Source of the DNA: Chloroflexota bacterium
GTDB taxonomy: Bacteria > Chloroflexota > UBA11872
Assembly (NCBI GenBank): GCA_026707285.1
Contig: JAPOXD010000023.1
Location: forward strand, 62,001-126,000
Direction: 5' to 3'
DNA: 64,000 nucleotides
The first letter of the stretch is position 1; every line of letters begins with the position of its first letter. Both the position numbers and the translations under genes were made by a program. Positions 1 through 64,000 of the stretch are shown in pieces. The notes below the pieces were generated by a model. That model was given only the letters and a program-made list of their open reading frames with translations. It did no database searches and had not been told where the DNA came from.

Positions 1-629
1 TGTCGAATGCGGTAGGCCAGGTCGAGGTCTTCGCCGTAGGTGAAAAACTGCGGATCGAAGCCGCCGACCCGACGAAAGGCCTCGGCGCGCACCAGCATGC
101 ACGCGCCGGAGACCGCGTCCACCATCGCCTCGCATCCGGAGGACGGGGCGACGTTGTACGGCCGCACGCCGCGGGGCGGCAAGCGGCGAGGCCAGCGAAG
201 CAGGCGCATTGCCGCGGAGGCGGGGGTCGGAAATGAGCGACACGCCGCCGGGTCCAGCGATCCATCGGCCAGCTCGAGCCGCGGCCCCAGGATGCCCAAC
301 GAGGCATCGGCATCGCCGCGCTCCACCAGGCGCCGCAGTCCGAGCGGCATCAGCTCCGTATCGGGATTCAGGAAGAGCAACCAGCGTCCCCGTGCTCGCG
401 CGGCGGCAAGATTGTTGCCCCGCCCGAACCCCAGTTCACGGCTGCCTCGAATCGCCTGCACGTCCGCCCGCGACGCGATGCTGTCCCAGGTGCCGTCGCG
501 GGAGCCGTTGTCCACCACCAAGACTTCGGTCGACAGTCCATCGGTCGATTCCGGAATGGTCGCCAGGCACCGGCGCAAGAGGTCGGGCACGTTGTACGTG
601 ACGATGATGATCGAGACGTCCACGGTCAT
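1..629 (-). CDS. Glycosyltransferase family 2 (rhamnosyltransferase-like), 3' end cut by window edge
   Basis: The visible 209 codons start MTVDVSIIIVTYNVPDLLRR, the usual N-terminus of a GT2 (GT-A fold) enzyme. They include the nucleotide-binding VVDNGSRDGT segment, the FLNPDTEL motif (DxD-like) and, near the cut end, GGFDPQFFTYGEDLDL, the ED-containing acceptor motif of WbbL-type rhamnosyltransferases. The enzyme should transfer a nucleotide-sugar residue onto a growing surface glycan at the cytoplasmic membrane. The ATG lies 4 bp after the stop of the upstream glycosyltransferase gene, so it is the last visible member of a co-transcribed cluster. The C-terminus lies outside the window. Sugar donor and acceptor are not deducible; an RmlD-like gene in the same cluster makes dTDP-rhamnose a reasonable guess. 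Confidence 0.9.
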   Translation of the reverse strand, partial: MTVDVSIIIVTYNVPDLLRRCLATIPESTDGLSTEVLVVDNGSRDGTWDSIASRADVQAIRGSRELGFGRGNNLAAARARGRWLLFLNPDTELMPLGLRRLVERGDADASLGILGPRLELADGSLDPAACRSFPTPASAAMRLLRWPRRLPPRGVRPYNVAPSSGCEAMVDAVSGACMLVRAEAFRRVGGFDPQFFTYGEDLDLAYRIR

Positions 630-633
630 CGTC

Positions 634-1560
634 CTAGCCCCTAAGCCGACGCCAACAGCCCGCCGCATAGCCCAGCATCTTGGCCGCATCGCCGACCACC
701 CGCACGAGCGGAACCAGGGCCGGCGCGGCCGCACCGCCCCCGGGCGCCCCCCGCGCCCGAGCGATTGGGCGGCGCACGTAGCGATAGCCCAGGAAGGCGA
801 GAAGCGCCATGCGGCCCCAGGATGGCCGCCGGGCCAGGGATAGACCCACGGCGTAGGCCGCGAAGCGCGCGGCGTGGCGTTTCCCGAGCATGCCGGCCCG
901 TCCATCGCCCGACGCATAGTGAAAATACTGGCGGAAGAAGGCGGGCAGGCTCGAACGCGGTCGATTCCACACGTCGGCGCCTGGCGCGTGGACGAACCAA
1001 CCGCCCTCGGCCCAGATCCTCCGATCGAGCCACAGATCCTCGCCGTAGTCGAGCCATTCGGGAAAGCCGCCGACTTGATCGAACCACTGCCGTCGCAGCA
1101 GCACCGACCCACCGCTCGGGGGATAGTGCGCCGGATCGATCTCGTCCGCGAAGGGAAGTCCCACTGCGCCAATGGCCGTCTCCACGGTGCTGCCGGGCGC
1201 GGCCAGGATGTAGCCAAACGCCCCGGCGGCGAGCGGCGCTTCCTCCGCGGCATCCGCCAGCGCCCCAAGCCAATCCGGCGACCGGACGATTCCCGCATCG
1301 GTGAAGGCAACCAGGTCGGACGTCACCGAGCGCGCTGCCAGGTTTCGACCGGCGGCGATGTTGCTGCCGGGCGCTTCGATGACCTGGGCTCCCTCAATGC
1401 CAGCCAGGGACTCCCGCAGAATCTCGGCAGTTCCGTCGCTCGATCCACCGTCGACGACGACAAGCTCGTCCGGCTGCCGGCGCTGCAATCGCAGACTCTC
1501 CGCCAATGCTTGGGCGTCGCGGGCCTCATTGAGGACCGTCGCGCACACGGCCACCGTCAT
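634..1560 (-). CDS. Glycosyltransferase family 2
   Basis: 308 aa from an ATG whose ATGA overlaps the stop of the upstream gene; an in-frame start 41 codons earlier would lie inside that gene and is rejected. The N-terminus MTVAVCATVLNEARD and the VVVDGGSSDGTAEIL segment are GT-A nucleotide-binding signatures. FTDAGI replaces the canonical DxD region, and GGFPEWLDYGEDLWL is the acceptor/catalytic ED motif. A hydrophobic C-terminal stretch (around residues 230-300) could anchor the protein to the membrane. It is part of a translationally coupled polysaccharide operon, and the next gene starts 4 bp after its stop. Specificity is unknown. Confidence 0.9.
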   Translation of the reverse strand: MTVAVCATVLNEARDAQALAESLRLQRRQPDELVVVDGGSSDGTAEILRESLAGIEGAQVIEAPGSNIAAGRNLAARSVTSDLVAFTDAGIVRSPDWLGALADAAEEAPLAAGAFGYILAAPGSTVETAIGAVGLPFADEIDPAHYPPSGGSVLLRRQWFDQVGGFPEWLDYGEDLWLDRRIWAEGGWFVHAPGADVWNRPRSSLPAFFRQYFHYASGDGRAGMLGKRHAARFAAYAVGLSLARRPSWGRMALLAFLGYRYVRRPIARARGAPGGGAAAPALVPLVRVVGDAAKMLGYAAGCWRRLRG

Positions 1561-2765
1561 CCCCCGCCTCCATCGCGACCCGAATCTCGCAGGCCGCGGT
1601 AGACGTCCAGCAGAGCCTGGCCCACCACCGCCGGCGCATGGTGCTCGGTGACGTAGGCATGGCCGCTCCGCCCCATCTCGCACCGCCGCTCGTGGTCCTG
1701 CAGCAGATCGACGATGGCGTCGGCGAACGCCATGTCCGAGTCCGCCGCGGCAATGCCGTTGAGCGACCCATCTAGCCCCGCCAGCCCCGAGGCTTGAACC
1801 ACGACGGGGCGCGCCTGGGCGAGAGATTGCAGCACCTTCAGCGGCGCCCCCGACCCCACGGGCGCGGGCGAAGTGCTCAGCCAGGCCGCCCGCTGCTCCG
1901 CCTCGAAGTCATCAACCAACCCGCCCACGCTGCATCGCGCCGGGGCAATCGCGCGCAGGCCCAGCGACCCCGGACCCACCACTCGCAGCTCGGCCTCCGG
2001 CACGCGTCGCAGCACCGCGGGCCACACGGTGCCAAACAGCCACTCGGCCCCAAGGATGTTGGGACGGTAGGCGAAATTGGCCGCCAGCAGCACGCGCGGC
2101 TGATCGGCCTCGTCATCGGCGCCGGGCGGATCCGCCGGCGCCGGAACCGGATGTGGAATCGCCGCGACGGAGCGATTGCCGAGCGTTGCCAGGGACGCGG
2201 CGTCGGCCGCCGACGAGGCGACCACGGCGTCAGCCGCACCCACGACCCACCGCTCGACGCCATACAGCAGCGCCGCCTGCCGCCGCGAGTACCAGGCGCG
2301 CGCGCCCCGCGCAAGATTGGCGAGCTGGCTCTGCAGGCGCCATTCCACGTTGTGCGCGTCATAGACCACGGGCGGTCGTCGCCGCTCACCTTCGGTGGAG
2401 GCAGCCACGTCGTGCACGATGTGGGCCAGCTGCAAGCCTTCCACCTGCACCGCCTCGACCCCGCCGGCGCTGAGTCGCTGCTGCACGGCGGCCCGAAGCT
2501 CCGGCGTGCGGTGGCGAAACACGAGATCCGGCGCCGGTCCTAGCGCGGCGTTGGCCAGTCGTCGCCACAGCGGCGCCCGCCGCAGGCGGACGGCGGCTGT
2601 GCTGCGCGCATCAGGGTGCGGGCGCACGCGCTCGCGTGCGCCGGCGAGGGTGATCACGTCAACGTCGTGCTGCTCGGCAAGCGCCGTGATGAACGCGCTG
2701 TTGCGCACCGCCGCGCCGTGCGTCGGCGGCCACGGGACCGACGGCGTGACGACGAGAACGCTCAT
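1557..2765 (-). CDS. Glycosyltransferase family 4/1 (GT-B fold)
   Basis: 402 aa starting MSVLVVTPSVPWPPTHGAA, typical of GT-B enzymes whose glycine-rich N-terminal loop binds the acceptor. The C-terminal half contains RVLLAANFAYRPN, VVGPGSLGL and SGAPLKVLQSLAQARPVV, the last matching the GT4 region that holds the donor-phosphate-binding loop; the usual EGFGLP-type E is not obvious. The start overlaps the upstream glycosyltransferase stop by 4 bp (ATGA), and its own stop overlaps the downstream start in the same way, indicating translational coupling. It probably adds a hexose during exopolysaccharide or lipid-linked glycan assembly in the cytoplasm. Confidence 0.87.
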   Translation of the reverse strand: MSVLVVTPSVPWPPTHGAAVRNSAFITALAEQHDVDVITLAGARERVRPHPDARSTAAVRLRRAPLWRRLANAALGPAPDLVFRHRTPELRAAVQQRLSAGGVEAVQVEGLQLAHIVHDVAASTEGERRRPPVVYDAHNVEWRLQSQLANLARGARAWYSRRQAALLYGVERWVVGAADAVVASSAADAASLATLGNRSVAAIPHPVPAPADPPGADDEADQPRVLLAANFAYRPNILGAEWLFGTVWPAVLRRVPEAELRVVGPGSLGLRAIAPARCSVGGLVDDFEAEQRAAWLSTSPAPVGSGAPLKVLQSLAQARPVVVQASGLAGLDGSLNGIAAADSDMAFADAIVDLLQDHERRCEMGRSGHAYVTEHHAPAVVGQALLDVYRGLRDSGRDGGGG

Positions 2766-3823
2766 GTGAGGCGGTCGTAGACGGTCAGGGTGGCCGCAGC
2801 GGTCCGCGCCCAGGAAAACTCGGCGGCCCGCTCGCGTCCGGCCGATCGCAGCTTCGCGCACAGCAATGGATCGCCGACGACCTTGTCGATTGCATCCGTC
2901 AGCGCCTCGGGATCTTGCGGGTCGACGTACAGCGCCGCCTCGGCCGCCACCTCCCGCAGGGCGCCAATGTCGGAGACGACGCAGGGCGCGCCGGCCCGCA
3001 TGGCCTCGAGCACCGGCAACCCAAACCCTTCGTCCAGCGATGGCTGCAGCACCAGGCTCGCATGCCGATACAGCCGCCCCAGCGTTGCGTCCGACACCGC
3101 GCCGATGAACCGCACCCGCGCCTGCGAATCCAGCGTCCTTATGGTTCGCACGATATCGACGCCCTTGTAGCCAAGGCCGCCCGCAACCAACAGCGGCATG
3201 TCGCGCGCAGCCGTCGAGCGCATCCAAGCGCGCGCCGCATGCACGTGGTTCTTGCGGGGTTGCAGCGTGCCCACCATCAGGGCATAGCCGCTTCGGGGCG
3301 GCGTGGAATCGGCCGCCGTGTCCAGCGCCGTCGTCGAGGCCTCGTGAATCACGCTGATACGGTCGCCCGGAACGAGCTTCCGGTCGACGAGCTGGTTGCG
3401 GACGTGCGCGGACACGGCGATGACCTGTGACGCCCGCGAAAGCCGCTGGCTGGCGGCGCGGTAGAAGTCGAGGCTGCGAGGCTCGTATGCCGCCGGATGC
3501 GTCAGGAACGACACGTCGTGCACCGTCACCACGCTGGGCGCCCGCACACCGGGCGGCACGGCGTGGTCGGGAAAATGCGCCGCCTCGAAGGACCGCAGGC
3601 CCCATCCCAACGTCGCCCGCTCCAGCCGATGCCGCGCCGGCGCCGGCGCCGATCGGACGGGCAGCGCGGCGCCGCGGTGCCGCCGGTCGCGCGGATCGAG
3701 CAGGAGCGTGACCTGGTACCGGGAATCGCCGAGCTCGGCCATCGCCTGCTGGAGTTCCCAGATATAGCGGCCGATCCCCGCGCGGTCGCGATGCAGCATC
3801 CGGCCGTCGAGAGCGACGCGCAC
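2762..3823 (-). CDS. Glycosyltransferase family 4 (mannosyltransferase-like)
   Basis: 353 aa. A GTG start is chosen because VRVALDGRMLHRDRAGIGRY matches the family N-terminus and the codon lies 1 bp after the stop of the upstream ligase gene; a longer reading frame would run into that gene. VVTVHDVSFL, YALMVGTLQPRKN, RFIGAVSDATLGRLYRHA and LDEGFGLPVLEAMRAGAPCV are hallmark GT4 elements, the EGFGLPVLE segment carrying the donor-binding glutamates. Compared with the preceding GT4-like gene this is a canonical member. It sits in the overlapping polysaccharide operon and probably transfers mannose or a similar sugar from GDP- or dTDP-sugar. Confidence 0.92.
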   Translation of the reverse strand: MRVALDGRMLHRDRAGIGRYIWELQQAMAELGDSRYQVTLLLDPRDRRHRGAALPVRSAPAPARHRLERATLGWGLRSFEAAHFPDHAVPPGVRAPSVVTVHDVSFLTHPAAYEPRSLDFYRAASQRLSRASQVIAVSAHVRNQLVDRKLVPGDRISVIHEASTTALDTAADSTPPRSGYALMVGTLQPRKNHVHAARAWMRSTAARDMPLLVAGGLGYKGVDIVRTIRTLDSQARVRFIGAVSDATLGRLYRHASLVLQPSLDEGFGLPVLEAMRAGAPCVVSDIGALREVAAEAALYVDPQDPEALTDAIDKVVGDPLLCAKLRSAGRERAAEFSWARTAAATLTVYDRLT

Positions 3824-3824
3824 G

Positions 3825-5195
3825 TCAGGGGCTGCGCCGAGCGACCACCAGCGTGGCGCCGACAAGGACGCCGCCCAGCACGGCCAGGTGCTGGAAGCTC
3901 GCCAAGTGGTGGTCGACCATGGAGGCCGCGAGCAGCGCCGCCAGCCCCGCCGCGCACGCGCGCGCCATGGGATCGCGGCGAACGAAGCGAGCGGCCCGCG
4001 CCACCGTGGCAACGACCACGCCCAGCGCGGCAACCGCCGCGAGCACTCCGGCGCGCTCCGCAATCCACAGCCACGTATTGGATACCCCGACAAACACGTC
4101 CACGTCGGGCGAAGCGCCGTAGCCCACGCCAAACCACGGATAGCGCCCAATCACGTGGACCGCCTCCCGGAGCTCGCCCAGCCGCAGGGCGTCGGAAGGG
4201 TCGCGCTGCACCACTGCCGCACGAATCGCCTCCCCCAGGCCCCCCGGCCACGGCACGACCAGCCCAAGCGCACCGGCGAGCGCGAGCCCGGCGCCCAGTC
4301 GCGGGCGCGTGCTCGCGATGACGACGAGTGCCGCCACTGCCGCGCCCACCCAGGCGCCCCGCGACAGCGTGAGCACGAGCGCCGCCGCGATCAGGCCAAT
4401 GGCCGTGGCCTGGAGCGCAAACCGGCGCGCGGACCCGGTGCAACCAACCATCGCGAACGGCAGCGCCATGGCCAGCGTGACGCCTAGAACGTTCGGATCG
4501 ACGAGCAGCCCCGTGGCGCGCGGCGTGACTTCGTCCGGCAGGAACCGCCGAATGTCGGATGCGGGATAGCCGGCCGGGGATAGCGCCTCCAGGAAGCGGA
4601 TGCCGGCGTCGCCGGCTAGGTGCAGCGCCACGGCCAGCGCGGCCTGGATCGCCGCGGCGCCCACGATCACGCGCTGCCCATGGCGGCAAATGACCGACCG
4701 CGGCAGCCACATCACCACCAGCAGGGGGACCGCAGCGGCCATCGCCAGCTTCAGGCCCGTCTGCAGCGCCTCGAAGTCTCGGTTGACGGGCCAGGCAATC
4801 GCCGTGGCCACCAGAATCAGCAGGAGATAAAGACCCTGGACGATCAGGATGCGGTCACGGGTGAGCGATCGGGCGCCCCGGACCACGGTCAGCGCCGAGG
4901 CGCCGATCAGGAGAGCCACCAGCACCGCGATCACGGGAGGCTGGGCCCCCACGCGCACCGGCACGATCACGAACGGCACCAGGATCGCCAGGGCGATCAG
5001 TCCGCCCAATCCCAGTGCGGGCCGCCGCACGGCCGCGACGGCGCCAACGACAAGGACGCTGCCGGCAATCGCGGCGGCCGGCTCTAGTCGCGCGGCCATC
5101 CACCCGGCAAGTCCGGCGGCGAGTGCAACCGCCGTCGCCACCGTCCATCGCGCCGAACCTCGTCGGGCAGCCGCTCCTAGTCCAGCAGCGACCAC
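3825..5195 (-). CDS. O-antigen ligase / Wzy-type polymerase-like membrane protein
   Basis: 456 aa, mostly hydrophobic with about ten to twelve predicted membrane segments. In the middle lies ATGLLVDPNVLGVTLAMALP, resembling the periplasmic-loop signature of the O-antigen ligase (WaaL/Wzy_C) superfamily (G-x-DPN), followed by LTLSRGAWVGA, also typical. The family joins or polymerises undecaprenyl-linked glycan units outside the cytoplasmic membrane. The gene overlaps the preceding GT2 gene by 19 bp and is followed 1 bp later by a GT4, so it belongs to the same transcript. Whether it polymerises repeats or ligates a finished chain cannot be told from sequence. Confidence 0.82.
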   Translation of the reverse strand: MVAAGLGAAARRGSARWTVATAVALAAGLAGWMAARLEPAAAIAGSVLVVGAVAAVRRPALGLGGLIALAILVPFVIVPVRVGAQPPVIAVLVALLIGASALTVVRGARSLTRDRILIVQGLYLLLILVATAIAWPVNRDFEALQTGLKLAMAAAVPLLVVMWLPRSVICRHGQRVIVGAAAIQAALAVALHLAGDAGIRFLEALSPAGYPASDIRRFLPDEVTPRATGLLVDPNVLGVTLAMALPFAMVGCTGSARRFALQATAIGLIAAALVLTLSRGAWVGAAVAALVVIASTRPRLGAGLALAGALGLVVPWPGGLGEAIRAAVVQRDPSDALRLGELREAVHVIGRYPWFGVGYGASPDVDVFVGVSNTWLWIAERAGVLAAVAALGVVVATVARAARFVRRDPMARACAAGLAALLAASMVDHHLASFQHLAVLGGVLVGATLVVARRSP

Positions 5196-6124
5196 ACGTA
5201 TGCCTCACTGACCGTACGGGTTCGCTGGCGACGTCGACGCTTGCGCAAGGCGCGGCCCAGCTGCGGAATCGCCGCCACCTGGCCGTTCAGGGTCGCCCGC
5301 GCCGCGCGCCCCTGGAAGTTACGCAGCGCATCGAGCGCGATTTGCCCCTGGGCTCGCAACATGGACCACCACCGGCGGCGCATCACGTATCCCGGAACGT
5401 TCATCACCGCGACCAGCGGTCGGTTTCGCCCAACCAGAAAGCTCTCGAACTCGCTCGTCGCGCTCGCGCCCCGGCGATGCCGCACGCGCGCCGTCGGGAC
5501 GTAGCGACACCGGTGGCCGGCAAGCTGCGCCCGCCAGCTCAGGTCCACGTCCTCGCAGTACATCATCAGGTCTTCGTCCAGCCCGCCAACCGTGTCGAAC
5601 AGCAATCGTCGGTAGGCCGCGGCGGCCGCGCAGGCGCCAAATACCTCGCGCGGCTCGTCGAACTCCGCGCCGTCCCGCTGCCACACGCCGCGATTGCCCG
5701 GCAACCCGCTGGCCGTGAAAAAGTCGCCGGCGGCGTGCAACCGGTCCGGCGTCGCATAGAGCAGAATCCGCGAGGCCAACATGCTGGCGTCCGGATGCTC
5801 GTCAAAGGCTCGATCCAGCTCGCCCAGCCACTCGGGCTCGGGCACGGCGTCGTTGTTGAGGAACGCGATGCGCTCGGCGCGGGCAACGGCCAGCCCCTGG
5901 TTGATTGCGTGCGCCAGTCCGCGTCGCTGGGCAAGCTCGACCGAAACCACCTCGGGTCGGTGCTGCCGCAGCCAGTGGCACGTGTCGTCGTCGGACGCGT
6001 CGTCGACCACGATGGTCTCGAAGTCACGCAGCGTTTGCCGGCTCAGCCCGTCCAGCGCCTCGGCCAGAAGGTGCCGGCCGTTCCACGTCGGGATCACCAC
6101 GCTCCAGCGCGGCGCGTCAGCCAC
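5177..6124 (-). CDS. Glycosyltransferase family 2
   Basis: 315 aa. MADAPRWSVVIPTWNGRHLL opens a GT-A fold. IVVDDASDDDT and AFLNNDAVPEPEWLGEL are the nucleotide-sugar and DxD-type metal-binding segments, and GGLDEDLMMYCEDVDLSWR is the acceptor-side ED motif. The C-terminal 80 residues are basic, consistent with membrane-surface association. It overlaps the RmlD-like gene upstream by 8 bp and the ligase-like gene downstream by 19 bp. It is likely one of the rhamnosyl- or hexosyltransferases building the glycan encoded by this cluster. Confidence 0.92.
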   Translation of the reverse strand: MADAPRWSVVIPTWNGRHLLAEALDGLSRQTLRDFETIVVDDASDDDTCHWLRQHRPEVVSVELAQRRGLAHAINQGLAVARAERIAFLNNDAVPEPEWLGELDRAFDEHPDASMLASRILLYATPDRLHAAGDFFTASGLPGNRGVWQRDGAEFDEPREVFGACAAAAAYRRLLFDTVGGLDEDLMMYCEDVDLSWRAQLAGHRCRYVPTARVRHRRGASATSEFESFLVGRNRPLVAVMNVPGYVMRRRWWSMLRAQGQIALDALRNFQGRAARATLNGQVAAIPQLGRALRKRRRRQRTRTVSEAYVWSLLD

Positions 6125-6980
6125 GATCGGCCACCCACTGCCGCACGAACTCGTCCAGCGCGTCGTGCCAGGGCCTCAGCGTGATTCCCACCGCTCGCGC
6201 CATGTCGTTCGCCAGCTCGCTGTTCGCCGGTACGCGCGCCTGGCGCTGGAAGTCCCCGGCCGAGATTTCTTCCAGCTCCACGTCGTCGCGTCCGGCGGCG
6301 CGCAGCACCGCGGTCGCCCAGCCATACCAGCTGGTCGCGCCCTCGTTGACCAGGTGGTGCACCCCGTACGCCTGCGTATCGATGAGTCGCAGAATGGCCG
6401 CCGCCAGGTCGCCCGCAAACGTTGGGTTGGCCACCTGATCGCCCACGTAGCGCACGTCGGTCTCGGTGTCGACCAACTCGAGCAGCCGGGCCACGAAGCC
6501 TCGGATCCACCGGCTGTAGACCCATCCCGAGCGCACGACATAGAGGCGGTCCAAGGCCTGGCGGGCGGCGCGTTCGCCGCCGAGCTTGCTCACGCCGTAG
6601 GCGTTGACCGGGCCAGGCTCGTCGTATTCCCGGTACGGCCCCAGCTTGTCGCCGGCGAAGACGTAGCTGGTGCTCAGATACACCATCTCCGCACCGGCGC
6701 GGGCGACGGCGCGGGCGACGTTCCAGGCGCCCACGACATTCACCCGCTGCGCGGCGCCCCGGTCGCGCTCGCAGGCCTCGGGATCGGTCATCGCCGCGGC
6801 ATGAATCACCACGTCGGGCTTGATCTCGCCCAGCGCGCGGTCCATCGCCGCGCCGCTCGTCACGTCCAGGGCGCTGCGTCCCAGCGCCCAGACATTGGTC
6901 TCGTCGAGTTGCCGCGCCAGCTCGATGCCGATCTGGCCGCCGCCGCCGGTGATCAGGATGCGCGGCGAACGGCTAGCCAT
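6117..6980 (-). CDS. rfbD: dTDP-4-dehydrorhamnose reductase-like SDR (RmlD/RfbD family)
   Basis: 287 aa from the ATG of MASRSPRILITGGGGQIG; this start overlaps the upstream stop by 8 bp, while the ATG six codons earlier is also possible. GGGGQIG is the Rossmann dinucleotide-binding loop, YLSTSYVFAGDK and YGVSKLGGE give the S/Y-x3-K catalytic set of extended SDRs, and VVRSGWVYSRW resembles the RmlD substrate region. RmlD reduces dTDP-4-keto-rhamnose to dTDP-L-rhamnose with NAD(P)H. Placement at the head of a glycosyltransferase operon supports nucleotide-sugar supply. rmlA, rmlB and rmlC are not in the window, so a related sugar reductase remains possible. Confidence 0.85.
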   Translation of the reverse strand: MASRSPRILITGGGGQIGIELARQLDETNVWALGRSALDVTSGAAMDRALGEIKPDVVIHAAAMTDPEACERDRGAAQRVNVVGAWNVARAVARAGAEMVYLSTSYVFAGDKLGPYREYDEPGPVNAYGVSKLGGERAARQALDRLYVVRSGWVYSRWIRGFVARLLELVDTETDVRYVGDQVANPTFAGDLAAAILRLIDTQAYGVHHLVNEGATSWYGWATAVLRAAGRDDVELEEISAGDFQRQARVPANSELANDMARAVGITLRPWHDALDEFVRQWVADRG

Positions 6981-7221
6981 CGAACTCGGGATCGTCACTC
7001 CGGCTGAACGTGAGCGCCACGCTCAGTCCCGCAATGGCAATCGCCACGGCGCTCAGGCCGACGTATTGCCAGACGTCAAGCTCGCGACCCAGGGACACGA
7101 TGAGAATCAATGCGATGAAGACGGCGGACATTGCGGCCCAGGCCGCAAGACGCGGATGCCGCGACGCCTGGCGTAGAAGCTTCATGGGCGAATCTCGGGA
7201 ATCATCGCCGGCCGACGACAT
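6973..7221 (-). CDS. Small membrane protein, unknown function
   Basis: 82 aa from the ATG of MSSAGDDSRDSPMKLLRQ (an internal ATG at codon 13 is an alternative start). Two hydrophobic segments (about residues 26-43 and 52-71) are separated by a short GRELDVWQ turn, predicting a hairpin membrane protein with a short acidic tail (SRSDDPEFDG). No family is recognised. It overlaps the RmlD-like gene by 8 bp and would be first in the polysaccharide operon, 66 bp from the divergent miaB-like gene, so the operon promoter probably lies in 7222-7287. Confidence 0.6.
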   Translation of the reverse strand: MSSAGDDSRDSPMKLLRQASRHPRLAAWAAMSAVFIALILIVSLGRELDVWQYVGLSAVAIAIAGLSVALTFSRSDDPEFDG

Positions 7222-7287
7222 GTCCAGCGTATGATGCGGGGTGGGTTGCGGCGACGGTGCGTCGCGACATTCTCCCCCAGGTCGAGT

Positions 7288-8622
7288 ATGCCTGCCACCA
7301 ATTCTGGCCATCGGTTCTTCATTTGGACCATCGGTTGCCAGATGAACAAGGCCGACGGCGAGCGAATCTCGCGCGATCTGATGAGCGCCGGACACGCGCC
7401 GGCCCACAGCCTCGCGGACGCAACCGCCGTCGTGGTGAACGGCTGTGCCGTGCGCGAGAACGCGGACCGCAAGGTCTGGGGCATGCTGGGCCTGCTGCAA
7501 GGGGCCAAGCGGCGGCGGCCCGAGTTGCTGGTCGGACTCACCGGCTGCACCGTTCACGCCGACCGCACCGAGCTCGAGCCGCATCTCCGGCCGGTCGACG
7601 TGCTCTTCGACTCGCTCAACACCGAGCCCATGCTCGCCCGCATGTCACGGCAGATTCCGGGCACCGAGGCCTACGAGGATGTCGAGGCCGCGCCGCCGCC
7701 CGGCGTAGGCTCGGTCTCGCGTTATGTCAACATCATCTACGGCTGCGACAAGCGCTGCACCTACTGCATCGTGCCGTTTCGGCGCGGCGCCCAGCGCAGC
7801 CGCCCGCTCGACGAGATCGTCGCTGAGGCGCGGCAATGGATCGACGAGGGCGCGCGCGAAATCGTCCTCGTCGGCCAGATCGTCAATGCGTACGGGTTCG
7901 ACCTCAACGGCCACCGCCTGCCCGACGCCCTGGCCGCCGTCGACGCGCTCCCCGGCGTGGAGCGCGTGCGGTTCGTCACCGCCCATCCGCAATTCATGAC
8001 CGAGCCGCTCGCCCTGGCGATGCGCGATCTGCCCAGCGTCTGCGAGGAAATCAACCTGCCGGTGCAGGCCGGCGACGACGTCGTGTTGCGTCGCATGGCG
8101 CGCGGCTACAGCGTGGCGCACTACCGCGAAACGATCGGCATGTTGCGGTCGATCGTGCCCGGGGTCGCCGTCACCACCGACGTCATCGTGGGATTCTGCG
8201 GCGAGACCGAGGCGCAGTTCGAGAACTCGCGGGACCTCGTCGCCGATCTGAGGTTCGACCAGGTCCACGTCGCCGCCTTCAGCCCGCGGCACGGCACGGT
8301 GGCCGACCAATGGGCCGACGACGTTCCTCAGGACGAAAAACTGCGGCGCCTGCACGAGATTGAACGCGTGCAAACGCCCATCGCGCGGGAGATCAACAGC
8401 GCCCTGGTCGGCTCGGTCGAGGACGTGCTGCTGGAGTCGCTGGAGAGCGGCAAGGCGCCGGGACGCCCGCCCACCTGGCGCGGTCGAACTCGCACGAACA
8501 AGCTGGTGTTCAGCGCCGACCGGGCCGGGTTGGCCGCCGGCGACACCGTGCCCATCGAGCTTACGGACGCGACCCCGTGGTCGCTCCGCGGGGCCGTGCA
8601 GCCGGCCGCGGTGCCCGTCTAG
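7288..8622 (+). CDS. miaB: tRNA-2-methylthio-N6-dimethylallyladenosine synthase (MiaB-type methylthiotransferase)
   Basis: 444 aa, normal for the family, from the ATG of MPATNSGHRFFIWTIGCQMN; longer in-frame starts add unmatched sequence. The N-terminal UPF0004 domain has the three auxiliary-cluster cysteines (C17, C53, C87). The radical-SAM motif is C153-x3-C157-x2-C160 in YGCDKRCTYCIVP. NLPVQAGDD and TDVIVGFCGETEAQF are conserved MTTase segments, and the last about 65 residues form a TRAM RNA-binding domain. The enzyme methylthiolates i6A37 of tRNAs reading UNN codons. MiaB rather than MtaB or RimO is favoured by CQMNKADGER and the NPR-like FSPRHGT, though subfamily assignment by eye is not certain. 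The lipoprotein gene follows 5 bp later, so the two are probably co-transcribed. Confidence 0.9.
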   Translation: MPATNSGHRFFIWTIGCQMNKADGERISRDLMSAGHAPAHSLADATAVVVNGCAVRENADRKVWGMLGLLQGAKRRRPELLVGLTGCTVHADRTELEPHLRPVDVLFDSLNTEPMLARMSRQIPGTEAYEDVEAAPPPGVGSVSRYVNIIYGCDKRCTYCIVPFRRGAQRSRPLDEIVAEARQWIDEGAREIVLVGQIVNAYGFDLNGHRLPDALAAVDALPGVERVRFVTAHPQFMTEPLALAMRDLPSVCEEINLPVQAGDDVVLRRMARGYSVAHYRETIGMLRSIVPGVAVTTDVIVGFCGETEAQFENSRDLVADLRFDQVHVAAFSPRHGTVADQWADDVPQDEKLRRLHEIERVQTPIAREINSALVGSVEDVLLESLESGKAPGRPPTWRGRTRTNKLVFSADRAGLAAGDTVPIELTDATPWSLRGAVQPAAVPV

Positions 8623-8627
8623 CGGCT

Positions 8628-10430
8628 ATGGCGACCTCCGCTGGTCGTCGCGTGCTGACGCGGCGGATGGCTCTGGCGGCCATCATGATTGGTGGTGGCG
8701 CCGTCGCCTGCGGCGAGGCGCAGCCCCAACCAATCGCCGCCCGCTTGCGGCCCTACTGGGAACCCGCGCTCGAAGTCGCGACGGGATCGCTCGACGTGCT
8801 GCGCGCGCTCTCTATCAATTCCAACGCCTTCGCCCGCGGCTCCCTCTCGACCGACCAGTTTCTGCTGAGCGTCGAGGCGCAATGGCCGTCGATTTCCGCG
8901 CTGTCGCAACTGGTCATTCCGCTGGGTCCGGCGCCTGACGACCAGGAAACCCACACCGCCCTGGTCGCCGTGGTGGACGCCCTGGTCGAAATCGGCCCGA
9001 CCGTCCGCGGCTACCGCGAAACCGAGCAGCCCGAGCGCCTGATGCACCTGGTGACCTTGCAGCAACGGGTGCGCGAGCAGCTTGGCGCGTTCATCGAGGG
9101 CATCGGGCCGGGGCTGGCCCAGGATGGGCTGCGGGCGCGGCTGGAGGCCATCGGGGAATCGACCATCGAGGCCTGGCGCGTGCGCAAGCGCGCCGTGCTC
9201 GTCGGCCCCTACCAGGACGAGGCCGCCGCGCGCGCTTCGCTGGCCCACATCGTCGACGACCTCCGCCTCTCGCCCACCAACCCCGGGTGGGTCGAGGTTG
9301 CCCGATTCGCCGACCCCGCCGCCGCCGACGCCGCCGCGGGCGAGTGGCTGTTGCGCGGCGTGCAGGTCCGCGTCGAAGACGTCATCGACCTCACCTTCAA
9401 CGTGACCACGCATCGCGCGCCCGAGCGTCAATCCTGGCGTGAGCTGCTGTGGCTGGAACGGCTGGATTTCGATCCGACCCATTTGGCCGCCTCGGAGCTC
9501 GGGGAGCAGGTCGTGGCCGTGGCTCGCTCGGGGAAGGTGGCGTCATTCGGAGCGGACGGCGGCCTGCGGTGGACACGCGACATGCGCATGCCCCTGGCGC
9601 GCGTATCCATGCAACGACACGGCGAGCTCTTGGCCGTTCACGGGTTCGACGTGCAACTGCTGAATCTCGCGGGCAACCAGGTCTGGCCGTCCCCGTTTCG
9701 CCCGGACAACCAGCTCCTCGAGCAGGCGCTGTTCGACGACGAGGGCACGCGGCTCGTGGTCCGAAGCACGAATGCCAGCGGCGTCGGACGGGTGTTCGCC
9801 TTCAATCGGCAGGGCCAGGTGTGGGGCCCAACCAAGAGCTACATCTCGGCCGCGTCGGTCGATCTGGACAAGCGCAGCGGCAGCGTGGCCGTGGGGTCGT
9901 CCAATCGCGGCGAGAACCAGGTCGTGCTGATTCGACCCGACGGCAATTTGCAGCAGCGCTTCGGTGTCGACGGCGACATCCTGCAGGTCATCTTCACGCA
10001 GGAAGGGGACCAGGTCATCACCCTCACCAGCGCCGGTCTGCAAGTGTTCGAGGCCGAGAGCGCCAATATCCGGACCCAGCTGCGCTTTCCGGCCACCGCC
10101 GCCGCTCGCGCCCCGCGCGACGACATCCTCATTCTCGCCGGCGAGGCCGGCGTCGGCTCGTTTACGCTTGACGGCACCGAAGTCTGGTTTACGCCGCGCG
10201 TGCGCGCCCGCGCCGTCTATCCCATGAACGACTACGTGGCGGCGTTGGTGGACGACATGACCATCACCGTCATTCGCTCCGACGGCGCGGTGCTCGGAGA
10301 CGCCACCACGCTCGCCGCCATCCGCGGCGTCGCGGTGGCGCCGGGCCTCAACCGGCTATTCGCCGTCAGCGCCGAGCGCCAACTCCAGGCCTGGCAACTG
10401 CCGCCGGTCGCGATCCCGCCTCAGGGTTAG
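8628..10430 (+). CDS. Predicted lipoprotein with SPOR-like segment and beta-propeller
   Basis: 600 aa. The N-terminus MATSAGRRVLTRRMALAAIM has twin arginines and ends in a lipobox (GGGAVAC), so it is probably a Tat- or Sec-exported lipoprotein. Residues about 30-180 are helical. AVLVGPYQDEAAARASLAHI with VEVARFADPAAADAAAGEWL looks like a SPOR-type fold (inference). From about residue 265 there are repeating blade-like units (VVAVARSGKVASFGADGGLRW, LLAVHGFDVQLLN, and so on), resembling a WD40/PQQ-type propeller. It follows the miaB-like gene by 5 bp. Role unknown; peptidoglycan- or surface-associated scaffolding is only a guess. Confidence 0.72.
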   Translation: MATSAGRRVLTRRMALAAIMIGGGAVACGEAQPQPIAARLRPYWEPALEVATGSLDVLRALSINSNAFARGSLSTDQFLLSVEAQWPSISALSQLVIPLGPAPDDQETHTALVAVVDALVEIGPTVRGYRETEQPERLMHLVTLQQRVREQLGAFIEGIGPGLAQDGLRARLEAIGESTIEAWRVRKRAVLVGPYQDEAAARASLAHIVDDLRLSPTNPGWVEVARFADPAAADAAAGEWLLRGVQVRVEDVIDLTFNVTTHRAPERQSWRELLWLERLDFDPTHLAASELGEQVVAVARSGKVASFGADGGLRWTRDMRMPLARVSMQRHGELLAVHGFDVQLLNLAGNQVWPSPFRPDNQLLEQALFDDEGTRLVVRSTNASGVGRVFAFNRQGQVWGPTKSYISAASVDLDKRSGSVAVGSSNRGENQVVLIRPDGNLQQRFGVDGDILQVIFTQEGDQVITLTSAGLQVFEAESANIRTQLRFPATAAARAPRDDILILAGEAGVGSFTLDGTEVWFTPRVRARAVYPMNDYVAALVDDMTITVIRSDGAVLGDATTLAAIRGVAVAPGLNRLFAVSAERQLQAWQLPPVAIPPQG

Positions 10431-10464
10431 GCCGCGTCCGTCCGCCGGACGAAAGCTCGCTTCC
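10431..10464. terminator. Short spacer between convergent genes with a GTCCG/CGGAC hairpin
   Basis: The 34 bp between the lipoprotein stop and the slipin stop contain a small inverted repeat (cgtccg...cggacg) that could end transcripts from both sides. The stem is short and there is no T-tract, so this is only a possible terminator. Confidence 0.25.
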
Positions 10465-11313
10465 CTAGCCGTCGGAGTCCGCGGCCCCCTTGCCTCCAAT
10501 GGCGCCGAGAAGTCGGGTGAACTCCAGCGGGAAGATGAACTTCGAGGACGGGCTCTCCCCGAGCGACTTCAGCGTGTCCAGGTACTGGAGACTCATGGTG
10601 TTCGAGTCCACCTGTTGCGCGATCGCAAAGATTCGCTCGAGCGCGTCGCTGAATCCCTGTGCGCGGAGCACCGCGGCCTCCCGGTCGCCCTCGGCGGCGA
10701 GGATCTCGGCCTGCCGGGCGCCTTCGGCCTTGAGGATCGCCGCTTGCTTTTCACCTTCGGCGACCGTGATGTTCGACTGCCGCGTGCCGTCGGCTTCCAG
10801 GATCACGGCGCGGCGCAGCCGCTCCGCCGACATCTGGCGGTTCATCGCTTCCTGAATCTCTCGTGGCGGGTCGATCTCCCGAATCTCCACGTTGGTGACC
10901 TTGATGCCCCAACGCGCCGTCTCGGAGTCGAGCTTCACGCGAATCGATTCGTTGATGCGCTCGCGCTGTGAGAGCACGTCGTCCAGGTCGATATCGCCGA
11001 CGACCGCCCGCAGGGTCGTGGTGGCCAGGCCGACGACCGCCGCGCGGTAGTCCTCGACCTCCAGCACCGCCCGCTGCGCCTCGTTGATGTCCACGCGCAT
11101 GTAGACCAGGAAGTCGATGTCGATCGAGGCGTTGTCCTTGGTGATGTTGGTCTGCCGCGGAATATCCAGCACTTCGGTGCGCGTCTCCACGCGGCGAATC
11201 TGGTGCAGGATCGGGATCGCGAAGACGATGCCGGGCCCCAACATGCCCTCGAACCGTCCGAAGCGGAACCGGGCGATCCGCTGGTAGTCACGCACGAAAT
11301 TGATAATGGCCAT
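10465..11313 (-). CDS. SPFH/Band-7 slipin (stomatin-like protein)
   Basis: 282 aa. The N-terminus is short and only weakly hydrophobic (MAIINFVRDYQRIARFRFGR). The SPFH core follows (GIVFAIPILHQIRRVETRTEVLDIP, VDIDF-type strand, YRAAVVGLATTTLRAVVGDIDLDDVLSQR), then a long alanine/glutamate-rich helical region (EAMNRQMSAERLRRAVI, AEGEKQAAILKAEGARQAEI) that forms oligomeric coiled coils. An AAGGAGG Shine-Dalgarno lies 8 bp upstream of the ATG. It lies 13 bp after the long NfeD-type protease gene; slipin plus long NfeD is a conserved bacterial pair in which the protease is thought to process or organise the slipin in membrane microdomains. Confidence 0.93.
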   Translation of the reverse strand: MAIINFVRDYQRIARFRFGRFEGMLGPGIVFAIPILHQIRRVETRTEVLDIPRQTNITKDNASIDIDFLVYMRVDINEAQRAVLEVEDYRAAVVGLATTTLRAVVGDIDLDDVLSQRERINESIRVKLDSETARWGIKVTNVEIREIDPPREIQEAMNRQMSAERLRRAVILEADGTRQSNITVAEGEKQAAILKAEGARQAEILAAEGDREAAVLRAQGFSDALERIFAIAQQVDSNTMSLQYLDTLKSLGESPSSKFIFPLEFTRLLGAIGGKGAADSDG

Positions 11314-11326
11314 GGTGAAGCCTCCT

Positions 11327-12727
11327 TCAGCTCGTCACCGTCGGCGCCTCTGACGCTGACTCTTGCACGATATCGACCCTCAGTCGCAAGCCTTCGACAT
11401 CCCGCACCATAACGCGCTCGCCCACCTGCGCGCGGCCCCCCGGTGGCAACTCGGCTTCCCAGCGCTCGCCGGCGAGCCGCACTTCGCCGCGCGGATCGAG
11501 CGTGTGCGTCACTTCCGCCAGCCGGCCGATGAGCGCGGCCTCGGACGTCGGACTGACGTACGACGAGGCGGCTCGCCCCCGATCGGATCGCAGCGCCCAG
11601 GCGATCACCGCGATCACCGCCGCGAACACCGCGCCGAGCACCCCGATCAACCACGGATTCACGCCAATCTCGATCTCGGGGATATCGATCTCCGGCACTC
11701 GAAAAGCATCGCCGACGAGGAGAAACGCCCCCACGACGAACGCCGCGACGGCGCTCGCTCCGAACACGCCAAAGCCGGCCGCCTGAATCTCAAGCACGGC
11801 CAGCCCCAGGGCCGCGAGAATCAGCAAAACGCCCAGCCAGTTCACTGGAAGCTGCCCCAGCCCGGTGAACGCCAGGGCGAAGGCCACCACGCCCACAATC
11901 CCCGGCACGCCGAGCCCCGGCGCCGAAAACTCCACCAGCAGACCGAATCCCCCGACGACCAGCAGGACCAGCGCCAAGGCGGGATTCGCCAGCACGGCCA
12001 GAAATCGCTCGACGCCCGACGGATCGAGCGGGCGCACCTGGAGTCCGGCCACGTTCACCTGCTGCGTGCCCCTCGCCGTGGTGACCTCCACGCCGTCGGC
12101 TTGCCGCAGCAAATCGTCGACGTCCTCGGCGATGAAGTCCACGATGTTCGCAGCTTCGGCCTCGCCCGCGGTGTAGGAGCGCGCTTCGGTCACCGTGGCC
12201 TCGAGCGCGGCCGCGTCACGACCACGCTGCTCCGCGATGCTGCGAATGAAGGCCCGCGTGTCCTCGCTGATCTTGTCGGAAAGCGTGGCCGGGACGTCTT
12301 CGCCGCCGGCCGTAACCGGCGACGCGGCCCCGATGTTGGTGCCGGGCGCCATCACCGCAAAGTGAGCGGCCGCGGTAACGAAGGTGCCCGCAGACGCGGC
12401 CTGCGATCCGGCGGGCGACACGTAGACCGCCACCGGTACGCGCGACTCGAGAATGAGCCCCACCATGTCACGCGTGCTGTCGGCCAGCCCGCCCGGCGTG
12501 TTGAGCCGGACCACCAGCAGCGCGGCGTCGGTGTCCCACGCCTCGTCGATCACCCGCTCCAGATAGCGCGTGGCGACGATGTCGATCGGTCCGTCGATGG
12601 TCGCAACCGCGACATACGGCGACTGGCCGCCTGCCGTTGGATAGATGCTCGCGAGCGCCAGCCACGCGACGCCCAGTACCAGCAGGACGCCGATACACCA
12701 GCGTCTGAACAACTGCCGCCGAGCCAT
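11327..12727 (-). CDS. NfeD-type membrane serine protease (long form with ClpP-like domain)
   Basis: 466 aa from the ATG of MARRQLFRRWCIGVLLVLG, which has GGAGGG 7 bp upstream. Layout: signal/anchor helix (residues 8-27); a ClpP/crotonase-fold protease domain with NTPGGLADSTRDM, SAGTFVTAAAH (nucleophile Ser in the SAGT turn) and SDKISEDTRAFIR (candidate Lys base); a central block of four to five membrane helices (VLANPALALVLLVVGGFGLL onward); and a C-terminal OB-fold (GEVRLAGERWEAELP...) typical of NfeD. These proteases cleave hydrophobic C-termini of partner stomatins. The slipin gene follows directly. A 94-bp spacer separates it from the NUDIX gene on the same strand. Confidence 0.93.
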   Translation of the reverse strand: MARRQLFRRWCIGVLLVLGVAWLALASIYPTAGGQSPYVAVATIDGPIDIVATRYLERVIDEAWDTDAALLVVRLNTPGGLADSTRDMVGLILESRVPVAVYVSPAGSQAASAGTFVTAAAHFAVMAPGTNIGAASPVTAGGEDVPATLSDKISEDTRAFIRSIAEQRGRDAAALEATVTEARSYTAGEAEAANIVDFIAEDVDDLLRQADGVEVTTARGTQQVNVAGLQVRPLDPSGVERFLAVLANPALALVLLVVGGFGLLVEFSAPGLGVPGIVGVVAFALAFTGLGQLPVNWLGVLLILAALGLAVLEIQAAGFGVFGASAVAAFVVGAFLLVGDAFRVPEIDIPEIEIGVNPWLIGVLGAVFAAVIAVIAWALRSDRGRAASSYVSPTSEAALIGRLAEVTHTLDPRGEVRLAGERWEAELPPGGRAQVGERVMVRDVEGLRLRVDIVQESASEAPTVTS

Positions 12728-12821
12728 CGGGCACCCTCCGCGCCGCCGACTCCGCCTCGGCGGCACCCTTCCCCGCCGTCGATTCAAGTATGCGCTATTC
12801 GCCCACGACGCTCTGGTCGAA

Positions 12822-13340
12822 TCACTCCGGTACAGGCCACGTTCGCCCGCTCGGGCCGTAGATGCGGAAGGTGTCGGGGCCGTACGGCGCCGGGGCGAAT
12901 TCGTCGTTGCGCGACAGCCGGGTGTACGTTCCGTCGAGCACCGGCAGCGCGATCTCGGGCACCAGCCCAACGAAGAGTTCAGGCGAGTCCCGCAAATCGG
13001 CGGCGCTGAACACGCCCACCTTGTCGGCCTCCGGAGAAACCGCGCGAGGCTCGCTACCGACGTGCCGCATTTCAAAGATCACGAAGGTGTTCAGCTCGTC
13101 GGCATCGACGCGATGCCGCACGGCCACGATGCCCTCCGGCGCGGCCTCGATCCCGGCTTCCTCCCGCACTTCCCGCACCAGCGCCGCCTCGAGCGATTCA
13201 CCGGGATCGACCTTGCCGCCGGGGAACATGAACTTGCCGCGGTGCCGGCTATAGGTCAGCCGCACCAGCACGATGCCGTCGCCGGAACGCACCACGCCGC
13301 CGACGGCAATAACCGCGCGATGGCCGGGAGATCGAGCCAT
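12822..13340 (-). CDS. NUDIX hydrolase
   Basis: 172 aa from the ATG of MARSPGHRAVIAVGGVVRSG. The Nudix box is GGKVDPGESLEAALVREV continuing REEAGIE, fitting G-x5-E-x7-REUxEExGU. The family hydrolyses nucleoside diphosphates linked to another moiety, using divalent metal bound by the REVREE glutamates. The C-terminal extension (DEFAPAPYGPDTFRIYGPSG) has no assigned role. It faces away from the CocE-type gene with 130 bp between the starts. Substrate unknown; nucleotide sugars, dNTPs and ADP-ribose are all possible. Confidence 0.9.
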   Translation of the reverse strand: MARSPGHRAVIAVGGVVRSGDGIVLVRLTYSRHRGKFMFPGGKVDPGESLEAALVREVREEAGIEAAPEGIVAVRHRVDADELNTFVIFEMRHVGSEPRAVSPEADKVGVFSAADLRDSPELFVGLVPEIALPVLDGTYTRLSRNDEFAPAPYGPDTFRIYGPSGRTWPVPE

Positions 13341-13470
13341 GGGTCCAAGCGTAACGAGACTTCGAACAATCGGATGCGCAGAAACGCCGCACTGATATTC
13401 ATGACGGTCGTTGTTGCCTGGCGCCCTCGTAGGCCACAATCAACCGCCCCGCCGCCAGTGGTCACTCCCC
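13341..13470. promoter_or_regulatory. Divergent intergenic region, NUDIX / CocE-type hydrolase
   Basis: This 130-bp spacer must hold promoters for both divergent genes. No convincing -35/-10 pair could be read with confidence, and no inverted repeat stands out. Confidence 0.25.
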
Positions 13471-15366
13471 ATGCCTGATGCAGCGGCGCCGTTCCAAGGC
13501 TCGCACCGCGCCTACGACTCCATCGTTCTCCCGAACGTCCTCATTCCCGCCCGCGACGGCGTGCCGCTGGCGGCCGACATCTACCTTCCCGCGCGCAACG
13601 GCGAGGCGGTGGAGGGAGCATTCCCTGCCATCGTCGAGCGCACGCCCTATCTCAAGGACGGCACGAACTACGCCCGGCGCGGCCATTGGTACGCCCGGCG
13701 GGGCTACGCCACGGTCATCAACGACGTCCGCGGACGCGGGCAATCGTCCGGCGAGTGGTATCCCTTCGCCCTCGAAGCGCCCGACGGCTACGACGTGGTC
13801 GAATGGGTGGCCGCGCAGCCGTGGTGCAACGGGCGCGTGGGCACCATGGGGGCCAGCTACGCCGGGTCGGACCAGAGCGCGCTGGCCACGCTCGATCCGC
13901 CGCACCTCGCCTGCCAGGTCGTCGGGCAGGGCACCAGCAACTATCACGTCTCGTCGCTGCGCCAGGGCGGTGCGCTGGAGCAGCGGTTCATTCGCTACGC
14001 CTTTCGCATGGCGCGCACCAGTCGCGAAGCCCTGGCCGACCCCGACCTGAAGCGCACCTTCGACGCCGCCGATCTCCAGATTCCGGAGCTATTCGGCACG
14101 CCGCTGCGATTCCGTCCCGGGCGGACGGCCCTGCGCCTGCTCCCAACCTACGAGCAATGGGCCTGGGACATCCTGACCCGCGGCGTTTACGACGAATACT
14201 GGATGCAGCGCGGCTACACCATCGACCGCTATTGGGACGAGCACTCCGATGTGCCCGTGCTGTTCCAGAGCGGCTGGTACGACACCTATCCACGCGGCGC
14301 GATCGCCAACTTCCTCGCCCTGAGCGAGCGCAAGTCCAGCCCCATGCGGCTCGTGATGGGTCCCTGGCGGCATGGCGAGGGCACGGTCGAGGAGAGCACC
14401 GCCGGCGACGTCCAGCTCGGCATCGACGCCGCCGTACCGGCCTACGACGACATGCGGCTGCGCTTCTTCGACGAGCATCTGAAGGGACTCGACACCGGGC
14501 TGCGCGACGAACCGCCGGTGCGCTATTTCGTCATGGGCGGCCAGGAGGGGCGCCCGCCGGCGGACCTGGACGCATCCCTGTGGCACGGCGGTCGCTGGGA
14601 GCGCGCGGCCACCTGGCCGCCTCCCGAATACGAGGAGCAGTCGCTCTACTTTCATCCAGACGGCTCACTCCAACCGCAGGCGCCCGCGGGCCGGCACGAG
14701 CCGAGCCGTTACACCTACGACCCGCGCGATCCCGTGCCTACCGCCGGCGGGTCGATCAGCGCCTCGGAAGACCTGCTGCCGTCAGGCGGGTTCGACCAGC
14801 GAGGGCAGCCGGGCCGCTTTTTCGGACACCACGACACGCTGTCGCTGGCCTCGCGTCCCGACGTGCTGTCGTTCGAGACGCCGCCGCTGGAAGCCGATCT
14901 GGAGATCGCCGGTCCCGTCGAGGTGCGGCTGTTCGCCGCCACCACGGCGGTCGACACCGACTTCACCGCCAAGCTGCTCGACGTGTATCCCCACGACCGC
15001 GACGCGCCCGGCAGCACGCCCGGCGGCTACGAGCTGAATCTCTGCGACAGCATCATCCGCGCGCGCTTCCGCAACGGCTTCGAGTCGGAGCAGTTCCTTA
15101 CGCCCGGCGAAATCTGCGAGTTTCGGATCATTCTGTACCCGACCGCCAATCGCTTCGCCCGCGGGCATCGCATTCGAGTCGACATCTCGTCGAGCAACTA
15201 CCCGCGCTTCGATGCCAATCCCAACACTGGCGAGCCGCTGGGACACGCCCGCCGCGTCGCGACGGCCGACCAGTCGATCTTCCACGACGCCAGTTGGCCG
15301 AGCCGGCTGCTCATCCACGCGCGCGCCGAGTCCACCGACCCGTCCGCAGGCGATTCCGGAGGCTGA
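13471..15366 (+). CDS. CocE/NonD family alpha/beta hydrolase (X-Pro dipeptidyl-peptidase S15 type)
   Basis: 631 aa from the ATG of MPDAAAPFQGSHRAYDSIVL. The N-terminal alpha/beta-hydrolase domain carries VLIPARDGVPLAADIYLP, NDVRGRGQSSGEW and the nucleophile elbow GTMGASYAG (Ser in GxSYxG). LVMGPWRHGEG is the usual histidine segment and DTYPRG lies near the acid residue. The C-terminal jelly-roll domain (FETPPLEADLEIAGPVEVRLFAATTAVDTDF; RIRVDISSSNYPRFDANPNTG) is the standard partner domain. The class cleaves esters or X-Pro peptides, and sequence alone does not choose between them. No signal peptide is visible, so it is likely cytoplasmic. The macrodomain frame begins 3 bp after its stop. Confidence 0.92.
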   Translation: MPDAAAPFQGSHRAYDSIVLPNVLIPARDGVPLAADIYLPARNGEAVEGAFPAIVERTPYLKDGTNYARRGHWYARRGYATVINDVRGRGQSSGEWYPFALEAPDGYDVVEWVAAQPWCNGRVGTMGASYAGSDQSALATLDPPHLACQVVGQGTSNYHVSSLRQGGALEQRFIRYAFRMARTSREALADPDLKRTFDAADLQIPELFGTPLRFRPGRTALRLLPTYEQWAWDILTRGVYDEYWMQRGYTIDRYWDEHSDVPVLFQSGWYDTYPRGAIANFLALSERKSSPMRLVMGPWRHGEGTVEESTAGDVQLGIDAAVPAYDDMRLRFFDEHLKGLDTGLRDEPPVRYFVMGGQEGRPPADLDASLWHGGRWERAATWPPPEYEEQSLYFHPDGSLQPQAPAGRHEPSRYTYDPRDPVPTAGGSISASEDLLPSGGFDQRGQPGRFFGHHDTLSLASRPDVLSFETPPLEADLEIAGPVEVRLFAATTAVDTDFTAKLLDVYPHDRDAPGSTPGGYELNLCDSIIRARFRNGFESEQFLTPGEICEFRIILYPTANRFARGHRIRVDISSSNYPRFDANPNTGEPLGHARRVATADQSIFHDASWPSRLLIHARAESTDPSAGDSGG

Positions 15367-15369
15367 GGC

Positions 15370-15918
15370 GTGAATCGGATATTCGGCAGCACGACGGTGT
15401 CGTGCGTTCGCGGCGACATCACGGGGCAAGCGGTCGACGCGATCGTCAACGCCGCCAACGCGCAGCTTGCCAGCGGCGGGGGCGTCGACGGCGCCATTCA
15501 TCGGGCCGGCGGCCCCTCGATCATGGCGGAGTGCCGGGCCATCGGCGGCTGCCCTACGGGCCAGGCCGTGCGCACCGGAGCCGGCGACCTGCCGGCCGAT
15601 CACGTCATCCACGCAGTTGGGCCGATCTGGCGGGGCGGCGAGCATGGCGAAGCCGAACTGCTCGCCTCGGCCTACCAGTCGAGCCTCTAGGCCGCCGCGG
15701 AAGCCGGTGCGCGCACGATCGCCTTTCCCTCGATTAGCACCGGCGCCTACGGCTACCCGAAGCCGGACGCCGCCGCCATCGCCGTGGCCACCGTGGCCTC
15801 ACACGCGCCGGCGCTCAAATTCGACGAAGTCCGCTTCGTGCTCTTCAGCGACGCCGACCTGCAGGTCTATCAGCAGGCGCTTCGCCATGTCGCGGCGTCC
15901 GACGCGGGTGGTCGCTAG
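15370..15918 (+). pseudogene. Macrodomain (ADP-ribose-binding) protein interrupted by an in-frame TAG
   Basis: A GTG start 3 bp after the CocE stop opens [41 protein letters not shown] and [11 protein letters not shown] are canonical macrodomain loops that bind ADP-ribose. After 106 codons a TAG (15688-15690) interrupts the frame, yet the same frame continues with AFPSISTGAYGYPKPDAAAI, the conserved second half of the domain, to a TAG at 15918, giving 183 codons in all. One base change (for example CAG or GAG to TAG) therefore separates this from an intact MacroD-like de-ADP-ribosylase. It could be a recent nonsense mutation, a strain polymorphism or an assembly error. The end overlaps the convergent PhyH-like gene by 4 bp. 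Confidence 0.85.
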
Positions 15919-16670
15919 GACAACGTCGGTTTCCCCATGCGTCGCGGGTCTCTCGTTGGCGGCTGCAAGATCTGCCGCTGGGCTTCGGTAAGCCCCTCCA
16001 CGCCCTCACCGTCCGGATAGGGCATCCACCACGCGAGTGGGCGCGGGCTGTATTTGTAGAAGATCGTGCGGCGTTCGGCCGCGCCGTGCCACGGCAACGG
16101 TCCGTGCGTCAGCGCCTCGGTGAAGAACACCGCCGTCCCCGCGGGTCCGATCACGCGCTCGACGAACGGCTGCGCCTCTTCGAGGTCCTTCCAGTCGGCG
16201 GGGAAGGGCAGATTGCTCTTGTGGCTGCCGGGCACGCAGGCAAAGCCGCCGTCGCCCGGATTCACGTCCATGAGGTTGATGGCCACCACGCACAGGCCGT
16301 TGTAGAAGCGCCCGTCGGCGAACTCGAAATACTGCGCCGAGTCATAGGGCACGCGCCCACCGTGCAGCGTGGCGCCGATGGGGCTGAGTCCTCCGCGAAT
16401 TATGTCAAGATACGTGTGGTCCAGGCGCACATGCGGCCCCACCATGTCGACGACATACGGCAGCATCGTGGGATGGTCGATGAGATCCCGGTACGGCGCG
16501 CCCCACGCCAGCAACTCTAGGAAGCGGTGCGAAGCCCAGTCCTGGTCGGGGAGCGCCTCAATCTGCTCGTCGAGAACCTGGTTGAGCGCTTCCACTTCGG
16601 CGGCGTCCAGCGCGTTCGGGACCGCCAGAAACCCCTGCAAGTCAAAGAGATACCGCTCGTGCTCAGTCAC
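15915..16670 (-). CDS. Phytanoyl-CoA dioxygenase (PhyH)-like Fe(II)/2-oxoglutarate oxygenase with an HxG motif
   Basis: 251 aa from the GTG of VTEHERYLFDLQGFLAVPNA, which matches the PhyH N-terminal helix; an ATG 11 codons earlier is an alternative. GGFACVPGSHKSNL and FTEALTHGPLPWHG are PhyH-family segments, with the distal metal His at H189 and a 2OG-binding Arg at R200/201. Where the family usually has HxD, this protein has LHGGRVPYD (H103-G-G105), so the carboxylate ligand appears to be missing. Fe/2OG halogenases carry HxA/HxG at this site. Some uncharacterised PhyH homologues may share LHGG, and a displaced Asp (D110) could also serve. Substrate unknown. It ends tail-to-tail with the broken macrodomain gene. 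Confidence 0.82.
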   Translation of the reverse strand: MTEHERYLFDLQGFLAVPNALDAAEVEALNQVLDEQIEALPDQDWASHRFLELLAWGAPYRDLIDHPTMLPYVVDMVGPHVRLDHTYLDIIRGGLSPIGATLHGGRVPYDSAQYFEFADGRFYNGLCVVAINLMDVNPGDGGFACVPGSHKSNLPFPADWKDLEEAQPFVERVIGPAGTAVFFTEALTHGPLPWHGAAERRTIFYKYSPRPLAWWMPYPDGEGVEGLTEAQRQILQPPTRDPRRMGKPTLS

Positions 16671-16772
16671 TGGACCACCCACCCGGCATCTGCCACGGCC
16701 CATGCTGGCACATCCAGCCACCGGTGGGACAGATTGCGACCGCCGGATTTCCGACCGATCGGGTGTGGGGCG

Positions 16773-17765
16773 CTAGGACCCCGTCGTTTCGAGACGCACT
16801 CGCGGGTCGATATATGTATAGAGCACGTCGACGAGCAGGTTCGCCATGGCGTAGATGACCGCGGATAGCAGCACCAGGCCCTGCACGACCGGATAGTCGC
16901 GGTCGATGATGGCGTCGATCAGCCGTAGTCCCAGTCCCTGGCGGTGGAACACGGCCTCGATGATCACCGCGCCGGCCAGCAGGCCGCCAAACTCGAGGCC
17001 GATGACGGTGACCACGGGAATCAGGGCGTTTCGCAGGGCGTGCCCCATCACCACCACGCGCTCGCGCAGCCCCTTCGACCGCGCCGTGCGCACGTAGTCG
17101 CGCGACAGCACGTCCAGCATCGATGAGCGGGTCAACCGCGCCAGGATGGCGGATGCGGCCGTCCCCAGCGTCAGCGCCGGCAGGATCAGCTCCTTGCCAT
17201 AGCCGTTGGAAACCGCCGGCAGCATGCCCACGCCGTCGTCCGTCTGCCATTTGATGGCAAACACCAGGATCAGGAGCAAGCCGACGAAGAATGGCGGGAA
17301 CGAGATTCCCAGGATGGCGAACATCTGCGCGCCGTAGTCCACGAACGTGTGGCGTTTGATGGCCGAAATCACGCCCGCGCCGACGCCGATGGTGATGGCC
17401 ACGGCCATGCTCGCCATCGTGAGCGCGAACGTCGCCGGCCAGTGACTCGCAATCATGTCCACGACCGGGCGTCGGTAGGCGATCGACGTCCCCAGGTCGC
17501 CGCGCAGCACGTCCCAGACGTAGAGAACGAACTGATGCGGGGGCGATTTATCGAGGTTGTAGCTCTCGCGCAGCTTCTCGAGCGCCTTTCGGCTGACTTC
17601 GCCGCCCTCGCGGCTGGTCGCGCCCGAGCCGCCGATCTCGCCGGACTGGAAGAAGATCTCAATCGGATCGCCCGGGATCAGCCGCATCAGCACAAAGACC
17701 ACGATCAGCACGCCAAAGAGGACGGGGATCATGTAGAGAATGCGGCGGATGATGTATCCAGCCAT
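16773..17765 (-). CDS. ABC transporter permease, DppB/OppB family (operon 1)
   Basis: 330 aa. MAGYIIRRILYMIPVLFGVL is the typical first helix, followed by RLIPGDPIEIFF, a periplasmic loop, and five further membrane segments. The ATPase-contacting EAA loop is visible as DYVRTARSKGLRERVVVMGHALRNALIPV. The C-terminus VLYTYIDPRVRLE is conserved among the three B-type permeases of this window. It forms the inner-membrane channel with the C-type permease encoded upstream. It is last in the operon order permease C, binding protein, permease B and is separated from the binding-protein gene by 85 bp containing a 15-bp-stem hairpin. No ATPase gene follows. Confidence 0.95.
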   Translation of the reverse strand: MAGYIIRRILYMIPVLFGVLIVVFVLMRLIPGDPIEIFFQSGEIGGSGATSREGGEVSRKALEKLRESYNLDKSPPHQFVLYVWDVLRGDLGTSIAYRRPVVDMIASHWPATFALTMASMAVAITIGVGAGVISAIKRHTFVDYGAQMFAILGISFPPFFVGLLLILVFAIKWQTDDGVGMLPAVSNGYGKELILPALTLGTAASAILARLTRSSMLDVLSRDYVRTARSKGLRERVVVMGHALRNALIPVVTVIGLEFGGLLAGAVIIEAVFHRQGLGLRLIDAIIDRDYPVVQGLVLLSAVIYAMANLLVDVLYTYIDPRVRLETTGS

Positions 17766-17796
17766 GGCTACGTCATTCTAACGGTGCAATCGGACG

Positions 17797-17834
17797 GCAG
17801 GCGCCCGACCGCCACGTGACGGTCGGGCGCCTGC
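17797..17834 (-). promoter_or_regulatory. Strong hairpin between binding-protein and permease genes
   Basis: A perfect 15-bp inverted repeat (arms 17797-17811 and 17820-17834, 8-nt loop) starts 16 bp downstream of the binding-protein stop and ends 31 bp before the permease start. In mRNA it would be very stable. There is no clear U-tract, so it probably works as an mRNA-stabilising or attenuating element that lowers permease expression relative to the binding protein. Confidence 0.6.
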
Positions 17835-17850
17835 GGCATTCCGAGAGTCG

Positions 17851-19842
17851 CTACTCCTGGGTGCTGTAGAACTGCCCGTAGCTGGGCAGGTAGTCAATAC
17901 CCAAGTGCAGCACGCCGCCGATGCGGTCCGGGTTGGACAGCCACGGCAGGTAGTCGTGCACCAACGGGATGGCGACCGCGTTCTCCATGAGGTAGAGCTC
18001 GGCTTCCTCCCAGATGGCTCGCTGCTCGTCCGGATCGAAGCTGGCCCGCGCGGCGTCCAGCAGACCGTCGATCTTCGCGCCTTCCGTCGCGGTGGCCGGC
18101 ACGCCGTCCCACTCGAAGAACGAGTAAGCGCGGCCCGGTCGACCGTAGAAGGAAGTGTGGAAGCGGTCGTACAGCACGTCGCCGTTCGGCCCCGCCACGC
18201 CGATCCACGTGGTGTGGAAGGCGCCGTCCTGGGCCTGCTCGCGGTGCGTAGCCTCATCCATCTTCGGGATGTTCACCTGGATGCCCAGGCTCCGCTCGAC
18301 GTCCAGCTTGAACAGCTCGACCACGGGGTCGCCGCGGTCGGGGTAGCTGATCTCGAGCTTGCGGCCGTCCGGCGCGTAGCGGAAGCCGTCCTCGCCCATG
18401 GCGTAGCCGGCCTCGTCAAGGAGCGCGCTGCCCTTGGCGGGGTCGTACGTGTAGAGCTGGCCGGCTGCGTCGCTGCGGCCCACGGTGCCCGGCACCAGCA
18501 GGTTGCTGATGTTGGTGGGAGCCGTGCCGCCGTTGGCGCGCACCGTCACGGTTCGCCGGTCGACGCCGAACAGCAGCGCCTTGCGCACCGCCAGGTCGTC
18601 CAGCGGCCAGAGCTGCGTGTGCAGCGGCATGTACTGACCCATGCCCGGCGCGGCGAAGCCGATGACGTGGTACTTCGGGTTCTCGGACACTCGCTTGTAG
18701 TCGGCGAACGACCAGTTCAACAGGATGTCGACCTCGCCGGCCTCGAAGGCCTGGGCGTTGTCGGTCATGTTGAAGCCGAAGATCTGCGACCGCATGCGGT
18801 CTGGATACGCCGGACCCTGGTTCGGCAGGTACGACGGGCCCCAGGCCCAGTTGTCGAACCGCTCGCCGACGATCTTCACGTCGTCTTCCCACTCGAGGAA
18901 CTTGTAGGGACCGGTGCCGACCGCGTGGCGGTCGAGATCCTCGCCCATCTCCGTGATGGCCTTCGGCGAGGCGAACACCACGTGCTGGTGAGCGATGAAC
19001 TTCAGGAAGAACGCCTGCGGCTGGTCCGTGTGGAACCGAAGCGTGAAGTCGTTGACCTTCTCGATGCCCGTAATGCCGGCGATGTCGCGAACGACGTGGC
19101 CGCGCGGCAGCTCTTCATCGAGGAATCGGTCGAAGTTGAAGATCGCGGCATCCGCGTCGAACGGCGTGTCGTCGTGGAAGGACACGTCGTTCCGCAGCGG
19201 AACCGTCCAGCTCAGCTTGTCATCCGAAACCTCGGGCAGGTCGGAGGCCAGCGTCGGCAGGATCGCGTTGCCCGGGCCGTAGTTGTACAGCAGTTCGTAG
19301 AACATGTTCGCCGGCTCGGCGGTGCGTCCGCCCCACGTCGCCGGGTCGAAGTTCGTCGGGTTGCCGAAGGTCATGTAGCTGACCTCGCCGCCAACCTTCG
19401 GGTCCCACGGCTTCAGGCCGATGTTAACGGCCGAGTCGAGGTTGTGGATGTCGATGCCCGGCGCGCGCTCGGCGGCCTGCTCGACGATCTTCTCGACTAC
19501 ACGCTCGACGACCTTCTGGACTTCAACCTCACGGATCACGTCGCGGGTGACGACCTTCTCGACCTCGACCTCTTTGACCGTCTCGACCGCGACTTCCTTG
19601 ATCACCTCTTTGGTGACGACCGTCTCGACCGGGACTTCCTTGATCACCTCTTTGGTGACCACCGTCTCGACCGGAACTTCCTTCACCACTTCCTTGACTT
19701 CGGTGACCGTGACCGTGACCGTCTTCTCGACGACCTCGGCCTCGCCGCAGGCGGCCAGAGCGGCTACTCCAACACCGCCCGCCAGCGCCGCCGCCCCACC
19801 GCGGAGCAGCTTGCGACGACTCAATGACTTACTCGGACCCAT
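17851..19842 (-). CDS. Tat-exported lipoprotein, SBP_bac_5 family ABC substrate-binding protein (operon 1)
   Basis: 663 aa from the ATG of MGPSKSLSRRKLLRGG; GGAGGGG lies 7 bp upstream, while an ATG two codons earlier would sit on top of it. SRRKLL is a Tat motif and AALAAC ends a lipobox with C32. Residues about 38-123 are a repetitive EVPVETVVTKEVIK-type segment. The mature DppA/OppA-type domain begins near GGEVSYMTFGNPTNFDPATWGG and includes LRNDVSFHDDTPFDADAAIF and HAVGTGPYKFLEWEDDVKIV, standard family-5 blocks. It should capture a peptide, oligosaccharide or similar solute outside the membrane for the adjacent permeases. Ligand unknown; the two other paralogues here suggest family expansion for related ligands. 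Confidence 0.95.
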   Translation of the reverse strand: MGPSKSLSRRKLLRGGAAALAGGVGVAALAACGEAEVVEKTVTVTVTEVKEVVKEVPVETVVTKEVIKEVPVETVVTKEVIKEVAVETVKEVEVEKVVTRDVIREVEVQKVVERVVEKIVEQAAERAPGIDIHNLDSAVNIGLKPWDPKVGGEVSYMTFGNPTNFDPATWGGRTAEPANMFYELLYNYGPGNAILPTLASDLPEVSDDKLSWTVPLRNDVSFHDDTPFDADAAIFNFDRFLDEELPRGHVVRDIAGITGIEKVNDFTLRFHTDQPQAFFLKFIAHQHVVFASPKAITEMGEDLDRHAVGTGPYKFLEWEDDVKIVGERFDNWAWGPSYLPNQGPAYPDRMRSQIFGFNMTDNAQAFEAGEVDILLNWSFADYKRVSENPKYHVIGFAAPGMGQYMPLHTQLWPLDDLAVRKALLFGVDRRTVTVRANGGTAPTNISNLLVPGTVGRSDAAGQLYTYDPAKGSALLDEAGYAMGEDGFRYAPDGRKLEISYPDRGDPVVELFKLDVERSLGIQVNIPKMDEATHREQAQDGAFHTTWIGVAGPNGDVLYDRFHTSFYGRPGRAYSFFEWDGVPATATEGAKIDGLLDAARASFDPDEQRAIWEEAELYLMENAVAIPLVHDYLPWLSNPDRIGGVLHLGIDYLPSYGQFYSTQE
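19474..19731 (-). repeat. EVPVE/VTKEVIK peptide-repeat segment of binding protein 1
   Basis: Coding repeat of about 42-nt (14-codon) units reading EVPVETVVTKEVIK and variants between the lipobox and the folded domain. Val alternates with charged residues and proline is regular, suggesting an extended beta-type or coiled stalk holding the binding domain away from the membrane. Two paralogues in this window carry related segments of different length. Confidence 0.85.
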
Positions 19843-19952
19843 AGACATTCCCCTCCCATGTGGGGTGATCGTGCATGCACGCGGCGCGCATACTACACGA
19901 CTCTTGTGAAACAGGTACACATTTTCCTGTTACCGATAGGGACTCGGCGTGC

Positions 19953-20867
19953 TCAGTGCGACCACGCCCCCGCTTGCGGATCGAGCGCCTCGCGCAGCCC
20001 GTCGCCCAGCAGATTAATTGACAGCACCGTGATAGCGATCGCCAGGCCGTTGAACGTCGAAATCCACCACGACGACCGCAGCAAATGCCGGCTCGACGAC
20101 AGCTCCAGGCCCCACTCGGGCGACGGGCGCTCGGCGCCCAGGCCCAGGAAGCTCAAGCCCGCGGCGGCCAGGATGGCCCCGCCCAGACCCAGCGTGGCCA
20201 TGATCAGGATCGGGCTGACGATGTTCGGCAGAATGTGGCGCAGCATGATGCGGGCGTCGGACATGCCCACGGCGCGCGCCGCCCGCACGTAGACCAGCTC
20301 ACGCGCGGCGAGCGTCGTCGAACGCACCACGCGCGCATAGAACGGGATGCCGGCCACTCCCAGCGCGATCATGGCGTTGTTGAGGCCGGACCCCAGGGCG
20401 GCCACGACCGTCATCGCCAGCAGCAGTCCCGGAAACGCCAGCATCACGTCGATGATCCGGCTGATGACCATGTCCACCCAGCGCCCGAAATAGCCCGCCG
20501 ACAACCCAATCAGCGTGCCGACGATGGCCGAAATCGTCACCGCGGAAAACCCGACGCGAAGCGATATCCGTGACCCGCGCACGATGCGGCTGAACACGTC
20601 GCGGCCGATGTCGTCGGTGCCCAGCGGATGGCCCTCCGAACCCGGAGGCAGTTCGGCCGCCAGAATGTCGAAGTGGTTCTCCGGTTCGGTTGCGATGACA
20701 TCGGCAAAGATCGCCGCCAGCGAAATGACGATCAGAACGGCGAGTCCCGCCAGGGCCGCCTTGTTCCGTCGCAGCCGCCGCCACGCCATCGTCCACTCGC
20801 TGCGCGGTTTCGGCGCAGCGGCGGCCTCGAGCCCAGTCTCGCCCTCAACAACCGAACCGGTGGCCAA
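19953..20867 (-). CDS. ABC transporter permease, DppC/OppC family (operon 1)
   Basis: About 304 aa. No ATG occurs near the 5' end; a TTG at 20867 with GGAG 5 bp upstream is chosen, and a TTG ten codons earlier is the alternative. PKPRSEWTMAWRRLRRNKAA is the N-terminal cytoplasmic OppC_N block before the first helix, and HPLGTDDIGRDVFSRIVRGSRISL is the conserved periplasmic loop. The EAA loop reads ELVYVRAARAVGMSDARIMLRHILPN, and the protein ends GLREALDPQAGAW. First gene of operon 1, divergent from operon 2 with 381 bp between the starts. It works as heterodimer partner of the B-type permease two genes downstream. Confidence 0.93.
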   Translation of the reverse strand: MATGSVVEGETGLEAAAAPKPRSEWTMAWRRLRRNKAALAGLAVLIVISLAAIFADVIATEPENHFDILAAELPPGSEGHPLGTDDIGRDVFSRIVRGSRISLRVGFSAVTISAIVGTLIGLSAGYFGRWVDMVISRIIDVMLAFPGLLLAMTVVAALGSGLNNAMIALGVAGIPFYARVVRSTTLAARELVYVRAARAVGMSDARIMLRHILPNIVSPILIMATLGLGGAILAAAGLSFLGLGAERPSPEWGLELSSSRHLLRSSWWISTFNGLAIAITVLSINLLGDGLREALDPQAGAWSH

Positions 20868-21248
20868 CGTCTCTCCTTCGTGTGAAGTACCGACCAAATC
20901 GCAGCAGTCGCCACGGCCGCCTGAAGCGGTCGCGCGCCAACGCTACCACTTCGGCGATGTCAGCCCGATGGACGGTGCGGACCATGCGTGCGTCGGGCCG
21001 CGCAGTGCGCAAACCGGCGCAGCGTCCCAAATCGCGCGTCACCCGCGCAAGCGCGCCGCCTGCCGGATTGACACGACGGCGCGCCACGGCTTACGTTCCG
21101 CCTTGAGGTGACGGCTCGCCTCCGGCGAGTCGATCGGATGCATCTCGCTTATCGGTGCATCCGTGGCGTTGCCCGGCCCGAGCCACCCGGAACCATTGAC
21201 GGTCTCCGAGGCGGAGCCCACCTCGCGCAGACAGGCGGGGGAGCGGGT
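20868..21248. promoter_or_regulatory. Shared divergent regulatory region of two paralogous transporter operons
   Basis: A 381-bp non-coding stretch separates the starts of operons 1 and 2. On the plus strand TTGACA at 21068-21073 and TACGTT at 21092-21097 (18-bp spacing) form a possible sigma-70 promoter for operon 2; the -10 match is poor. Nothing equally clear was seen for the minus strand. Confidence 0.35.
21135..21163. promoter_or_regulatory. Perfect 8-bp inverted repeat in the operon 2 leader
   Basis: CGGATGCA and TGCATCCG arms (21135-21142, 21156-21163) flank 13 nt about 40 bp after the possible -10 element. It could be a regulator binding site or a leader RNA hairpin. Confidence 0.4.
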
Positions 21249-22184
21249 GTGTCGACGGACGCCCTAAGAGAGCCGACCAGCGCAACAGCGCAAGACCCAC
21301 TCGAACTGCGGCCGCCGCGCAGCGAGTGGCAGATGTCCTATCGCCGCTTTTACCGCCACAAAGCGGCGGTTGTTGGCCTCTCGATTCTCATCATCATCAG
21401 CATCGGCGCAATCTTCGCGGATGTCATCGCCATCGAGCCCGAAGCGACGTTCTACAGCTTCGATGAACTCCAGACCAAGAAATGGCTGCCTCCGCTGACC
21501 GACGGCCACCTGCTGGGCACCGACGACATCGGGCGTGACGTGTTCAGCCGCGTAGTCCGCGGCTCACGCGTGTCGCTGCGAGTGGGCTTCTTCGCAGTGG
21601 GCATCGCCAGCATCGCCGGCACGCTATTCGGTCTCGCCGCCGGCTACTTCGGCGGGTGGATCGACCAGATGGTCAGCCGAGCCATCGACGTGATGCTGGC
21701 CTTCCCGGACTTGCTGCTGGCGATTGCGATTCTGGCGGCGCTCGGCCCTAGTCTCGTGAACGCCATGGTGGCCCTGGGTCTGGCGGGGATTCCCGGCTAT
21801 GCGCGCGTGGTTCGAGGCGCCACGCTGGCCGCACGCGAGCTGGTCTACGTGCAGGCGGCGCGCGCTGTGGGCATGTCCGACACGCGCATCATGCTGCGCC
21901 ACATCCTGCCGAACGTGCTCAGCCCGATCCTGATCATGATGACCTTGGGCCTCGGCGGCGCGATCCTCGCCGCCTCCGCGCTCGGCTTTCTCGGCCTGGC
22001 CGCCGATCCGCCGACGCCGGAGTGGGGCAGCGAGCTCAACCTCTCGCGCGCCTACCTGCGCACCGCCTGGTGGGTATCCACGTCCAACGGCGCGGCCATC
22101 GCCATTACCGTCCTGTCGGTGAACATGGTCGGTGACGGCCTGCGCGAGGCGCTCGACCCGCAGGCGAGTTCTTGGGCGCGCTAA
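21249..22184 (+). CDS. ABC transporter permease, DppC/OppC family (operon 2)
   Basis: 311 aa from the GTG of VSTDALREPTSATAQ, with GGGGGAG about 5 bp upstream; earlier in-frame starts lack support. LRPPRSEWQMSYRRFYRHKA matches the N-terminal cytoplasmic block of its paralogues, and HLLGTDDIGRDVFSRVVRGS is the conserved loop. The EAA loop is ELVYVQAARAVGMSDTRIMLRHILPN, and the protein ends GLREALDPQASSWAR. About six membrane helices. First gene of operon 2, mirroring operon 1 across the divergent region. Confidence 0.94.
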   Translation: MSTDALREPTSATAQDPLELRPPRSEWQMSYRRFYRHKAAVVGLSILIIISIGAIFADVIAIEPEATFYSFDELQTKKWLPPLTDGHLLGTDDIGRDVFSRVVRGSRVSLRVGFFAVGIASIAGTLFGLAAGYFGGWIDQMVSRAIDVMLAFPDLLLAIAILAALGPSLVNAMVALGLAGIPGYARVVRGATLAARELVYVQAARAVGMSDTRIMLRHILPNVLSPILIMMTLGLGGAILAASALGFLGLAADPPTPEWGSELNLSRAYLRTAWWVSTSNGAAIAITVLSVNMVGDGLREALDPQASSWAR

Positions 22185-22201
22185 AATGCCGCTACCGAAA
22201 A

Positions 22202-22229
22202 GGCTGATGCCTTCAGCATCCGTTCAGCC
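22202..22229 (+). promoter_or_regulatory. Stem-loop upstream of binding protein 2
   Basis: GGCT/AGCC and GATGC/GCATC arms form a bulged stem-loop in the 80-bp gap between permease C and the binding-protein gene, 35 bp before the start codon. It may be a processing or stabilising site that favours binding-protein mRNA. Confidence 0.3.
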
Positions 22230-22264
22230 AGCAAAAGACGTGTCGTTCTCAGGGGAGGTGTCCG

Positions 22265-24244
22265 ATGGGGAGTAGTGGACTAGTAACCCGGCGCAAGGTC
22301 ATGCGCGGGGGGTTGGCCGCCTTGGCCGGCGGAGTCGGCGCGGCTGCGCTGGCCGCGTGCGGCGAAGCCGAGGTCGTCGAGAAAACCGTGACGGTGACGG
22401 TCACCGAAGTCAAAGAGGTGATCAAGGAAGTCCCGGTCGAAGTCCCGGTCACCAAGGAAGTCGAGGTCGAGCGGGTCGTCGTCAAGGAAGTCCCGGTCGA
22501 AACCATCAAGGAAGTGCCGGTCGAGACGATCAAAGAGGTCGAGGTCGAGAAGGTCGTCGAGAAGGAAGTCATCAAAGAGGTCTTCGTCGAGAAGGTCGTC
22601 ATCGAGGAGAAGCTGGTCGAGCGCGCCCAAGAGCTCGTGCCCGGCATCAACGTCTTCAGCTACCCCGACGTCATTCCGCTGGGCCCGTACAACCCAACCG
22701 TCGGCGGCGAAGTGAGCTACCCGACCTTCGGCAACGCGAACAGCTATCACCCGCTGCGCGCGGCCAGCCGGGCGTCGGTTGAGATTGGCAACATGATCCA
22801 CGAGCCGCTCTACGTGCTGGGCGCGGGGAATGACTTTGCCCCGCTCCTGGCCGCGGGCTCCGAGATTCAGGACGACCGCAACCAATGGCGCATTCGCCTG
22901 CGCAACGACGTGGTCTTCCACAACGACGAGCCGTTCAACGCCGACACGGTGATCTCGAACTTCGAAGAGATTTTCGACGAGAGCATCGTGCGCGGCGGAA
23001 TCGTCGGCTTCGCCAACGAGCTTGACAAGGTTGAGAAGGTCGACGACTTCACGGTCGACTTCTTCACCAAGATCCCGAACGCGCTCTTCCACAAGCCACT
23101 CACCCGCGGCTATCGGCCGTGGCCGATTGTGGCCAAGGAGATGGGCGAAGACTTCGACTTCAACCCGATCGGGACCGGTCCCTTCAAGTTCGAGAGCTGG
23201 ACCGACAACGTCGAGCTCGTCGGCACGCGGTTCGACAAGTACGGCTGGGCCCCCTGGTACTCCGCCAATCAGGGTCCGGCGTACGCAGACCGGGCCGTCG
23301 GCAAGGTGCTGTCCAACGACAGCACGGCGCGGATCAATGCGATGGAGGCGGGCGAGGTCAGCTTCCTGCTCCACTTCGTGTTCCCGCACGTGCAGCGCAT
23401 CTCGACCAACCCGAGCTTCCGGGTGCTGGGGATCCTGAACGAGGGCATGCCGCAGTACATGCCGATCAACACGCAGCTCTTCCCGACGGACGACGTCGAG
23501 GTTCGCCGCGCGATGATCGAAGGCATCGACCGGCGCACGGTCACCGTGCGCGCCAACGGCGGCGTGCCGCCCGTGGTCGTCAGCAACTGCCTCACGTCCG
23601 AGGCTGTCAAGGGCTACAACCCCGAGGTCAACAACCTCTACACCTTCGACGTGCAGAAGGCGCAGGCGCGACTCGACGCCGCCGGCTGGACGCTGGGCGA
23701 CGACGGCTTCCGCTACAACTCGGACGGCGAGTTGCTCGAGATCGTGTTCCCGGACACCGGCTTCCCGGTGCGCGAGCTGTTCAAGCTCGACGTCGAGAAG
23801 TCGCTCGGCATCTCCGTGCAGATTCCGAAGATGGAAGGCAGCACGTTCAACGAGCAGATGCAGAACGGCGCCTTCCACGCTGCATACGTGGGTGTCGGCG
23901 GACCGGACGGCGACGTGCTGTGGGACCGCTTCCACACGTCCGTCTACGGGCTGCCGGGGCGCGCCTACTCGCGCTGGATGTACACGGACCCGCCCGGAGA
24001 GGCCACGCCAGGCGTGGAGCTGGATGCGCTGCTCGACGGCGCCCGGGTCGAGTTCGACGAGTCCAAGCGGATCGATCTGTGGCAGCGTGCGAGCCACATC
24101 ATCATGGACAACGCCTTGATGATTCCGTTCGTCACCGAGTTCCTCAGCTGGATCGCCAACACCGACATCGTCGGCGGAAACCTCTACGTCGGTAACTTCG
24201 CGCTGCCGATCTGGAGCGACTGGTACGACAAGCGGGTCGGCTAG
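22265..24244 (+). CDS. Tat-exported lipoprotein, SBP_bac_5 family ABC substrate-binding protein (operon 2)
   Basis: 659 aa; AGGGGAGG lies about 7 bp before the ATG. MGSSGLVTRRKVMRGG is a Tat-type n-region, and LAAC ends a lipobox (C32). Residues about 36-121 are a VKEVPVE/TIKEVEVEKVV repeat stalk. The binding domain opens GGEVSYPTFGNANSYHPLRA and contains LRNDVVFHNDEPFNADTVIS and NPIGTGPFKFESWTDNVELV. Clearly paralogous to binding protein 1 but with many ligand-pocket differences, for example VFPHVQRISTNPSFRVLG against the corresponding region of protein 1. Ligand unknown. It is followed after 52 bp by its B-type permease without an intervening strong hairpin, unlike operons 1 and 3. Confidence 0.95.
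   Translation: MGSSGLVTRRKVMRGGLAALAGGVGAAALAACGEAEVVEKTVTVTVTEVKEVIKEVPVEVPVTKEVEVERVVVKEVPVETIKEVPVETIKEVEVEKVVEKEVIKEVFVEKVVIEEKLVERAQELVPGINVFSYPDVIPLGPYNPTVGGEVSYPTFGNANSYHPLRAASRASVEIGNMIHEPLYVLGAGNDFAPLLAAGSEIQDDRNQWRIRLRNDVVFHNDEPFNADTVISNFEEIFDESIVRGGIVGFANELDKVEKVDDFTVDFFTKIPNALFHKPLTRGYRPWPIVAKEMGEDFDFNPIGTGPFKFESWTDNVELVGTRFDKYGWAPWYSANQGPAYADRAVGKVLSNDSTARINAMEAGEVSFLLHFVFPHVQRISTNPSFRVLGILNEGMPQYMPINTQLFPTDDVEVRRAMIEGIDRRTVTVRANGGVPPVVVSNCLTSEAVKGYNPEVNNLYTFDVQKAQARLDAAGWTLGDDGFRYNSDGELLEIVFPDTGFPVRELFKLDVEKSLGISVQIPKMEGSTFNEQMQNGAFHAAYVGVGGPDGDVLWDRFHTSVYGLPGRAYSRWMYTDPPGEATPGVELDALLDGARVEFDESKRIDLWQRASHIIMDNALMIPFVTEFLSWIANTDIVGGNLYVGNFALPIWSDWYDKRVG
22370..22627 (+). repeat. 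EVPVE/IKEVEVEKVV peptide-repeat segment of binding protein 2
   Basis: Repeated GTC/GAG/AAG-rich coding units between lipobox and ligand domain, related to but rearranged against the segment in binding protein 1 (TIKEVPVE units are duplicated here). Interpreted as a surface stalk. Confidence 0.82.
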
Positions 24245-24296
24245 CCGAAGGGACTTGGCGCACACAACCGAGTAGCTAAAGGGATCAGGCGCAGGT

Positions 24297-25268
24297 ATGG
24301 GTGGTTACATCATCCGACGCCTCCTCTACACGATTCCGGTCGTGTTAGGGGTGCTGACAACGACGTTCATCCTCCTGCGCCTGATCCCGGGCGACCCGGT
24401 TGATCTGTTCTATCTCGGCGGCCAGGACCCGTCCGGGACCGTGTCGTTCGTCGTCACGCCCTCGCAACAGAGCGCCTACGACGCCCTGCGCAGGGAGTTC
24501 AATCTCGACAAGCACATCGTGCACCAATTCTTCATCTACCTCTGGGACTTCGTCCGCTTCGACTTCGGCAAGTCAATTCGGTCACAGCGTCCGATCAACG
24601 AGATCATCGGAGACCACTGGCCGGCCACGATTCAACTGACCTTAGCCGGGATGGGCCTCGCGCTGTTCATTGGTATTGGCGCCGGCGTGATCTCCGCAAT
24701 ACGTCACCACACGTGGATCGACTACGCCTCGCAGAGCTTCGCCGTCTTCGGCGTCTCTATCCCGAGCTTTTTCCTCGGAGTCATTCTGGTCATGATCTTC
24801 AGCGTCGGACTCGGGTGGCTCCCGGCGATCTCCAACGGACACGGCAAGGAGCTCATCTTGCCGGGGATCACCCTGGGTACGGCCGCGTCGGCCATCCTGG
24901 CCCGGCTGATGCGTTCCTCCATGCTGGACGTGCTTTCGCGCGACTACATCCGCACCGCGCGCGCCAAGGGCCTGCGCGAGCGCGCCGTGATCTGGCTGCA
25001 TGCGCTGCGCAACGCCCTGATTCCCGTGGTTACGGTTGCCGGCCTGGCCTTCGGCGGCCTGCTCACCGGCACCGTCATCATCGAGTCGGTCTTTACCCGG
25101 CAGGGACTTGGGCTCCAGCTCATCGACGCCATCACCCAGCGCGATTATCCGGTCGTTCAAGGCCTGGTGATGCTCGCGGCGCTCCTCTACGCGGGCATGA
25201 ACCTCGTCGTCGACGTCCTCTACACCTACATCGACCCACGCGTCCGCCTCGTCCGCGCGTCCGTCTAA
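24297..25268 (+). CDS. ABC transporter permease, DppB/OppB family (operon 2)
   Basis: 323 aa. MGGYIIRRLLYTIPVVLGVL and LRLIPGDPVDLFYLGG match its paralogues. SQQSAYDALRREFNLDKHIV is the periplasmic loop. The EAA loop reads DYIRTARAKGLRERAVIWLHALRNALIPV, and the C-terminus is VLYTYIDPRVRLVRASV. Six membrane segments. Last gene of operon 2, ending 28 bp from the convergent enolase-superfamily gene. No ATPase gene follows, so ATP-binding subunits must come from elsewhere in the genome. Confidence 0.95.
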   Translation: MGGYIIRRLLYTIPVVLGVLTTTFILLRLIPGDPVDLFYLGGQDPSGTVSFVVTPSQQSAYDALRREFNLDKHIVHQFFIYLWDFVRFDFGKSIRSQRPINEIIGDHWPATIQLTLAGMGLALFIGIGAGVISAIRHHTWIDYASQSFAVFGVSIPSFFLGVILVMIFSVGLGWLPAISNGHGKELILPGITLGTAASAILARLMRSSMLDVLSRDYIRTARAKGLRERAVIWLHALRNALIPVVTVAGLAFGGLLTGTVIIESVFTRQGLGLQLIDAITQRDYPVVQGLVMLAALLYAGMNLVVDVLYTYIDPRVRLVRASV

Positions 25269-25296
25269 CGCGCAAACACCCTAAGCGTCCGCCGGG

Positions 25297-26478
25297 CTAG
25301 AAGTTCGTATACGACCCGTCGCGGCGGTGGAGCAGCGTCGAATTCCAGGGGCGAAGCTCCTGGCTCGCGGCAATCTCCTCGTCAACCTCGATCCCCAATC
25401 CCGGCTCGGTGGGCAGCGGATACCAGGTCCCGTCCAGCTCGACCTGCTTGGGATAGATCGCGCGGCGCTCGGGCGTCGTGTCGGAGTTGTCGTCGCCTCC
25501 TGACCCGCGCGGCGGCGTGCGCACCTCCAGCCAGGCGCAGTTGGGAATGGCCGCCAGGAAGTGCACCGACGCGGCCGTGCACAGCGGGCCGACCGGGTTG
25601 TGCGGCATGAGGTCGATGTAGTGCGCCTCGCACCAGGCGGCGACCTTCATCGCTTCCGTGAATCCGCCGACGTTGCAGATGTCGATGCGCATGAAGTTCG
25701 CCAGCCCGCGCTCGATATACGGCAGCGCTTGCCACTTGCTTTCGAACTCCTCGCCGATCGCGAACGGCACCTCGGTCATCGCGCGCAGCGTCTCGTAGGC
25801 CTCGGGCGTCTGGTCGCGGATCGGCTCCTCTAGGAAGTCAAGCGCCGCGCGGGGCAGCCGTTGGCAGAACGACGCCGCCTCGGCCACCGTCAGTCGGTGG
25901 TGATAGTCGATGCCCAGCACCGGCGCTTGACCGAGCGCTTCGCGCACACGGATCACCCACTCCGCGGTCAAAGCGATTGACTCGCGCGGTTCGAAGAGCC
26001 GCCCATCCTCACCGGCATCGGGCGTGCCCAGGCCCAGCCGGATGGCCGGCCAACCCTCCCCATGCAGGTGCAGCACGTCCTCCACCAGCTCGGGCCCGTA
26101 GGGCGCGGAGGCAGTGGCGAAGCCGGGGACGAAATCGCGGTGCCTTCCGCCCAGGAGCTCATAGACCGGCACGCCAAGCGCCTTGCCCTTCAGGTCGTAC
26201 AGGGCGATGTCGATGGCCGAGATCGCCGCGGTGAGCACCCGCCCGCCCTCGAAATACTGGCTGCGATAGAGCTCCTGCCACAGGGCGCCGATTTGCATCG
26301 GGTCGCGCCCGACCAGGTAGTCGCGGTAGTGCCGCACGGCGCCCTCGACCGCCCACTCGCGCGCCGACATGCCCGAGCACCCCCAGCCCACGAGGCCCGA
26401 ATCGGTCTCGACCTTGACGATGGTCTCGGCGCGCGGCCCGCCCCACGGCAGATAAGTCTTGACGTCGGTGATAGTCAT
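25297..26478 (-). CDS. Enolase-superfamily sugar-acid dehydratase (mandelate racemase/galactonate dehydratase type)
   Basis: 393 aa. The N-terminal capping domain (MTITDVKTYLPWGGPRAETI to about 120) is followed by a TIM barrel. Metal-ligand candidates are D191 in GIDYHH, E217/E218 in FLEEP and E243/E244 in IGEEF. H193 in the DxH motif and H293 in MPHNPVGP fit the acid/base histidines of DgoD-like acid-sugar dehydratases. The reaction would be removal of water from an aldonic acid to give a 2-keto-3-deoxy acid. Exact substrate unknown. It lies downstream of a glycosidase-like gene and a membrane protein on the same strand, consistent with a sugar-degradation operon; 15-bp gap to the preceding gene. 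Confidence 0.9.
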   Translation of the reverse strand: MTITDVKTYLPWGGPRAETIVKVETDSGLVGWGCSGMSAREWAVEGAVRHYRDYLVGRDPMQIGALWQELYRSQYFEGGRVLTAAISAIDIALYDLKGKALGVPVYELLGGRHRDFVPGFATASAPYGPELVEDVLHLHGEGWPAIRLGLGTPDAGEDGRLFEPRESIALTAEWVIRVREALGQAPVLGIDYHHRLTVAEAASFCQRLPRAALDFLEEPIRDQTPEAYETLRAMTEVPFAIGEEFESKWQALPYIERGLANFMRIDICNVGGFTEAMKVAAWCEAHYIDLMPHNPVGPLCTAASVHFLAAIPNCAWLEVRTPPRGSGGDDNSDTTPERRAIYPKQVELDGTWYPLPTEPGLGIEVDEEIAASQELRPWNSTLLHRRDGSYTNF

Positions 26479-26493
26479 GGCGGACTCGCTTTC

Positions 26494-27102
26494 CTACGGA
26501 GCGGCGGCAATGCCCTGCCGCCAGCAGTCGGGGAGGGAATCTCCGACATTGATCGCGTCATATGTGCTTCGTCGCCTCACGACCGACCCGAGATACACGC
26601 CCCGCGACCAGCCGTGGCACGAGAGAAAGTCCGTGGGGATCGGCTCGTTGTCGGCGTATCCCGCCAGGTCTTCTTGCAGACGGAAACAGGTCTCCGATTC
26701 CTCGTCGGGGGATATCCGATAGCTCACGCACCCCAGGTCCTCGTCGTCGGGATGGATGCGCTTGGCCGTCACGACGTACTCCGACCGCGACCCGAAGATG
26801 TTCTGATACCAGCCGCGTCCCCAGATGGTGCGCTCCGGGTGGTCGGTGTCGATGGTCACGAAAAATGCCAGCGGCAGCGCCAAACCCAGCGCGGCACCCA
26901 TGAAGCCCGTCACCATGTGAAGCGGCCAGGACGCTCGCAGACGCCTCGCCACACCCACGGCCAGGATCATTCCCACCAGCCCGGCCACGATCAGGAAGAT
27001 GGGCACGACCCAGCCGGCCGACCGCACGCCAAACGTCAGCAGCACCGCGATCGCCGCCGCCACAAACCCCCAGGCGATCCAGACGAACCGCTCGCTGGTC
27101 AC
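26494..27102 (-). CDS. Membrane protein of unknown function
   Basis: 202 aa from a GTG with no obvious Shine-Dalgarno. Three hydrophobic segments (about residues 9-27, 31-50, 60-82) are followed by a soluble region with four cysteines (CVSYRI, ETCFRL, LSCHGW, DCWRQG) that could form disulfides outside the cell. No family recognised. It lies 15 bp before the dehydratase gene and 21 bp after a glycosidase-like gene, so it is probably co-transcribed with both. Confidence 0.65.
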   Translation of the reverse strand: MTSERFVWIAWGFVAAAIAVLLTFGVRSAGWVVPIFLIVAGLVGMILAVGVARRLRASWPLHMVTGFMGAALGLALPLAFFVTIDTDHPERTIWGRGWYQNIFGSRSEYVVTAKRIHPDDEDLGCVSYRISPDEESETCFRLQEDLAGYADNEPIPTDFLSCHGWSRGVYLGSVVRRRSTYDAINVGDSLPDCWRQGIAAAP

Positions 27103-27123
27103 GGTTTCGCCAAGGGAGGCGGC

Positions 27124-27495
27124 TCAGCCGTCCGAGCTGGTGATCTGAAACGAGTAGAGCTGCGCGTCGTGCATGTAGAACCGCAGGTGGCGGTGCGGGA
27201 TGAAGGTCGAATACACCGTCCCCGAGTCGATTCCCTCCGGCAGCGGCAGCGTCGCGTCGCCGCCCCAGGTCACGACGTGGGAAATCGAGTCGCCCGTGAA
27301 CACGTCGCAGTCATCCGCGGATCGACCCTCCATCACCCGGTAGGTCACGTCCGCCGCCTCCACCTTGATATAGCCCTGCGGCCCGCAGGACGCGTTGATC
27401 ACCAGCCGGTCGCCCGGCGCGATGAACGCCTCCGTCAGCAGCATGCCCACGTGCTTGTCGTTCGTCCCGACCGACACGAAGCCATGCCGCCGCAG
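27124..27495. repeat. 372-bp tract identical to 30562-30933 (copy A side)
   Basis: Every base from the stop codon (27124) to 27495 matches 30562-30933 in the same orientation. The first mismatch is C/T at 27496/30934. Beyond the stop codons the flanks differ completely, and upstream the genes diverge at many positions. The pattern fits recent gene conversion between the two paralogues. Confidence 0.93.
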
Positions 27496-28689
27496 CTTGC
27501 CCAGTCCTAACCCGTAGGGATTGCGCTGCTGCGGCGACTTGGCGCCGGCGCCTCCGTAGTAGAACCACGACTCATCACCCACGTCCACCATGTGCGGCGC
27601 CGCCACGACCAGCTCGTCGAACGAGCCGGGGCCGCCGCCGGGGATCCAGGTGTGGGTCGGCCGCAGGCGGTCCCATTGGCGCGCGTCGCGGCTGAAGGCC
27701 AGCTGCGGATGCAGCTTGTACTCCGTCATGGCGAGCACGCCCAGGAACGCCACCCAGTGGCTCCCCAGCCGGTAGGGCCGCATGCTGTAGAACGAGTCGT
27801 CCAAGTTGTCCAGCTCCGGGTCCGGCGCAAGCGCCAGCCGCGGCTCGCTCCAGTGGTGGAAGTCTCGGCTCTGCGCCTGGAAGATGCGGCGCATGCCGCG
27901 CCGGTTCGACAATCCGTGCGCCGGATCCGTGGTCGAGCCGCCGGCGATGGCCTTCTCCACCAGTCCGACCCGGGGACGCGGCGCCATCTCCATCCACGGG
28001 TGCCGCGTCAGGATGTTGTAGGTGCGCGTCTCGGGGTCGAAGAACGGGTAGATGCTGTCGCCTTGTTTCGCGCCCAGGCCTTCGAACACGTGCGGCTCGT
28101 CGTAGGTCGTCCAATGGATGCTGTCCGCCGAATAGGCCCGCCGCACGTTCGCTCCGGGAAGCTCGTCCGCCACCCGAAAGCCCGGCGGCCCGATCTCATA
28201 GATCGCCTTGTAGCGACGCGCCGGATCCGTCTCCAGAGGGTCGTCCAGCGGCGCCAGTCCCCACACGTTGCCGTGGGTTCGGTCACCCATCACGATGTTG
28301 GTGTCGTGCCCGTCCTCGTGCACGATCCCCATGGGCGGCTTGACCCAGGTGTAGCCGTCCTCCGAGCGCGCGTAGCAGACGCGAAAGCGGGAAATGTCGT
28401 AGTCGATCAGGGTGCCGCCGGTGCGGGCGGCCTTCTCTTGGTCGATGTCGAAGTCGGAGTAGAGGAGGTGGAAGACGCCGTCGTCGTCACGCCACACCTT
28501 GTAGTCGTCGGCGTGCATGTTGACGTGGTGCTCCCACGGTTTGTCCTGGACTAGGATCGGGTTGCCCTCGTACATCTCCGGCGTATGCACCGTCCGGGAG
28601 ATGTTCTGGATCTCCTCGATCATCCCGGTGTCGAAGAAGTACTGCGGCGTGTCGCGAATGTGCAGCTCGGTCGAGTCGAGGTCAGCCAT
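27124..28689 (-). CDS. Five-bladed-propeller glycoside-hydrolase-like protein, copy A
   Basis: 521 aa from the ATG of MADLDSTELHIRDTPQYFFD; a longer frame exists but the second copy begins at the same ATG. No signal peptide, so probably cytoplasmic. NPILVQDKPWE, YKVWRDDDGVFHLLYSDFDI, RRAYSADSIHWTTYDEP and DFHHWSEPRLAL are blade-like repeats with the W/D-rich turns of the GH32/43/62/68/130 propeller group. No full set of catalytic motifs of a named family can be assigned by eye. The C-terminal about 130 residues (EAFIAPGDRLVINASCGPQG...) look like a beta-sandwich module. Divergent from the GH32-like gene (199-bp spacer); downstream genes are a membrane protein and a dehydratase. A paralogue lies at 30562-32127. 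Confidence 0.75.
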   Translation of the reverse strand: MADLDSTELHIRDTPQYFFDTGMIEEIQNISRTVHTPEMYEGNPILVQDKPWEHHVNMHADDYKVWRDDDGVFHLLYSDFDIDQEKAARTGGTLIDYDISRFRVCYARSEDGYTWVKPPMGIVHEDGHDTNIVMGDRTHGNVWGLAPLDDPLETDPARRYKAIYEIGPPGFRVADELPGANVRRAYSADSIHWTTYDEPHVFEGLGAKQGDSIYPFFDPETRTYNILTRHPWMEMAPRPRVGLVEKAIAGGSTTDPAHGLSNRRGMRRIFQAQSRDFHHWSEPRLALAPDPELDNLDDSFYSMRPYRLGSHWVAFLGVLAMTEYKLHPQLAFSRDARQWDRLRPTHTWIPGGGPGSFDELVVAAPHMVDVGDESWFYYGGAGAKSPQQRNPYGLGLGKLRRHGFVSVGTNDKHVGMLLTEAFIAPGDRLVINASCGPQGYIKVEAADVTYRVMEGRSADDCDVFTGDSISHVVTWGGDATLPLPEGIDSGTVYSTFIPHRHLRFYMHDAQLYSFQITSSDG

Positions 28690-28888
28690 GGGTGTGCTCC
28701 CGTGACTCAAACCTAGCGACCGTAGCACCTTGACGGGCAACCCAAGGTGCAGGGCGACACGAGGCTCCACGGCCAGGCGCCCTCGGCAACTGGCGTCGCG
28801 GGCGGTCCATAGGAGCAGCACGCCGATCTATAGTGGCCGCCAGGTGCCGGGGCCGGCTGGCGCCAAGAGAACGGCACGCGAGCAACCA
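28690..28888. promoter_or_regulatory. Divergent spacer between glycosidase-like copy A and the GH32-like gene
   Basis: This 199-bp region must contain start signals for both directions. A TATAGT-like -10 occurs near 28830 on the plus strand but no clear -35 was found; no operator-like repeat was seen. Confidence 0.3.
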
Positions 28889-30436
28889 ATGTCCGACTAC
28901 AGGTCGCGCGTACCCAGGTACACCTTTCCGACCTCGCTGGAAGCCCAGGAAGCGGCGCTCGCCACAAATCCGCTCATGCATCGGTTGCAGGCGTCGCGGG
29001 CGGCGCTCGCAGACGACCCGTACCGCCCGATTTATCATTATGTCAATCCGGAGTCCACGCTCAACGATCCCAACGGCCTCTGCTTCTGGCAGGGCAACTG
29101 GCACCTCTTCTATCAGGCCTATCCGCCGGAAGATCCGCGTCAACATTGGGGCCACGCCGTGTCAGCGGACCTCGTGCATTGGCGCGACCTCCCCTACTGC
29201 ATCTATCCCGACCCCGAAGAGAAGTGCTTTTCCGGCTCGACCCTAGTGGAGGACGACCGGGTCATCGCCATGTACTTCGGCACGCAGGTCGGCAACATGG
29301 TGGCCACGTCGAGCGATCCGCTGCTGCTCAACTGGACGAAAATTGCCAACCGGGCGGTGATTCCGATTGCCGCGCCCGACGGATCGCCCCTGCCATACAC
29401 CGTCTACGACCCCTGCATCTGGAAGAAAGACGGCGTCTACTACTCCCTCTCGGGCTGGGCGCGACCCGGGGGTCCCGCCGGCAAGCCGATCCGCGCGAAT
29501 TTCCTGTTTCGCTCCACCGACCTCGAGCATTGGGAATACCTGCACCCGTTCGTCGAAGGCGACCGCTACACCTTGGTCGGCGACGACGGCTCGGTGCCCT
29601 ATTTCTGGCCGATCGGCGACCGGCACATCCTGCTCTTCGCGAGCCACATGACGGGCGCCCAATACTTGCTGGGGGACTACGACACGGCGCGGGACAAGTT
29701 CGTGGCCACCCACGGGGGACGGTTCAATTTCGGCGCCATGCGGCCCGCCGGCATCCATGCGCCCTCCGGCACGCCGGACGGCCGGGGCGGCGTCATCGCA
29801 ATCTTCAACATGAACGAGGGCAAGCCAACCGAGGGTTGGAACCAGATCATGTCACTGCCGCGGCGCCTGACGCTCGACGGTGACGACCTGTTCATGGAAC
29901 CGGTGCCGGCGGTCGCGGAGCTGCGGGACGCTCACTCGCACCTGGGGACGACCCGGCTGCCCGCAAACGTGGAGCGCGTGTTCGAGTCGGTCCAGGGCCG
30001 GTCGCTCGAACTCGTGGCCGTGCTCGATCCCCAGGACGCACCCATGGTCGAGCTGAATGTCCTGCGCTCGTCGGGCAAGGAGGAGTTCACAGGCATCGCC
30101 TTCTACAGGAACCGGGGACATTTCGAGCGCGTCTTGGGTACCGGGCGGCATTTCAGCCTGGTCACCATCGACACGTCGTACGCGTCGGAGGCCGCCGATG
30201 TCCTTTCACGAGCTCCGGAAACGGCGCCGGTCAACATCGAGCCGGATGAGCCCGTCGAGTTGCGGGTCTTCGTCGACCACAGCGTCGTCGAGGTGTTCGT
30301 CAACTCCAAGCAATGCGCGGCGGTTCGCGTCTATCCGCAGCGGCCCGACAGCATAGGGGTATCGCTGCGAGCGCAAGGGGCCGAAGCCCTGCTCAAGTCG
30401 CTCGACGCGTGGACCATGCGCTCGATCTGGCATTGA
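28889..30436 (+). CDS. GH32-like glycoside hydrolase (beta-fructosidase fold)
   Basis: 515 aa from the ATG of MSDYRSRVPRYTFPTS; no signal peptide. N59-D-P-N-G63 is the GH32 nucleophile motif (D60) and HWGHAVSADLVHWRDLP follows as usual. The RDP motif is replaced by YDP (173-175) and the EC acid/base motif by SV in SVPYFWPIGD (from 235), so fructosidase activity on sucrose-like substrates is not assured. The C-terminal beta-sandwich module has LRVFVDHSVVEVFVNSKQCA, the classic GH32 C-domain signature. It probably cleaves a non-reducing terminal sugar of an imported oligosaccharide. A second homologue is at 51787-53229. Transcribed toward glycosidase-like copy B, with a hairpin between the stops. 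Confidence 0.88.
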   Translation: MSDYRSRVPRYTFPTSLEAQEAALATNPLMHRLQASRAALADDPYRPIYHYVNPESTLNDPNGLCFWQGNWHLFYQAYPPEDPRQHWGHAVSADLVHWRDLPYCIYPDPEEKCFSGSTLVEDDRVIAMYFGTQVGNMVATSSDPLLLNWTKIANRAVIPIAAPDGSPLPYTVYDPCIWKKDGVYYSLSGWARPGGPAGKPIRANFLFRSTDLEHWEYLHPFVEGDRYTLVGDDGSVPYFWPIGDRHILLFASHMTGAQYLLGDYDTARDKFVATHGGRFNFGAMRPAGIHAPSGTPDGRGGVIAIFNMNEGKPTEGWNQIMSLPRRLTLDGDDLFMEPVPAVAELRDAHSHLGTTRLPANVERVFESVQGRSLELVAVLDPQDAPMVELNVLRSSGKEEFTGIAFYRNRGHFERVLGTGRHFSLVTIDTSYASEAADVLSRAPETAPVNIEPDEPVELRVFVDHSVVEVFVNSKQCAAVRVYPQRPDSIGVSLRAQGAEALLKSLDAWTMRSIWH

Positions 30437-30482
30437 CGCCGATTGAACCGGCCCCGACCCGGTCGTTGCCTCACAGCCTCCA

Positions 30483-30506
30483 GGGCGCCGCGATGCGTCG
30501 GCGCCC
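30483..30506. terminator. Possible bidirectional terminator hairpin
   Basis: GGGCGCCG (30483-30490) pairs with CGGCGCCC (30499-30506) around an 8-nt loop between two convergent genes, followed on the plus strand by TTCG. There is no long T-tract, so intrinsic termination is only likely. Confidence 0.45.
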
Positions 30507-30561
30507 TTCGAGTGGCTTCGTTGCCGTTGGCCGAGCCATCCTGGCCGTTCCCCCAGCCTGG

Positions 30562-30933
30562 TCAGCCGTCCGAGCTGGTGATCTGAAACGAGTAGAGCTG
30601 CGCGTCGTGCATGTAGAACCGCAGGTGGCGGTGCGGGATGAAGGTCGAATACACCGTCCCCGAGTCGATTCCCTCCGGCAGCGGCAGCGTCGCGTCGCCG
30701 CCCCAGGTCACGACGTGGGAAATCGAGTCGCCCGTGAACACGTCGCAGTCATCCGCGGATCGACCCTCCATCACCCGGTAGGTCACGTCCGCCGCCTCCA
30801 CCTTGATATAGCCCTGCGGCCCGCAGGACGCGTTGATCACCAGCCGGTCGCCCGGCGCGATGAACGCCTCCGTCAGCAGCATGCCCACGTGCTTGTCGTT
30901 CGTCCCGACCGACACGAAGCCATGCCGCCGCAG
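30562..30933. repeat. 372-bp tract identical to 27124-27495 (copy B side)
   Basis: Partner of the identical tract in copy A, beginning exactly at the stop codon and ending at the first mismatch (30934). It encodes about the last 123 residues. Confidence 0.93.
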
Positions 30934-32127
30934 TTTGCCCAGTCCTAACGCGTAGGGGCTGCGATCCCGCGCGGATAGGGCGCCGGCGCCCCCGAAGTAG
31001 AACCACGACTCATCGCCCACGTCCACCATGTGCGGCGCCGCCACGATGAACTCGCCGAACGAGCCCTTCCCCCCGCTCTCGATCCAGGCGTGCGTCGGCC
31101 GCAGGCGGTCCCATTGGCGCGCGTCCCGGCTGTAGGCCAGCTGCGGGAACATCGTGCGCGTGGTCATGTTGAGCACGCCCAGAAACCCGACCCAATGGCT
31201 GCCAAGCCGGTAGGGCCGCATGCAGTAGAACGAGTCGTCCAGGTTGTCCAGCTCCGGGTCCGGCGCCAGCGCCAGCCGCGGCTCGCTCCAGTGGTGGAAG
31301 TCCCGGCTCTGGGCAAAGAAGATGCGCCGCATCCCCCGCCGGTTCGACAGCCCGTGCGCCGGGTCGGTGGTCGAGCCGCCGGCGATGGCCTGCTCCACCA
31401 GTCCCGCCCGCGGCCGCGGCGCCAGCTCCATCCACGGATGGCGCGTGAGGATGCAGTACGTGCGAGTCTCGGGGTCGAAGAAGGGAAAAATGCCGTCGCC
31501 CTGCTTGGCGCCCAGGCCCTCGAACATGGGCGGCTCGTCATAGGTCGTCCAGTGGATGCTGTCGGCGGAATACGCGCGCCGCACGTTCGCCCCGGGCAGC
31601 TCGTCCGCCACCCGAAAGCCCGGCGGCCCGATCTCATAAAACGCCTTGTAGCGGCGCGCCGGATCCGCCTCCAGCGGATCGTCCAGCGGCGCCAGGCCCC
31701 ACACATTCCCGTGCGTTCGGTCGCCCATCACGATGTTGGTGTTGTGCCCGTCCTCGTGCACGATCCCCATCGGCGGCTTTTCCCAGGTGACGCCGTCCTC
31801 CGAGCGCGCGTAGCAGACGCGAAAACGGGCAATGTCGTAGTCGATCAACGTGCCGCCCGTGCGGCGCGACTTCTCGTGGTCGATGTCGAAGTCGTTGTAG
31901 AGGAGGTGAAAGACGCCATCGTCGTCACGCCAGACCTTGTAGTCGTCGGCGTGAAGGTTGACGTGGTGCTCCCACGGCTTGTCTTGGACCAGGATCGGGT
32001 TGCCCTCGAACATCTCCGGGCTGTGCACGGTGCGGGAGATGTTCTGGATCTCCTCGATCATGCCGGTGTCGAAGAAGTACTGCGGTGTGTCCCGGATGTG
32101 CAGTTCGGTCGAGTCGAGGTCAGCCAT
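30562..32127 (-). CDS. Five-bladed-propeller glycoside-hydrolase-like protein, copy B
   Basis: 521 aa, the same length as copy A and collinear with it throughout. Differences are scattered over roughly the first 390 residues (for example HSPEMFEGN for HTPEMYEGN, SARDRSPYALGLG for SPQQRNPYGLGLG), while about the last 124 residues are identical at DNA level. The N-terminus MADLDSTELHIRDTPQYFFD, the blade-like repeats and the absence of a signal peptide are shared. It lies 81 bp downstream of the operon 3 permease B gene on the same strand, linking this family directly to a solute importer. Likely cytoplasmic hydrolysis or phosphorolysis of an imported oligosaccharide (inference). Confidence 0.77.
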   Translation of the reverse strand: MADLDSTELHIRDTPQYFFDTGMIEEIQNISRTVHSPEMFEGNPILVQDKPWEHHVNLHADDYKVWRDDDGVFHLLYNDFDIDHEKSRRTGGTLIDYDIARFRVCYARSEDGVTWEKPPMGIVHEDGHNTNIVMGDRTHGNVWGLAPLDDPLEADPARRYKAFYEIGPPGFRVADELPGANVRRAYSADSIHWTTYDEPPMFEGLGAKQGDGIFPFFDPETRTYCILTRHPWMELAPRPRAGLVEQAIAGGSTTDPAHGLSNRRGMRRIFFAQSRDFHHWSEPRLALAPDPELDNLDDSFYCMRPYRLGSHWVGFLGVLNMTTRTMFPQLAYSRDARQWDRLRPTHAWIESGGKGSFGEFIVAAPHMVDVGDESWFYFGGAGALSARDRSPYALGLGKLRRHGFVSVGTNDKHVGMLLTEAFIAPGDRLVINASCGPQGYIKVEAADVTYRVMEGRSADDCDVFTGDSISHVVTWGGDATLPLPEGIDSGTVYSTFIPHRHLRFYMHDAQLYSFQITSSDG

Positions 32128-32208
32128 GGGACGGTCCCTGGAACCGTGATTGGGTCACCGTAGCACCGGGGACACCGCGCAAACTCCCGTTGCGCATCCG
32201 GCCTTCTG

Positions 32209-33183
32209 CTAGGCGCCGCTCGATCCTTCGAGACGCACGCGCGGGTCGATATAGGTGTAGAGCACGTCGACGACGAGGTTCATGAACGCGTAGATCACCG
32301 CCGCCAGGACCACCAGACCTTGAACGATGGGATAGTCGCGCTGGGTGATGGCGTTGATGAGCTGAAATCCGAGGCCCTGGCGGGTAAACACCGCCTCGAT
32401 CACCACCGCCCCGCCGAGCAGACCGCCGAACTCGAGCCCGATCACCGTCACCACGGGAATCAGCGCATTGCGCAGGGCGTGGAGCCAGATCACCGCGCGC
32501 TCGCGCAGGCCCTTGGCGCGCGCCGTGCGGATGTAGTCCCTCGACATCACGTCCAGCATCGACGACCGGGTCAGCCGGGCCAGGATCGCGGAGGCCGCCA
32601 GGCCCAGGGTGATCGACGGCAAGATCAGCTCCTTGCCGTGACCGTTCGAAATCGCCGGCAGCCAGCCGAGCGTAATGCTGAAGATAAAGATCAAGACCAG
32701 CCCCAGCAGAAACTGGGGCACCGACACGCCGATGATCGCGAACATCTGGGCCGCGTAGTCGATGATGGTGTGGTGCTTGATCGCGGACAGGATGCCCGCG
32801 GTCAATCCCACGACAATGGCGACCGACATCCCCACCAGCGTGATTTGCATGGTCGCCGGCCAGTGGTCGCCAATGATGTGCAGCACCGGCCGCTTCTTGC
32901 GGATGGAGATCCCCAGGTCGCCCCGCACCAGGTCCGCCAGATACAGCACGTACTGGTGGGGCATCGACTTGTCGAGGTTGTAGGCCTCGCGCAGCCGCGC
33001 GAGCGTGGACTCCGATTCGAGGCCGGCGGCCGACGCGCTGGCCTGTCCCGGCTGATCCTGGCCGAAGTAGTAGAGCGTGATCGGATCGCCGGGCACCAGG
33101 CGCAGCAGCACGAACGCCACCGTCACCACACCCAGGGTGACCGGAATGATGTAGAGCACCCGTCGCAGGATGTAGGCGCCCAT
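32209..33183 (-). CDS. ABC transporter permease, DppB/OppB family (operon 3)
   Basis: 324 aa. MGAYILRRVLYIIPVTLGVV, LRLVPGDPITLYYFGQDQPG and the EAA loop DYIRTARAKGLRERAVIWLHALRNALIPV identify the family, and the C-terminus is VLYTYIDPRVRLEGSSGA. Closer by eye to the operon 2 permease than to that of operon 1 in the EAA region. It follows the binding-protein gene after 120 bp with a GC-rich hairpin and precedes glycosidase-like copy B. No ATPase gene is present. Confidence 0.95.
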   Translation of the reverse strand: MGAYILRRVLYIIPVTLGVVTVAFVLLRLVPGDPITLYYFGQDQPGQASASAAGLESESTLARLREAYNLDKSMPHQYVLYLADLVRGDLGISIRKKRPVLHIIGDHWPATMQITLVGMSVAIVVGLTAGILSAIKHHTIIDYAAQMFAIIGVSVPQFLLGLVLIFIFSITLGWLPAISNGHGKELILPSITLGLAASAILARLTRSSMLDVMSRDYIRTARAKGLRERAVIWLHALRNALIPVVTVIGLEFGGLLGGAVVIEAVFTRQGLGFQLINAITQRDYPIVQGLVVLAAVIYAFMNLVVDVLYTYIDPRVRLEGSSGA

Positions 33184-33196
33184 GGCTATGCCAAGC

Positions 33197-33224
33197 GGGC
33201 GCGGCGCCTTGCGGCGCCGCGCCC
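33197..33224 (-). promoter_or_regulatory. Strong GC hairpin between binding-protein and permease genes
   Basis: A perfect 12-bp stem (33197-33208 with 33213-33224, TTGC loop) lies 79 bp downstream of the binding-protein stop and 13 bp upstream of the permease start. Same position type as the hairpin in operon 1 and the one after the amino-acid binding protein. Confidence 0.6.
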
Positions 33225-33303
33225 GGCTTCAGCTCGACCGATGCCGTTTCCCGGCATTTTGGCCCCCGAGGCTGTGCTCATCGAAACGATGCGACAGGCG
33301 CTC

Positions 33304-35214
33304 CTAGTCCTTGCTGTAGAGGTCGCCGAAGTAGGGGTGCGAAGCGCCGCTGCCGATGAACATCCGCCCGCCAACGGTGGACGGATTCGTCAGCCACGCC
33401 AGGAGCGACTGCACCAGCGGGACGCCCACCGCGTTCTCCATCAGGAGATACTCGGCGTCCTTCCACATCTGCACGCGCTTCTCCGCGTCGAACTCGGTGC
33501 GCGCACCGTCCAACAGCGGGTCGATGCGAGAGTCGGGGTTGGGCACGCCCGGCTCGCCCGAGTACTCGAAGAACGTCCACGCGCGACCGGGCTTGCCCAG
33601 CAGCGACGTGTGGAATCTCGTGTACAGCGCGTCGCCGTTGCGACCGCCCACGCCGTTCCACGCGTGGTGATAGAGCCCCTGGCTCATTCCCTCGGCAAAC
33701 GTCGGGAAGTCGATGTTCGGCACGTCCACGAAGATGCCGATGTTGGACTCGATGTCCAGCTTGAACAGCTCGCAAATCGGATTCGGGGTGTTCGGGAAGA
33801 TCACCTCGAGCCGCTTGCCCTCCGAGTCGTAGCGGAAGCCGTCCTCGCCTCTCGGGTAGCCGGCCGCGTCCAGGATCTCGTTGGCCTTGGGAACGTTCCA
33901 GTCGTAGAGCTTGGACGCCTCTTCGCTGAAGCCGATGGTGCCCGGTGCCAGCAGGTTGCTCACCAGGGTCGGCGCCAGGCCGCCGTTTTGCCGCACGGTC
34001 GCGGTCCGCCGGTCCAGCGCGTGAATTAGCGCCTTGCGCACGTTGATGTCCGTCAAGGGCCACTTGATCGTGTTCATCGGCACGTATTGGATGTCGTTGA
34101 ACAGCAGCCCGATGACGTGGAACGCGGGGTTCTCGGACACTCGCTGCACGTCCGGGAACGTGAACTGCAGGGAGATGTCGATCTCACCGGCCTCGAACGC
34201 CTGCGCCCGGGCGGCGAAGTCCATCGACAGCTGGAGAATCCTCGCCGTGTCGGCCAGGCCCGGCCCCTTGTTCGTCGCAAACGGCGGACCCCACGTGTAG
34301 TCGTCGAACCGCTCGTAGAGCAGATCAACGTCGTCGGTCCAGCTCACGAAGCTGTAAGGGCCCGTTCCAACCGGATTGCGCTCGAAGTCCTGTCCCATCT
34401 CCGTGATGGCCTTCGGCGACCCCATCACGAGCGAGGCGGTCGTCAGGAACTCCGGCAGCAACGGCTGCGGCCCGTTCGTGTTGAACCGCACGGTGAAGTC
34501 GTCGATCTTCTCCACGTTGGCGAACGCGCCGACCTCACCCGCGACCGAGCCGCGCACGGCGCTCTCATCGAGGTAGCGCTCGAAGTTGAAGACCACGGCG
34601 TCGGCATTGAACGGGGTGCCGTCGTGGAACTTCACGTCGTTGCGCAGCGGCAGCGTCCACGACATGTGATCGTCGGCGACCTGGGGCAGATCCGCCGCCA
34701 GGTGCGGCTGCAGCACGTTGTTCTCGCCGAACACCACGAGGCGCTCGAACATCGGCGACGTCGCCTCGGGCCCGCGCGTAATCCAGGACAGCGGGTCCAG
34801 TGAGTTCGGATTCGTGAACGTGAAGTAGCTCACCTCGCCGCCCACGATGGGGTTCCAGGGCTCGCCGCCGATATCCACGATCTTGCTGAGCAGGTGGGCG
34901 TCGACGCCGGGAGCTCGCTCGCGGGCCTTCTCGACGATCTTCTCGACGATGACCTCGCGGACGACTTCCTTCTCGACGATCTGCTGGACCGGGACTTCCT
35001 TGATGACCTCTTGGGTCACCACCGTCGCGACCTCGACCTCTTTGATCACCTCCTGGGTGACGATGGTCGTGACCGGGACTTCCTTGATGACCTCCTTGGT
35101 GACGACCTCCTTTTCGCCACACGCGGCGAGTGCGGCCGCGCCGACACCGCCGGCTAAGGCAAGGGCTCCACCGCGCAACGCTTGACGCCGCGAGAGCGAA
35201 GATCTCATACCCAT
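33304..35214 (-). CDS. Tat-exported lipoprotein, SBP_bac_5 family ABC substrate-binding protein (operon 3)
   Basis: 636 aa from the ATG of MGMRSSLSRRQALRGG, with GGGGGAGG 6 bp upstream. It has a Tat motif (SRRQAL), a lipobox ending LAAC (C32), and a shorter repeat stalk (TKEVIKEVPVTTIVTQEVIK and similar) at about residues 36-98. The binding domain starts GGEVSYFTFTNPNSLDPLSW and has LRNDVKFHDGTPFNADAVVF and NPVGTGPYSFVSWTDDVDLL. Third paralogue of the set. Its operon ends with a glycosidase-like gene, which favours a carbohydrate ligand over peptides (inference). Confidence 0.95.
   Translation of the reverse strand: MGMRSSLSRRQALRGGALALAGGVGAAALAACGEKEVVTKEVIKEVPVTTIVTQEVIKEVEVATVVTQEVIKEVPVQQIVEKEVVREVIVEKIVEKARERAPGVDAHLLSKIVDIGGEPWNPIVGGEVSYFTFTNPNSLDPLSWITRGPEATSPMFERLVVFGENNVLQPHLAADLPQVADDHMSWTLPLRNDVKFHDGTPFNADAVVFNFERYLDESAVRGSVAGEVGAFANVEKIDDFTVRFNTNGPQPLLPEFLTTASLVMGSPKAITEMGQDFERNPVGTGPYSFVSWTDDVDLLYERFDDYTWGPPFATNKGPGLADTARILQLSMDFAARAQAFEAGEIDISLQFTFPDVQRVSENPAFHVIGLLFNDIQYVPMNTIKWPLTDINVRKALIHALDRRTATVRQNGGLAPTLVSNLLAPGTIGFSEEASKLYDWNVPKANEILDAAGYPRGEDGFRYDSEGKRLEVIFPNTPNPICELFKLDIESNIGIFVDVPNIDFPTFAEGMSQGLYHHAWNGVGGRNGDALYTRFHTSLLGKPGRAWTFFEYSGEPGVPNPDSRIDPLLDGARTEFDAEKRVQMWKDAEYLLMENAVGVPLVQSLLAWLTNPSTVGGRMFIGSGASHPYFGDLYSKD
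34921..35109 (-). repeat. TQEVIKEVEV-type peptide-repeat segment of binding protein 3
   Basis: Shorter version of the repeat stalk seen in binding proteins 1 and 2, with Gln substitutions (IVTQEV, VVTQEV) in the units. Length differences among the three paralogues indicate unit gain or loss. Confidence 0.8.
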
Positions 35215-35307
35215 GTCTTACCTCCCCCAGACATTCGGACAACGGATACTTTTACAGCGTTGCATCGTACGCGTTGCGCACTCCGGTGACAACGCGGCGA
35301 ACCGCGT

Positions 35308-36204
35308 CTAGCCGGTCCAGGCCGACGCCTGCGGATCGAGCGCCTCGCGGAGGCCGTCGCCAAACAGATTGATGGCGAACACGGTGATCGCCAGCGCCAG
35401 TCCGTTGAACGTCGGAATCCACCAGGCCGTGCGGAAGTAGTTGCGATTCAGGGACAGCTCGAGCCCCCATTCCGGCTCGGGCGGGCCGGCGCCCAATCCC
35501 AGAAAGCTCAGGCCGGCCGCCGACAGCATGTTGGTCCCCAATCCAAGCGTCGCCAGGATCAGGATGGGGCTGACCACGTTGGGCAGGATGTGGCGAAAGA
35601 TCACGCGCATATCGCGCATGCCGACCGCGCGCGCCGCCCGCACATAAGTGAATTCACGGGCGGAAAGCGTCGTACCTCGCACCACGCGGGCGTAGCCCGG
35701 AATCCCGGCAATCCCCAGCGCGATCATGGCGTTGTTCAGGCCGGGACCCAACCCCGCCACGATGGTGATGGCCAGCAGCAGGCTCGGAAATGCCAGCATG
35801 ATGTCCAGCACGCGGCTGATCAGCATGTCCGGCCAGCGACCGAAGTAGCCGGCGACCAATCCCAGGATGGACCCGAAAAACGCCCCAATCGCAACCGCTG
35901 TGAATCCGATGCGCAAGGAGATGCGCGCCCCTCGCACCACGCGGCTGAACACGTCGCGTCCGATATCGTCCGTGCCGAAGAGGTGGCCATCCGTGCCGGG
36001 CGGCAACAGCGCTCCCGGAACGTTGTAGTAGTCCAGTCCTTCAGTAGCAATCACGTCGGCGAATATCGCCCCAGTCGCCATCACGATGAGCACCGCGCCG
36101 CCGACCAGCGCGCCCTTGTTCCGGTAGAGACGCCGCCAGGCCAACGACCATTCGCTGCGCGGCTTGGCCTGAACGGCGCCTTGAAGCGCCGCCTCGCCCA
36201 CCAT
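35308..36204 (-). CDS. ABC transporter permease, DppC/OppC family (operon 3)
   Basis: 298 aa from the ATG of MVGEAALQGAVQAKPRSEWS; a TTG six codons upstream is the alternative. AKPRSEWSLAWRRLYRNKGA is the N-terminal block, HLFGTDDIGRDVFSRVVRGARISL the conserved loop, EFTYVRAARAVGMRDMRVIFRHILPN the EAA loop, and GLREALDPQASAW the C-terminus. Six membrane helices. First gene of operon 3; 93 bp to the binding-protein gene. Confidence 0.94.
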   Translation of the reverse strand: MVGEAALQGAVQAKPRSEWSLAWRRLYRNKGALVGGAVLIVMATGAIFADVIATEGLDYYNVPGALLPPGTDGHLFGTDDIGRDVFSRVVRGARISLRIGFTAVAIGAFFGSILGLVAGYFGRWPDMLISRVLDIMLAFPSLLLAITIVAGLGPGLNNAMIALGIAGIPGYARVVRGTTLSAREFTYVRAARAVGMRDMRVIFRHILPNVVSPILILATLGLGTNMLSAAGLSFLGLGAGPPEPEWGLELSLNRNYFRTAWWIPTFNGLALAITVFAINLFGDGLREALDPQASAWTG

Positions 36205-36400
36205 CCGAGATTCCAAGCTCAACGACCGCCCCCGGTCCCGGTACAGATGCGCATCGCAGCGCGGACATCCAGGTCGACCGACAGCAGAGCCGGCCCGATC
36301 CAGAACACGCAGTCTGCCAAGCGGCCGCGGCTGTCGCTTGAACCTAAACTGCTAGACCAAGAAGCGTCAATCCCGCGAAGCGAGCCCCGGCGTAACCCCT

Positions 36401-36495
36401 CCGTCATTCCGGCGAAGGCCGGAATCCAGTCCGGTCGGATCTGGAGGCGCGCTGAATGCTTGGTGTCGGGCGGGTCTGAGACCCGCCCCTACCCG
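36401..36495. repeat. Composite intergenic repeat: hairpin A + hairpin B
   Basis: Unit A (36401-36428) is a CGTCATTCC..GGAATCCAG imperfect palindrome; unit B (36467-36487) is a GGGCGGGTCT/GACCCGCCC palindrome followed by CCTAC and a GATTCTGCAAAG tail. The same A-B order recurs at 46740, 48404 and 57742. It lies in the 515-bp spacer 36205-36719, which otherwise holds no gene and must contain promoters for operon 3 (minus) and the isomerase pair (plus). Confidence 0.85.
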
Positions 36496-36719
36496 ATTCT
36501 GCAAAGGACTCCGATGGGAGAGGGATAGGGACTGGGCTTGCCACGCACTTGATACGGCGGTGAGCGTGCAAGTCAAGAACGCTGCCCCCGGACGCCTGCG
36601 TCGGGAAGCCGACCGCCGGCCATTCGCCCACGCCCGTTATGCGCGATACTGTCGCACCAGCCGCGCAGGGACGCCGCCGGAGGTGCCGTGAAAGCCGACC
36701 ACCAGCGCCCGAGCCTCAC

Positions 36720-37667
36720 ATGAAACTCTGCATTTCCATCGCGTGCTACCGCTGGGCCTTCCAGCCCTCGATTCGGCGCGACAGCCCGGACTACCGCGCC
36801 GGCGGCGGGCCGCTCGCCTACTTGCAGTCATTCACCGACCCGCCGCCGGAAGACGACCGCTTTTTCTGGATGGTCGACAAGACCGCCGAGCTGGGACTCC
36901 AGGGTCTCTACGCGCATCCCGGCGAATACGTCGACGACCGCGCCGGGGCCGAAGCCATGCGCCGCAAGGTCGATGACCGCGGCCTGATCTGGAATGGCGG
37001 GCTCACGGTCAACATGGCCGCCACCGACGAGGAGTGGGAGAGCTTCGAGTACGACAACGCCGTGCGCCAGCTCAGGCTCAACCATTGGGCCGGTCTCAAC
37101 ATCGCCACCATGACCCACCGGCTGCCCAACGTGCACAACCATTTCTCGAACGACCCGCCGATCGACGAGCAAATGGCCCGCGCGGCCAAGCATCTGCCCA
37201 CGCTCACGCCGGTGGCGGAGGAGCTGGGCGTGATCATGGCCTGGGAAAACCACATGGACTACCGCGTCTCCGAGGTGGCCGGGGTCGTGGACGAAATCGA
37301 CTCACCCTGGCTGCGGATCACCCTCGACACCTCCAACCCGTTTCCGAGTCTCGAGGATCCGTTGGAGGGGGCGCGCGTCGCCGCCCGCAACGTCGTGGCG
37401 GTGCACTTCAAGGACTTCCGCGCCCAACCGCTGCGCGCGACCTGGGAGCCGCACTTCCACTACTCGCCCGTGGGCCACGGCGACTCGCCCATCGGCGAGA
37501 TCCTCGCGCTGCTGCAAGCCGAGGCGCCCGATCCGGACAACCTGCTCGCCAACATCGAAAACTCGCCGCCGCCGCAGCACGACCCGGAGACTTGGGTGCT
37601 CGAGAGCAAGCGCTGGTTGCTGGAAGAACAAGGCCAGTACTTCGAGCCCCACCTGTCCGCCCAATGA
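36720..37667 (+). CDS. Sugar phosphate isomerase/epimerase-like protein (xylose-isomerase TIM barrel), paralogue 1
   Basis: 315 aa from the ATG of MKLCISIACYRWAFQ; the upstream extension is unsupported. The AP-endonuclease-2/xylose-isomerase-like barrel shows the expected metal-site residues: E in MAWENHMDYR, D in ITLDTSNPF, H in AVHFKDF and E in LANIENSPP. The family interconverts ketoses or aldoses, epimerises keto sugars or dehydrates inosose. Its stop overlaps the start of a homologous gene (ATGA), so the two are translated together, possibly as a heterodimer. Substrate unknown; the context suggests imported-sugar catabolism. Confidence 0.85.
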   Translation: MKLCISIACYRWAFQPSIRRDSPDYRAGGGPLAYLQSFTDPPPEDDRFFWMVDKTAELGLQGLYAHPGEYVDDRAGAEAMRRKVDDRGLIWNGGLTVNMAATDEEWESFEYDNAVRQLRLNHWAGLNIATMTHRLPNVHNHFSNDPPIDEQMARAAKHLPTLTPVAEELGVIMAWENHMDYRVSEVAGVVDEIDSPWLRITLDTSNPFPSLEDPLEGARVAARNVVAVHFKDFRAQPLRATWEPHFHYSPVGHGDSPIGEILALLQAEAPDPDNLLANIENSPPPQHDPETWVLESKRWLLEEQGQYFEPHLSAQ

Positions 37668-38680
37668 AGCTCGGGCTCTCGCACGAGACCTACCGCTGGG
37701 TCGCGTTCCCGTGGATGCGGTCCGACGACCCGGAGTTTGTCGGCGAGATGCAGGCGCCCATCTACCTGCGCGGCATCGACCCGCCGCCGCCGGGGGAGTT
37801 GCCTATCGATTGGATGGTCGATCGAGTCGTAGCTCACGGGCTCTCGTCGCTGGCCATGGATTGCGGCTGGTTCCTGGACGCCGACCGCGCCCGCGCCTTC
37901 CACGACCGGATGAGCGAGTGCAGCCTCGGGTATCTCGCATCCGCATCCGTCGACCTGGCCGCACCGTCCCACGAGTGGGGCAACGGAAGCTACGACCCAT
38001 CGTGGAGCAGCCGCCAAATCCCCACCTTTGACCCGTCGCGGGCAACCGCCGTGCGGACCGGCTGGACCGGCGGCGCGCCGTTCGACATCGCGGTGAGGGC
38101 CATGGAGCTAGCGCAGGCCGCGGGCGCGCGCGTCCTCAGCCTGGTCCACGGGCAGCCCGGCCGCCTGAACCACTACACCAAGGACCCGTCCGTCGACGAG
38201 CAGATCGACCGGATGATCCGCAACCTCGGCACGCTGCTGCCCATCGCCGACGATTTGGGCTTGACGCTCGCCACCGAGAACCACATGGACTACCGCTGCT
38301 CGGAGTTCGCCCTGGTCCATGACGGCCTGGGCGCGACGACCCTGCGCCACGTCTTCGACTTCGCCGACTCCATGGCCGTCAACGAAGACCCGCTCGACGG
38401 CGTCCGCCACGTAGCCCGCTTCACAGTCGCCACGCACCTGCGGGACATGCGCGCGCAGCCCATCACCCAGGTAGCCACCGGCGCCTTCTATCACGCGCCC
38501 ATCGGCCTCGGCAGCGTGCCGATTCAGGCGATGCTCGACATCCTGCAGGCCGAGGCGCCGGATCCCGACGGCCTGCACCACTACGTCGAGGTCGTCCCGC
38601 GGCCCGACTACGACACCGAGCACTGGCTCACCGGCAGCCTGGACTGGCTGCGCACCGAGTGCGCGGCCTACTGGACCTAG
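37664..38680 (+). CDS. Sugar phosphate isomerase/epimerase-like protein, paralogue 2
   Basis: 338 aa starting MKLGLSHETYRWVAFPWMRS at an ATG overlapping the previous stop. Metal-site counterparts are LATENHMDYRCSE, HVFDFADSM, ATHLRDMRAQP and HYVEVVPRP. Clearly homologous to paralogue 1 (shared NHMDYR and RDxRAQP blocks) but diverged, so the tandem pair arose by an old duplication. Likely the same or successive steps on a sugar intermediate. Confidence 0.84.
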   Translation: MKLGLSHETYRWVAFPWMRSDDPEFVGEMQAPIYLRGIDPPPPGELPIDWMVDRVVAHGLSSLAMDCGWFLDADRARAFHDRMSECSLGYLASASVDLAAPSHEWGNGSYDPSWSSRQIPTFDPSRATAVRTGWTGGAPFDIAVRAMELAQAAGARVLSLVHGQPGRLNHYTKDPSVDEQIDRMIRNLGTLLPIADDLGLTLATENHMDYRCSEFALVHDGLGATTLRHVFDFADSMAVNEDPLDGVRHVARFTVATHLRDMRAQPITQVATGAFYHAPIGLGSVPIQAMLDILQAEAPDPDGLHHYVEVVPRPDYDTEHWLTGSLDWLRTECAAYWT

Positions 38681-38766
38681 CCGCGCCGAGCCCCACCGTC
38701 CGGACACAAGTCGTCTTCGTGGACTCCGAATCCTTCGCGTAGCCCTTCAGTCATTCCCGCGCCCTC

Positions 38767-38793
38767 CGTCATTCCCGCGACGGCGGGAATCCA
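38767..38793. repeat. Intergenic repeat, unit A only
   Basis: One copy of the CGTCATTCCCGCG..CGGGAATCCA palindrome, with a partial copy just before it (38749-38761), lies in the 325-bp spacer 38681-39005. The rest of the spacer shows no gene; the promoter for the downstream genes is presumably near its right end. Confidence 0.8.
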
Positions 38794-39005
38794 CCCTTCA
38801 TTGAACCTGGGCGCAGTAGGGACGCGCCCGGTCATCCCCAAGCCCGGCCGGAATTCGCAAAGGTCACCGTCGGCGCGAATCTGGCGAAAGCTGGACCTGT
38901 CCTCGTGCAGTCGGGGCCGTTCGCGAACGGCCCCGAGACCTTAGATCACGAATCTCCCTGCGGAGTACCCTTTGTCGACCCGCGTACCTCACGCCAAGTG
39001 CCCAA

Positions 39006-40592
39006 GTGGACTACGACGCGATCATCATCGGCTGCGGCCACAACGGCCTCGTGGCGGCCTTCTACCTTGCGCGGGCAGGGTTGCGGGTGCTGGCGCTGGA
39101 GCAGGGCCCCAAGGTCGGCGGCGCGGCCACCACCGACGAGCTTTTCCCCGGCTTCCGCTTCTCCACTTGCGCCCACAGCTTCGTCCTGTTCCATCCGCAA
39201 ATCCTCGACGACATGCGCCTCGTGGACCTTGGCCTGCGCGTGTTCCGCCGCGATCCCCCGCAGTTCCACCCGTTCGCCGACGGCGAGTATCTGCTCGCCT
39301 GGAACGACCCGGAGCTGACGCGGGAATCCATCGCCCGCGTCTCTCGTCACGATGCCGCAGCCTACGACGATTATGACAAGTTCTGGGCGGACGCCGCGGC
39401 GCTGTTCGACCCCTACCTCCTGACCCCGCCGCCGACACTCGGCGAGTTTCTTCGCACTGCCGAGGGCGGACCGCACGCTGCCATCGCCCACACGCTCGTC
39501 ACCGGCACCCGGCGCCAGCTCCTCGACGACTACTTCGAGTCGCCGCGCGTCAAGGCGTCGCTCGGCACCACCTTTGACGCCGGCACCACCGAAAACGCCG
39601 GCGGCTTGCTCTACTTCGCCTTCGCCGCCGCTCTCTCATCCCAGCTCGGCCAACGCGGGCTGGTGGGATTCCCCCAAGGCGGCATGGGGGCGGTCACGCG
39701 ACTCTTGCGACAAGCTGCCGAAGCCGCCGGGGCCGAGGTGCGCACGTCGGCGCCGGTCGCCCGCGTGCATGTGGCCGACGGTAATGCCCGCGGCGTCGTT
39801 CTCGCCGACGGCGCCGTCGTGTCCGCCCGGGCCGTCCTCTCCAACGCCGACCCGCAGCGCACGCTCGCCCACCTGGTTTCGCCGGAGCACCTGCCGCAGC
39901 CGTTCCTCCGCGCCGTTCGCCGTCTGCGAATAAACGCGGGTTACCTGAAGCTGCACTGCGCCACCACGGGCCTGCCCGACTGGCGCGCGCTGCCCGGCGA
40001 CGGTCCCCAGCACGGCGCCAACGTGCGCATCTGCGAATCGCTGGACCACATCGACCTGGCCTGGAACCAGGCCCGCGCCGGCCACATGCCCACCGAGCCC
40101 ATCCTCGGGTTGGTCTGCCCGTCCGTCTACGACCGCAAGGCCGCACCTCCCGGCCATCACACGATCTCGATTTGGGTGGAATACGCCCCCGTCGGCCTTG
40201 CACCGAACGCCTGGGAATCCCAGCGGGCTCGAATCACCGACGCGCTAATCGCCCAAGTCGCGCGCTACGCCCCCAACTTCCCCGACCTGGTGGTCGACGC
40301 CTACCTCCACGGACCGCCCGAGATCGAGGCCCGCGCCGGCATGACGCGCGGCAACATGCATCACGTCGACATGACCATCGATCAGATGCTTGGGGCGCGT
40401 CCGCTGCCGGGCTGCGCCGCCTACCGAACTCCGCTCGACGGGCTCTATCTGTGCGGGTCGGGATGCCATCCCGGAGGCGGAGTCAGCGGCGTGCCCGGCC
40501 ACAACGCCGCCGAGACCGTGATCCGCGACCTGAACGCGGTTCCGGCGGCACGTCCACCACGCGCTACCATCGGCGCCGCGCGGCCCGCGTAG
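39006..40592 (+). CDS. FAD-dependent oxidoreductase, phytoene-desaturase/PYROXD2-like
   Basis: 528 aa from a GTG (VDYDAIIIGCGHNGLVAAFY). GCGHNGLVAAFYLARAGLRV with a downstream E is the Rossmann FAD loop, GGAATTDELFPGF is the GG motif of the amine-oxidase/CrtI group, and LCGSGCHPGGGVSGVPGHNA is the C-terminal FAD-binding block seen in CrtI and PYROXD2-type proteins. No carotenoid genes are nearby, so an uncharacterised dehydrogenase role is more likely than phytoene desaturation. Followed 29 bp later by an aminotransferase-like gene, probably in one transcript. Confidence 0.85.
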   Translation: MDYDAIIIGCGHNGLVAAFYLARAGLRVLALEQGPKVGGAATTDELFPGFRFSTCAHSFVLFHPQILDDMRLVDLGLRVFRRDPPQFHPFADGEYLLAWNDPELTRESIARVSRHDAAAYDDYDKFWADAAALFDPYLLTPPPTLGEFLRTAEGGPHAAIAHTLVTGTRRQLLDDYFESPRVKASLGTTFDAGTTENAGGLLYFAFAAALSSQLGQRGLVGFPQGGMGAVTRLLRQAAEAAGAEVRTSAPVARVHVADGNARGVVLADGAVVSARAVLSNADPQRTLAHLVSPEHLPQPFLRAVRRLRINAGYLKLHCATTGLPDWRALPGDGPQHGANVRICESLDHIDLAWNQARAGHMPTEPILGLVCPSVYDRKAAPPGHHTISIWVEYAPVGLAPNAWESQRARITDALIAQVARYAPNFPDLVVDAYLHGPPEIEARAGMTRGNMHHVDMTIDQMLGARPLPGCAAYRTPLDGLYLCGSGCHPGGGVSGVPGHNAAETVIRDLNAVPAARPPRATIGAARPA

Positions 40593-40621
40593 TCAGACCG
40601 CACGAGAGGCAAGGGTCTGTG

Positions 40622-41920
40622 ATGTCCAACGCCACGACATCGTCCGAGCAACTCCTGGGAAGAGCCAAGCGTGTGCTGACCGCGGGAGCGTTGGGGCGGT
40701 TCAGCATTCCGGACGAGGTCAGCGTGGTGTTCGAGTCCGGCTCGGGCAGCCGCCTGCGTACGGTCGACGGCGATGAGTACATCGACTACCTCCTCGGCTC
40801 CGGCCCCGTCCTTCTCGGCCACGCGCATCCGGACGTGGAAGCGGCCGTGCAGACCCAGCTGAGCCGCGGCACGACTTACTTCTTCCTCAACGTCCCGGCG
40901 ATCGAGTTGGCCGAAAAGCTGATCGAAGCCGTGCCCTGCGCCGACCAGTTGCGCTACACGAGCACGGGCACCGAGGCCACCCACCTGGCGCTGCGCGGCG
41001 CGCGGGCCTATACCGGCAAATCCAAGATCCTCAAGTTCGAAGGCGCCTGGCACGGCATGCACGACTACGCGCTCTGGGGCACGGTGCCCACCGACGCCAG
41101 CGACTATCCGCATGCCGAACCCGACTCGGCCGGAATTCCAAGCGTTCTCGGCGACGAGGTGCTCGTGGCCCCGTTCAACGAGCTCGAGATCACGCAGCAG
41201 CTCATTGAATCGCACGCCGACGAGTTGGCCGCCGTGATCGTGGAGCCGCTGCAGCGCGTGCTCGAGCCCGAGCCCGGCTTCCTCGAAGCCCTCCGCGAGC
41301 TCACCACTCGCCTCGGCATCGTGCTCATCTTCGACGAGATCGTCACTGGATTTCGCATCGCCTGGGGCGGCGCGCAGGAGCGTTACGGCGTGGTGCCCGA
41401 CCTGGCCACCTATGGCAAGGCCATGGCCGGGGCGTTTCCGCTGGCCGCCATCATGGGTCGCGCCGACGTCATGGACGTCTACGCGCGCCAGTCACGCTCG
41501 ACCCGCGACGTGGCCTGGGCCAGCGGCACCTTCAGCGGAAACCCGGTCGGCGCCGCCGCCGGCATCGCCGCGCTGGACGTGCTCTCAGGTGACGGGGTCT
41601 ACGACCGCTTGCAAGCCACCGGGTCCCGGCTGCGCCGGGGCATTGAAGACTTGGGCCGAAAGCACGGCGTTCCCACGCAGGCATTGGGTGAAGATCCTGT
41701 CTTCGGCGTGCGGTTCATGGAAAACGCGAACCCCAAGACCTGGATGGACTTGCAGGAGCACGACGGCGACTTTGGCCACCGCTGGAGCGTCGAGTGCATT
41801 CGCGGCGGCCTGCTGCTCAATCCCAACGAAAAGTGGTACGTCTCCATCGCCCACGACGACGCCGACCTCGACCGCACCTTCGAGATCGTCGACGGCGCAT
41901 TCCGACGGGCGCTCGGCTAG
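40622..41920 (+). CDS. Class III PLP aminotransferase, glutamate-1-semialdehyde 2,1-aminomutase-like
   Basis: 432 aa from the ATG of MSNATTSSEQLLGRAKRVLT. Features are GSGPVLLGHAHPDVEAAV, RYTSTGTEATHLALRGARAY, IFDEIVTGFRIAWGG (D238) and TYGKAMAG with the PLP-binding lysine K266, all in HemL-like order. True GSA aminomutases make 5-aminolevulinate. Adjacency to an oxidoreductase and an amino-acid transporter, not to other haem genes, suggests a paralogue acting on another amino acid or keto compound (inference). The 201-bp gap to the transporter contains no gene. Confidence 0.86.
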   Translation: MSNATTSSEQLLGRAKRVLTAGALGRFSIPDEVSVVFESGSGSRLRTVDGDEYIDYLLGSGPVLLGHAHPDVEAAVQTQLSRGTTYFFLNVPAIELAEKLIEAVPCADQLRYTSTGTEATHLALRGARAYTGKSKILKFEGAWHGMHDYALWGTVPTDASDYPHAEPDSAGIPSVLGDEVLVAPFNELEITQQLIESHADELAAVIVEPLQRVLEPEPGFLEALRELTTRLGIVLIFDEIVTGFRIAWGGAQERYGVVPDLATYGKAMAGAFPLAAIMGRADVMDVYARQSRSTRDVAWASGTFSGNPVGAAAGIAALDVLSGDGVYDRLQATGSRLRRGIEDLGRKHGVPTQALGEDPVFGVRFMENANPKTWMDLQEHDGDFGHRWSVECIRGGLLLNPNEKWYVSIAHDDADLDRTFEIVDGAFRRALG

Positions 41921-42121
41921 CTCGACCGCGGCGCCGGCTATCGTCGAGCCGGCGAAGGACGGTAAGAAACTACCCCAAGCTTGATTATGTTTGCCTCTGA
42001 GCCGTACCATGCTGGCGGTTTGCCGGGGGCGACACACGCGGAACCCCTCAATGCGTGTTTTCTTCACGCGACATGTATGCGGCGGGCATCGAGGCCAGTC
42101 GCTACGGCTCAGGAGCATCTG

Positions 42122-43204
42122 ATGCGCTGGAAGCTGGGGTTGATCTTGATGATGGCGGCGATCTTCGTCGTCGCCGTCGCCGCATGCGGTGAGGATGCCG
42201 AGGAAATGGTGGAAGAGGAGCCGATGGTCAGTCGCCTCGCCACCGTACAGGAGCGCGGACACGTCATCTGCGCCAGCCGCAACGACGTTCCCGGCTACGG
42301 CTCGCTGGACGCCAACGGTCGCAACGTCGGCTTTGACATTGACCTGTGTCGCGCCGTTGCCGCCGCCGTGCTCGGTGACGCCGAAGCGATCGAAATCGTG
42401 CTGATCACGGCAGCCGAGCGTGGCCCGACGATCCAGTCCGGCGACGTGGACCTGCTGGTCCGCACCGTGACCTGGACCACCTCCCGCGACGCCGGGTGGG
42501 GCAACTACATCCACACCACGTTCTACGACGGCCAGGGCTTCATGGTCTCCAAGGACCTTGGGGTCAGCTCCGCCTATGAGTTGGCCGGCGCCTCGGTCTG
42601 CGTCACCAGCGGTACGACCACCGAGCTGAACATGGCCGACTTCTTCCGGCAGAACAACCTCGAGTACAACCCGATCGTCTTCGAGGACACCGATGTCGTG
42701 CTTGACGCCTACCAGGAAGGCCAGTGCGACGTGTTCACCAACGACCGCTCGCAGCTGGCCGCGCTCCGCAGCGCGCTGCCGAACCCGGGCGACCACGTGA
42801 TCCTTCCGGAGACCATCTCCGAGGAGCCGCTTGGTCCGGTCGTCCCCCACGGTGACGAGCAGTGGTTCGACCTGGTGAAGACGGTGATCGCCGGGATCAT
42901 CTACGCCGAGGCCTACGGCGTGAACAGCGGCAACGTCGCGGCGATGGCCGCCGGCGACAACGTCAAAGTGAAGCGCCTGCTGGGCACCGAAGGCAGCTTC
43001 GGCCAGGAAACCCTCGGCCTGAGGGAGACCTTCATGCAGGACGTGATCAACAGCGTCGGCAATTACGGCGAGATCTACAACCGCAACCTCGGTCCGGAGG
43101 GCATTGACCTCCCGCGCGAGGGCGGACGGAACGCGCTGTGGGCCAACGCCCCGTGCACGGATTGCCCGAAGGGCGGTCAGATCTACGCGCCGCCGTTGCG
43201 CTAG
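42122..43204 (+). CDS. Polar amino-acid ABC transporter substrate-binding lipoprotein (AapJ-like)
   Basis: 360 aa; AGGAG lies 7 bp before the chosen ATG (MRWKLGLILMMAAIFVVAVA). Signal peptide with lipobox VAAC at residue 21, then an acidic linker. The SBP_bac_3 domain has ERGHVICASRNDVPGYGSLD, GFDIDLCRAVAAAVLGD, VDLLVRTVTWT, CVTSGTTTELNMADFF and CDVFTNDRSQL, all close to the general L-amino-acid binding protein AapJ/BztA. It delivers amino acids to the two permeases encoded downstream. Followed by a strong hairpin before the permease genes. Confidence 0.94.
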   Translation: MRWKLGLILMMAAIFVVAVAACGEDAEEMVEEEPMVSRLATVQERGHVICASRNDVPGYGSLDANGRNVGFDIDLCRAVAAAVLGDAEAIEIVLITAAERGPTIQSGDVDLLVRTVTWTTSRDAGWGNYIHTTFYDGQGFMVSKDLGVSSAYELAGASVCVTSGTTTELNMADFFRQNNLEYNPIVFEDTDVVLDAYQEGQCDVFTNDRSQLAALRSALPNPGDHVILPETISEEPLGPVVPHGDEQWFDLVKTVIAGIIYAEAYGVNSGNVAAMAAGDNVKVKRLLGTEGSFGQETLGLRETFMQDVINSVGNYGEIYNRNLGPEGIDLPREGGRNALWANAPCTDCPKGGQIYAPPLR

Positions 43205-43232
43205 ATCGATCCCGCGAGAAACGGGATGCAAT

Positions 43233-43260
43233 CCGGGGGGATGCGCGAGCATCCCCCCGG
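43233..43260 (+). terminator. Strong hairpin (partial terminator) after amino-acid binding-protein gene
   Basis: A perfect 12-bp stem (43233-43244 with 43249-43260) with a GCGA tetraloop is followed by CTGCTTTCC. A smaller hairpin (ATCCCG/CGGGAT, 43209-43227) precedes it. Probably attenuates read-through so that the binding protein is made in excess over the permeases and ATPase. Confidence 0.65.
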
Positions 43261-43323
43261 CTGCTTTCCGGCCTCCGAAGCCGTTGGGCCACCGCTAATC
43301 GCGCCTTCCTGTAGGCTGCCCTC

Positions 43324-44496
43324 GTGAACCGGCTGCTCTACGTCCAAGGCGTCCCGTTCTGGCGCAACGTGGTTGTGTTGCGCTGGGCGGTGCAGATCGT
43401 CTCCGCGATCCTGGTCATAGCGGTGATCGCGGGGTTCTTCGGCAACGTGTCAAGGGAAATCGCCGCGCGCGACATTCCCTTCGGCTATGGCTTCCTCGAC
43501 CGCGAAGCCCAGATTCCCATCGGCGAATCGGTCATTGGCTACCATCCGTCCGACAGCTTCGCCTACGGCCTGCTCGTCGCCGCGCTCAACACCGTCAAGG
43601 CCTCGGTGCTGGGCGTTATTCTCGCCACCCTGCTGGGCATCCTCGTCGGCGTCGCCCGCCTCTCGCCGAACTGGCTGCTGAACCGGATCGCCCTCGTCTA
43701 CATCGAGATCTTTCGCAACATCCCGCTGCTGGTTCAGCTGCTCTTCTGGTTCCTGATCGTGCTGAGCTTGCCCACGGTGCGCGAGGGCTACGTCGTCTTC
43801 GACGCCTTCTATCTCAGCAATAGCGGCGTCAACCTGCCCTGGCCGGTGCCGCAGGACGGATTCTGGCCCTGGGCGCTGGCAACCGTCGTCGGCATCGCCG
43901 TCGCCGTAGTCGTCGCCCGTCGCCTGCATTGGCGCGAGACCGAATCGGGCAAGCCGAGCTATCCCATTCTCACCGGGCTCGCGATAGCCGTCGGCGTCGG
44001 CGTGATCGCCCTGCTCATCCTCGGACCAATGACCATCGAAGTTCCCTCCCCCGAAGGCAGGTTTGGACGACTGCAGGGCGGCGCCGAGCTCAGCGGCAGC
44101 TTCACGGCGCTGCTCGTCGGACTGGTCATGTATACGTCGTCGTTCATCGCCGAGATCGTCCGCGCCGGAATCCAATCCGTCAGCAAGGGACAAACGGAAG
44201 CGGCGCGATCGGTGGGGATGTCGGGCATGCTCACGCTGCGGCACGTGACCTTTCCCCAGTCCCTGCGGGTGATCATCCCGCCGACGATCAGCCAGTATCT
44301 GAATCTCACCAAGAACTCGAGCCTGGCGGCTGCCATCGGCTACCCCGACCTGGTGAGCGTGGCGAGCACGATGACGCAGACGGCGCCGGCCATCTCGCTG
44401 ATTCTGGTCGTCATGCTCACCTATCTCGCCATGAGCTTGACCTATTCGCTGATCGGCAACCTGTATAACCGCGCCATCAGGTTCAAGGGCACATGA
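43324..44496 (+). CDS. Amino-acid ABC transporter permease (AapQ-like)
   Basis: 390 aa from a GTG. Large HisM-type permease with an N-terminal extension before the core, as in AapQ/BztB. IEIFRNIPLLVQLLFWFL is the conserved early block, ALLVGLVMYTSSFIAEIVRAGIQSVSKGQTEAARSVGMSG the transmembrane/EAA region, and LRVIIPPTISQYLNLTKNSSLAAAIGYPDL follows it. Its stop overlaps the next permease start (ATGA). It forms the membrane channel with the next gene's product. Confidence 0.94.
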   Translation: MNRLLYVQGVPFWRNVVVLRWAVQIVSAILVIAVIAGFFGNVSREIAARDIPFGYGFLDREAQIPIGESVIGYHPSDSFAYGLLVAALNTVKASVLGVILATLLGILVGVARLSPNWLLNRIALVYIEIFRNIPLLVQLLFWFLIVLSLPTVREGYVVFDAFYLSNSGVNLPWPVPQDGFWPWALATVVGIAVAVVVARRLHWRETESGKPSYPILTGLAIAVGVGVIALLILGPMTIEVPSPEGRFGRLQGGAELSGSFTALLVGLVMYTSSFIAEIVRAGIQSVSKGQTEAARSVGMSGMLTLRHVTFPQSLRVIIPPTISQYLNLTKNSSLAAAIGYPDLVSVASTMTQTAPAISLILVVMLTYLAMSLTYSLIGNLYNRAIRFKGT

Positions 44497-45710
44497 GCGC
44501 CGTCACCGCGCCGGCCATGGACCGGCCGCCGCCCCCTCCGCCCATGACCGTGGGCACCCTGGGCTGGCTGCGCCAAAACCTTTTCAGCTCGTGGGTCAAC
44601 AGCCTGGTGACCGTAGTCCTGGCCGTCGTGGTGGGCTGGGCGGTGATCGGCCTCATCAGCTGGGTGATCGTCACCGCCGATTGGTTGGTCATCACCAGCC
44701 GGGTGCAGCTCTACCTGGTGGGGCTCTACCCGCAGGTGGACGCCTGGCGGCCCCAGGTCGCCGTGCTCCTGATCAGCGCCCTGCTGGGAGTCTCCTGGCG
44801 CTCGTGGGGCGGGACGGCTCGCGGCTTCGCCGTCGGCTTGAGCGCCGTGGCCGTGATCGTCGGCGTGATCCCACACGGCTTGCAGCCGCTCAATCGGATC
44901 TTGGTGCTGGCAATCCCGGTGGCCGTCGGCGTGGGCTATTTCCTGGCGGCGGGTTTCTTCGCCGGACGCCCCAGGCGCATCGTCGGGGCCGCGTTTCTGG
45001 CCGTGTTTGTCGGCTTGCTGATCATCCGTGGCATCGAAGGTGTGCCCGGCCTCGAGCCCGTCAACACGAACGATGTCGGCGGGCTGCTGCTCAACCTGTT
45101 GCTGGCCCTCTTCGGCATCGCCGCATCGATGCCCATCGGCATCGCGCTGGCGCTGGGACGGCAGAGCAATCTGCCGGTCGTCAAATGGGCCTGCGTCGCG
45201 TTCATCGAGATCATCCGGGGCGTACCGCTCATCACCCTGCTCTTCATGTCCCGCCACATCCTGCCACTGACGTTCCCCGAAAACATCAAGATCGACACGC
45301 TCTACATCACGGGCATCACCATCATGCTGTTCAGCTCGGCCTATATGGCTGAGAACGTGCGCGGCGGCATGGCCGCGGTCGCTCCCGGGCAGACGGAGGC
45401 GGCCCGGGCGCTAGGCCTGCGCGGCTGGCAGACCACCTTGCTCATCACGCTGCCGCAGGGTCTGCGAAACATCATTCCGGCGATCGTGGGACAGTTCATC
45501 AGCCTGTTCAAAGACACCAGCCTCGTCTTCATCATCGGCATGCTGGACCTCGTCGAGATGGGCCGTGTGACGATTCAGTCAAACCTGGAATTCGTCGACA
45601 ACGGCAGGGAGGTCTATCTGTTCATAGCCGTCGTGTTCTGGATTTTCTGCTTCTCGATGTCGTATGTCAGCCGGCGCATCGAACGCGCGCTTGGCGTGGG
45701 CAAACGCTAA
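44493..45710 (+). CDS. Amino-acid ABC transporter permease (AapM-like)
   Basis: 405 aa. A proline-rich cytoplasmic N-terminus (MDRPPPPPPMTVGTLGWLRQ) precedes several membrane helices. IEIIRGVPLITLLFMSRHIL and GGMAAVAPGQTEAARALGLRGWQTTLLITLPQGLRNIIPA form the conserved permease core with the EAA loop. Length and layout match AapM/BztC. Translationally coupled to the AapQ-like gene; the ATPase gene follows after 24 bp. Confidence 0.94.
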   Translation: MSAVTAPAMDRPPPPPPMTVGTLGWLRQNLFSSWVNSLVTVVLAVVVGWAVIGLISWVIVTADWLVITSRVQLYLVGLYPQVDAWRPQVAVLLISALLGVSWRSWGGTARGFAVGLSAVAVIVGVIPHGLQPLNRILVLAIPVAVGVGYFLAAGFFAGRPRRIVGAAFLAVFVGLLIIRGIEGVPGLEPVNTNDVGGLLLNLLLALFGIAASMPIGIALALGRQSNLPVVKWACVAFIEIIRGVPLITLLFMSRHILPLTFPENIKIDTLYITGITIMLFSSAYMAENVRGGMAAVAPGQTEAARALGLRGWQTTLLITLPQGLRNIIPAIVGQFISLFKDTSLVFIIGMLDLVEMGRVTIQSNLEFVDNGREVYLFIAVVFWIFCFSMSYVSRRIERALGVGKR

Positions 45711-45734
45711 AGCGGCCCGCAGGGGAGATTGACC

Positions 45735-46547
45735 ATGGCCGAAACGAGTCAGACAAACGGGCCGATCGACATGCCGGAAGACAAAGCGGCAATTCTCGAG
45801 CTGCCGCTTGAGCAACGCGACGACATCATCGTCTGCGAGGGCGTCCACAAGTGGTTCGGCGACTTCTGCGCCGTCCGCGACGTGAGCATGCGCGTCAAGC
45901 GCGGCGAGGTGGTCGTCATCTTCGGACCGTCGGGATCGGGCAAGTCCACCTTCATTCGCATGATCAACCGCCTGGAAGAGCACCAGCAGGGCCGGATCGT
46001 GGTCGACGGCATCGAGATGACCAACGACGTGCGCAATCTCGACGCCATCCGCCGCGAAGTCGGCATGGTGTTTCAGCAGTTCAACCTCTTCCCCCACATG
46101 ACCGCCATCAACAACATCATGCTGGCGCCGCAGCGGGTGCGGCACCTGCCCAGAGAAGAGGCCCAGAAGTCCGCGCAGCAGTTGCTCGAGCGCGTCGGCA
46201 TCCCCGAGCAGGCGGACAAATACCCGGCCGAGCTATCCGGCGGACAACAACAGCGCGTGGCCATCGCCCGCGCCCTTGCCATGCAGCCGCAGATCATGCT
46301 GTTCGACGAGCCCACATCCGCGCTCGACCCGGAAATGATCAAGGAAGTGCTGGACGTGATGCGGGAACTGGCCGCCTCGGGCATGACCATGCTCTGCGTG
46401 ACCCATGAGATGGGGTTCGCCCGCGAGGTCGCCGACCGCATGGCCTTCTTCGACGAAGGCGCGCTGGTGGAGCTGGGCCCTCCCACCCAGATCTTCAACA
46501 ACCCGCAGGAAGAACGCACCCAACTCTTCCTCGACCAGATCCTGTAG
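45735..46547 (+). CDS. Amino-acid ABC transporter ATP-binding protein (AapP/GlnQ-like)
   Basis: 270 aa from the ATG with AGGGGAGA about 6 bp upstream ([20 protein letters not shown]). Walker [11 protein letters not shown]-loop [12 protein letters not shown], signature [15 protein letters not shown], Walker [15 protein letters not shown] and the H-loop VTHEMGF are all intact. An N-terminal extension of about 30 residues precedes the ABC domain. It energises the AapQM-like permease. It is the only transporter ATPase gene in the window and belongs to the polar-amino-acid family, so it is unlikely to drive the Opp-type operons. Confidence 0.96.
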
Positions 46548-46629
46548 CAGAACTCTAGTCGGGTCCCCTCCCTCAGCGACGAGACCCTTGCGCAATCCCT
46601 TCAATGGAGATTGGAGTGCCGGTTCGGTC

Positions 46630-46652
46630 CCCTCTCCCTTGAAGGGAGAGGG
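46630..46652 (+). terminator. Hairpin downstream of the amino-acid transporter operon
   Basis: CCCTCTCCC (46630-46638) and GGGAGAGGG (46644-46652) pair around a TTGAA loop, followed by a second GGGAGAGGG-like repeat. Likely contributes to termination of the operon; no T-run. Confidence 0.45.
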
Positions 46653-46739
46653 TTAGGGAGAGGGTCATCCGAGGCTTGGCCGTGGGATGTCGACCGCCCA
46701 TGAGACGTCCCCGTGCGAAGGCCCATTCCGCAACCCCTC

Positions 46740-46817
46740 CGTCATTCCCGCGAAGGCGGGAATCCACCGCCGATGAACCTCTTCGCTCACGAGTAGGGGC
46801 GGGCTTGAAACCCGCCC
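46740..46817. repeat. Composite intergenic repeat, units A + B
   Basis: Unit A 46740-46766 and unit B 46797-46817 (GGGCGGGCTT/AAACCCGCCC form) lie in the 428-bp spacer 46548-46975 between convergent operons. Apart from this repeat and the hairpin at 46630 no gene is seen there. Confidence 0.85.
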
Positions 46818-46975
46818 TTTCCGCTTTGCTCAACGGTCATCTGCGAGGGGAGGATGAGGACGGGGGGCGGCAACTAGGATTTAGGGTAGGGCGTTCGGTC
46901 GCGGCGTCGCGGTTTGCCGCAGGCCTCGCCCATCACGCGGAGTTGTTCAGACCCTCACTGAGCGACCCCGTCCAG

Positions 46976-47977
46976 CTACGCCCCCCCGCCCGGCATCTCG
47001 CGCACCCGCGTGGCGCCCGCGGCGCGCAGCGTGAGGACGTTTGCGGCGTCGATCGACTCGTTTTCCGGCAACGGTGTCTCGGCCTTCTGTTCACCCAAGC
47101 GCGCCACGCTGACGAGGCCTCGCATCCTCTCCGTTTCCGCCAGCGCCTCGAGGTCGCCGCCGTAGAAGTCAAACCACGGCAGCCCCGCATCCGAGTAGTC
47201 CCGCGCGGTCGGTGGCTCGGTCGGCGGCCGCTCGCCGGTGAGCGCCAGCCACTGCATGGAGTTGGCGATCGTGACGAAACAACGGCTCGCGTAACGCTGA
47301 TCCCAGGCGTCGAGGCCGTATTCGTCCTCGTAGATCTCCTGCCGCATCCGGCCGCCGGGCGCCAGGCCCATGTCTGGGGGCGCCGAGTCCATCACCACTC
47401 CGTACGCTGGCCCGGACTCGGCCGACTGCTCGTCGATCAGCGCCTCATAGCGCTCCGCCTTCATGGGATAGGCGATGATCTGCAAGCCGCCGTGCTCGGC
47501 CGCGCCGGTCAGCTGCTCCTCGACCGAATAGCCCTCGCCCAATGGCATGGCGACGAACTGACGCACGATGCCCTTGGCCACGCAGAAACCGTCCAGCCAC
47601 GGCTGCTCCGGCAGCACCAGGTAGTCCTGCGGGTCCGTGTTGAGATGGTTCGTCCATGCGTCGCCTGTCAGCGCGCAGGCCTTGCCCGCCGCGATCTTCA
47701 CGGCGAACGGGTAGCTCTCCGCGCCGAAGCTAATCCACATGGCCTCGGCCTGGTGCATGGGCATCAGCACGCCGCCGCGCCGCAGCCAGTCTCGGGGCGC
47801 CTGCCGGGCGTAGTCGTCCAGATGCCGCAGGGGAAAACCGCCCAGCCCCGGCGGCAGCGGATAGTCCAGCCCGTCGTCGGGAATGCGCAGCGTCCGCTGG
47901 AAGTCGATCGAGCAGCGCGCCGCCTCGTGAACCTCGGGGAAGCGAAATACCAGTGAGTCATGTTCGAGCGTGATCAT
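46976..47977 (-). CDS. Conserved protein of unknown function paired with an XRE regulator
   Basis: 333 aa, soluble, no signal peptide or membrane segment. Notable blocks are LMPMHQAEAMWISFGAESYP, FAVKIAAGKACALTGDAW, DYLVLPEQPWLDGFCVAKGI, VRQFVAMPLGEGYSVEEQLT and MGLAPGGRMRQEIYEDEYGLDAWDQ. I recognise the pattern as a widespread uncharacterised family but know no assigned activity. The gene begins 14 bp after an XRE-type regulator gene on the same strand, so regulator and protein are likely one unit. Possible metabolic enzyme or stress protein; unresolved. Confidence 0.75.
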   Translation of the reverse strand: MITLEHDSLVFRFPEVHEAARCSIDFQRTLRIPDDGLDYPLPPGLGGFPLRHLDDYARQAPRDWLRRGGVLMPMHQAEAMWISFGAESYPFAVKIAAGKACALTGDAWTNHLNTDPQDYLVLPEQPWLDGFCVAKGIVRQFVAMPLGEGYSVEEQLTGAAEHGGLQIIAYPMKAERYEALIDEQSAESGPAYGVVMDSAPPDMGLAPGGRMRQEIYEDEYGLDAWDQRYASRCFVTIANSMQWLALTGERPPTEPPTARDYSDAGLPWFDFYGGDLEALAETERMRGLVSVARLGEQKAETPLPENESIDAANVLTLRAAGATRVREMPGGGA

Positions 47978-47991
47978 CTAAGCCTGGCTCC

Positions 47992-48345
47992 TTACCAGTC
48001 ACCGTCGCGCACCTCGCGCACGATGTGAAGGATGGCGTGGTCGGGCGCATCCTTGAGTTGTCGAATCAGTTCCGCGAATAGGGCGGGGCGTTTGCAAATG
48101 ATGTCCTGCAGGTCGCGCGACACCTTGCCCGCCATCGCCAGGAATACGTCCGGGTCCTGGCCCAATTCCCTGGCCAAACGCACCGTCGTGGCCTCCGACG
48201 GCGGCGCCACCTGCCCCCGCTCGACTTTGCTCAAGTAGCTGGGCTCAACCCCGATCCGCCGTGCCACCTGCCGCAACGAATAGCGCCGATCGGTCTCCCG
48301 GAGACGCTGCCTGGTGGCCGTGGCCGCCTCGCCAAAACGTGTCAT
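47992..48345 (-). CDS. XRE-family helix-turn-helix regulator
   Basis: 117 aa from the ATG of MTRFGEAATATRQRLRETDR. Helix-turn-helix: YSLRQVARRIGVEPSYLSKV followed by ERGQVAPPS, the standard Cro/cI-type HTH_3. ARELGQDPDVFLAMAGKVSRDL is the typical C-terminal continuation. It probably represses its own promoter and the downstream 333-aa gene. The region before the start contains ACACAGTACACACC, a possible half-site cluster. Confidence 0.9.
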   Translation of the reverse strand: MTRFGEAATATRQRLRETDRRYSLRQVARRIGVEPSYLSKVERGQVAPPSEATTVRLARELGQDPDVFLAMAGKVSRDLQDIICKRPALFAELIRQLKDAPDHAILHIVREVRDGDW

Positions 48346-48403
48346 AGTTCGTACACAGTACACACCAATCTGGAGATGTCAAGTGCTGAGTCATAGTTCC
48401 CTC

Positions 48404-48489
48404 CGTCATTCCGGCGGAAGCCGGAATCCAGTCCGGCCAAAACGGAAGGCGCGGCACGATTTGGGCAGGGGCGGGTCTCAGACCCGCCC
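48404..48489. repeat. Composite intergenic repeat, units A + B
   Basis: Unit A 48404-48431 and unit B 48469-48489, followed by a CTGCAAGCGTC...GGCAGGAATCCAG tail resembling a second partial A. It occupies most of the 192-bp spacer 48346-48537 between the XRE promoter and the membrane-protein stop. Confidence 0.85.
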
Positions 48490-48537
48490 GTTCGCGCTCC
48501 TGCAAGCGTCTCCAACGGCAGGAATCCAGCCGCTCGG

Positions 48538-51327
48538 CTAGGGCCGCAGCCTCGCGTTGAGGTCACCCTCGAAGACCTCATACGCCACCTCGCCCGCCTC
48601 CGAGATCTCCACCCGCAGCAGCGGGATGAATCCCACATGCTCGTGCGCCACGTAGCCGCCGCGATCCACGGCGCGAATCAGCCGCATCACGAGCATCCAG
48701 CGCCCAGGGCTCAGCGGATCGCCGTCCCCCACGGCGCCGATGGGCCCGTCGCCGAACGTCAAGCTGCCTGTGCGCGGATCGAAGCTGTAGAAGGCCTCGA
48801 TGGCGCCGGGCTGCGACGAAATCTGGCCCGGAGACCACCGCTCGGCTGAAGGCCGACCAAACCCCGGATAGACGGGGATTCCGCCTTCCGTCGTCTCCAC
48901 CACGATCCAATCCTGTCCCGTCCAGCGGTCCGGCTCCCAGTTGTTCAGCGCGAGCGAAAAGCTGATCCGTCCGTTCGCCGCGACCACTTCGGACACCCGC
49001 GCGCTGACGGAACGCCAATCCCCGGACGAAAACGGCATAAGTGGCGCGATCGCTCCATCCGGCGAGTAGACCGCCACGCCGTCGTTCCACCAGATCGGCT
49101 GCCGACCCGCCGGCGGGTACATGGACGGCGTGAACCAATGCGGCACAACGACGACATCCGGAATGTGCTCACCAAGCGGTTCGATCCCGAAATCCGTTCG
49201 CAGGTGCATGCGGCCTGGGAACACCTCACCCACGAGCCGCGCATGCGCGAGCGTTGAGGCGGCGCGCAGGGCGAACGTGGATTGGATCGCCGGGTCCACG
49301 TACACGACGGCGGATGTCCGCACGGACCGCCGCAGCGCCTCGTACGACGCCGGCGCCGGCGCTGCTTCGAGCTCGAAGAACGCCGGTCGCACGCGATAGA
49401 TGGCGTCGCCTCCGTCCCGAACCAGAAGCTCGAATAGCCCCGGATCATGCAGCCAGCGCCTGGAGCGTTCCGGCAAGCCCTCGACCCAGGCATCCGTGGC
49501 GTGCACGTACGCGACGCCCAAGCGCTTCAAGGCGGCAGGTTCGAGATAGCGCCTGGCGTCCTGGTACTCGGGCCCGACTTCATAGAGGAGGTGTGCCGCC
49601 TGGATGAATCCCGACACGTTGGGACGCCCGGTGGCGGTGGACATGGCCGTCGGATGAGGGGACAGGATGCGCGCGTCGATGTCCGTGTGTTCCCGGATGT
49701 AGTCGGCAAGCCGCGCGGACCGCAAGCGCGGATACACCTCGCGGTGCCACGCACCCGTCGCCTCCGCCTCTCGCGCTTCGACGCCGGCGTTCGCCACCAC
49801 CACGCCTTGGCTGAGCCCCGGACCGATGGCCCGCAGCGGTGACACCACGGTCGGCCAGGTCACCAGACCCACGATCACGGCGCCCGCGGCCCAGCGCCAG
49901 CGGGGCCGCAGCCCACGAAGTCGCAGGCTCCCGGCCAGCAGCGCCGCCAGCAGCGCGAAGTTCCGCGCGTGCCCGTCCAGCCTGGTCACGTCCTGCTGCC
50001 CGATCTCGTACCGCAGCGTGAGCCCGGCAAGGACGAACACGCTGGCAGCGGCGACCATCGCCAGACTCAACCGATCACGCCATGCCAGGAGAGCGGCGCC
50101 GACGGCCAGTACCAGCGGCCCCAGGGCCAGCAATCCCAATCCGCCCGACAGCGTGGTGAAGGTCGCCAGCGGCTGCCGGGCGCTCGAGTCCTCGATCCAG
50201 CCAAGCGACAGGGCGCCCGCGTCCTCCCCGAACAGGACCGCCGTGAGGATGCCGCCGCCCACGGCCAGGAGCAGCGCGGCGAGCACCGGACCCGCGGCGG
50301 CGCGCAGGATGCCGTCGGCGATGGGGCGTTCGCGCCGAGATTGCCAGAGCGCGACCGCCTCGAGCAGCCCCCAAAGCGCCAGCACGACAGGAGCCACGGC
50401 TTCGTCCACCAGCCCCAGGAATCCGATCAGCGCCGCCAATGCGACTCGACCCGGCCAGTGCCGCCCCCCGCCGTGCGTGGCTCGCTCCAGCGCCACCAGC
50501 GCCAGGGCGTAAGCCAGCGGAAACGTCGGCTTCCAAACGTTTGGCGGCACGGACTCACTCGCCCCAAGCCCATCCACGTAGACCGTCCCCAGTGCTGCCC
50601 GCAGGCCGGCTTCCGGTATCCCGGCAGGCACCGGGACCTGGAGCACACCCGGCGTGGCGAACAGCAACGTCTGCGCGCCGGCCGTCAGCAGCAGCGGCCC
50701 AAGCGTCGCGACCGCCGGCCACGAACCGCGTCGAAGCAGCAGCGTCCCCACGAACAGCGCGAAGCTCGTCCAGACAAACGCGCCCAACAGCTCCGTCACG
50801 AACGCCGGATCCGGCCCAACCGGCGGCGTGAGCAGCGCGATCAGCAGATCGACCCCGTAGTGATAGGGCACGGCCATGCCGGGATTCCACGGCAGTTCCG
50901 GCGGGTGCGGCCCACCGGCGCGCATTGCCGCGATAAATCCATGATGGATGTAGGGATCGGGATTCGGCATGAGCTGTCGCCCGGCCAATGCGACCCAGAG
51001 CAACGCCAAGACCGCCACCGCGAACCCCGCCGCGACACGTGGCCGCACCCCGAGGCGTTCACGCCGGCGCCAGACGATTCCCGCGCCGAGCGCCAGCACG
51101 ACCATCCATCCCACCAGCGCCCCGGCAAGTCCGGGCGCCAGGTAGACGACGAAGTTGGTGACCAGCCCCCAAAGGGCAAGGCCGACCACCAGCCCCTGCG
51201 CCAGCGCCAGCAAGTCGTCGGTCTGCCCCAGCGCCACCCGCACCACCGCAAAGCCAACGGCGGCCAGCACGACAAGCTCTGCCGCCAGCAGCAGCAAGCC
51301 TGGAACTACCGCGGGGTCAACGATCAT
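48538..51327 (-). CDS. Large polytopic membrane protein, possible GT-C-type glycosyltransferase
   Basis: 929 aa. About fourteen hydrophobic segments in the first 480 residues, then a soluble, probably extracytoplasmic region (residues about 490-929). The first large loop has LMPNPDPYIHHGFIAAMRAGG with acidic/His residues, as in GT-C enzymes that use lipid-linked sugars, and a PYHYGVDLLIALLTPP block. C-terminal blocks (DWLVV-like QDWIVVETTEGG, FYSFDPRTGSLTFGD) look like a beta-sandwich. Family not identified with confidence. Alone on its strand, with the tRNA-Thr gene 27 bp upstream. Confidence 0.7.
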   Translation of the reverse strand: MIVDPAVVPGLLLLAAELVVLAAVGFAVVRVALGQTDDLLALAQGLVVGLALWGLVTNFVVYLAPGLAGALVGWMVVLALGAGIVWRRRERLGVRPRVAAGFAVAVLALLWVALAGRQLMPNPDPYIHHGFIAAMRAGGPHPPELPWNPGMAVPYHYGVDLLIALLTPPVGPDPAFVTELLGAFVWTSFALFVGTLLLRRGSWPAVATLGPLLLTAGAQTLLFATPGVLQVPVPAGIPEAGLRAALGTVYVDGLGASESVPPNVWKPTFPLAYALALVALERATHGGGRHWPGRVALAALIGFLGLVDEAVAPVVLALWGLLEAVALWQSRRERPIADGILRAAAGPVLAALLLAVGGGILTAVLFGEDAGALSLGWIEDSSARQPLATFTTLSGGLGLLALGPLVLAVGAALLAWRDRLSLAMVAAASVFVLAGLTLRYEIGQQDVTRLDGHARNFALLAALLAGSLRLRGLRPRWRWAAGAVIVGLVTWPTVVSPLRAIGPGLSQGVVVANAGVEAREAEATGAWHREVYPRLRSARLADYIREHTDIDARILSPHPTAMSTATGRPNVSGFIQAAHLLYEVGPEYQDARRYLEPAALKRLGVAYVHATDAWVEGLPERSRRWLHDPGLFELLVRDGGDAIYRVRPAFFELEAAPAPASYEALRRSVRTSAVVYVDPAIQSTFALRAASTLAHARLVGEVFPGRMHLRTDFGIEPLGEHIPDVVVVPHWFTPSMYPPAGRQPIWWNDGVAVYSPDGAIAPLMPFSSGDWRSVSARVSEVVAANGRISFSLALNNWEPDRWTGQDWIVVETTEGGIPVYPGFGRPSAERWSPGQISSQPGAIEAFYSFDPRTGSLTFGDGPIGAVGDGDPLSPGRWMLVMRLIRAVDRGGYVAHEHVGFIPLLRVEISEAGEVAYEVFEGDLNARLRP

Positions 51328-51354
51328 GTCGATCGGGTGGGCGACTCGGCATCG

Positions 51355-51430
51355 TGGAGCCCAGGGTGGGACTCGAACCCACGACCTGCGGTTTACAAAA
51401 CCGCCGCTCTGCCGATTGAGCTACCTGGGC
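51355..51430 (-). tRNA. tRNA-Thr (anticodon UGU)
   Basis: Complete cloverleaf on the minus strand: acceptor GCCCAGG pairs with CCTGGGC, D-arm TAGCTCAATCGGCAGAGC, anticodon arm GCGGT-TTTGTAA-ACCGC with anticodon TGT, T-loop TTCGAGT, and an encoded CCA (51355-51357). It reads ACN threonine codons, mainly ACA. Confidence 0.97.
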
Positions 51431-51553
51431 ACACCGCAGATTTCCGGGGCTGCGAACCCGAAAGGCGCGGTCAATCTCGCCAGCAATCAGCATAGACGAG
51501 CAACCCTCGATGTCGGTCGAAGCCCACCCACCGGCCGTGGGCCACGCTCAGTC

Positions 51554-51580
51554 CGTCATTCCCGCGAAGGCGGGAATCCA
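51554..51580. repeat. Intergenic repeat, unit A
   Basis: One unit A palindrome plus a partial copy near 51655-51668 (GGCGGGAATCC) lies in the 356-bp spacer 51431-51786 between the tRNA gene and the GH32-like stop. No gene is seen in this spacer. Confidence 0.8.
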
Positions 51581-51786
51581 CCCTTCACTGAACCTTGAGG
51601 CTGGCGGGACTCTTCCGACCATCCCTCGTCGATCGGCCGTTGCAAGGGTCTTCGTAGGCGGGAATCCATCCGTCCAGGTCAGCCAGCGCATCGGTGATGC
51701 CTTCCGGTGCTGCCTCTCCATGCCGCGCTCAGACATCAATATCGCCCACTATCCGCACTACGCCCCCCACCGCGCGTTAGCCGAAG

Positions 51787-53229
51787 TCACGACCAGATCG
51801 AACGCATCGGCCAGACATCCACTGAGCGCACGACGGCGTCCCTTGCCGCAATGAGCGCCACGCCGGAGCTGTCCACACGCGAAGGGTAGATCCGCTGGGT
51901 GAGGCACTGGCGTCCGTTGGCAAACACCTCAACGATTGATCGATCGATGAAGATCTGCAACTGGAGCGCCTCGTCCGTGTCCAAATCTAGCGGCGCGTGT
52001 TGCACGGCGCGCCCAACGACATCCGGGCCGGCGCTCGAAGCCGTCGGATCGAGGGAAATCCGGCCGTCGGCCCGCGAGTAGACGATTCGCGTCTCCTCCG
52101 CCCCGTCCGGCGAACGGCCCACCGCGACGCCAATCTCGCCCGCGGTCTCGCGCTCGAAGGCCACCGCCACCTCGGCGCACGAGGCATCCACGCCGTCCAA
52201 CGGCGCCGGCGCTCCCGCCCGCACGTGCAAACCGTCGAACCGCTGGTGATTGCCCCGCAGCACCCCTAGCTCAGGCGCCGGCTCGATTCGCAGCAGATCG
52301 TCGTTGCCTAGCGACAGCACCCGCGGCAGACACATCGCGCCCGACCAACCCGAAGCACGTTGGGCGGCTTCCGTGCGTCCCTCGGTCACCCAGCCAAACA
52401 TGATGCGCCGGTCGGCCTCGTCGCGAAGCGAAAGCCCGGCGCACAGCGTCCCGCTCTCCAGCGAAAACCCGGCGAAGTTCATGCGGCCATGCCGCCGCGG
52501 CACGAATCGCTCGCCCGCCATCTCGCCCACGTAGTACTGCACGCCGCGCTCGTGGCTGGCGAACAGCAACACGTGCGCCTCGCCTAATCTGAACAGGTCC
52601 GGCACCGCGCAATCGCTCTCGCCTCGGGGCTCATAGAGCAAGCCGCGGTACTCCCAACGCACGAAATCCGGCGAGCGGAACAGGAACGCCGTGTCGCCGG
52701 CGCCCTCGATCTTGCCGCCGCACACGAGATACCACCGGTCGCCGTCCCGCCAGGCGCACGGGTCCCAGGCGCGCCACTCGGCCTGCGGATCGGTCGGATG
52801 CGGAATCAGCGGATTTGACGGATGCAGAGCCCAGGTGCGCAGGTCTGCATCGACGCTCGTGGCGACGCAAATCCCGTCGGGATTGCCGTAGTACACCAGC
52901 GCCGGCGCCCCGTCGAGTTCAATGGCGCCACCGCTGTAGCAACCGCGCCGGTCGGGTCCGCCGGGCTCGGGCGCCAGCGCAATGGGCAAGTCCCGCCAAT
53001 GGACCAGGTCATCGCTGACGGCGTGACCCCAGTGCATCCGCCGCGGATTGTCGTAGGCCTCGTCGGGGTTGTGCTGGTAGAAGAGGTGATAGACGCCATT
53101 CCAATGGATCGTCCCATTCGGATCGCCCAGAAAGTTCGCCGGCGCCGTGAAGTGATACGCGGGACGGTAGCGGTCGTCCCCCAGGCGCCGGCAATCGTCC
53201 TCGGCGCTCACGGTTGGGGCCTCGCTCAC
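51787..53229 (-). CDS. GH32-like glycoside hydrolase, second homologue
   Basis: 480 aa from a GTG (VSEAPTVSAEDDCRRLGDDR), 10 bp after the PhyH stop; a longer frame would invade that gene. The nucleophile motif is G35-D-P-N-G39 in place of NDPNG (D36 retained), the RDP motif is WDP (155-157), and the EC motif position reads AV in DCAVPDLF (from 206). HWGHAVSDDLVHWRDLP and the C-terminal LQIFIDRSIVEVFANGRQCL module confirm GH32 architecture. No signal peptide. As in the other GH32-like protein, the acid/base Glu is not at its usual place. Last gene of a four-gene minus-strand cluster with a sterol-methyltransferase homologue. Confidence 0.87.
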   Translation of the reverse strand: MSEAPTVSAEDDCRRLGDDRYRPAYHFTAPANFLGDPNGTIHWNGVYHLFYQHNPDEAYDNPRRMHWGHAVSDDLVHWRDLPIALAPEPGGPDRRGCYSGGAIELDGAPALVYYGNPDGICVATSVDADLRTWALHPSNPLIPHPTDPQAEWRAWDPCAWRDGDRWYLVCGGKIEGAGDTAFLFRSPDFVRWEYRGLLYEPRGESDCAVPDLFRLGEAHVLLFASHERGVQYYVGEMAGERFVPRRHGRMNFAGFSLESGTLCAGLSLRDEADRRIMFGWVTEGRTEAAQRASGWSGAMCLPRVLSLGNDDLLRIEPAPELGVLRGNHQRFDGLHVRAGAPAPLDGVDASCAEVAVAFERETAGEIGVAVGRSPDGAEETRIVYSRADGRISLDPTASSAGPDVVGRAVQHAPLDLDTDEALQLQIFIDRSIVEVFANGRQCLTQRIYPSRVDSSGVALIAARDAVVRSVDVWPMRSIWS

Positions 53230-53239
53230 GCGCGAATAC

Positions 53240-54034
53240 CTAGCTGGACGCAGCCGCCCCACCCCAGCCCGCAACCAGCGGAAACGCGCTGTCGGGCAGT
53301 CCGTCGCCGGGATCCAGCCCCAGGCCGTCAATCACCGGGTGCGGCAGGTGGGGGTCGTAGACCGCCGCCGCGTCCACCATCGCCACGCGATGGGCCACGC
53401 GCCACTCGTCGGTGAGATTCGGACCGGCCATGTGAAACGTGTAGCCGTTGTGAAACGTGCAATCGCCCGCCTGGAGCGGAATCGTGATGCGCGGCAACCA
53501 GGCCACCTCACCCACGTTCTGCAATGAACCCTTGGCGATGTCCGGCCGGTGGCCGTGCGCCACCTCCTTGGGCAGGTCCTTCCAGTGCTGGCTGCCCATG
53601 GCAAAGCTCATGCAGCCCATCTCGACCGACGTATCCTGCAGCGCGATCCAGGCCGTCAGCGCCCCCGGCGCGTTGCCCAGCGCCCACAGCGGCATGTCCT
53701 GGTGCGGCCGGGTCGGCCCGTCGTTGTGCGGCGGCTTGGCGATGATGTCGTCGTGCCACAGGCGCAGCGGCATCCCCGCCAGCCGCTCGGCGGCCGCTCC
53801 GAGCCGGGGAAGCATCGTCAGCGCGCGCATGGTCTCGTTCCACTTCCACAGCTGCACCCGTTGCTGATTCGCGCCGTCGATATCCAACTCGCCCGTCGGC
53901 CCCGCCAGCAGCAGCTGCATCCCCTCCTCGCGGTAGGCCGCCGCCTCCTCGCGGCTGATCAGCCCCGGCAGCTTGACCGCCCCGTGGACGCGGTAGAAGT
54001 CCACCATCGCCTGCGTCACGACACCCGCTGCCAT
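53240..54034 (-). CDS. Phytanoyl-CoA dioxygenase (PhyH) family Fe(II)/2OG oxygenase
   Basis: 264 aa starting MAAGVVTQAMVDFYRVHGAV. It has the canonical metal triad: H111-x-D113 in RPHQDMPLW and a distal His in YTFHMAGPN (about H201). ALTAWIALQDTSVEMGCMSF is the standard core strand. Likely hydroxylates an alkyl or sterol-like substrate, or a natural product, using 2-oxoglutarate and O2. Located between an orphan binding-protein gene (46 bp upstream) and a GH32-like gene (10 bp downstream), presumably one operon. Confidence 0.9.
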   Translation of the reverse strand: MAAGVVTQAMVDFYRVHGAVKLPGLISREEAAAYREEGMQLLLAGPTGELDIDGANQQRVQLWKWNETMRALTMLPRLGAAAERLAGMPLRLWHDDIIAKPPHNDGPTRPHQDMPLWALGNAPGALTAWIALQDTSVEMGCMSFAMGSQHWKDLPKEVAHGHRPDIAKGSLQNVGEVAWLPRITIPLQAGDCTFHNGYTFHMAGPNLTDEWRVAHRVAMVDAAAVYDPHLPHPVIDGLGLDPGDGLPDSAFPLVAGWGGAAASS

Positions 54035-54080
54035 CGCGCCTCTCCCTCACCGGCCTAGCCTGCCTGGCAGCGTCGCACAC

Positions 54081-56465
54081 TCACGCGTCGGGAATGAACC
54101 ATTGGAACGCCCGGTAGGGCTTGGTGAAGTTCGCCCCAGCGCCGAACCACAGGTCCTCATCGGGCACATTCTTGACCCGGTTGTTCACGATCACCGGATG
54201 CGGGGGCATGCCAACGGTGCCGATCACCGTCAGGTTTTCCGCCTGCCACCCGAAGTATTCGATCCCCCACCGGTCGTATTCGGGAGTGCCCGGAGCTGAG
54301 AGCTGCCACTGCCGCTTGGCCTCGCGGTTCTCAATGATCTCGGGCGGTGGCATGGGACCCGCGTCGCCTTCCCAGGCGAAGTACCGTGTCCATGCTCCCG
54401 CCCAGACTGCCCGCTTGCCGATATAGCCCCACACCCAGGGAACCCACCGGGTGAAGTAGCCGGACGCCTCGGTGTGCTCGATGCCGATCATGATCTCCGT
54501 GAGCAGATCTAGGCGCTCCTCGTATTCCGGTCGCTCCATCTCGATCCACCGTGCGTCCAGCCCGATGTCGCGCCAGTAGCCCGCGACAAGCTCGGCGATC
54601 AGGTCCTTCGGCCCCTCCCGATCGCCAATCTCCATGACCAGCGTGAGTCGCTCGCCATCGGGCCGCAGCCGCCAGCCTTGGGCGTCGCGCTGGTCGAGGC
54701 CGAGGCCGTCGAGCAGCCCGTTGGCCCTCTGGGGATCGTATTCCGTATGAATCGTTCCCCAGTGCGGCTGGAAGAAGCTATAGGTCGGCAGGATCGTGCC
54801 CTGAAACGGCACGGCGAGCCCGAAGTAGACCTCGTCATTGATCGCGTTGCGATCGAGGGCGATGGATAGTGCGATGCGGAAGTCGAGCTCGCGAAAGATC
54901 TCGGCCACGGCCTCGTCCTTGTAGGTCCAGTTGGGCTGGATGCCAAACGCCGAGCTGCGCAGCGTGCGCGAGAGGTGCAGCGTGTAGTCGCCGGAGTCCT
55001 GGTAGTCGAAGTAGATCGGGAGGTTGTAGAAGTTGAGCTCGAACTGCCCGAAGTCCAGCTCCCCCCGGGTAAGACGGATCTGGTAGACCTCTCGGTCCGA
55101 CAGCAACTCGAAGTTCAGGCCCTCCACGTAGGGCAGCTGGTTCCCGGCGGTGTCGACGATGTGAAAGTACGGGTTGCGGTCGAGCAATGCCCGGTCCGCC
55201 GAGTGGGCGGTCAGCGTCCACGGCTCCAGCACCGGTCGATCCACCGCATGCCGGGTAAACCAGGTCTGGTGCGCCCCCCAGCGCATTTTGGCCCTGTAGA
55301 GCTCCGTCCAATTGTCGAATCCCTCCCGCCTCGCCAACCTCTCGGCGTCGGGGTTGAAGTCCACGTGGAACTGCTCGATGTAGTGCGACGCGATGTAGAA
55401 CCCGCGCTCACTCCCGCCGCGGCCCAGGCGGTCCAGCAGGATCGGCGCCGGCTCGGGGTAGAAGATCTCTACGGTCTGCTCGTCATGCGCGCGAATGCCT
55501 GGCGGATTCCAGTTGATGTGGGGGAGAGGACCGCGCGGCGAGAGCTCTTCGTTCAACATGTAGTTCTCGTAGTGCCAAACAAAGTTTTCCGACGTGAACG
55601 GCGCCCCGTCCGACCATTTGTGGCCCTTGCGCAGCTCCAGGATTACTCCGCGCTTGTCGGGCGTGAGCTCGAAGTTCTGGACCAGGTCCCGCACCAGTTC
55701 GGTCGAGTGCATGTCGTAGGCGAGGGTGTCCGACCGGTTCGCGTTGCCAATGTCGACTGAAATGTTGACGCTGCCGAAGTTCAGGCGGCCGCCGTAGGTC
55801 CCGATCCGATCCCAGGGCTGCCACACGAGCGGCACCTCCGGCAGCCGCTCGCCAACCGGCGGCAGCTCGCCAGCCGCCACACGGGCCGCCAGCGACGGCG
55901 CCTCCTGGAAGCTCGGCGGCATGTATCCGACCGCTTCCATGTTGCGGTCGAGGCCTCGCGGCAATTGAGCCACCGGCGTTGGCGTTGGTGTCGCGGTCGG
56001 AGTGGCTGTCGGGGTCGGAGATGCCGTGGGCGTTGGAGCCGGCGTCGGGGTCGGGGTCGGGGTCGCAGTGGCAGCCGGCGCCGGCGTCGGAGTTGCCGTG
56101 GGTGACGGAGTCGGCGTTGGAGGGGGCGTCGGAGTGGCCGTCGGCGCCGGCGTCGGAGTCGCCGGGGGTGACGGCGTCGGCGTTGGAGGGGGAATCGGAG
56201 TGGCAGTCGGCGCCGGTGTCGGAGTTGGGGTGGCTGCCGGAGTGGCAGTCGGGGTGGCCGTTGGAGCCTCCGCGACCCTCGGCGTCGGAGCGACAGTGGG
56301 CGTTAGCGCTGGCGTCGGAACGGCGGGCGGGGCTTCGACTTCACCGCACGCAGCCACAACCGCTCCCAGAGCGCCGGCGGCGCCGAGCGCGCCAGTCGCG
56401 ACCAGAACCGTGCGGCGAGACATGGGCCGCCCCCCAATGCGGCGCGGCCGAGCTCGTTCACTCAC
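54081..56465 (-). CDS. Orphan SBP_bac_5-type lipoprotein binding protein with Thr/Pro-rich stalk
   Basis: 794 aa from a GTG with GGGGAGA 6 bp upstream; an ATG 14 codons later (MSRRTVLVATG) is also plausible. SRRTVL is a Tat motif and VVAAC ends a lipobox. Then about 110 residues of PTPTPAPTATPTP-type repeats. The folded region begins near GLDRNMEAVGYMPP and has LRKGHKWSDGAPFTSENFVW, YVEGLNFELLSDREVYQIRL and LDFRIALSIALDRNAINDEV, matching large oligopeptide-binding-type proteins. No permease genes adjoin it, so it either uses a distant transporter or acts as a surface binding or sensing protein. Confidence 0.9.
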   Translation of the reverse strand: MSERARPRRIGGRPMSRRTVLVATGALGAAGALGAVVAACGEVEAPPAVPTPALTPTVAPTPRVAEAPTATPTATPAATPTPTPAPTATPIPPPTPTPSPPATPTPAPTATPTPPPTPTPSPTATPTPAPAATATPTPTPTPAPTPTASPTPTATPTATPTPTPVAQLPRGLDRNMEAVGYMPPSFQEAPSLAARVAAGELPPVGERLPEVPLVWQPWDRIGTYGGRLNFGSVNISVDIGNANRSDTLAYDMHSTELVRDLVQNFELTPDKRGVILELRKGHKWSDGAPFTSENFVWHYENYMLNEELSPRGPLPHINWNPPGIRAHDEQTVEIFYPEPAPILLDRLGRGGSERGFYIASHYIEQFHVDFNPDAERLARREGFDNWTELYRAKMRWGAHQTWFTRHAVDRPVLEPWTLTAHSADRALLDRNPYFHIVDTAGNQLPYVEGLNFELLSDREVYQIRLTRGELDFGQFELNFYNLPIYFDYQDSGDYTLHLSRTLRSSAFGIQPNWTYKDEAVAEIFRELDFRIALSIALDRNAINDEVYFGLAVPFQGTILPTYSFFQPHWGTIHTEYDPQRANGLLDGLGLDQRDAQGWRLRPDGERLTLVMEIGDREGPKDLIAELVAGYWRDIGLDARWIEMERPEYEERLDLLTEIMIGIEHTEASGYFTRWVPWVWGYIGKRAVWAGAWTRYFAWEGDAGPMPPPEIIENREAKRQWQLSAPGTPEYDRWGIEYFGWQAENLTVIGTVGMPPHPVIVNNRVKNVPDEDLWFGAGANFTKPYRAFQWFIPDA
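55985..56330 (-). repeat. Low-complexity Thr/Pro/Ala-coding repeat
   Basis: On the plus strand this reads GGCGTCGGAGTGGC-like units. On the coding strand it gives TPTPAPTATPTPPP-type repeats linking lipobox and ligand domain. Such linkers are often glycosylated and extended in surface lipoproteins. Confidence 0.9.
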
Positions 56466-56507
56466 CAGAGATCTCCCCGTCTACTCCAGCCGCGAGTCGC
56501 CAGAACG

Positions 56508-57527
56508 CTAGCCCGGCTTGCGGGCATGGATCAAATACATCGGCGTGAAGATGCCCAGCCGGCCCGCTTCGACCATGGCCGTCGCGCAGAGATTCAGCGT
56601 CGCCGCGACGCGAGTCGTGCCCTTCGGCGCGATGCGCAGCGCCTCGAGCGCTCTCACGGAATTGTGAGTGACCCAGCGACCGATCCTCGAGCTGCGAAAG
56701 GCGGCCAGCGAAATCCCCGAACCCACCAGCGGTTCGTACCAGGGAATCGACGGACCGGTCTGCTGCGCCAGGTCCCGCGTCTCCAACACCTCGAATCCCA
56801 CCGACCGAAGCGCGCGATCAACGGTTCCCACGTCGTCGATGACGGGCAGTCCGCCCCCCAGCTGCATGTCGTGCATGATCCGCCGCTGGAGCGGGTCTTG
56901 GGCGTCGAATCGATCGGTCATGCAGTACTCATACGCGCCGAAGCATGCTCCGGGCTTGAGCAGGCGAAACACCTCGCGATAGATACTGACCTTGTCCGGG
57001 GCGCAGCACGTGGCCTCGATGGAGTAGGCCGCGTCGAACGACTCGTCCGGGGCATCCACGTTCAGAAAGTCGCCGTGCAGGAACTCGGCCAGGTGCGCCA
57101 GCCCTGCTTCGTCCACGAGCCTTCGGGCGCGCTCGAGTTGATAGCCATTGCTGTTGACGCCCACGATCTTCGCGCCGGTAGACCGAGCAATCTCGATCAG
57201 CGGACCGCCGACGCCGCACCCGAAATCGGCGACGACCATCCCGGGTTTGAGCCCGAGCCTTTGCGCCAGATTGCGCTCGTGGCGCGCCAGCGATGCCTTG
57301 AAACTCTCACCGGGCGCCCGCGGAGCAAAGTGAAACGACCGGCCCCAGCCAAACTCAAAGAAATCCGTTACCAGGTCGTAGTAGAGATTGTTGACCGTCG
57401 TGTAGTCGTCTTTCGGCGATCCATCGCGCTGGTCAAGCTCGAATCGGCGCTCGTATTCGCCCACCGTCGAAGCGACGCCCGAAGCGCGTTGGTTGTCCTT
57501 GAGCGACTTGGAAAGCTTGACCGCCAT
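56508..57527 (-). CDS. Sterol C24-methyltransferase-like SAM-dependent methyltransferase
   Basis: 339 aa. YYDLVTDFFEFGWGRSFHFA (residues 49-68) is the sterol-binding region I characteristic of ERG6/SMT enzymes. LGLKPGMVVADFGCGVGGP (91-109) is the SAM-binding motif I. SIEATCCAPDKVSIY (169-183) is the YAIEATCHAP-type SMT motif, with Cys for His at 175. YEYCMTDRFDAQDPLQRRI and IPWYEPL also follow SMT order. Eukaryotic SMTs methylate C24 of sterol side chains. No signal or membrane anchor is visible. First gene of a minus-strand cluster with a binding protein (42 bp), a PhyH dioxygenase and a GH32-like enzyme. No oxidosqualene cyclase is in the window, so the substrate could be host- or environment-derived sterol or another isoprenoid. 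Confidence 0.87.
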   Translation of the reverse strand: MAVKLSKSLKDNQRASGVASTVGEYERRFELDQRDGSPKDDYTTVNNLYYDLVTDFFEFGWGRSFHFAPRAPGESFKASLARHERNLAQRLGLKPGMVVADFGCGVGGPLIEIARSTGAKIVGVNSNGYQLERARRLVDEAGLAHLAEFLHGDFLNVDAPDESFDAAYSIEATCCAPDKVSIYREVFRLLKPGACFGAYEYCMTDRFDAQDPLQRRIMHDMQLGGGLPVIDDVGTVDRALRSVGFEVLETRDLAQQTGPSIPWYEPLVGSGISLAAFRSSRIGRWVTHNSVRALEALRIAPKGTTRVAATLNLCATAMVEAGRLGIFTPMYLIHARKPG

Positions 57528-57741
57528 CGAAAAGTCCCGGCCCGGCCATTGCCGGATTCGAGCCGAATCACCGTAAGAGTGGACCCGCGCAGCGTCAACC
57601 GCTTGTCGTCATTCAGCACTCACGCAGTCAGCGAGCGAGTCAGCGGCTGTCGAATGTCTCCCGGACGCCTTCTCGACCATTGCTTCTCCTCACGTCGTGA
57701 TCCGCACGCCTCACCCTGGAGGAGACCGTTGCGCAATCCTC

Positions 57742-57828
57742 CGTCATTCCGGCGGAGGCCGGAATCCAGGGCGGTCGAATCCGGAGGCGCGCCGGATGCT
57801 CGGGGCCGGGCGGGTCTGAGTCCCGCCC
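57742..57828. repeat. Composite intergenic repeat, units A + B
   Basis: Unit A 57742-57769 and unit B 57808-57828, then a CTGCAAACGTC...GGCGGGAATCCAC tail as in the copy at 48404. It lies in the 611-bp spacer 57528-58138, which has no convincing gene. Confidence 0.85.
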
Positions 57829-58060
57829 CTACGGGAACCTGCAAACGTCGCCGGAGGCGGGAATCCACCGCAGACTGCACCTGATCGTTCGCACATAGGT
57901 GCGGTTCGCGAATCGCCCTTGCCTCACTGTTCAATGGTCTCCGCAAACAGCAGCCCATTCCCGCAGGTCAAGCGACGAATGGGGATCCCGCGACGAGTCG
58001 CCCGGCGATCCCAACTGGCCGACGCCAGTGAATCTACCGGTGCGCCGGCGGCGTGCAGGA

Positions 58061-58193
58061 CGCAGTCGCCAGGCTTGACCCGGCCGTGTGGTTCCATGGC
58101 GGGTGCGCCGCTGGCCGCACTCGTGCAATGGTGACGCCATGCCCTCGATGACCGGGTCCCGCTTCATCGCCGAGACGCTGTATGGGTACGGCG
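58061..58193 (+). repeat. Direct repeat of 59026-59158 (leader and 5' end of the TPP-enzyme gene)
   Basis: 133 bp aligned without gaps to 59026-59158 (offset 965), nearly identical from 58110 to 58181. It covers about 78 bp of leader and the first 18 codons. The two copies bracket the AT-richer 227-codon gene. Confidence 0.9.
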
Positions 58194-58234
58194 GCGCCGC
58201 CAACCTGGCAACGGATTGTAGGATGAATCTCTGA
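58139..58234 (+). pseudogene. Remnant of a duplicated TPP-enzyme gene
   Basis: 32 codons reading MPSMTGSRFIAETLYGYG then GAANLATDCRMNL and a stop. The first 18 residues copy the N-terminus of the gene at 59104. The following GGCGCCGCCAACCTGGC matches an internal part of that gene (near 59330), so about 60 codons have been deleted and the rest lost. It shows that a second copy once stood here. Confidence 0.8.
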
Positions 58235-58278
58235 GCCGTAAGCCGCCTGATCGCCTAGCTCAAGCGGAGGTTACTACA

Positions 58279-58962
58279 GTGGATGACGCGGCAGAATGCC
58301 CACTTGCCCAAACTGATGACAAGTTTGACGAGGCTCACTATTTTGTTTCTAGGATGATGGATGAGTACCACGATCCCATGCCATTTAGATACAATCTCAA
58401 TGCCTTTCTCCAAGCGTTGAGAAATGTGACTTTCGTGCTTCAGAAAGAATTTGCACATCGTGATGGATTCAGCTCCTGGTATCAAAAGAAGCAAGAGGCT
58501 ATGAGGAATGATTCATTACTTAGAAATTTTTTAGAAGGACGGAATGTCGTTGTTAAGCAGGGAAGCCTCGAACTAAACAGCAATGCCACAGTCGGTGTCT
58601 TTAGGTCTAGGACTATCAAATTAGGAATTGGCGGAGATGTCCCAGCATCTTTGTCGTCAGATTATATTATCCAGCAAATGGCACTGAAGAGTGGCTTGAT
58701 TCCCCCAGAGCACTTTGCAATAGACGAGCAATATGGCGTACGTAGGGAGTGGTACGCGCCAGAGCTTGGGCAAGGCAATGTCCTCACCCTCTGCGACCTT
58801 GCTTGGGTCAAGATTGGACGAGTCCTATCGGAGGCGCACGAAATCGCTGGGTGGCATTCCATGCCACCAGTCGAGCATGGGCACAAAGCGGAGAAATGTG
58901 ACGTCCTCTTGGAAATGGACATTGATCCGATCCTCCCCGAAAAGTGGGGGTGGTACGACTAG
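58279..58962 (+). CDS. Foreign-looking 227-aa protein, HEPN-like helical features, function unknown
   Basis: 227 aa from a GTG with GGAGG about 8 bp upstream. The gene is visibly AT-richer than its surroundings with many ATT/TTT/AAA codons, indicating transfer. The first about 110 residues are helical (AHYFVSRMMDEYHDPMPFRY, LNAFLQALRNVTFVLQKEF, SLLRNFLEGRNVVVKQ). The RNxVVxQ ending recalls the RN-x-V-V-H motif of HEPN-type proteins but has Lys/Gln where the His would be. The second half (TIKLGIGGDVPASLSSDYII...) is not recognised. It stands alone between the decayed and the intact TPP-enzyme 5' ends. A defence or toxin-antitoxin role is conceivable but unproven. Confidence 0.75.
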   Translation: MDDAAECPLAQTDDKFDEAHYFVSRMMDEYHDPMPFRYNLNAFLQALRNVTFVLQKEFAHRDGFSSWYQKKQEAMRNDSLLRNFLEGRNVVVKQGSLELNSNATVGVFRSRTIKLGIGGDVPASLSSDYIIQQMALKSGLIPPEHFAIDEQYGVRREWYAPELGQGNVLTLCDLAWVKIGRVLSEAHEIAGWHSMPPVEHGHKAEKCDVLLEMDIDPILPEKWGWYD

Positions 58963-59025
58963 GCGGCATTCGCGGCGACGCCGCCCACGGGCTCTCAAAG
59001 TCTGCCTGCATAGAGACTGGTGTAT

Positions 59026-59158
59026 CGCAGTCGCCGGCCTTGAGCCGCACGTGTGCTTCCATAGCGGGTGCGCCGCTGGGCGCACTCGTGCAATGGTGAC
59101 GCCATGCCCTCGATGACCGGGTCCCGCTTCATCGCCGAGACGCTGCACGGCTATGGCG
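59026..59158 (+). repeat. Direct repeat partner of 58061-58193
   Basis: Contains the leader and first 18 codons of the intact TPP-enzyme gene; see the upstream copy. Shared leader sequence implies a shared promoter region was duplicated too. Confidence 0.9.
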
Positions 59159-60780
59159 TAACCGCCGTCTACTTCGTCCCCGGCATCCTGCAGCAGACTC
59201 TCGTGGACCTGGAGCCGCTGGGCATCCGGCGGGTCATGTGCCACACCGAGAAGGCCGCCGCCTACATGGCCGACGGCTACGCCCGCGCCGCGCGCCGGCC
59301 GGGCGTGGCCTTTGCCCAGTCCGTCGGCGCCGCCAATCTGGCGGCGGGACTGCAAGACGCCTTTCTGGCCCGCTCGCCCGTGATCGCCCTTACGGGTCGC
59401 TGGATGCCGGAGTACCGCTACCGGCACGCCTACCAGGAGATCGACCACTGGCCGCTCTTCCAGCCCGTCACCAAGTTCAGCGCCTTAGTGGACGGCGCCG
59501 CGCAGCTGCCGCTGCTGCTGCGCCAGGCCTTCCGCGAGGCCGTCTCCGGCTCGCCCGCGCCCGTCCATCTGGACCTCCTCGGCATCGCCGCCGAGCTGAT
59601 CGAAGAGGAAGAGGTAGACGCCGAGGTGATCGTCGATTCGTCGTTCACCGGCTGCCCCGCTTTCCGGCCCGCGCCCGACGAAGACAAGATCCGCGCCGCG
59701 GCAGAGTTGCTCGAGCAGGCCCAACGCCCGGTCGTGCTGGCCGGCGGCGGCGTCACTGCCTCGCAGGCCGGGCCCGAGGTCACCGCGCTGGCCGAGCGGC
59801 TCTCCGTGCCGGTCGTCACCTCGCTCAACGGCAAGGGCGCCATTCCCGAGGACCATCCGCTGTCGGTTGGCGTGCTTGGCACCTACTCGCGCGCGTGCGC
59901 CAACCAGGTCGCCTACGAGGCCGACCTGGTGCTCATCGTCGGCAGCCAGACCGGCGGCCAGGCCACGCACTTCTGGCGCGTCCCCAAGCCGGTCGTCCAG
60001 ACGATCCAGATCAACGTCGACCCCGCCGAGCTTGGCCGCAACTACCCCAGCCAGGTCGACATCCTGGCCGACGCCAAGCTCGCGCTGCAGCGCCTCATCG
60101 ACGTCATCGAGCCCGGCCCGGCGGAAACTGGCTGGTCCCGGCGCGCGCAACAACTCGTGTCCGAGTGGCGCGCTGAATTCCAGCCCCACCGCGACTCCGA
60201 CGCCTCACCCATCCGGCCTGAGCGCCTCTGCCGCGAGGTCCAGGACTTCCTCCCCAACGACGCGGTGCTCGTCTCGGATACCGGACACGCCGGCATCTGG
60301 ACCGGCACCATGATCGACATCAAGCACCGCACCCAGGGCTACCTGCGCTGCGCCGGATCGCTCGGCTGGGCGCTCCCCGCGGCCATGGGCGCCAAGTGCG
60401 CCGTGCCCGACCGCCCCGTCATCTGCTTCACCGGCGACGGCGGCGTCTGGTACCACCTCGCCGAGCTCGAGACCGCCGTCCGCTGCGGGATCAACACCGT
60501 CACCGTCATCAACAACAACCGCTCCCTCAACCAGGGCAAAGCCGCGATCGAAAACCTCTACGCCGGACGCAAAGGCAACCCCAACGAGCTCTGGGTGTTC
60601 GAAGACGTCGACTTCACCAAGATCGCCGAGGCCATGGGCTGCTTCGCCATCCGCGTCACTCGCGCCAAGGACCTGCCCGACGCCCTAGCCGCCGCCCTCG
60701 AGTCCAACCGCCCCGCCGTAGTCGACGTAGCCACCGACATCAACGCCGCCGCGCCGTTGCCGTTCGTCCCGGATCAGTGA
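59104..60780 (+). CDS. Thiamine-pyrophosphate-dependent enzyme, acetolactate-synthase-like
   Basis: 558 aa from the ATG of MPSMTGSRFIAETLHGYGVT. Three-domain ALS/POX fold: an N-terminal Pyr domain with the catalytic Glu (E49 in CHTEKAAAYMADGYARA); a central domain (PVVLAGGGVTASQAGPEVTA, SLNGKGAIPEDHPLSVGVLG); and a C-terminal PP domain with CFTGDGGVWYHLAELETAVR and INNN, the GDG-x(n)-NN TPP/Mg motif. VGAANLAAGLQDAF and the polar DHWPLFQP segment suggest a 2-keto-acid decarboxylase or ligase rather than biosynthetic ALS. No ALS small subunit is nearby. Reaction not assignable. A decayed duplicate of its 5' end lies upstream. Confidence 0.9.
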   Translation: MPSMTGSRFIAETLHGYGVTAVYFVPGILQQTLVDLEPLGIRRVMCHTEKAAAYMADGYARAARRPGVAFAQSVGAANLAAGLQDAFLARSPVIALTGRWMPEYRYRHAYQEIDHWPLFQPVTKFSALVDGAAQLPLLLRQAFREAVSGSPAPVHLDLLGIAAELIEEEEVDAEVIVDSSFTGCPAFRPAPDEDKIRAAAELLEQAQRPVVLAGGGVTASQAGPEVTALAERLSVPVVTSLNGKGAIPEDHPLSVGVLGTYSRACANQVAYEADLVLIVGSQTGGQATHFWRVPKPVVQTIQINVDPAELGRNYPSQVDILADAKLALQRLIDVIEPGPAETGWSRRAQQLVSEWRAEFQPHRDSDASPIRPERLCREVQDFLPNDAVLVSDTGHAGIWTGTMIDIKHRTQGYLRCAGSLGWALPAAMGAKCAVPDRPVICFTGDGGVWYHLAELETAVRCGINTVTVINNNRSLNQGKAAIENLYAGRKGNPNELWVFEDVDFTKIAEAMGCFAIRVTRAKDLPDALAAALESNRPAVVDVATDINAAAPLPFVPDQ

Positions 60781-61005
60781 CGCAAGTGGCCCTGATCGGA
60801 CCTCGATCACTTCCAATCGCCACTCGCACCACACGCGCATGCATCCCGCTGTTCTAAAACCAGAAGTCCCGACACACTAGCTAATCAATTTCACCGATTA
60901 GCCGCATCACTCTGGTTACACAGACGATTTACCCAACGATTCGCCATCACAGCCGCGCACCCGACCCGTTGGCAGCCATTGGCCGTCTACAGCACCGACC
61001 ACTGC
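60781..61005. other. 225-bp spacer between convergent genes
   Basis: Composition shifts here from GC-rich on the left to AT-richer on the right. No gene, clear terminator or repeat was seen. Confidence 0.4.
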
Positions 61006-62394
61006 TCACTCATCCTTTTCGCACAATTCACCATCGAGAAATTGCGGGAGCATGGTTGCACAGTCCCCCGAAATCTTAAGAATTCGATCTCGACCGCGAA
61101 ATCCGGGAATCTGAGTCTCAAATCTCCTGCGCACCTTTTCGATCACACCCGAATCAGGATCAATGATCAACATTCGCGTATCATTAGACTCCTGCATAGC
61201 CTTACTGACCATTCTCGAAATATAAAGATCCGCCTCCGAAAACGAAAATCCTACAACAACAATGAGGGACTTTCCGGCGAATGCTCGAGTGGCATTCCCA
61301 ATGAGCGGGTGGAGCGGAGGAGCGGAATCAAATTTCATCGCGTGTGGCGGAACCAACAAACCTCGCTTCTGACCACCGCACACATTGCACACACTGATGA
61401 TTGGATATTCACCACTACGGTCCCGATACGCTTGTATCGTAGACTCGATTTCAATGAGTCGTACATCTTGACAAGTCTCGCAATAAAACCAATTCAGACT
61501 CCCGTGAAGTTTGATCAGGGGCGCACCCGCCTCATCAGCATGAACCAACACCTGCGGGTTGGCGAACTCGATTGTATAGGAGAATGGCACATTCCCATTT
61601 AACAGTGCCCTGTCTATGCAGCAATCATAGTTCGTCGTAACAACCGGGGTTCCGGCATGGCTATCGATAAATTTGACTATGGCGTGATGACCACCGTTAG
61701 GATCGGCCGGAAGCATGAGATTGGAAAGCAGACCAAATAGCATCTGAAGTGTGTCCTGAAGGTGCGCCACAGACGACGTGTCCGTTCTCGCGCGCTCAAG
61801 ACCACTGCTTCTTCGCTCTCTCTCAGCATCTACCCGCCGAAATAGCTGAAAGCGCACTAAGTTGAGTACCCCGGGGTTTCTACTGCAGAATTCGGAGATT
61901 TGAACTGCGGTAAGCAAGTCTTCAATGTTGTCAATTCTCTGGTCTTCACAGAACTTCGCGAGGCGGGTCATGGGCTCCCGTTCAAGGCGGCGCGCACGAC
62001 TCAATAATTCTGGCAAGAGCTCCGTCACCGTGGGAATGTTCGAAGGGTGAGGTTTCGACGCACCAGCCCCGAGAAGAAATGCGATCTTCTCCTGCATCGG
62101 ATCAATCTGTCTAATCAGCGGATCGACTGGCTTGAGGTTGTCAAAGACATCGACAATATTTCCCGGATATTGCCGACTTCTATAGCGCTGTAAATGCTCG
62201 ACATAGTCTCTATTTGCGCTAAATGCTTCCAGCCATTTGGGATGGAGATCTTCGTGGCCTTCAACGATGTCATCGTCGGTGATGAGCTCGTCCAACATCC
62301 TTGCTATCTCTGGTCCGGAGACCCCTCCTTCCAACCTAATGAGCATCGAATGTTGCATAGGTGAGATATTCTGAGTGCCTACGGATATTGACAC
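61006..62394 (-). CDS. SIR2-family protein (SIR2_2 type), probable anti-phage NAD-consuming effector
   Basis: 462 aa from a GTG with a strong AGGAGG 8 bp upstream. An N-terminal segment of about 100 residues is unassigned. The SIR2 domain has FLLGAGASKP (109-113 GAGAS, NAD loop), VVTTNYDCCID (253-257 TTNYD), KLHGSLNWF (catalytic H297), two CxxC pairs (CETC 305-308, CNVC 336-339; likely structural zinc) and VGFSFSEADLYI (382-393). Proteins of this type are NADases in several defence systems. Codon use is AT-richer than the host, and it lies next to a tRNA fragment and transposase debris, so it was probably acquired. No partner gene (Argonaute, HerA, TIR) is adjacent. A deacylase role is less likely for this subgroup. 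Confidence 0.88.
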   Translation of the reverse strand: MSISVGTQNISPMQHSMLIRLEGGVSGPEIARMLDELITDDDIVEGHEDLHPKWLEAFSANRDYVEHLQRYRSRQYPGNIVDVFDNLKPVDPLIRQIDPMQEKIAFLLGAGASKPHPSNIPTVTELLPELLSRARRLEREPMTRLAKFCEDQRIDNIEDLLTAVQISEFCSRNPGVLNLVRFQLFRRVDAERERRSSGLERARTDTSSVAHLQDTLQMLFGLLSNLMLPADPNGGHHAIVKFIDSHAGTPVVTTNYDCCIDRALLNGNVPFSYTIEFANPQVLVHADEAGAPLIKLHGSLNWFYCETCQDVRLIEIESTIQAYRDRSGEYPIISVCNVCGGQKRGLLVPPHAMKFDSAPPLHPLIGNATRAFAGKSLIVVVGFSFSEADLYISRMVSKAMQESNDTRMLIIDPDSGVIEKVRRRFETQIPGFRGRDRILKISGDCATMLPQFLDGELCEKDE

Positions 62395-62671
62395 GTAAGT
62401 TGCCTCCTATATTGCAACGTGCATCTACTCGCTCGAATCGGGGCGAACCACATCGAAGATTAGCACTCGCTCCGTTCGTGGCCTAGGCCGTCGAACCATG
62501 CCATCGGGAGGCGCTTGCCCGAGTTGCTAAAGGATTGCACGACAGGCAGGTCGCGATAGTTGATTCTGACTGTCCAGCCGGGGTGAAGATGGCGAGCGAC
62601 ATCGACATCGCCGTCCTTCCGCCGCACGTCCCAGAACAGCAATGCTGAGGATCGACCAAATTCATCGGCGG

Positions 62672-62713
62672 CACCCCCGGCGGGATTCGAACCCACGACC
62701 GTCGGCTTAGAAG
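62672..62713 (-). mobile_element. tRNA-Arg(UCU) 3' fragment, putative integration (att) site
   Basis: Read on the minus strand this gives the anticodon loop CTTCTAA (anticodon TCT), the 3' anticodon strand, T-arm GTGGG-TTCGAAT-CCCGC and acceptor strand CGGGGGT plus G. The 5' half is absent: the preceding bases do not pair with the 3' anticodon strand, and no GCCCCCG acceptor partner is found. A tRNA copy that starts at the anticodon loop and runs to the 3' end is the usual footprint of a tRNA-targeting integrase. It lies in the 428-bp spacer 62395-62822, which otherwise holds only an uncertain short open frame. Confidence 0.65.
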
Positions 62714-62822
62714 AACCGCGGGAAAAACTGCCGCGTTTGAGCGACGCCAAACCTGTTACGGCATCGAGGCCGATTTACAGGCCGTTGCCCCTTTCTTGGA
62801 GCAATGGCATGGGAATTCTACG

Positions 62823-63275
62823 TTATTTCGCCGGTAATTCCGCCTGTGCCAGTGCCAAGAACTCGCGGGTCACGGCCTCTACCGCGGGTCGTCGATAGGC
62901 GGCCCACAAGTGCTGGCGGCTACGCAGGCCCAGACGTGCTGCAATGGCGACCATCGGCTGCCCCTCGCAATAGAGATCCAGTGCCAGGATCTGTCGTGGC
63001 GTCAGCACCGCTGCGGCTCGCTCGGTGGCCTGCTGGAGTAGCGCTCGCGCCGCATGAACATCAGCAAAGGCGCTTCGTCGAAAGCGCTGGCGTGCCAGGC
63101 GTCTCACACCAGGAAGGCCAATCAGGGCCGAATCGAGTAGGCGATAGCCGTCCTCGTGGTGGCGTAAGGCGTCGTCGACCCAGCGGTAGTACGCCGCAAA
63201 CGACCGGCAACTGCGACGCGGAGCACGGTGAGGACTTGGCATCCCGACGAACGGCACGGTAGCGGCCTGAGCCAT
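62823..63275 (-). CDS. Hypothetical protein with C-terminal helix-turn-helix-like segment
   Basis: 150 aa from ATG (a second ATG is 11 codons in). RSFAAYYRWVDDALRHHEDG and a basic helical stretch are followed by LTPRQILALDLYCEGQPMVA, IAARLGLRSRQHLW, which resembles a sigma/LuxR-type HTH. No family recognised. It may be a regulator belonging to the mobile segment or a fragment of a larger gene; the C-terminus ends in AQAELPAK. The frame looks coherent in both composition and residue pattern. Confidence 0.5.
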   Translation of the reverse strand: MAQAATVPFVGMPSPHRAPRRSCRSFAAYYRWVDDALRHHEDGYRLLDSALIGLPGVRRLARQRFRRSAFADVHAARALLQQATERAAAVLTPRQILALDLYCEGQPMVAIAARLGLRSRQHLWAAYRRPAVEAVTREFLALAQAELPAK

Positions 63276-63462
63276 TCGAATCCGAGGTGTGATCGGTCGG
63301 TATGCCCCAAGGGTGCCGGTACTTCGCCCTGCCCGGAAGACAGGATTCCGTATGCGCAGACAGCAGCCCGAAGTGCTGCTACAGCGTTATCGCGGCAGGC
63401 GCGGTAAGTTCGCAGACTCACGGTGCCGCAATATTCGTCAATGAATGTGACCGTAAGGTGGC

Positions 63463-63723
63463 GTGGCCACCGCCCCAGCCTGGATCGACAAGCCTCGGGA
63501 CCTCGCCCACGGCGCTGAGATTCAATTCGAACAAGCCCTCGCCCACCAGCTCGGCCCCGGAACCAGCGGACTCCCCGAATGCTGAACCTCATTTGCCGTC
63601 GTTGGATCCGCCACCACCGTCCGCCAAACCATCGACATCCAGAACCGCGAATTGGGCGAGCCCTACCTCCACCACATGGTCCTCGCCGCACGCAGGCCCG
63701 GGATCCCGCGATGCATCAGGTGA
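63463..63723 (+). pseudogene. Degraded open frame of unknown origin
   Basis: A GTG frame reads [30 protein letters not shown] to a TGA at 63583, then continues in phase with [25 protein letters not shown] to a TGA at 63721. The residue pattern looks protein-like on both sides of the stop. I cannot name the family. It overlaps the start of the transposase remnant. Confidence 0.4.
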
Positions 63724-63809
63724 AAAAGGGCAACCGGTGGTACTTCGGGATGAGGGCGCACATCGGAGTGGACGCCGACACTGGGCTTGTGCACAGCGCG
63801 GCCACCGCG
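63711..63809 (+). mobile_element. IS5-type transposase fragment
   Basis: About 33 codons reading [20 protein letters not shown] then [12 protein letters not shown], which is the catalytic-core D-containing block of IS5-family DDE transposases (KGNxWYFGMKxHIGVD). Sequence on both sides does not continue the protein, so this is an internal fragment of a dead insertion sequence. No terminal inverted repeats were recognised before the window ends. Confidence 0.75.
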
Positions 63810-64000
63810 CCCCGGCCAAAGCGGGCGCAGTGTGCCCTGCGCGGGTACGACCGCGGCCCTACGCGCCCCATGACGGTCGGATCGAGCCGGCGCGTTGCCC
63901 CACGCGACGATCCCGGCCCCGCACCAACGTCTTGGCGCTAAGGTGCCCCATTTGTTCAGAGGCTTTCTAGTGTCCAACTCCAACTGCAAGGGTGTGCCTT
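63810..64000. other. Right-edge sequence after the transposase fragment
   Basis: GC-rich sequence without a supportable gene. The last about 60 bp become mixed in composition and may be the outer part of the IS remnant or flanking DNA. Confidence 0.3.

Follow-up and report, generated by a model that had tools for sequence, protein, structure and literature searches.

Functional bacterial sterol methyltransferases (SMTs) are known from uncultured sponge symbionts, Chlamydiae and Sandaracinus (Brown et al. 2023, PMC10070321). Bacterial sterol alkylation was shown there mostly in genomes that are also able to make sterols, and a Chlamydiae MAG without other sterol genes encoded a functional SMT that gave 24-isopropyl sterols in vitro (PMC10070321). 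Kelly et al. 2022 (PMC9531527) report an enrichment of SMT1/ERG6 in bacteria that live with sponges and belong to many phyla, and give evidence of horizontal transfer of core steroid genes in Ircinia symbionts. A search of open-licence papers on Chloroflexota, sponges and SMTs returned one paper. Steranes alkylated at C24 are interpreted as fossil traces of eukaryotes or sponges, and the gene analyzed here, through its likely role, bears on the origin of the "sponge" sterols used as fossil markers.

This gene lies in a 64,000-nucleotide stretch of DNA (the window) from a Chloroflexota genome of 3.2 Mb in 61 contigs, 97% complete, whose habitat was judged from that of its relatives.

The window methyltransferase and its relatives

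An ORF with an ATG start on the minus strand (56508..57527) encodes a 339-aa sterol 24-C-methyltransferase homolog, SMT-A. The kind of enzyme is already known, as functional bacterial SMTs in sponge symbionts have been published (PMC10070321). The original prediction had placed the protein in the ERG6/SMT family rather than among generic methyltransferases, and this assignment is supported by the C-terminal Sterol_MT_C domain (aa 276-338, 56514..56702, minus strand; Pfam PF08498, 89.6 bits, E = 1.4e-25, cut-off 21.7) and by an identity of about 43-45% over the full length to the proteins ERG6 of yeast and SMT1 of Arabidopsis, a comparison to be read as a lead rather than as database fact, the three eukaryotic SMT references being provisional sequences; its place within the SMT tree agrees with the assignment. 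Methyltransf_11 was matched as well (PF08241, 60.7 bits, E = 2e-16). In the Pfam search PF08498 was absent from all 14 control genomes, and an NCBIfam search of SMT-A matched no SMT model, only weak generic methyltransferases. Generic methyltransferases of known structure match SMT-A mainly in the catalytic core; a generic enzyme of the ubiE, tocopherol or PEAMT type was ruled out by the C-terminal domain and the full-length SMT similarity.

Both of the SMT motifs that had been predicted are present in the ORF. SMT region I, YYDLVTDFFEFGWGRSFHFA, spans aa 49-68 (57324..57383, minus strand); it reads FEFGWGRSFHFA, which fits the YEYGWG.SFHF-type motif, and its core residues Y50, G60, W61, G62, F65, H66, F67 and A68 are invariant in 31 relatives. 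The EATCCAPD motif, identified by alignment and residue survey, occupies aa 171-178 (56994..57017, minus strand), with Cys175 in place of the His of EATCHAP. Between the two lies the SAM-binding motif VVADFGCGVGGP (aa 98-109; 57201..57236, minus strand), in which D101, G103, C104, G105, G107 and G108 are invariant in the 31 relatives. Full-length SMT-A orthologs from the same genus share 85-89% identity at dN/dS of 0.15-0.17, and SMT-A is therefore a real gene under purifying selection and no chance ORF; remoter orthologs gave dN/dS of 0.10-0.22, with dS near or above 0.8. An AlphaFold2 model based on an alignment of 31 relatives (pLDDT 81, pTM 0.82) predicts a small-molecule methyltransferase fold. 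Foldseek matched it only to structures of the RebM/AtmM, MitM, TleD, SpnF and geranyl diphosphate C-methyltransferase kinds; a solved SMT of the SMT-A type was absent from the matches, and the fold search does not discriminate substrate.

In the window genus the genes next to SMT-A encode PhyH, a binding protein of the oligopeptide type and a TPP enzyme. A GH32-like beta-fructosidase gene (51787-53331, minus strand), PhyH and the TPP enzyme keep their order beside SMT-A within the genus; a further GH32-like gene lies at 28730-30436 (plus strand). The family 5 solute-binding protein encoded at 54081-56465 (minus strand) has a long TPTPAP-type linker after the signal region, and a similar linker occurs at L008:781-2928. 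An ORF with a SIR2_2 domain at 61006-62394 (minus strand) possibly encodes a defense-type protein.

Relatives were collected by scanning one genome per species (GTDB) and keeping the best 80 of 306; the 80 kept all come from MAGs. A phylogeny with bacterial and eukaryotic SMTs had been proposed as a check of the family assignment; in our tree, which was built by a quick method with SH-aLRT support only and no non-SMT outgroup, SMT-A falls within a branch of 81 SMT rows with support of 100, and the eukaryotic SMTs form a branch of their own. The 81 rows stem largely from sponge-symbiont MAGs of several phyla, and include Chloroflexota, Acidimicrobiia, Alphaproteobacteria, Acidobacteriota, Nitrospinota, Nitrospirota, Binatota and others. 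Chloroflexota and Actinomycetota are each broken into several groups, a scatter that suggests horizontal transfer of SMTs. SMT tandems were seen in several of the loci (L068, L069, L070, L074), and in an alphaproteobacterial Ircinia symbiont three tandem SMT genes lie beside a fused epoxidase-cyclase cluster (L085:1282-4336). The isolate prefixes RHO, COS and IRC presumably stand for Rhopaloeides, Coscinoderma and Ircinia ramosa. Isolate names with these prefixes fit the set of PMC8163846; the jk18x names among the relatives belong to Ircinia symbionts (PMC9531527), and many of the SMT loci compared here come from that MAG set. A Sandaracinus MAG in the tree (isolate NAT131, locus L111) appears to be the one tested by Brown et al. 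(PMC10070321).

The Cys-for-His change in EATCHAP, which the original prediction had singled out, is present in SMT-A and is not peculiar to it. Position 175 is Cys in 61 of 106 non-type-B SMT rows and His in 45, among them eukaryotes, myxobacteria and the relatives from the distant Chloroflexota family f72, and a tree built without that column needs nine changes between the two residues. These counts indicate that Cys175 is a recurrent feature of the SMT-A clade, and it marks much of it. A profile search places Cys175 opposite a His of MitM and of RebM.

Sterol cyclization genes

The original prediction had found no cyclase nearby and had left the source of the sterol open. There is indeed none in the window, and for oxidosqualene cyclase (OSC) the same is true genome-wide: whole-genome searches of the 97%-complete genome found neither OSC nor squalene epoxidase (PF08491). 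The sole squalene cyclase, on contig C25, scores 724 bits to the squalene-hopene cyclase (SHC) model TIGR01507 (cut-off 431) and 260 bits to the OSC model (cut-off 851), and carries a DVDDTA motif; an OSC in this genome was ruled out, the only cyclase being an SHC by score. The SHC gene belongs to a hopanoid run, HpnC-HpnD-HpnE-SHC-HpnH (L007:6758-12923, contig C25), with all members above NCBIfam cut-offs, and the genome is predicted to make hopanoids. With no squalene epoxidase and no OSC, the sterol is not made by these enzymes in the cell, and the choice narrows to a substrate from outside the cell or one that is not a sterol.

PF08498 was detected in 24 of 400 Chloroflexota genomes, 22 of them in the class of the window genome and two in f72. 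Neither an OSC-level cyclase nor a squalene epoxidase was found in any of these 22, of which 19 reach a completeness of 90% or more. The two f72 genomes, our positive control, carry a fused epoxidase-cyclase clustered with 3beta-HSD-like, Rieske/VanA_C, ERG24 and P450 genes; the searches are therefore able to find a sterol pathway. It should be noted that a single missed gene is possible in a genome of 61 contigs and 97% completeness, and that MAG binning error is a caveat for single genomes; the former is unlikely in 22 genomes, and the latter applies less easily to 22. Among 50 further SMT-bearing genomes, classified by score only and irrespective of completeness, an OSC-level match (>400 bits) was present in 20, an SHC-level match only (225-271 bits) in 13, and none or a fragment in 17. 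We found no description in open-licence papers of a genome-wide absence of sterol cyclization in an SMT-bearing Chloroflexota lineage.

A second SMT in a putative tailoring cassette

Contig C10 of the same genome encodes a second SMT, SMT-B (366 aa; PF08498, 1.4e-15), which is of type B and lies in a long-branched clade of the tree with support of 100. It forms part of a cassette (L008:6110-14520) that consists, in order, of a Rieske oxygenase (KshA_C), an MMPL transporter (sterol-sensing), SMT-B, a GPP34/P450 protein and an FAD oxidoreductase, the last two on the strand opposite to the others. The Rieske oxygenase has a KshA_C domain (Pfam, 3.6e-23) and KshA as its closest solved structures, and the MMPL/RND transporter has Sterol-sensing domain matches (Pfam, 1.1e-13). 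At L008:10920-13010, Pfam identifies a fusion of GPP34 (Golgi phosphoprotein 3, 4e-30) with a cytochrome P450 (5e-30), the closest solved structures of the P450 part being CYP51. The FAD oxidoreductase is amine-oxidase-like, with LkcE and the 2b9w flavoenzyme as its closest solved relatives. A tandem pair of ERG4/ERG24-family reductases is situated on C10 about 30 kb from the cassette; in sister genera a similar pair adjoins it.

The cassette is conserved in families f1, f2 and f3. In the window genus SMT-A lies away from it, and in one f2 genome (G085) SMT-A, SMT-B and the cassette stand together in one 11-kb cluster. SMT-A accompanied by at least three cassette genes was also found in Alphaproteobacteria (L077, L079, L082, L099), Nitrospinota (L081), Nitrospirota (L097) and an unassigned MAG (L088). 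The GPP34-P450 fusions at these loci were confirmed by Pfam, and the fusion occurs in at least four phyla. Across those phyla the FAD oxidoreductases share 68-93% identity, equal to or above that of SMT-A, and the Rieske and FAD oxidoreductase genes have an identical distribution among the 43 genomes tested, 24 of which carry both. In a gammaproteobacterium (L113) the FAD oxidoreductase gene is placed between OSC and SMT, and in the f72 sterol makers KshA-type Rieske genes adjoin SMTs; the cassette is therefore tied to sterols. SMT-A occurs without the cassette in two genomes (G010, G093) and the cassette without any SMT in three (G069, G109 and G301; L157 and L146 are the loci of G069 and G109, family f3), and SMT-B seems dispensable or lost in cassette-bearing f3 genomes. 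Open-licence papers yielded no account of the GPP34-P450 fusion, and no description of a cyclase-free tailoring cassette that includes it and spans several phyla.

Proposed tailoring of external sterols and comparison with known systems

In the SMT family, SAM-dependent attack on the Delta24 bond creates a cation whose quenching yields 24-methylene or related products, and reductases of the ERG4 type eliminate the Delta24(28) bond. Based on our findings, we consider it likely that SMT-A is a bacterial sterol C24-methyltransferase acting on externally sourced sterols, and that the cassette tailors these further. The data presented here supply the family membership, the selection, the absence of cyclase and epoxidase, and the cassette with its conservation. 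With SAM as the donor, SMT-A would methylate a sterol side chain at its Delta24 double bond; the products would be 24-methyl or 24-methylene sterols, possibly with repeated methylation. The Delta24 sterol would be imported, most likely from a sponge host or from sterol-making neighbors, because the genome has hopanoid genes but neither squalene epoxidase nor OSC. SMT-B, the KshA-type Rieske enzyme, the GPP34-P450, the FAD oxidoreductase, the ERG4/ERG24-type reductases and the sterol-sensing MMPL would make up the further tailoring set, with the cassette altering the sterol nucleus or other parts of the chain. We infer this substrate, these products, the host origin and the direction of transport, as well as the sharing of one molecule by SMT-A and the cassette. 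The functional SMT of the Chlamydiae MAG without other sterol genes (PMC10070321) sets a precedent. Weighing against this reading, SMT-A and the cassette lie apart in the window genus, some genomes carry one and not the other, and Cys175 takes the place of a His in the active-site region.

Other roles for SMT-A have to be weighed. It might methylate the cell's own squalene, or another linear or hopanoid isoprenoid; the squalene and botryococcene methyltransferases of Botryococcus are themselves SMT-derived. This would agree with a genome that has HpnC/D/E for squalene and an SHC and no sterol cyclase, and with a predicted fold like that of geranyl diphosphate C-methyltransferase, though equally like those of many other small-molecule methyltransferases. 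We regard it as unlikely, however: homologs in the same clade and in sister clades sit in sterol clusters (OSC, CYP51-like P450, ERG24, 3beta-HSD-like), and the genome's own KshA-type Rieske, sterol-sensing MMPL and ERG4/24 are of kinds that act on tetracyclic sterols in known cases. Alternatively, the bacterium could make sterols, its cyclase and epoxidase being missing from an incomplete genome or replaced by unrecognized enzymes. Sponge-associated Dehalococcoidia MAGs with OSC clusters are on record (PMC9531527), and OSC-level matches are found in SMT genomes of the same clade (L060, L090, L051, L064); yet the result for the 22 genomes of the class, and the fact that an unrelated alternative squalene epoxidase without OSC would give no sterols, make this quite improbable.

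The KshA_C domain and the closeness to KshA structures could also point to sterol degradation for carbon, with the oxygenase as a catabolic 9alpha-hydroxylase, but SMTs and ERG4/24 reductases serve to construct side chains, not to break them down, and we give this very little credence. The genome has no match to the extradiol dioxygenase model TIGR03213, a proxy that should pick up HsaC of the 9,10-seco route, and sterol catabolism was set aside on that result. Least probable of all is a pseudo-SMT in which the His-to-Cys change abolished sterol methylation and which methylates something else. Cys175 does replace the His of EATCHAP, which lines up with a His of MitM and of RebM, and two of ten symbiont SMT homologs were inactive on both substrates offered (PMC10070321). 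Against this, the other conserved SMT motifs are all intact, purifying selection acts on the gene, and the 61 homologs with Cys include some that adjoin the sterol cassette (L077, L081, L099) and one at a locus that also has an OSC (L085).

In a whole Chloroflexota lineage, SMTs and a tailoring set are maintained by selection in genomes that lack sterol cyclization, and similar sets occur in other symbiont phyla. If methylation and tailoring of sterols made by others are confirmed, neither host nor symbiont genomes on their own reveal the sterol profile of a sponge, and the number of SMT copies in a genome is a poor guide to the maker of the product. The cassette also supplies specific genes as candidates for sponge sterol chemistry still to be discovered; one may speculate about a 9,11-secosterol or Delta5,7-sterol role for the Rieske enzyme. 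More tentatively, a module for sterol tailoring (two SMT types, KshA-type Rieske, GPP34-P450, FAD oxidoreductase, MMPL and ERG4/24) may be common to sponge symbionts of multiple phyla, in part through horizontal transfer, and work on sterols of the sponge or of other symbionts. The unusual alkylated and nucleus-modified sponge sterols would then reflect a division of labor, and one of the SMTs could be a missing side-chain enzyme, for example for C26 methylation.

Compared with known systems, the cassette MMPL matches the models of both the sterol transporter BstA and HpnN (RND) weakly, far below curated cut-offs, and by these scores would not be a member of either family. The cassette Rieske shares Rieske and KshA_C domains with the 3-ketosteroid 9alpha-hydroxylase KshA, its best PDB match, with useful-score similarity over only about one third of the sequence. 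We also take it to be linked to the Neverland/DAF-36 sterol 7-desaturases. SMT-A resembles eukaryotic ERG6/SMT1/SMT2 in full-length homology, region I, the EATC.AP motif and the C-terminal domain, and differs from them in having Cys at 175 where they have His, Tyr at 201 where they have Trp, and a separate branch. The core cluster of Kelly et al. consists of ERG24-CYP51-LSS (PMC9531527), whereas the C10 cassette, which the excerpted text of that paper does not describe, has no cyclase and instead carries the KshA-type Rieske, GPP34-P450, FAD oxidoreductase and MMPL. SMT-A is like the SMTs of Brown et al. (PMC10070321) in family, in its Pfam architecture of methyltransferase plus Sterol_MT_C and in its probable sponge-symbiont origin; unlike those systems, the window genome has a second, divergent SMT inside a tailoring cassette.
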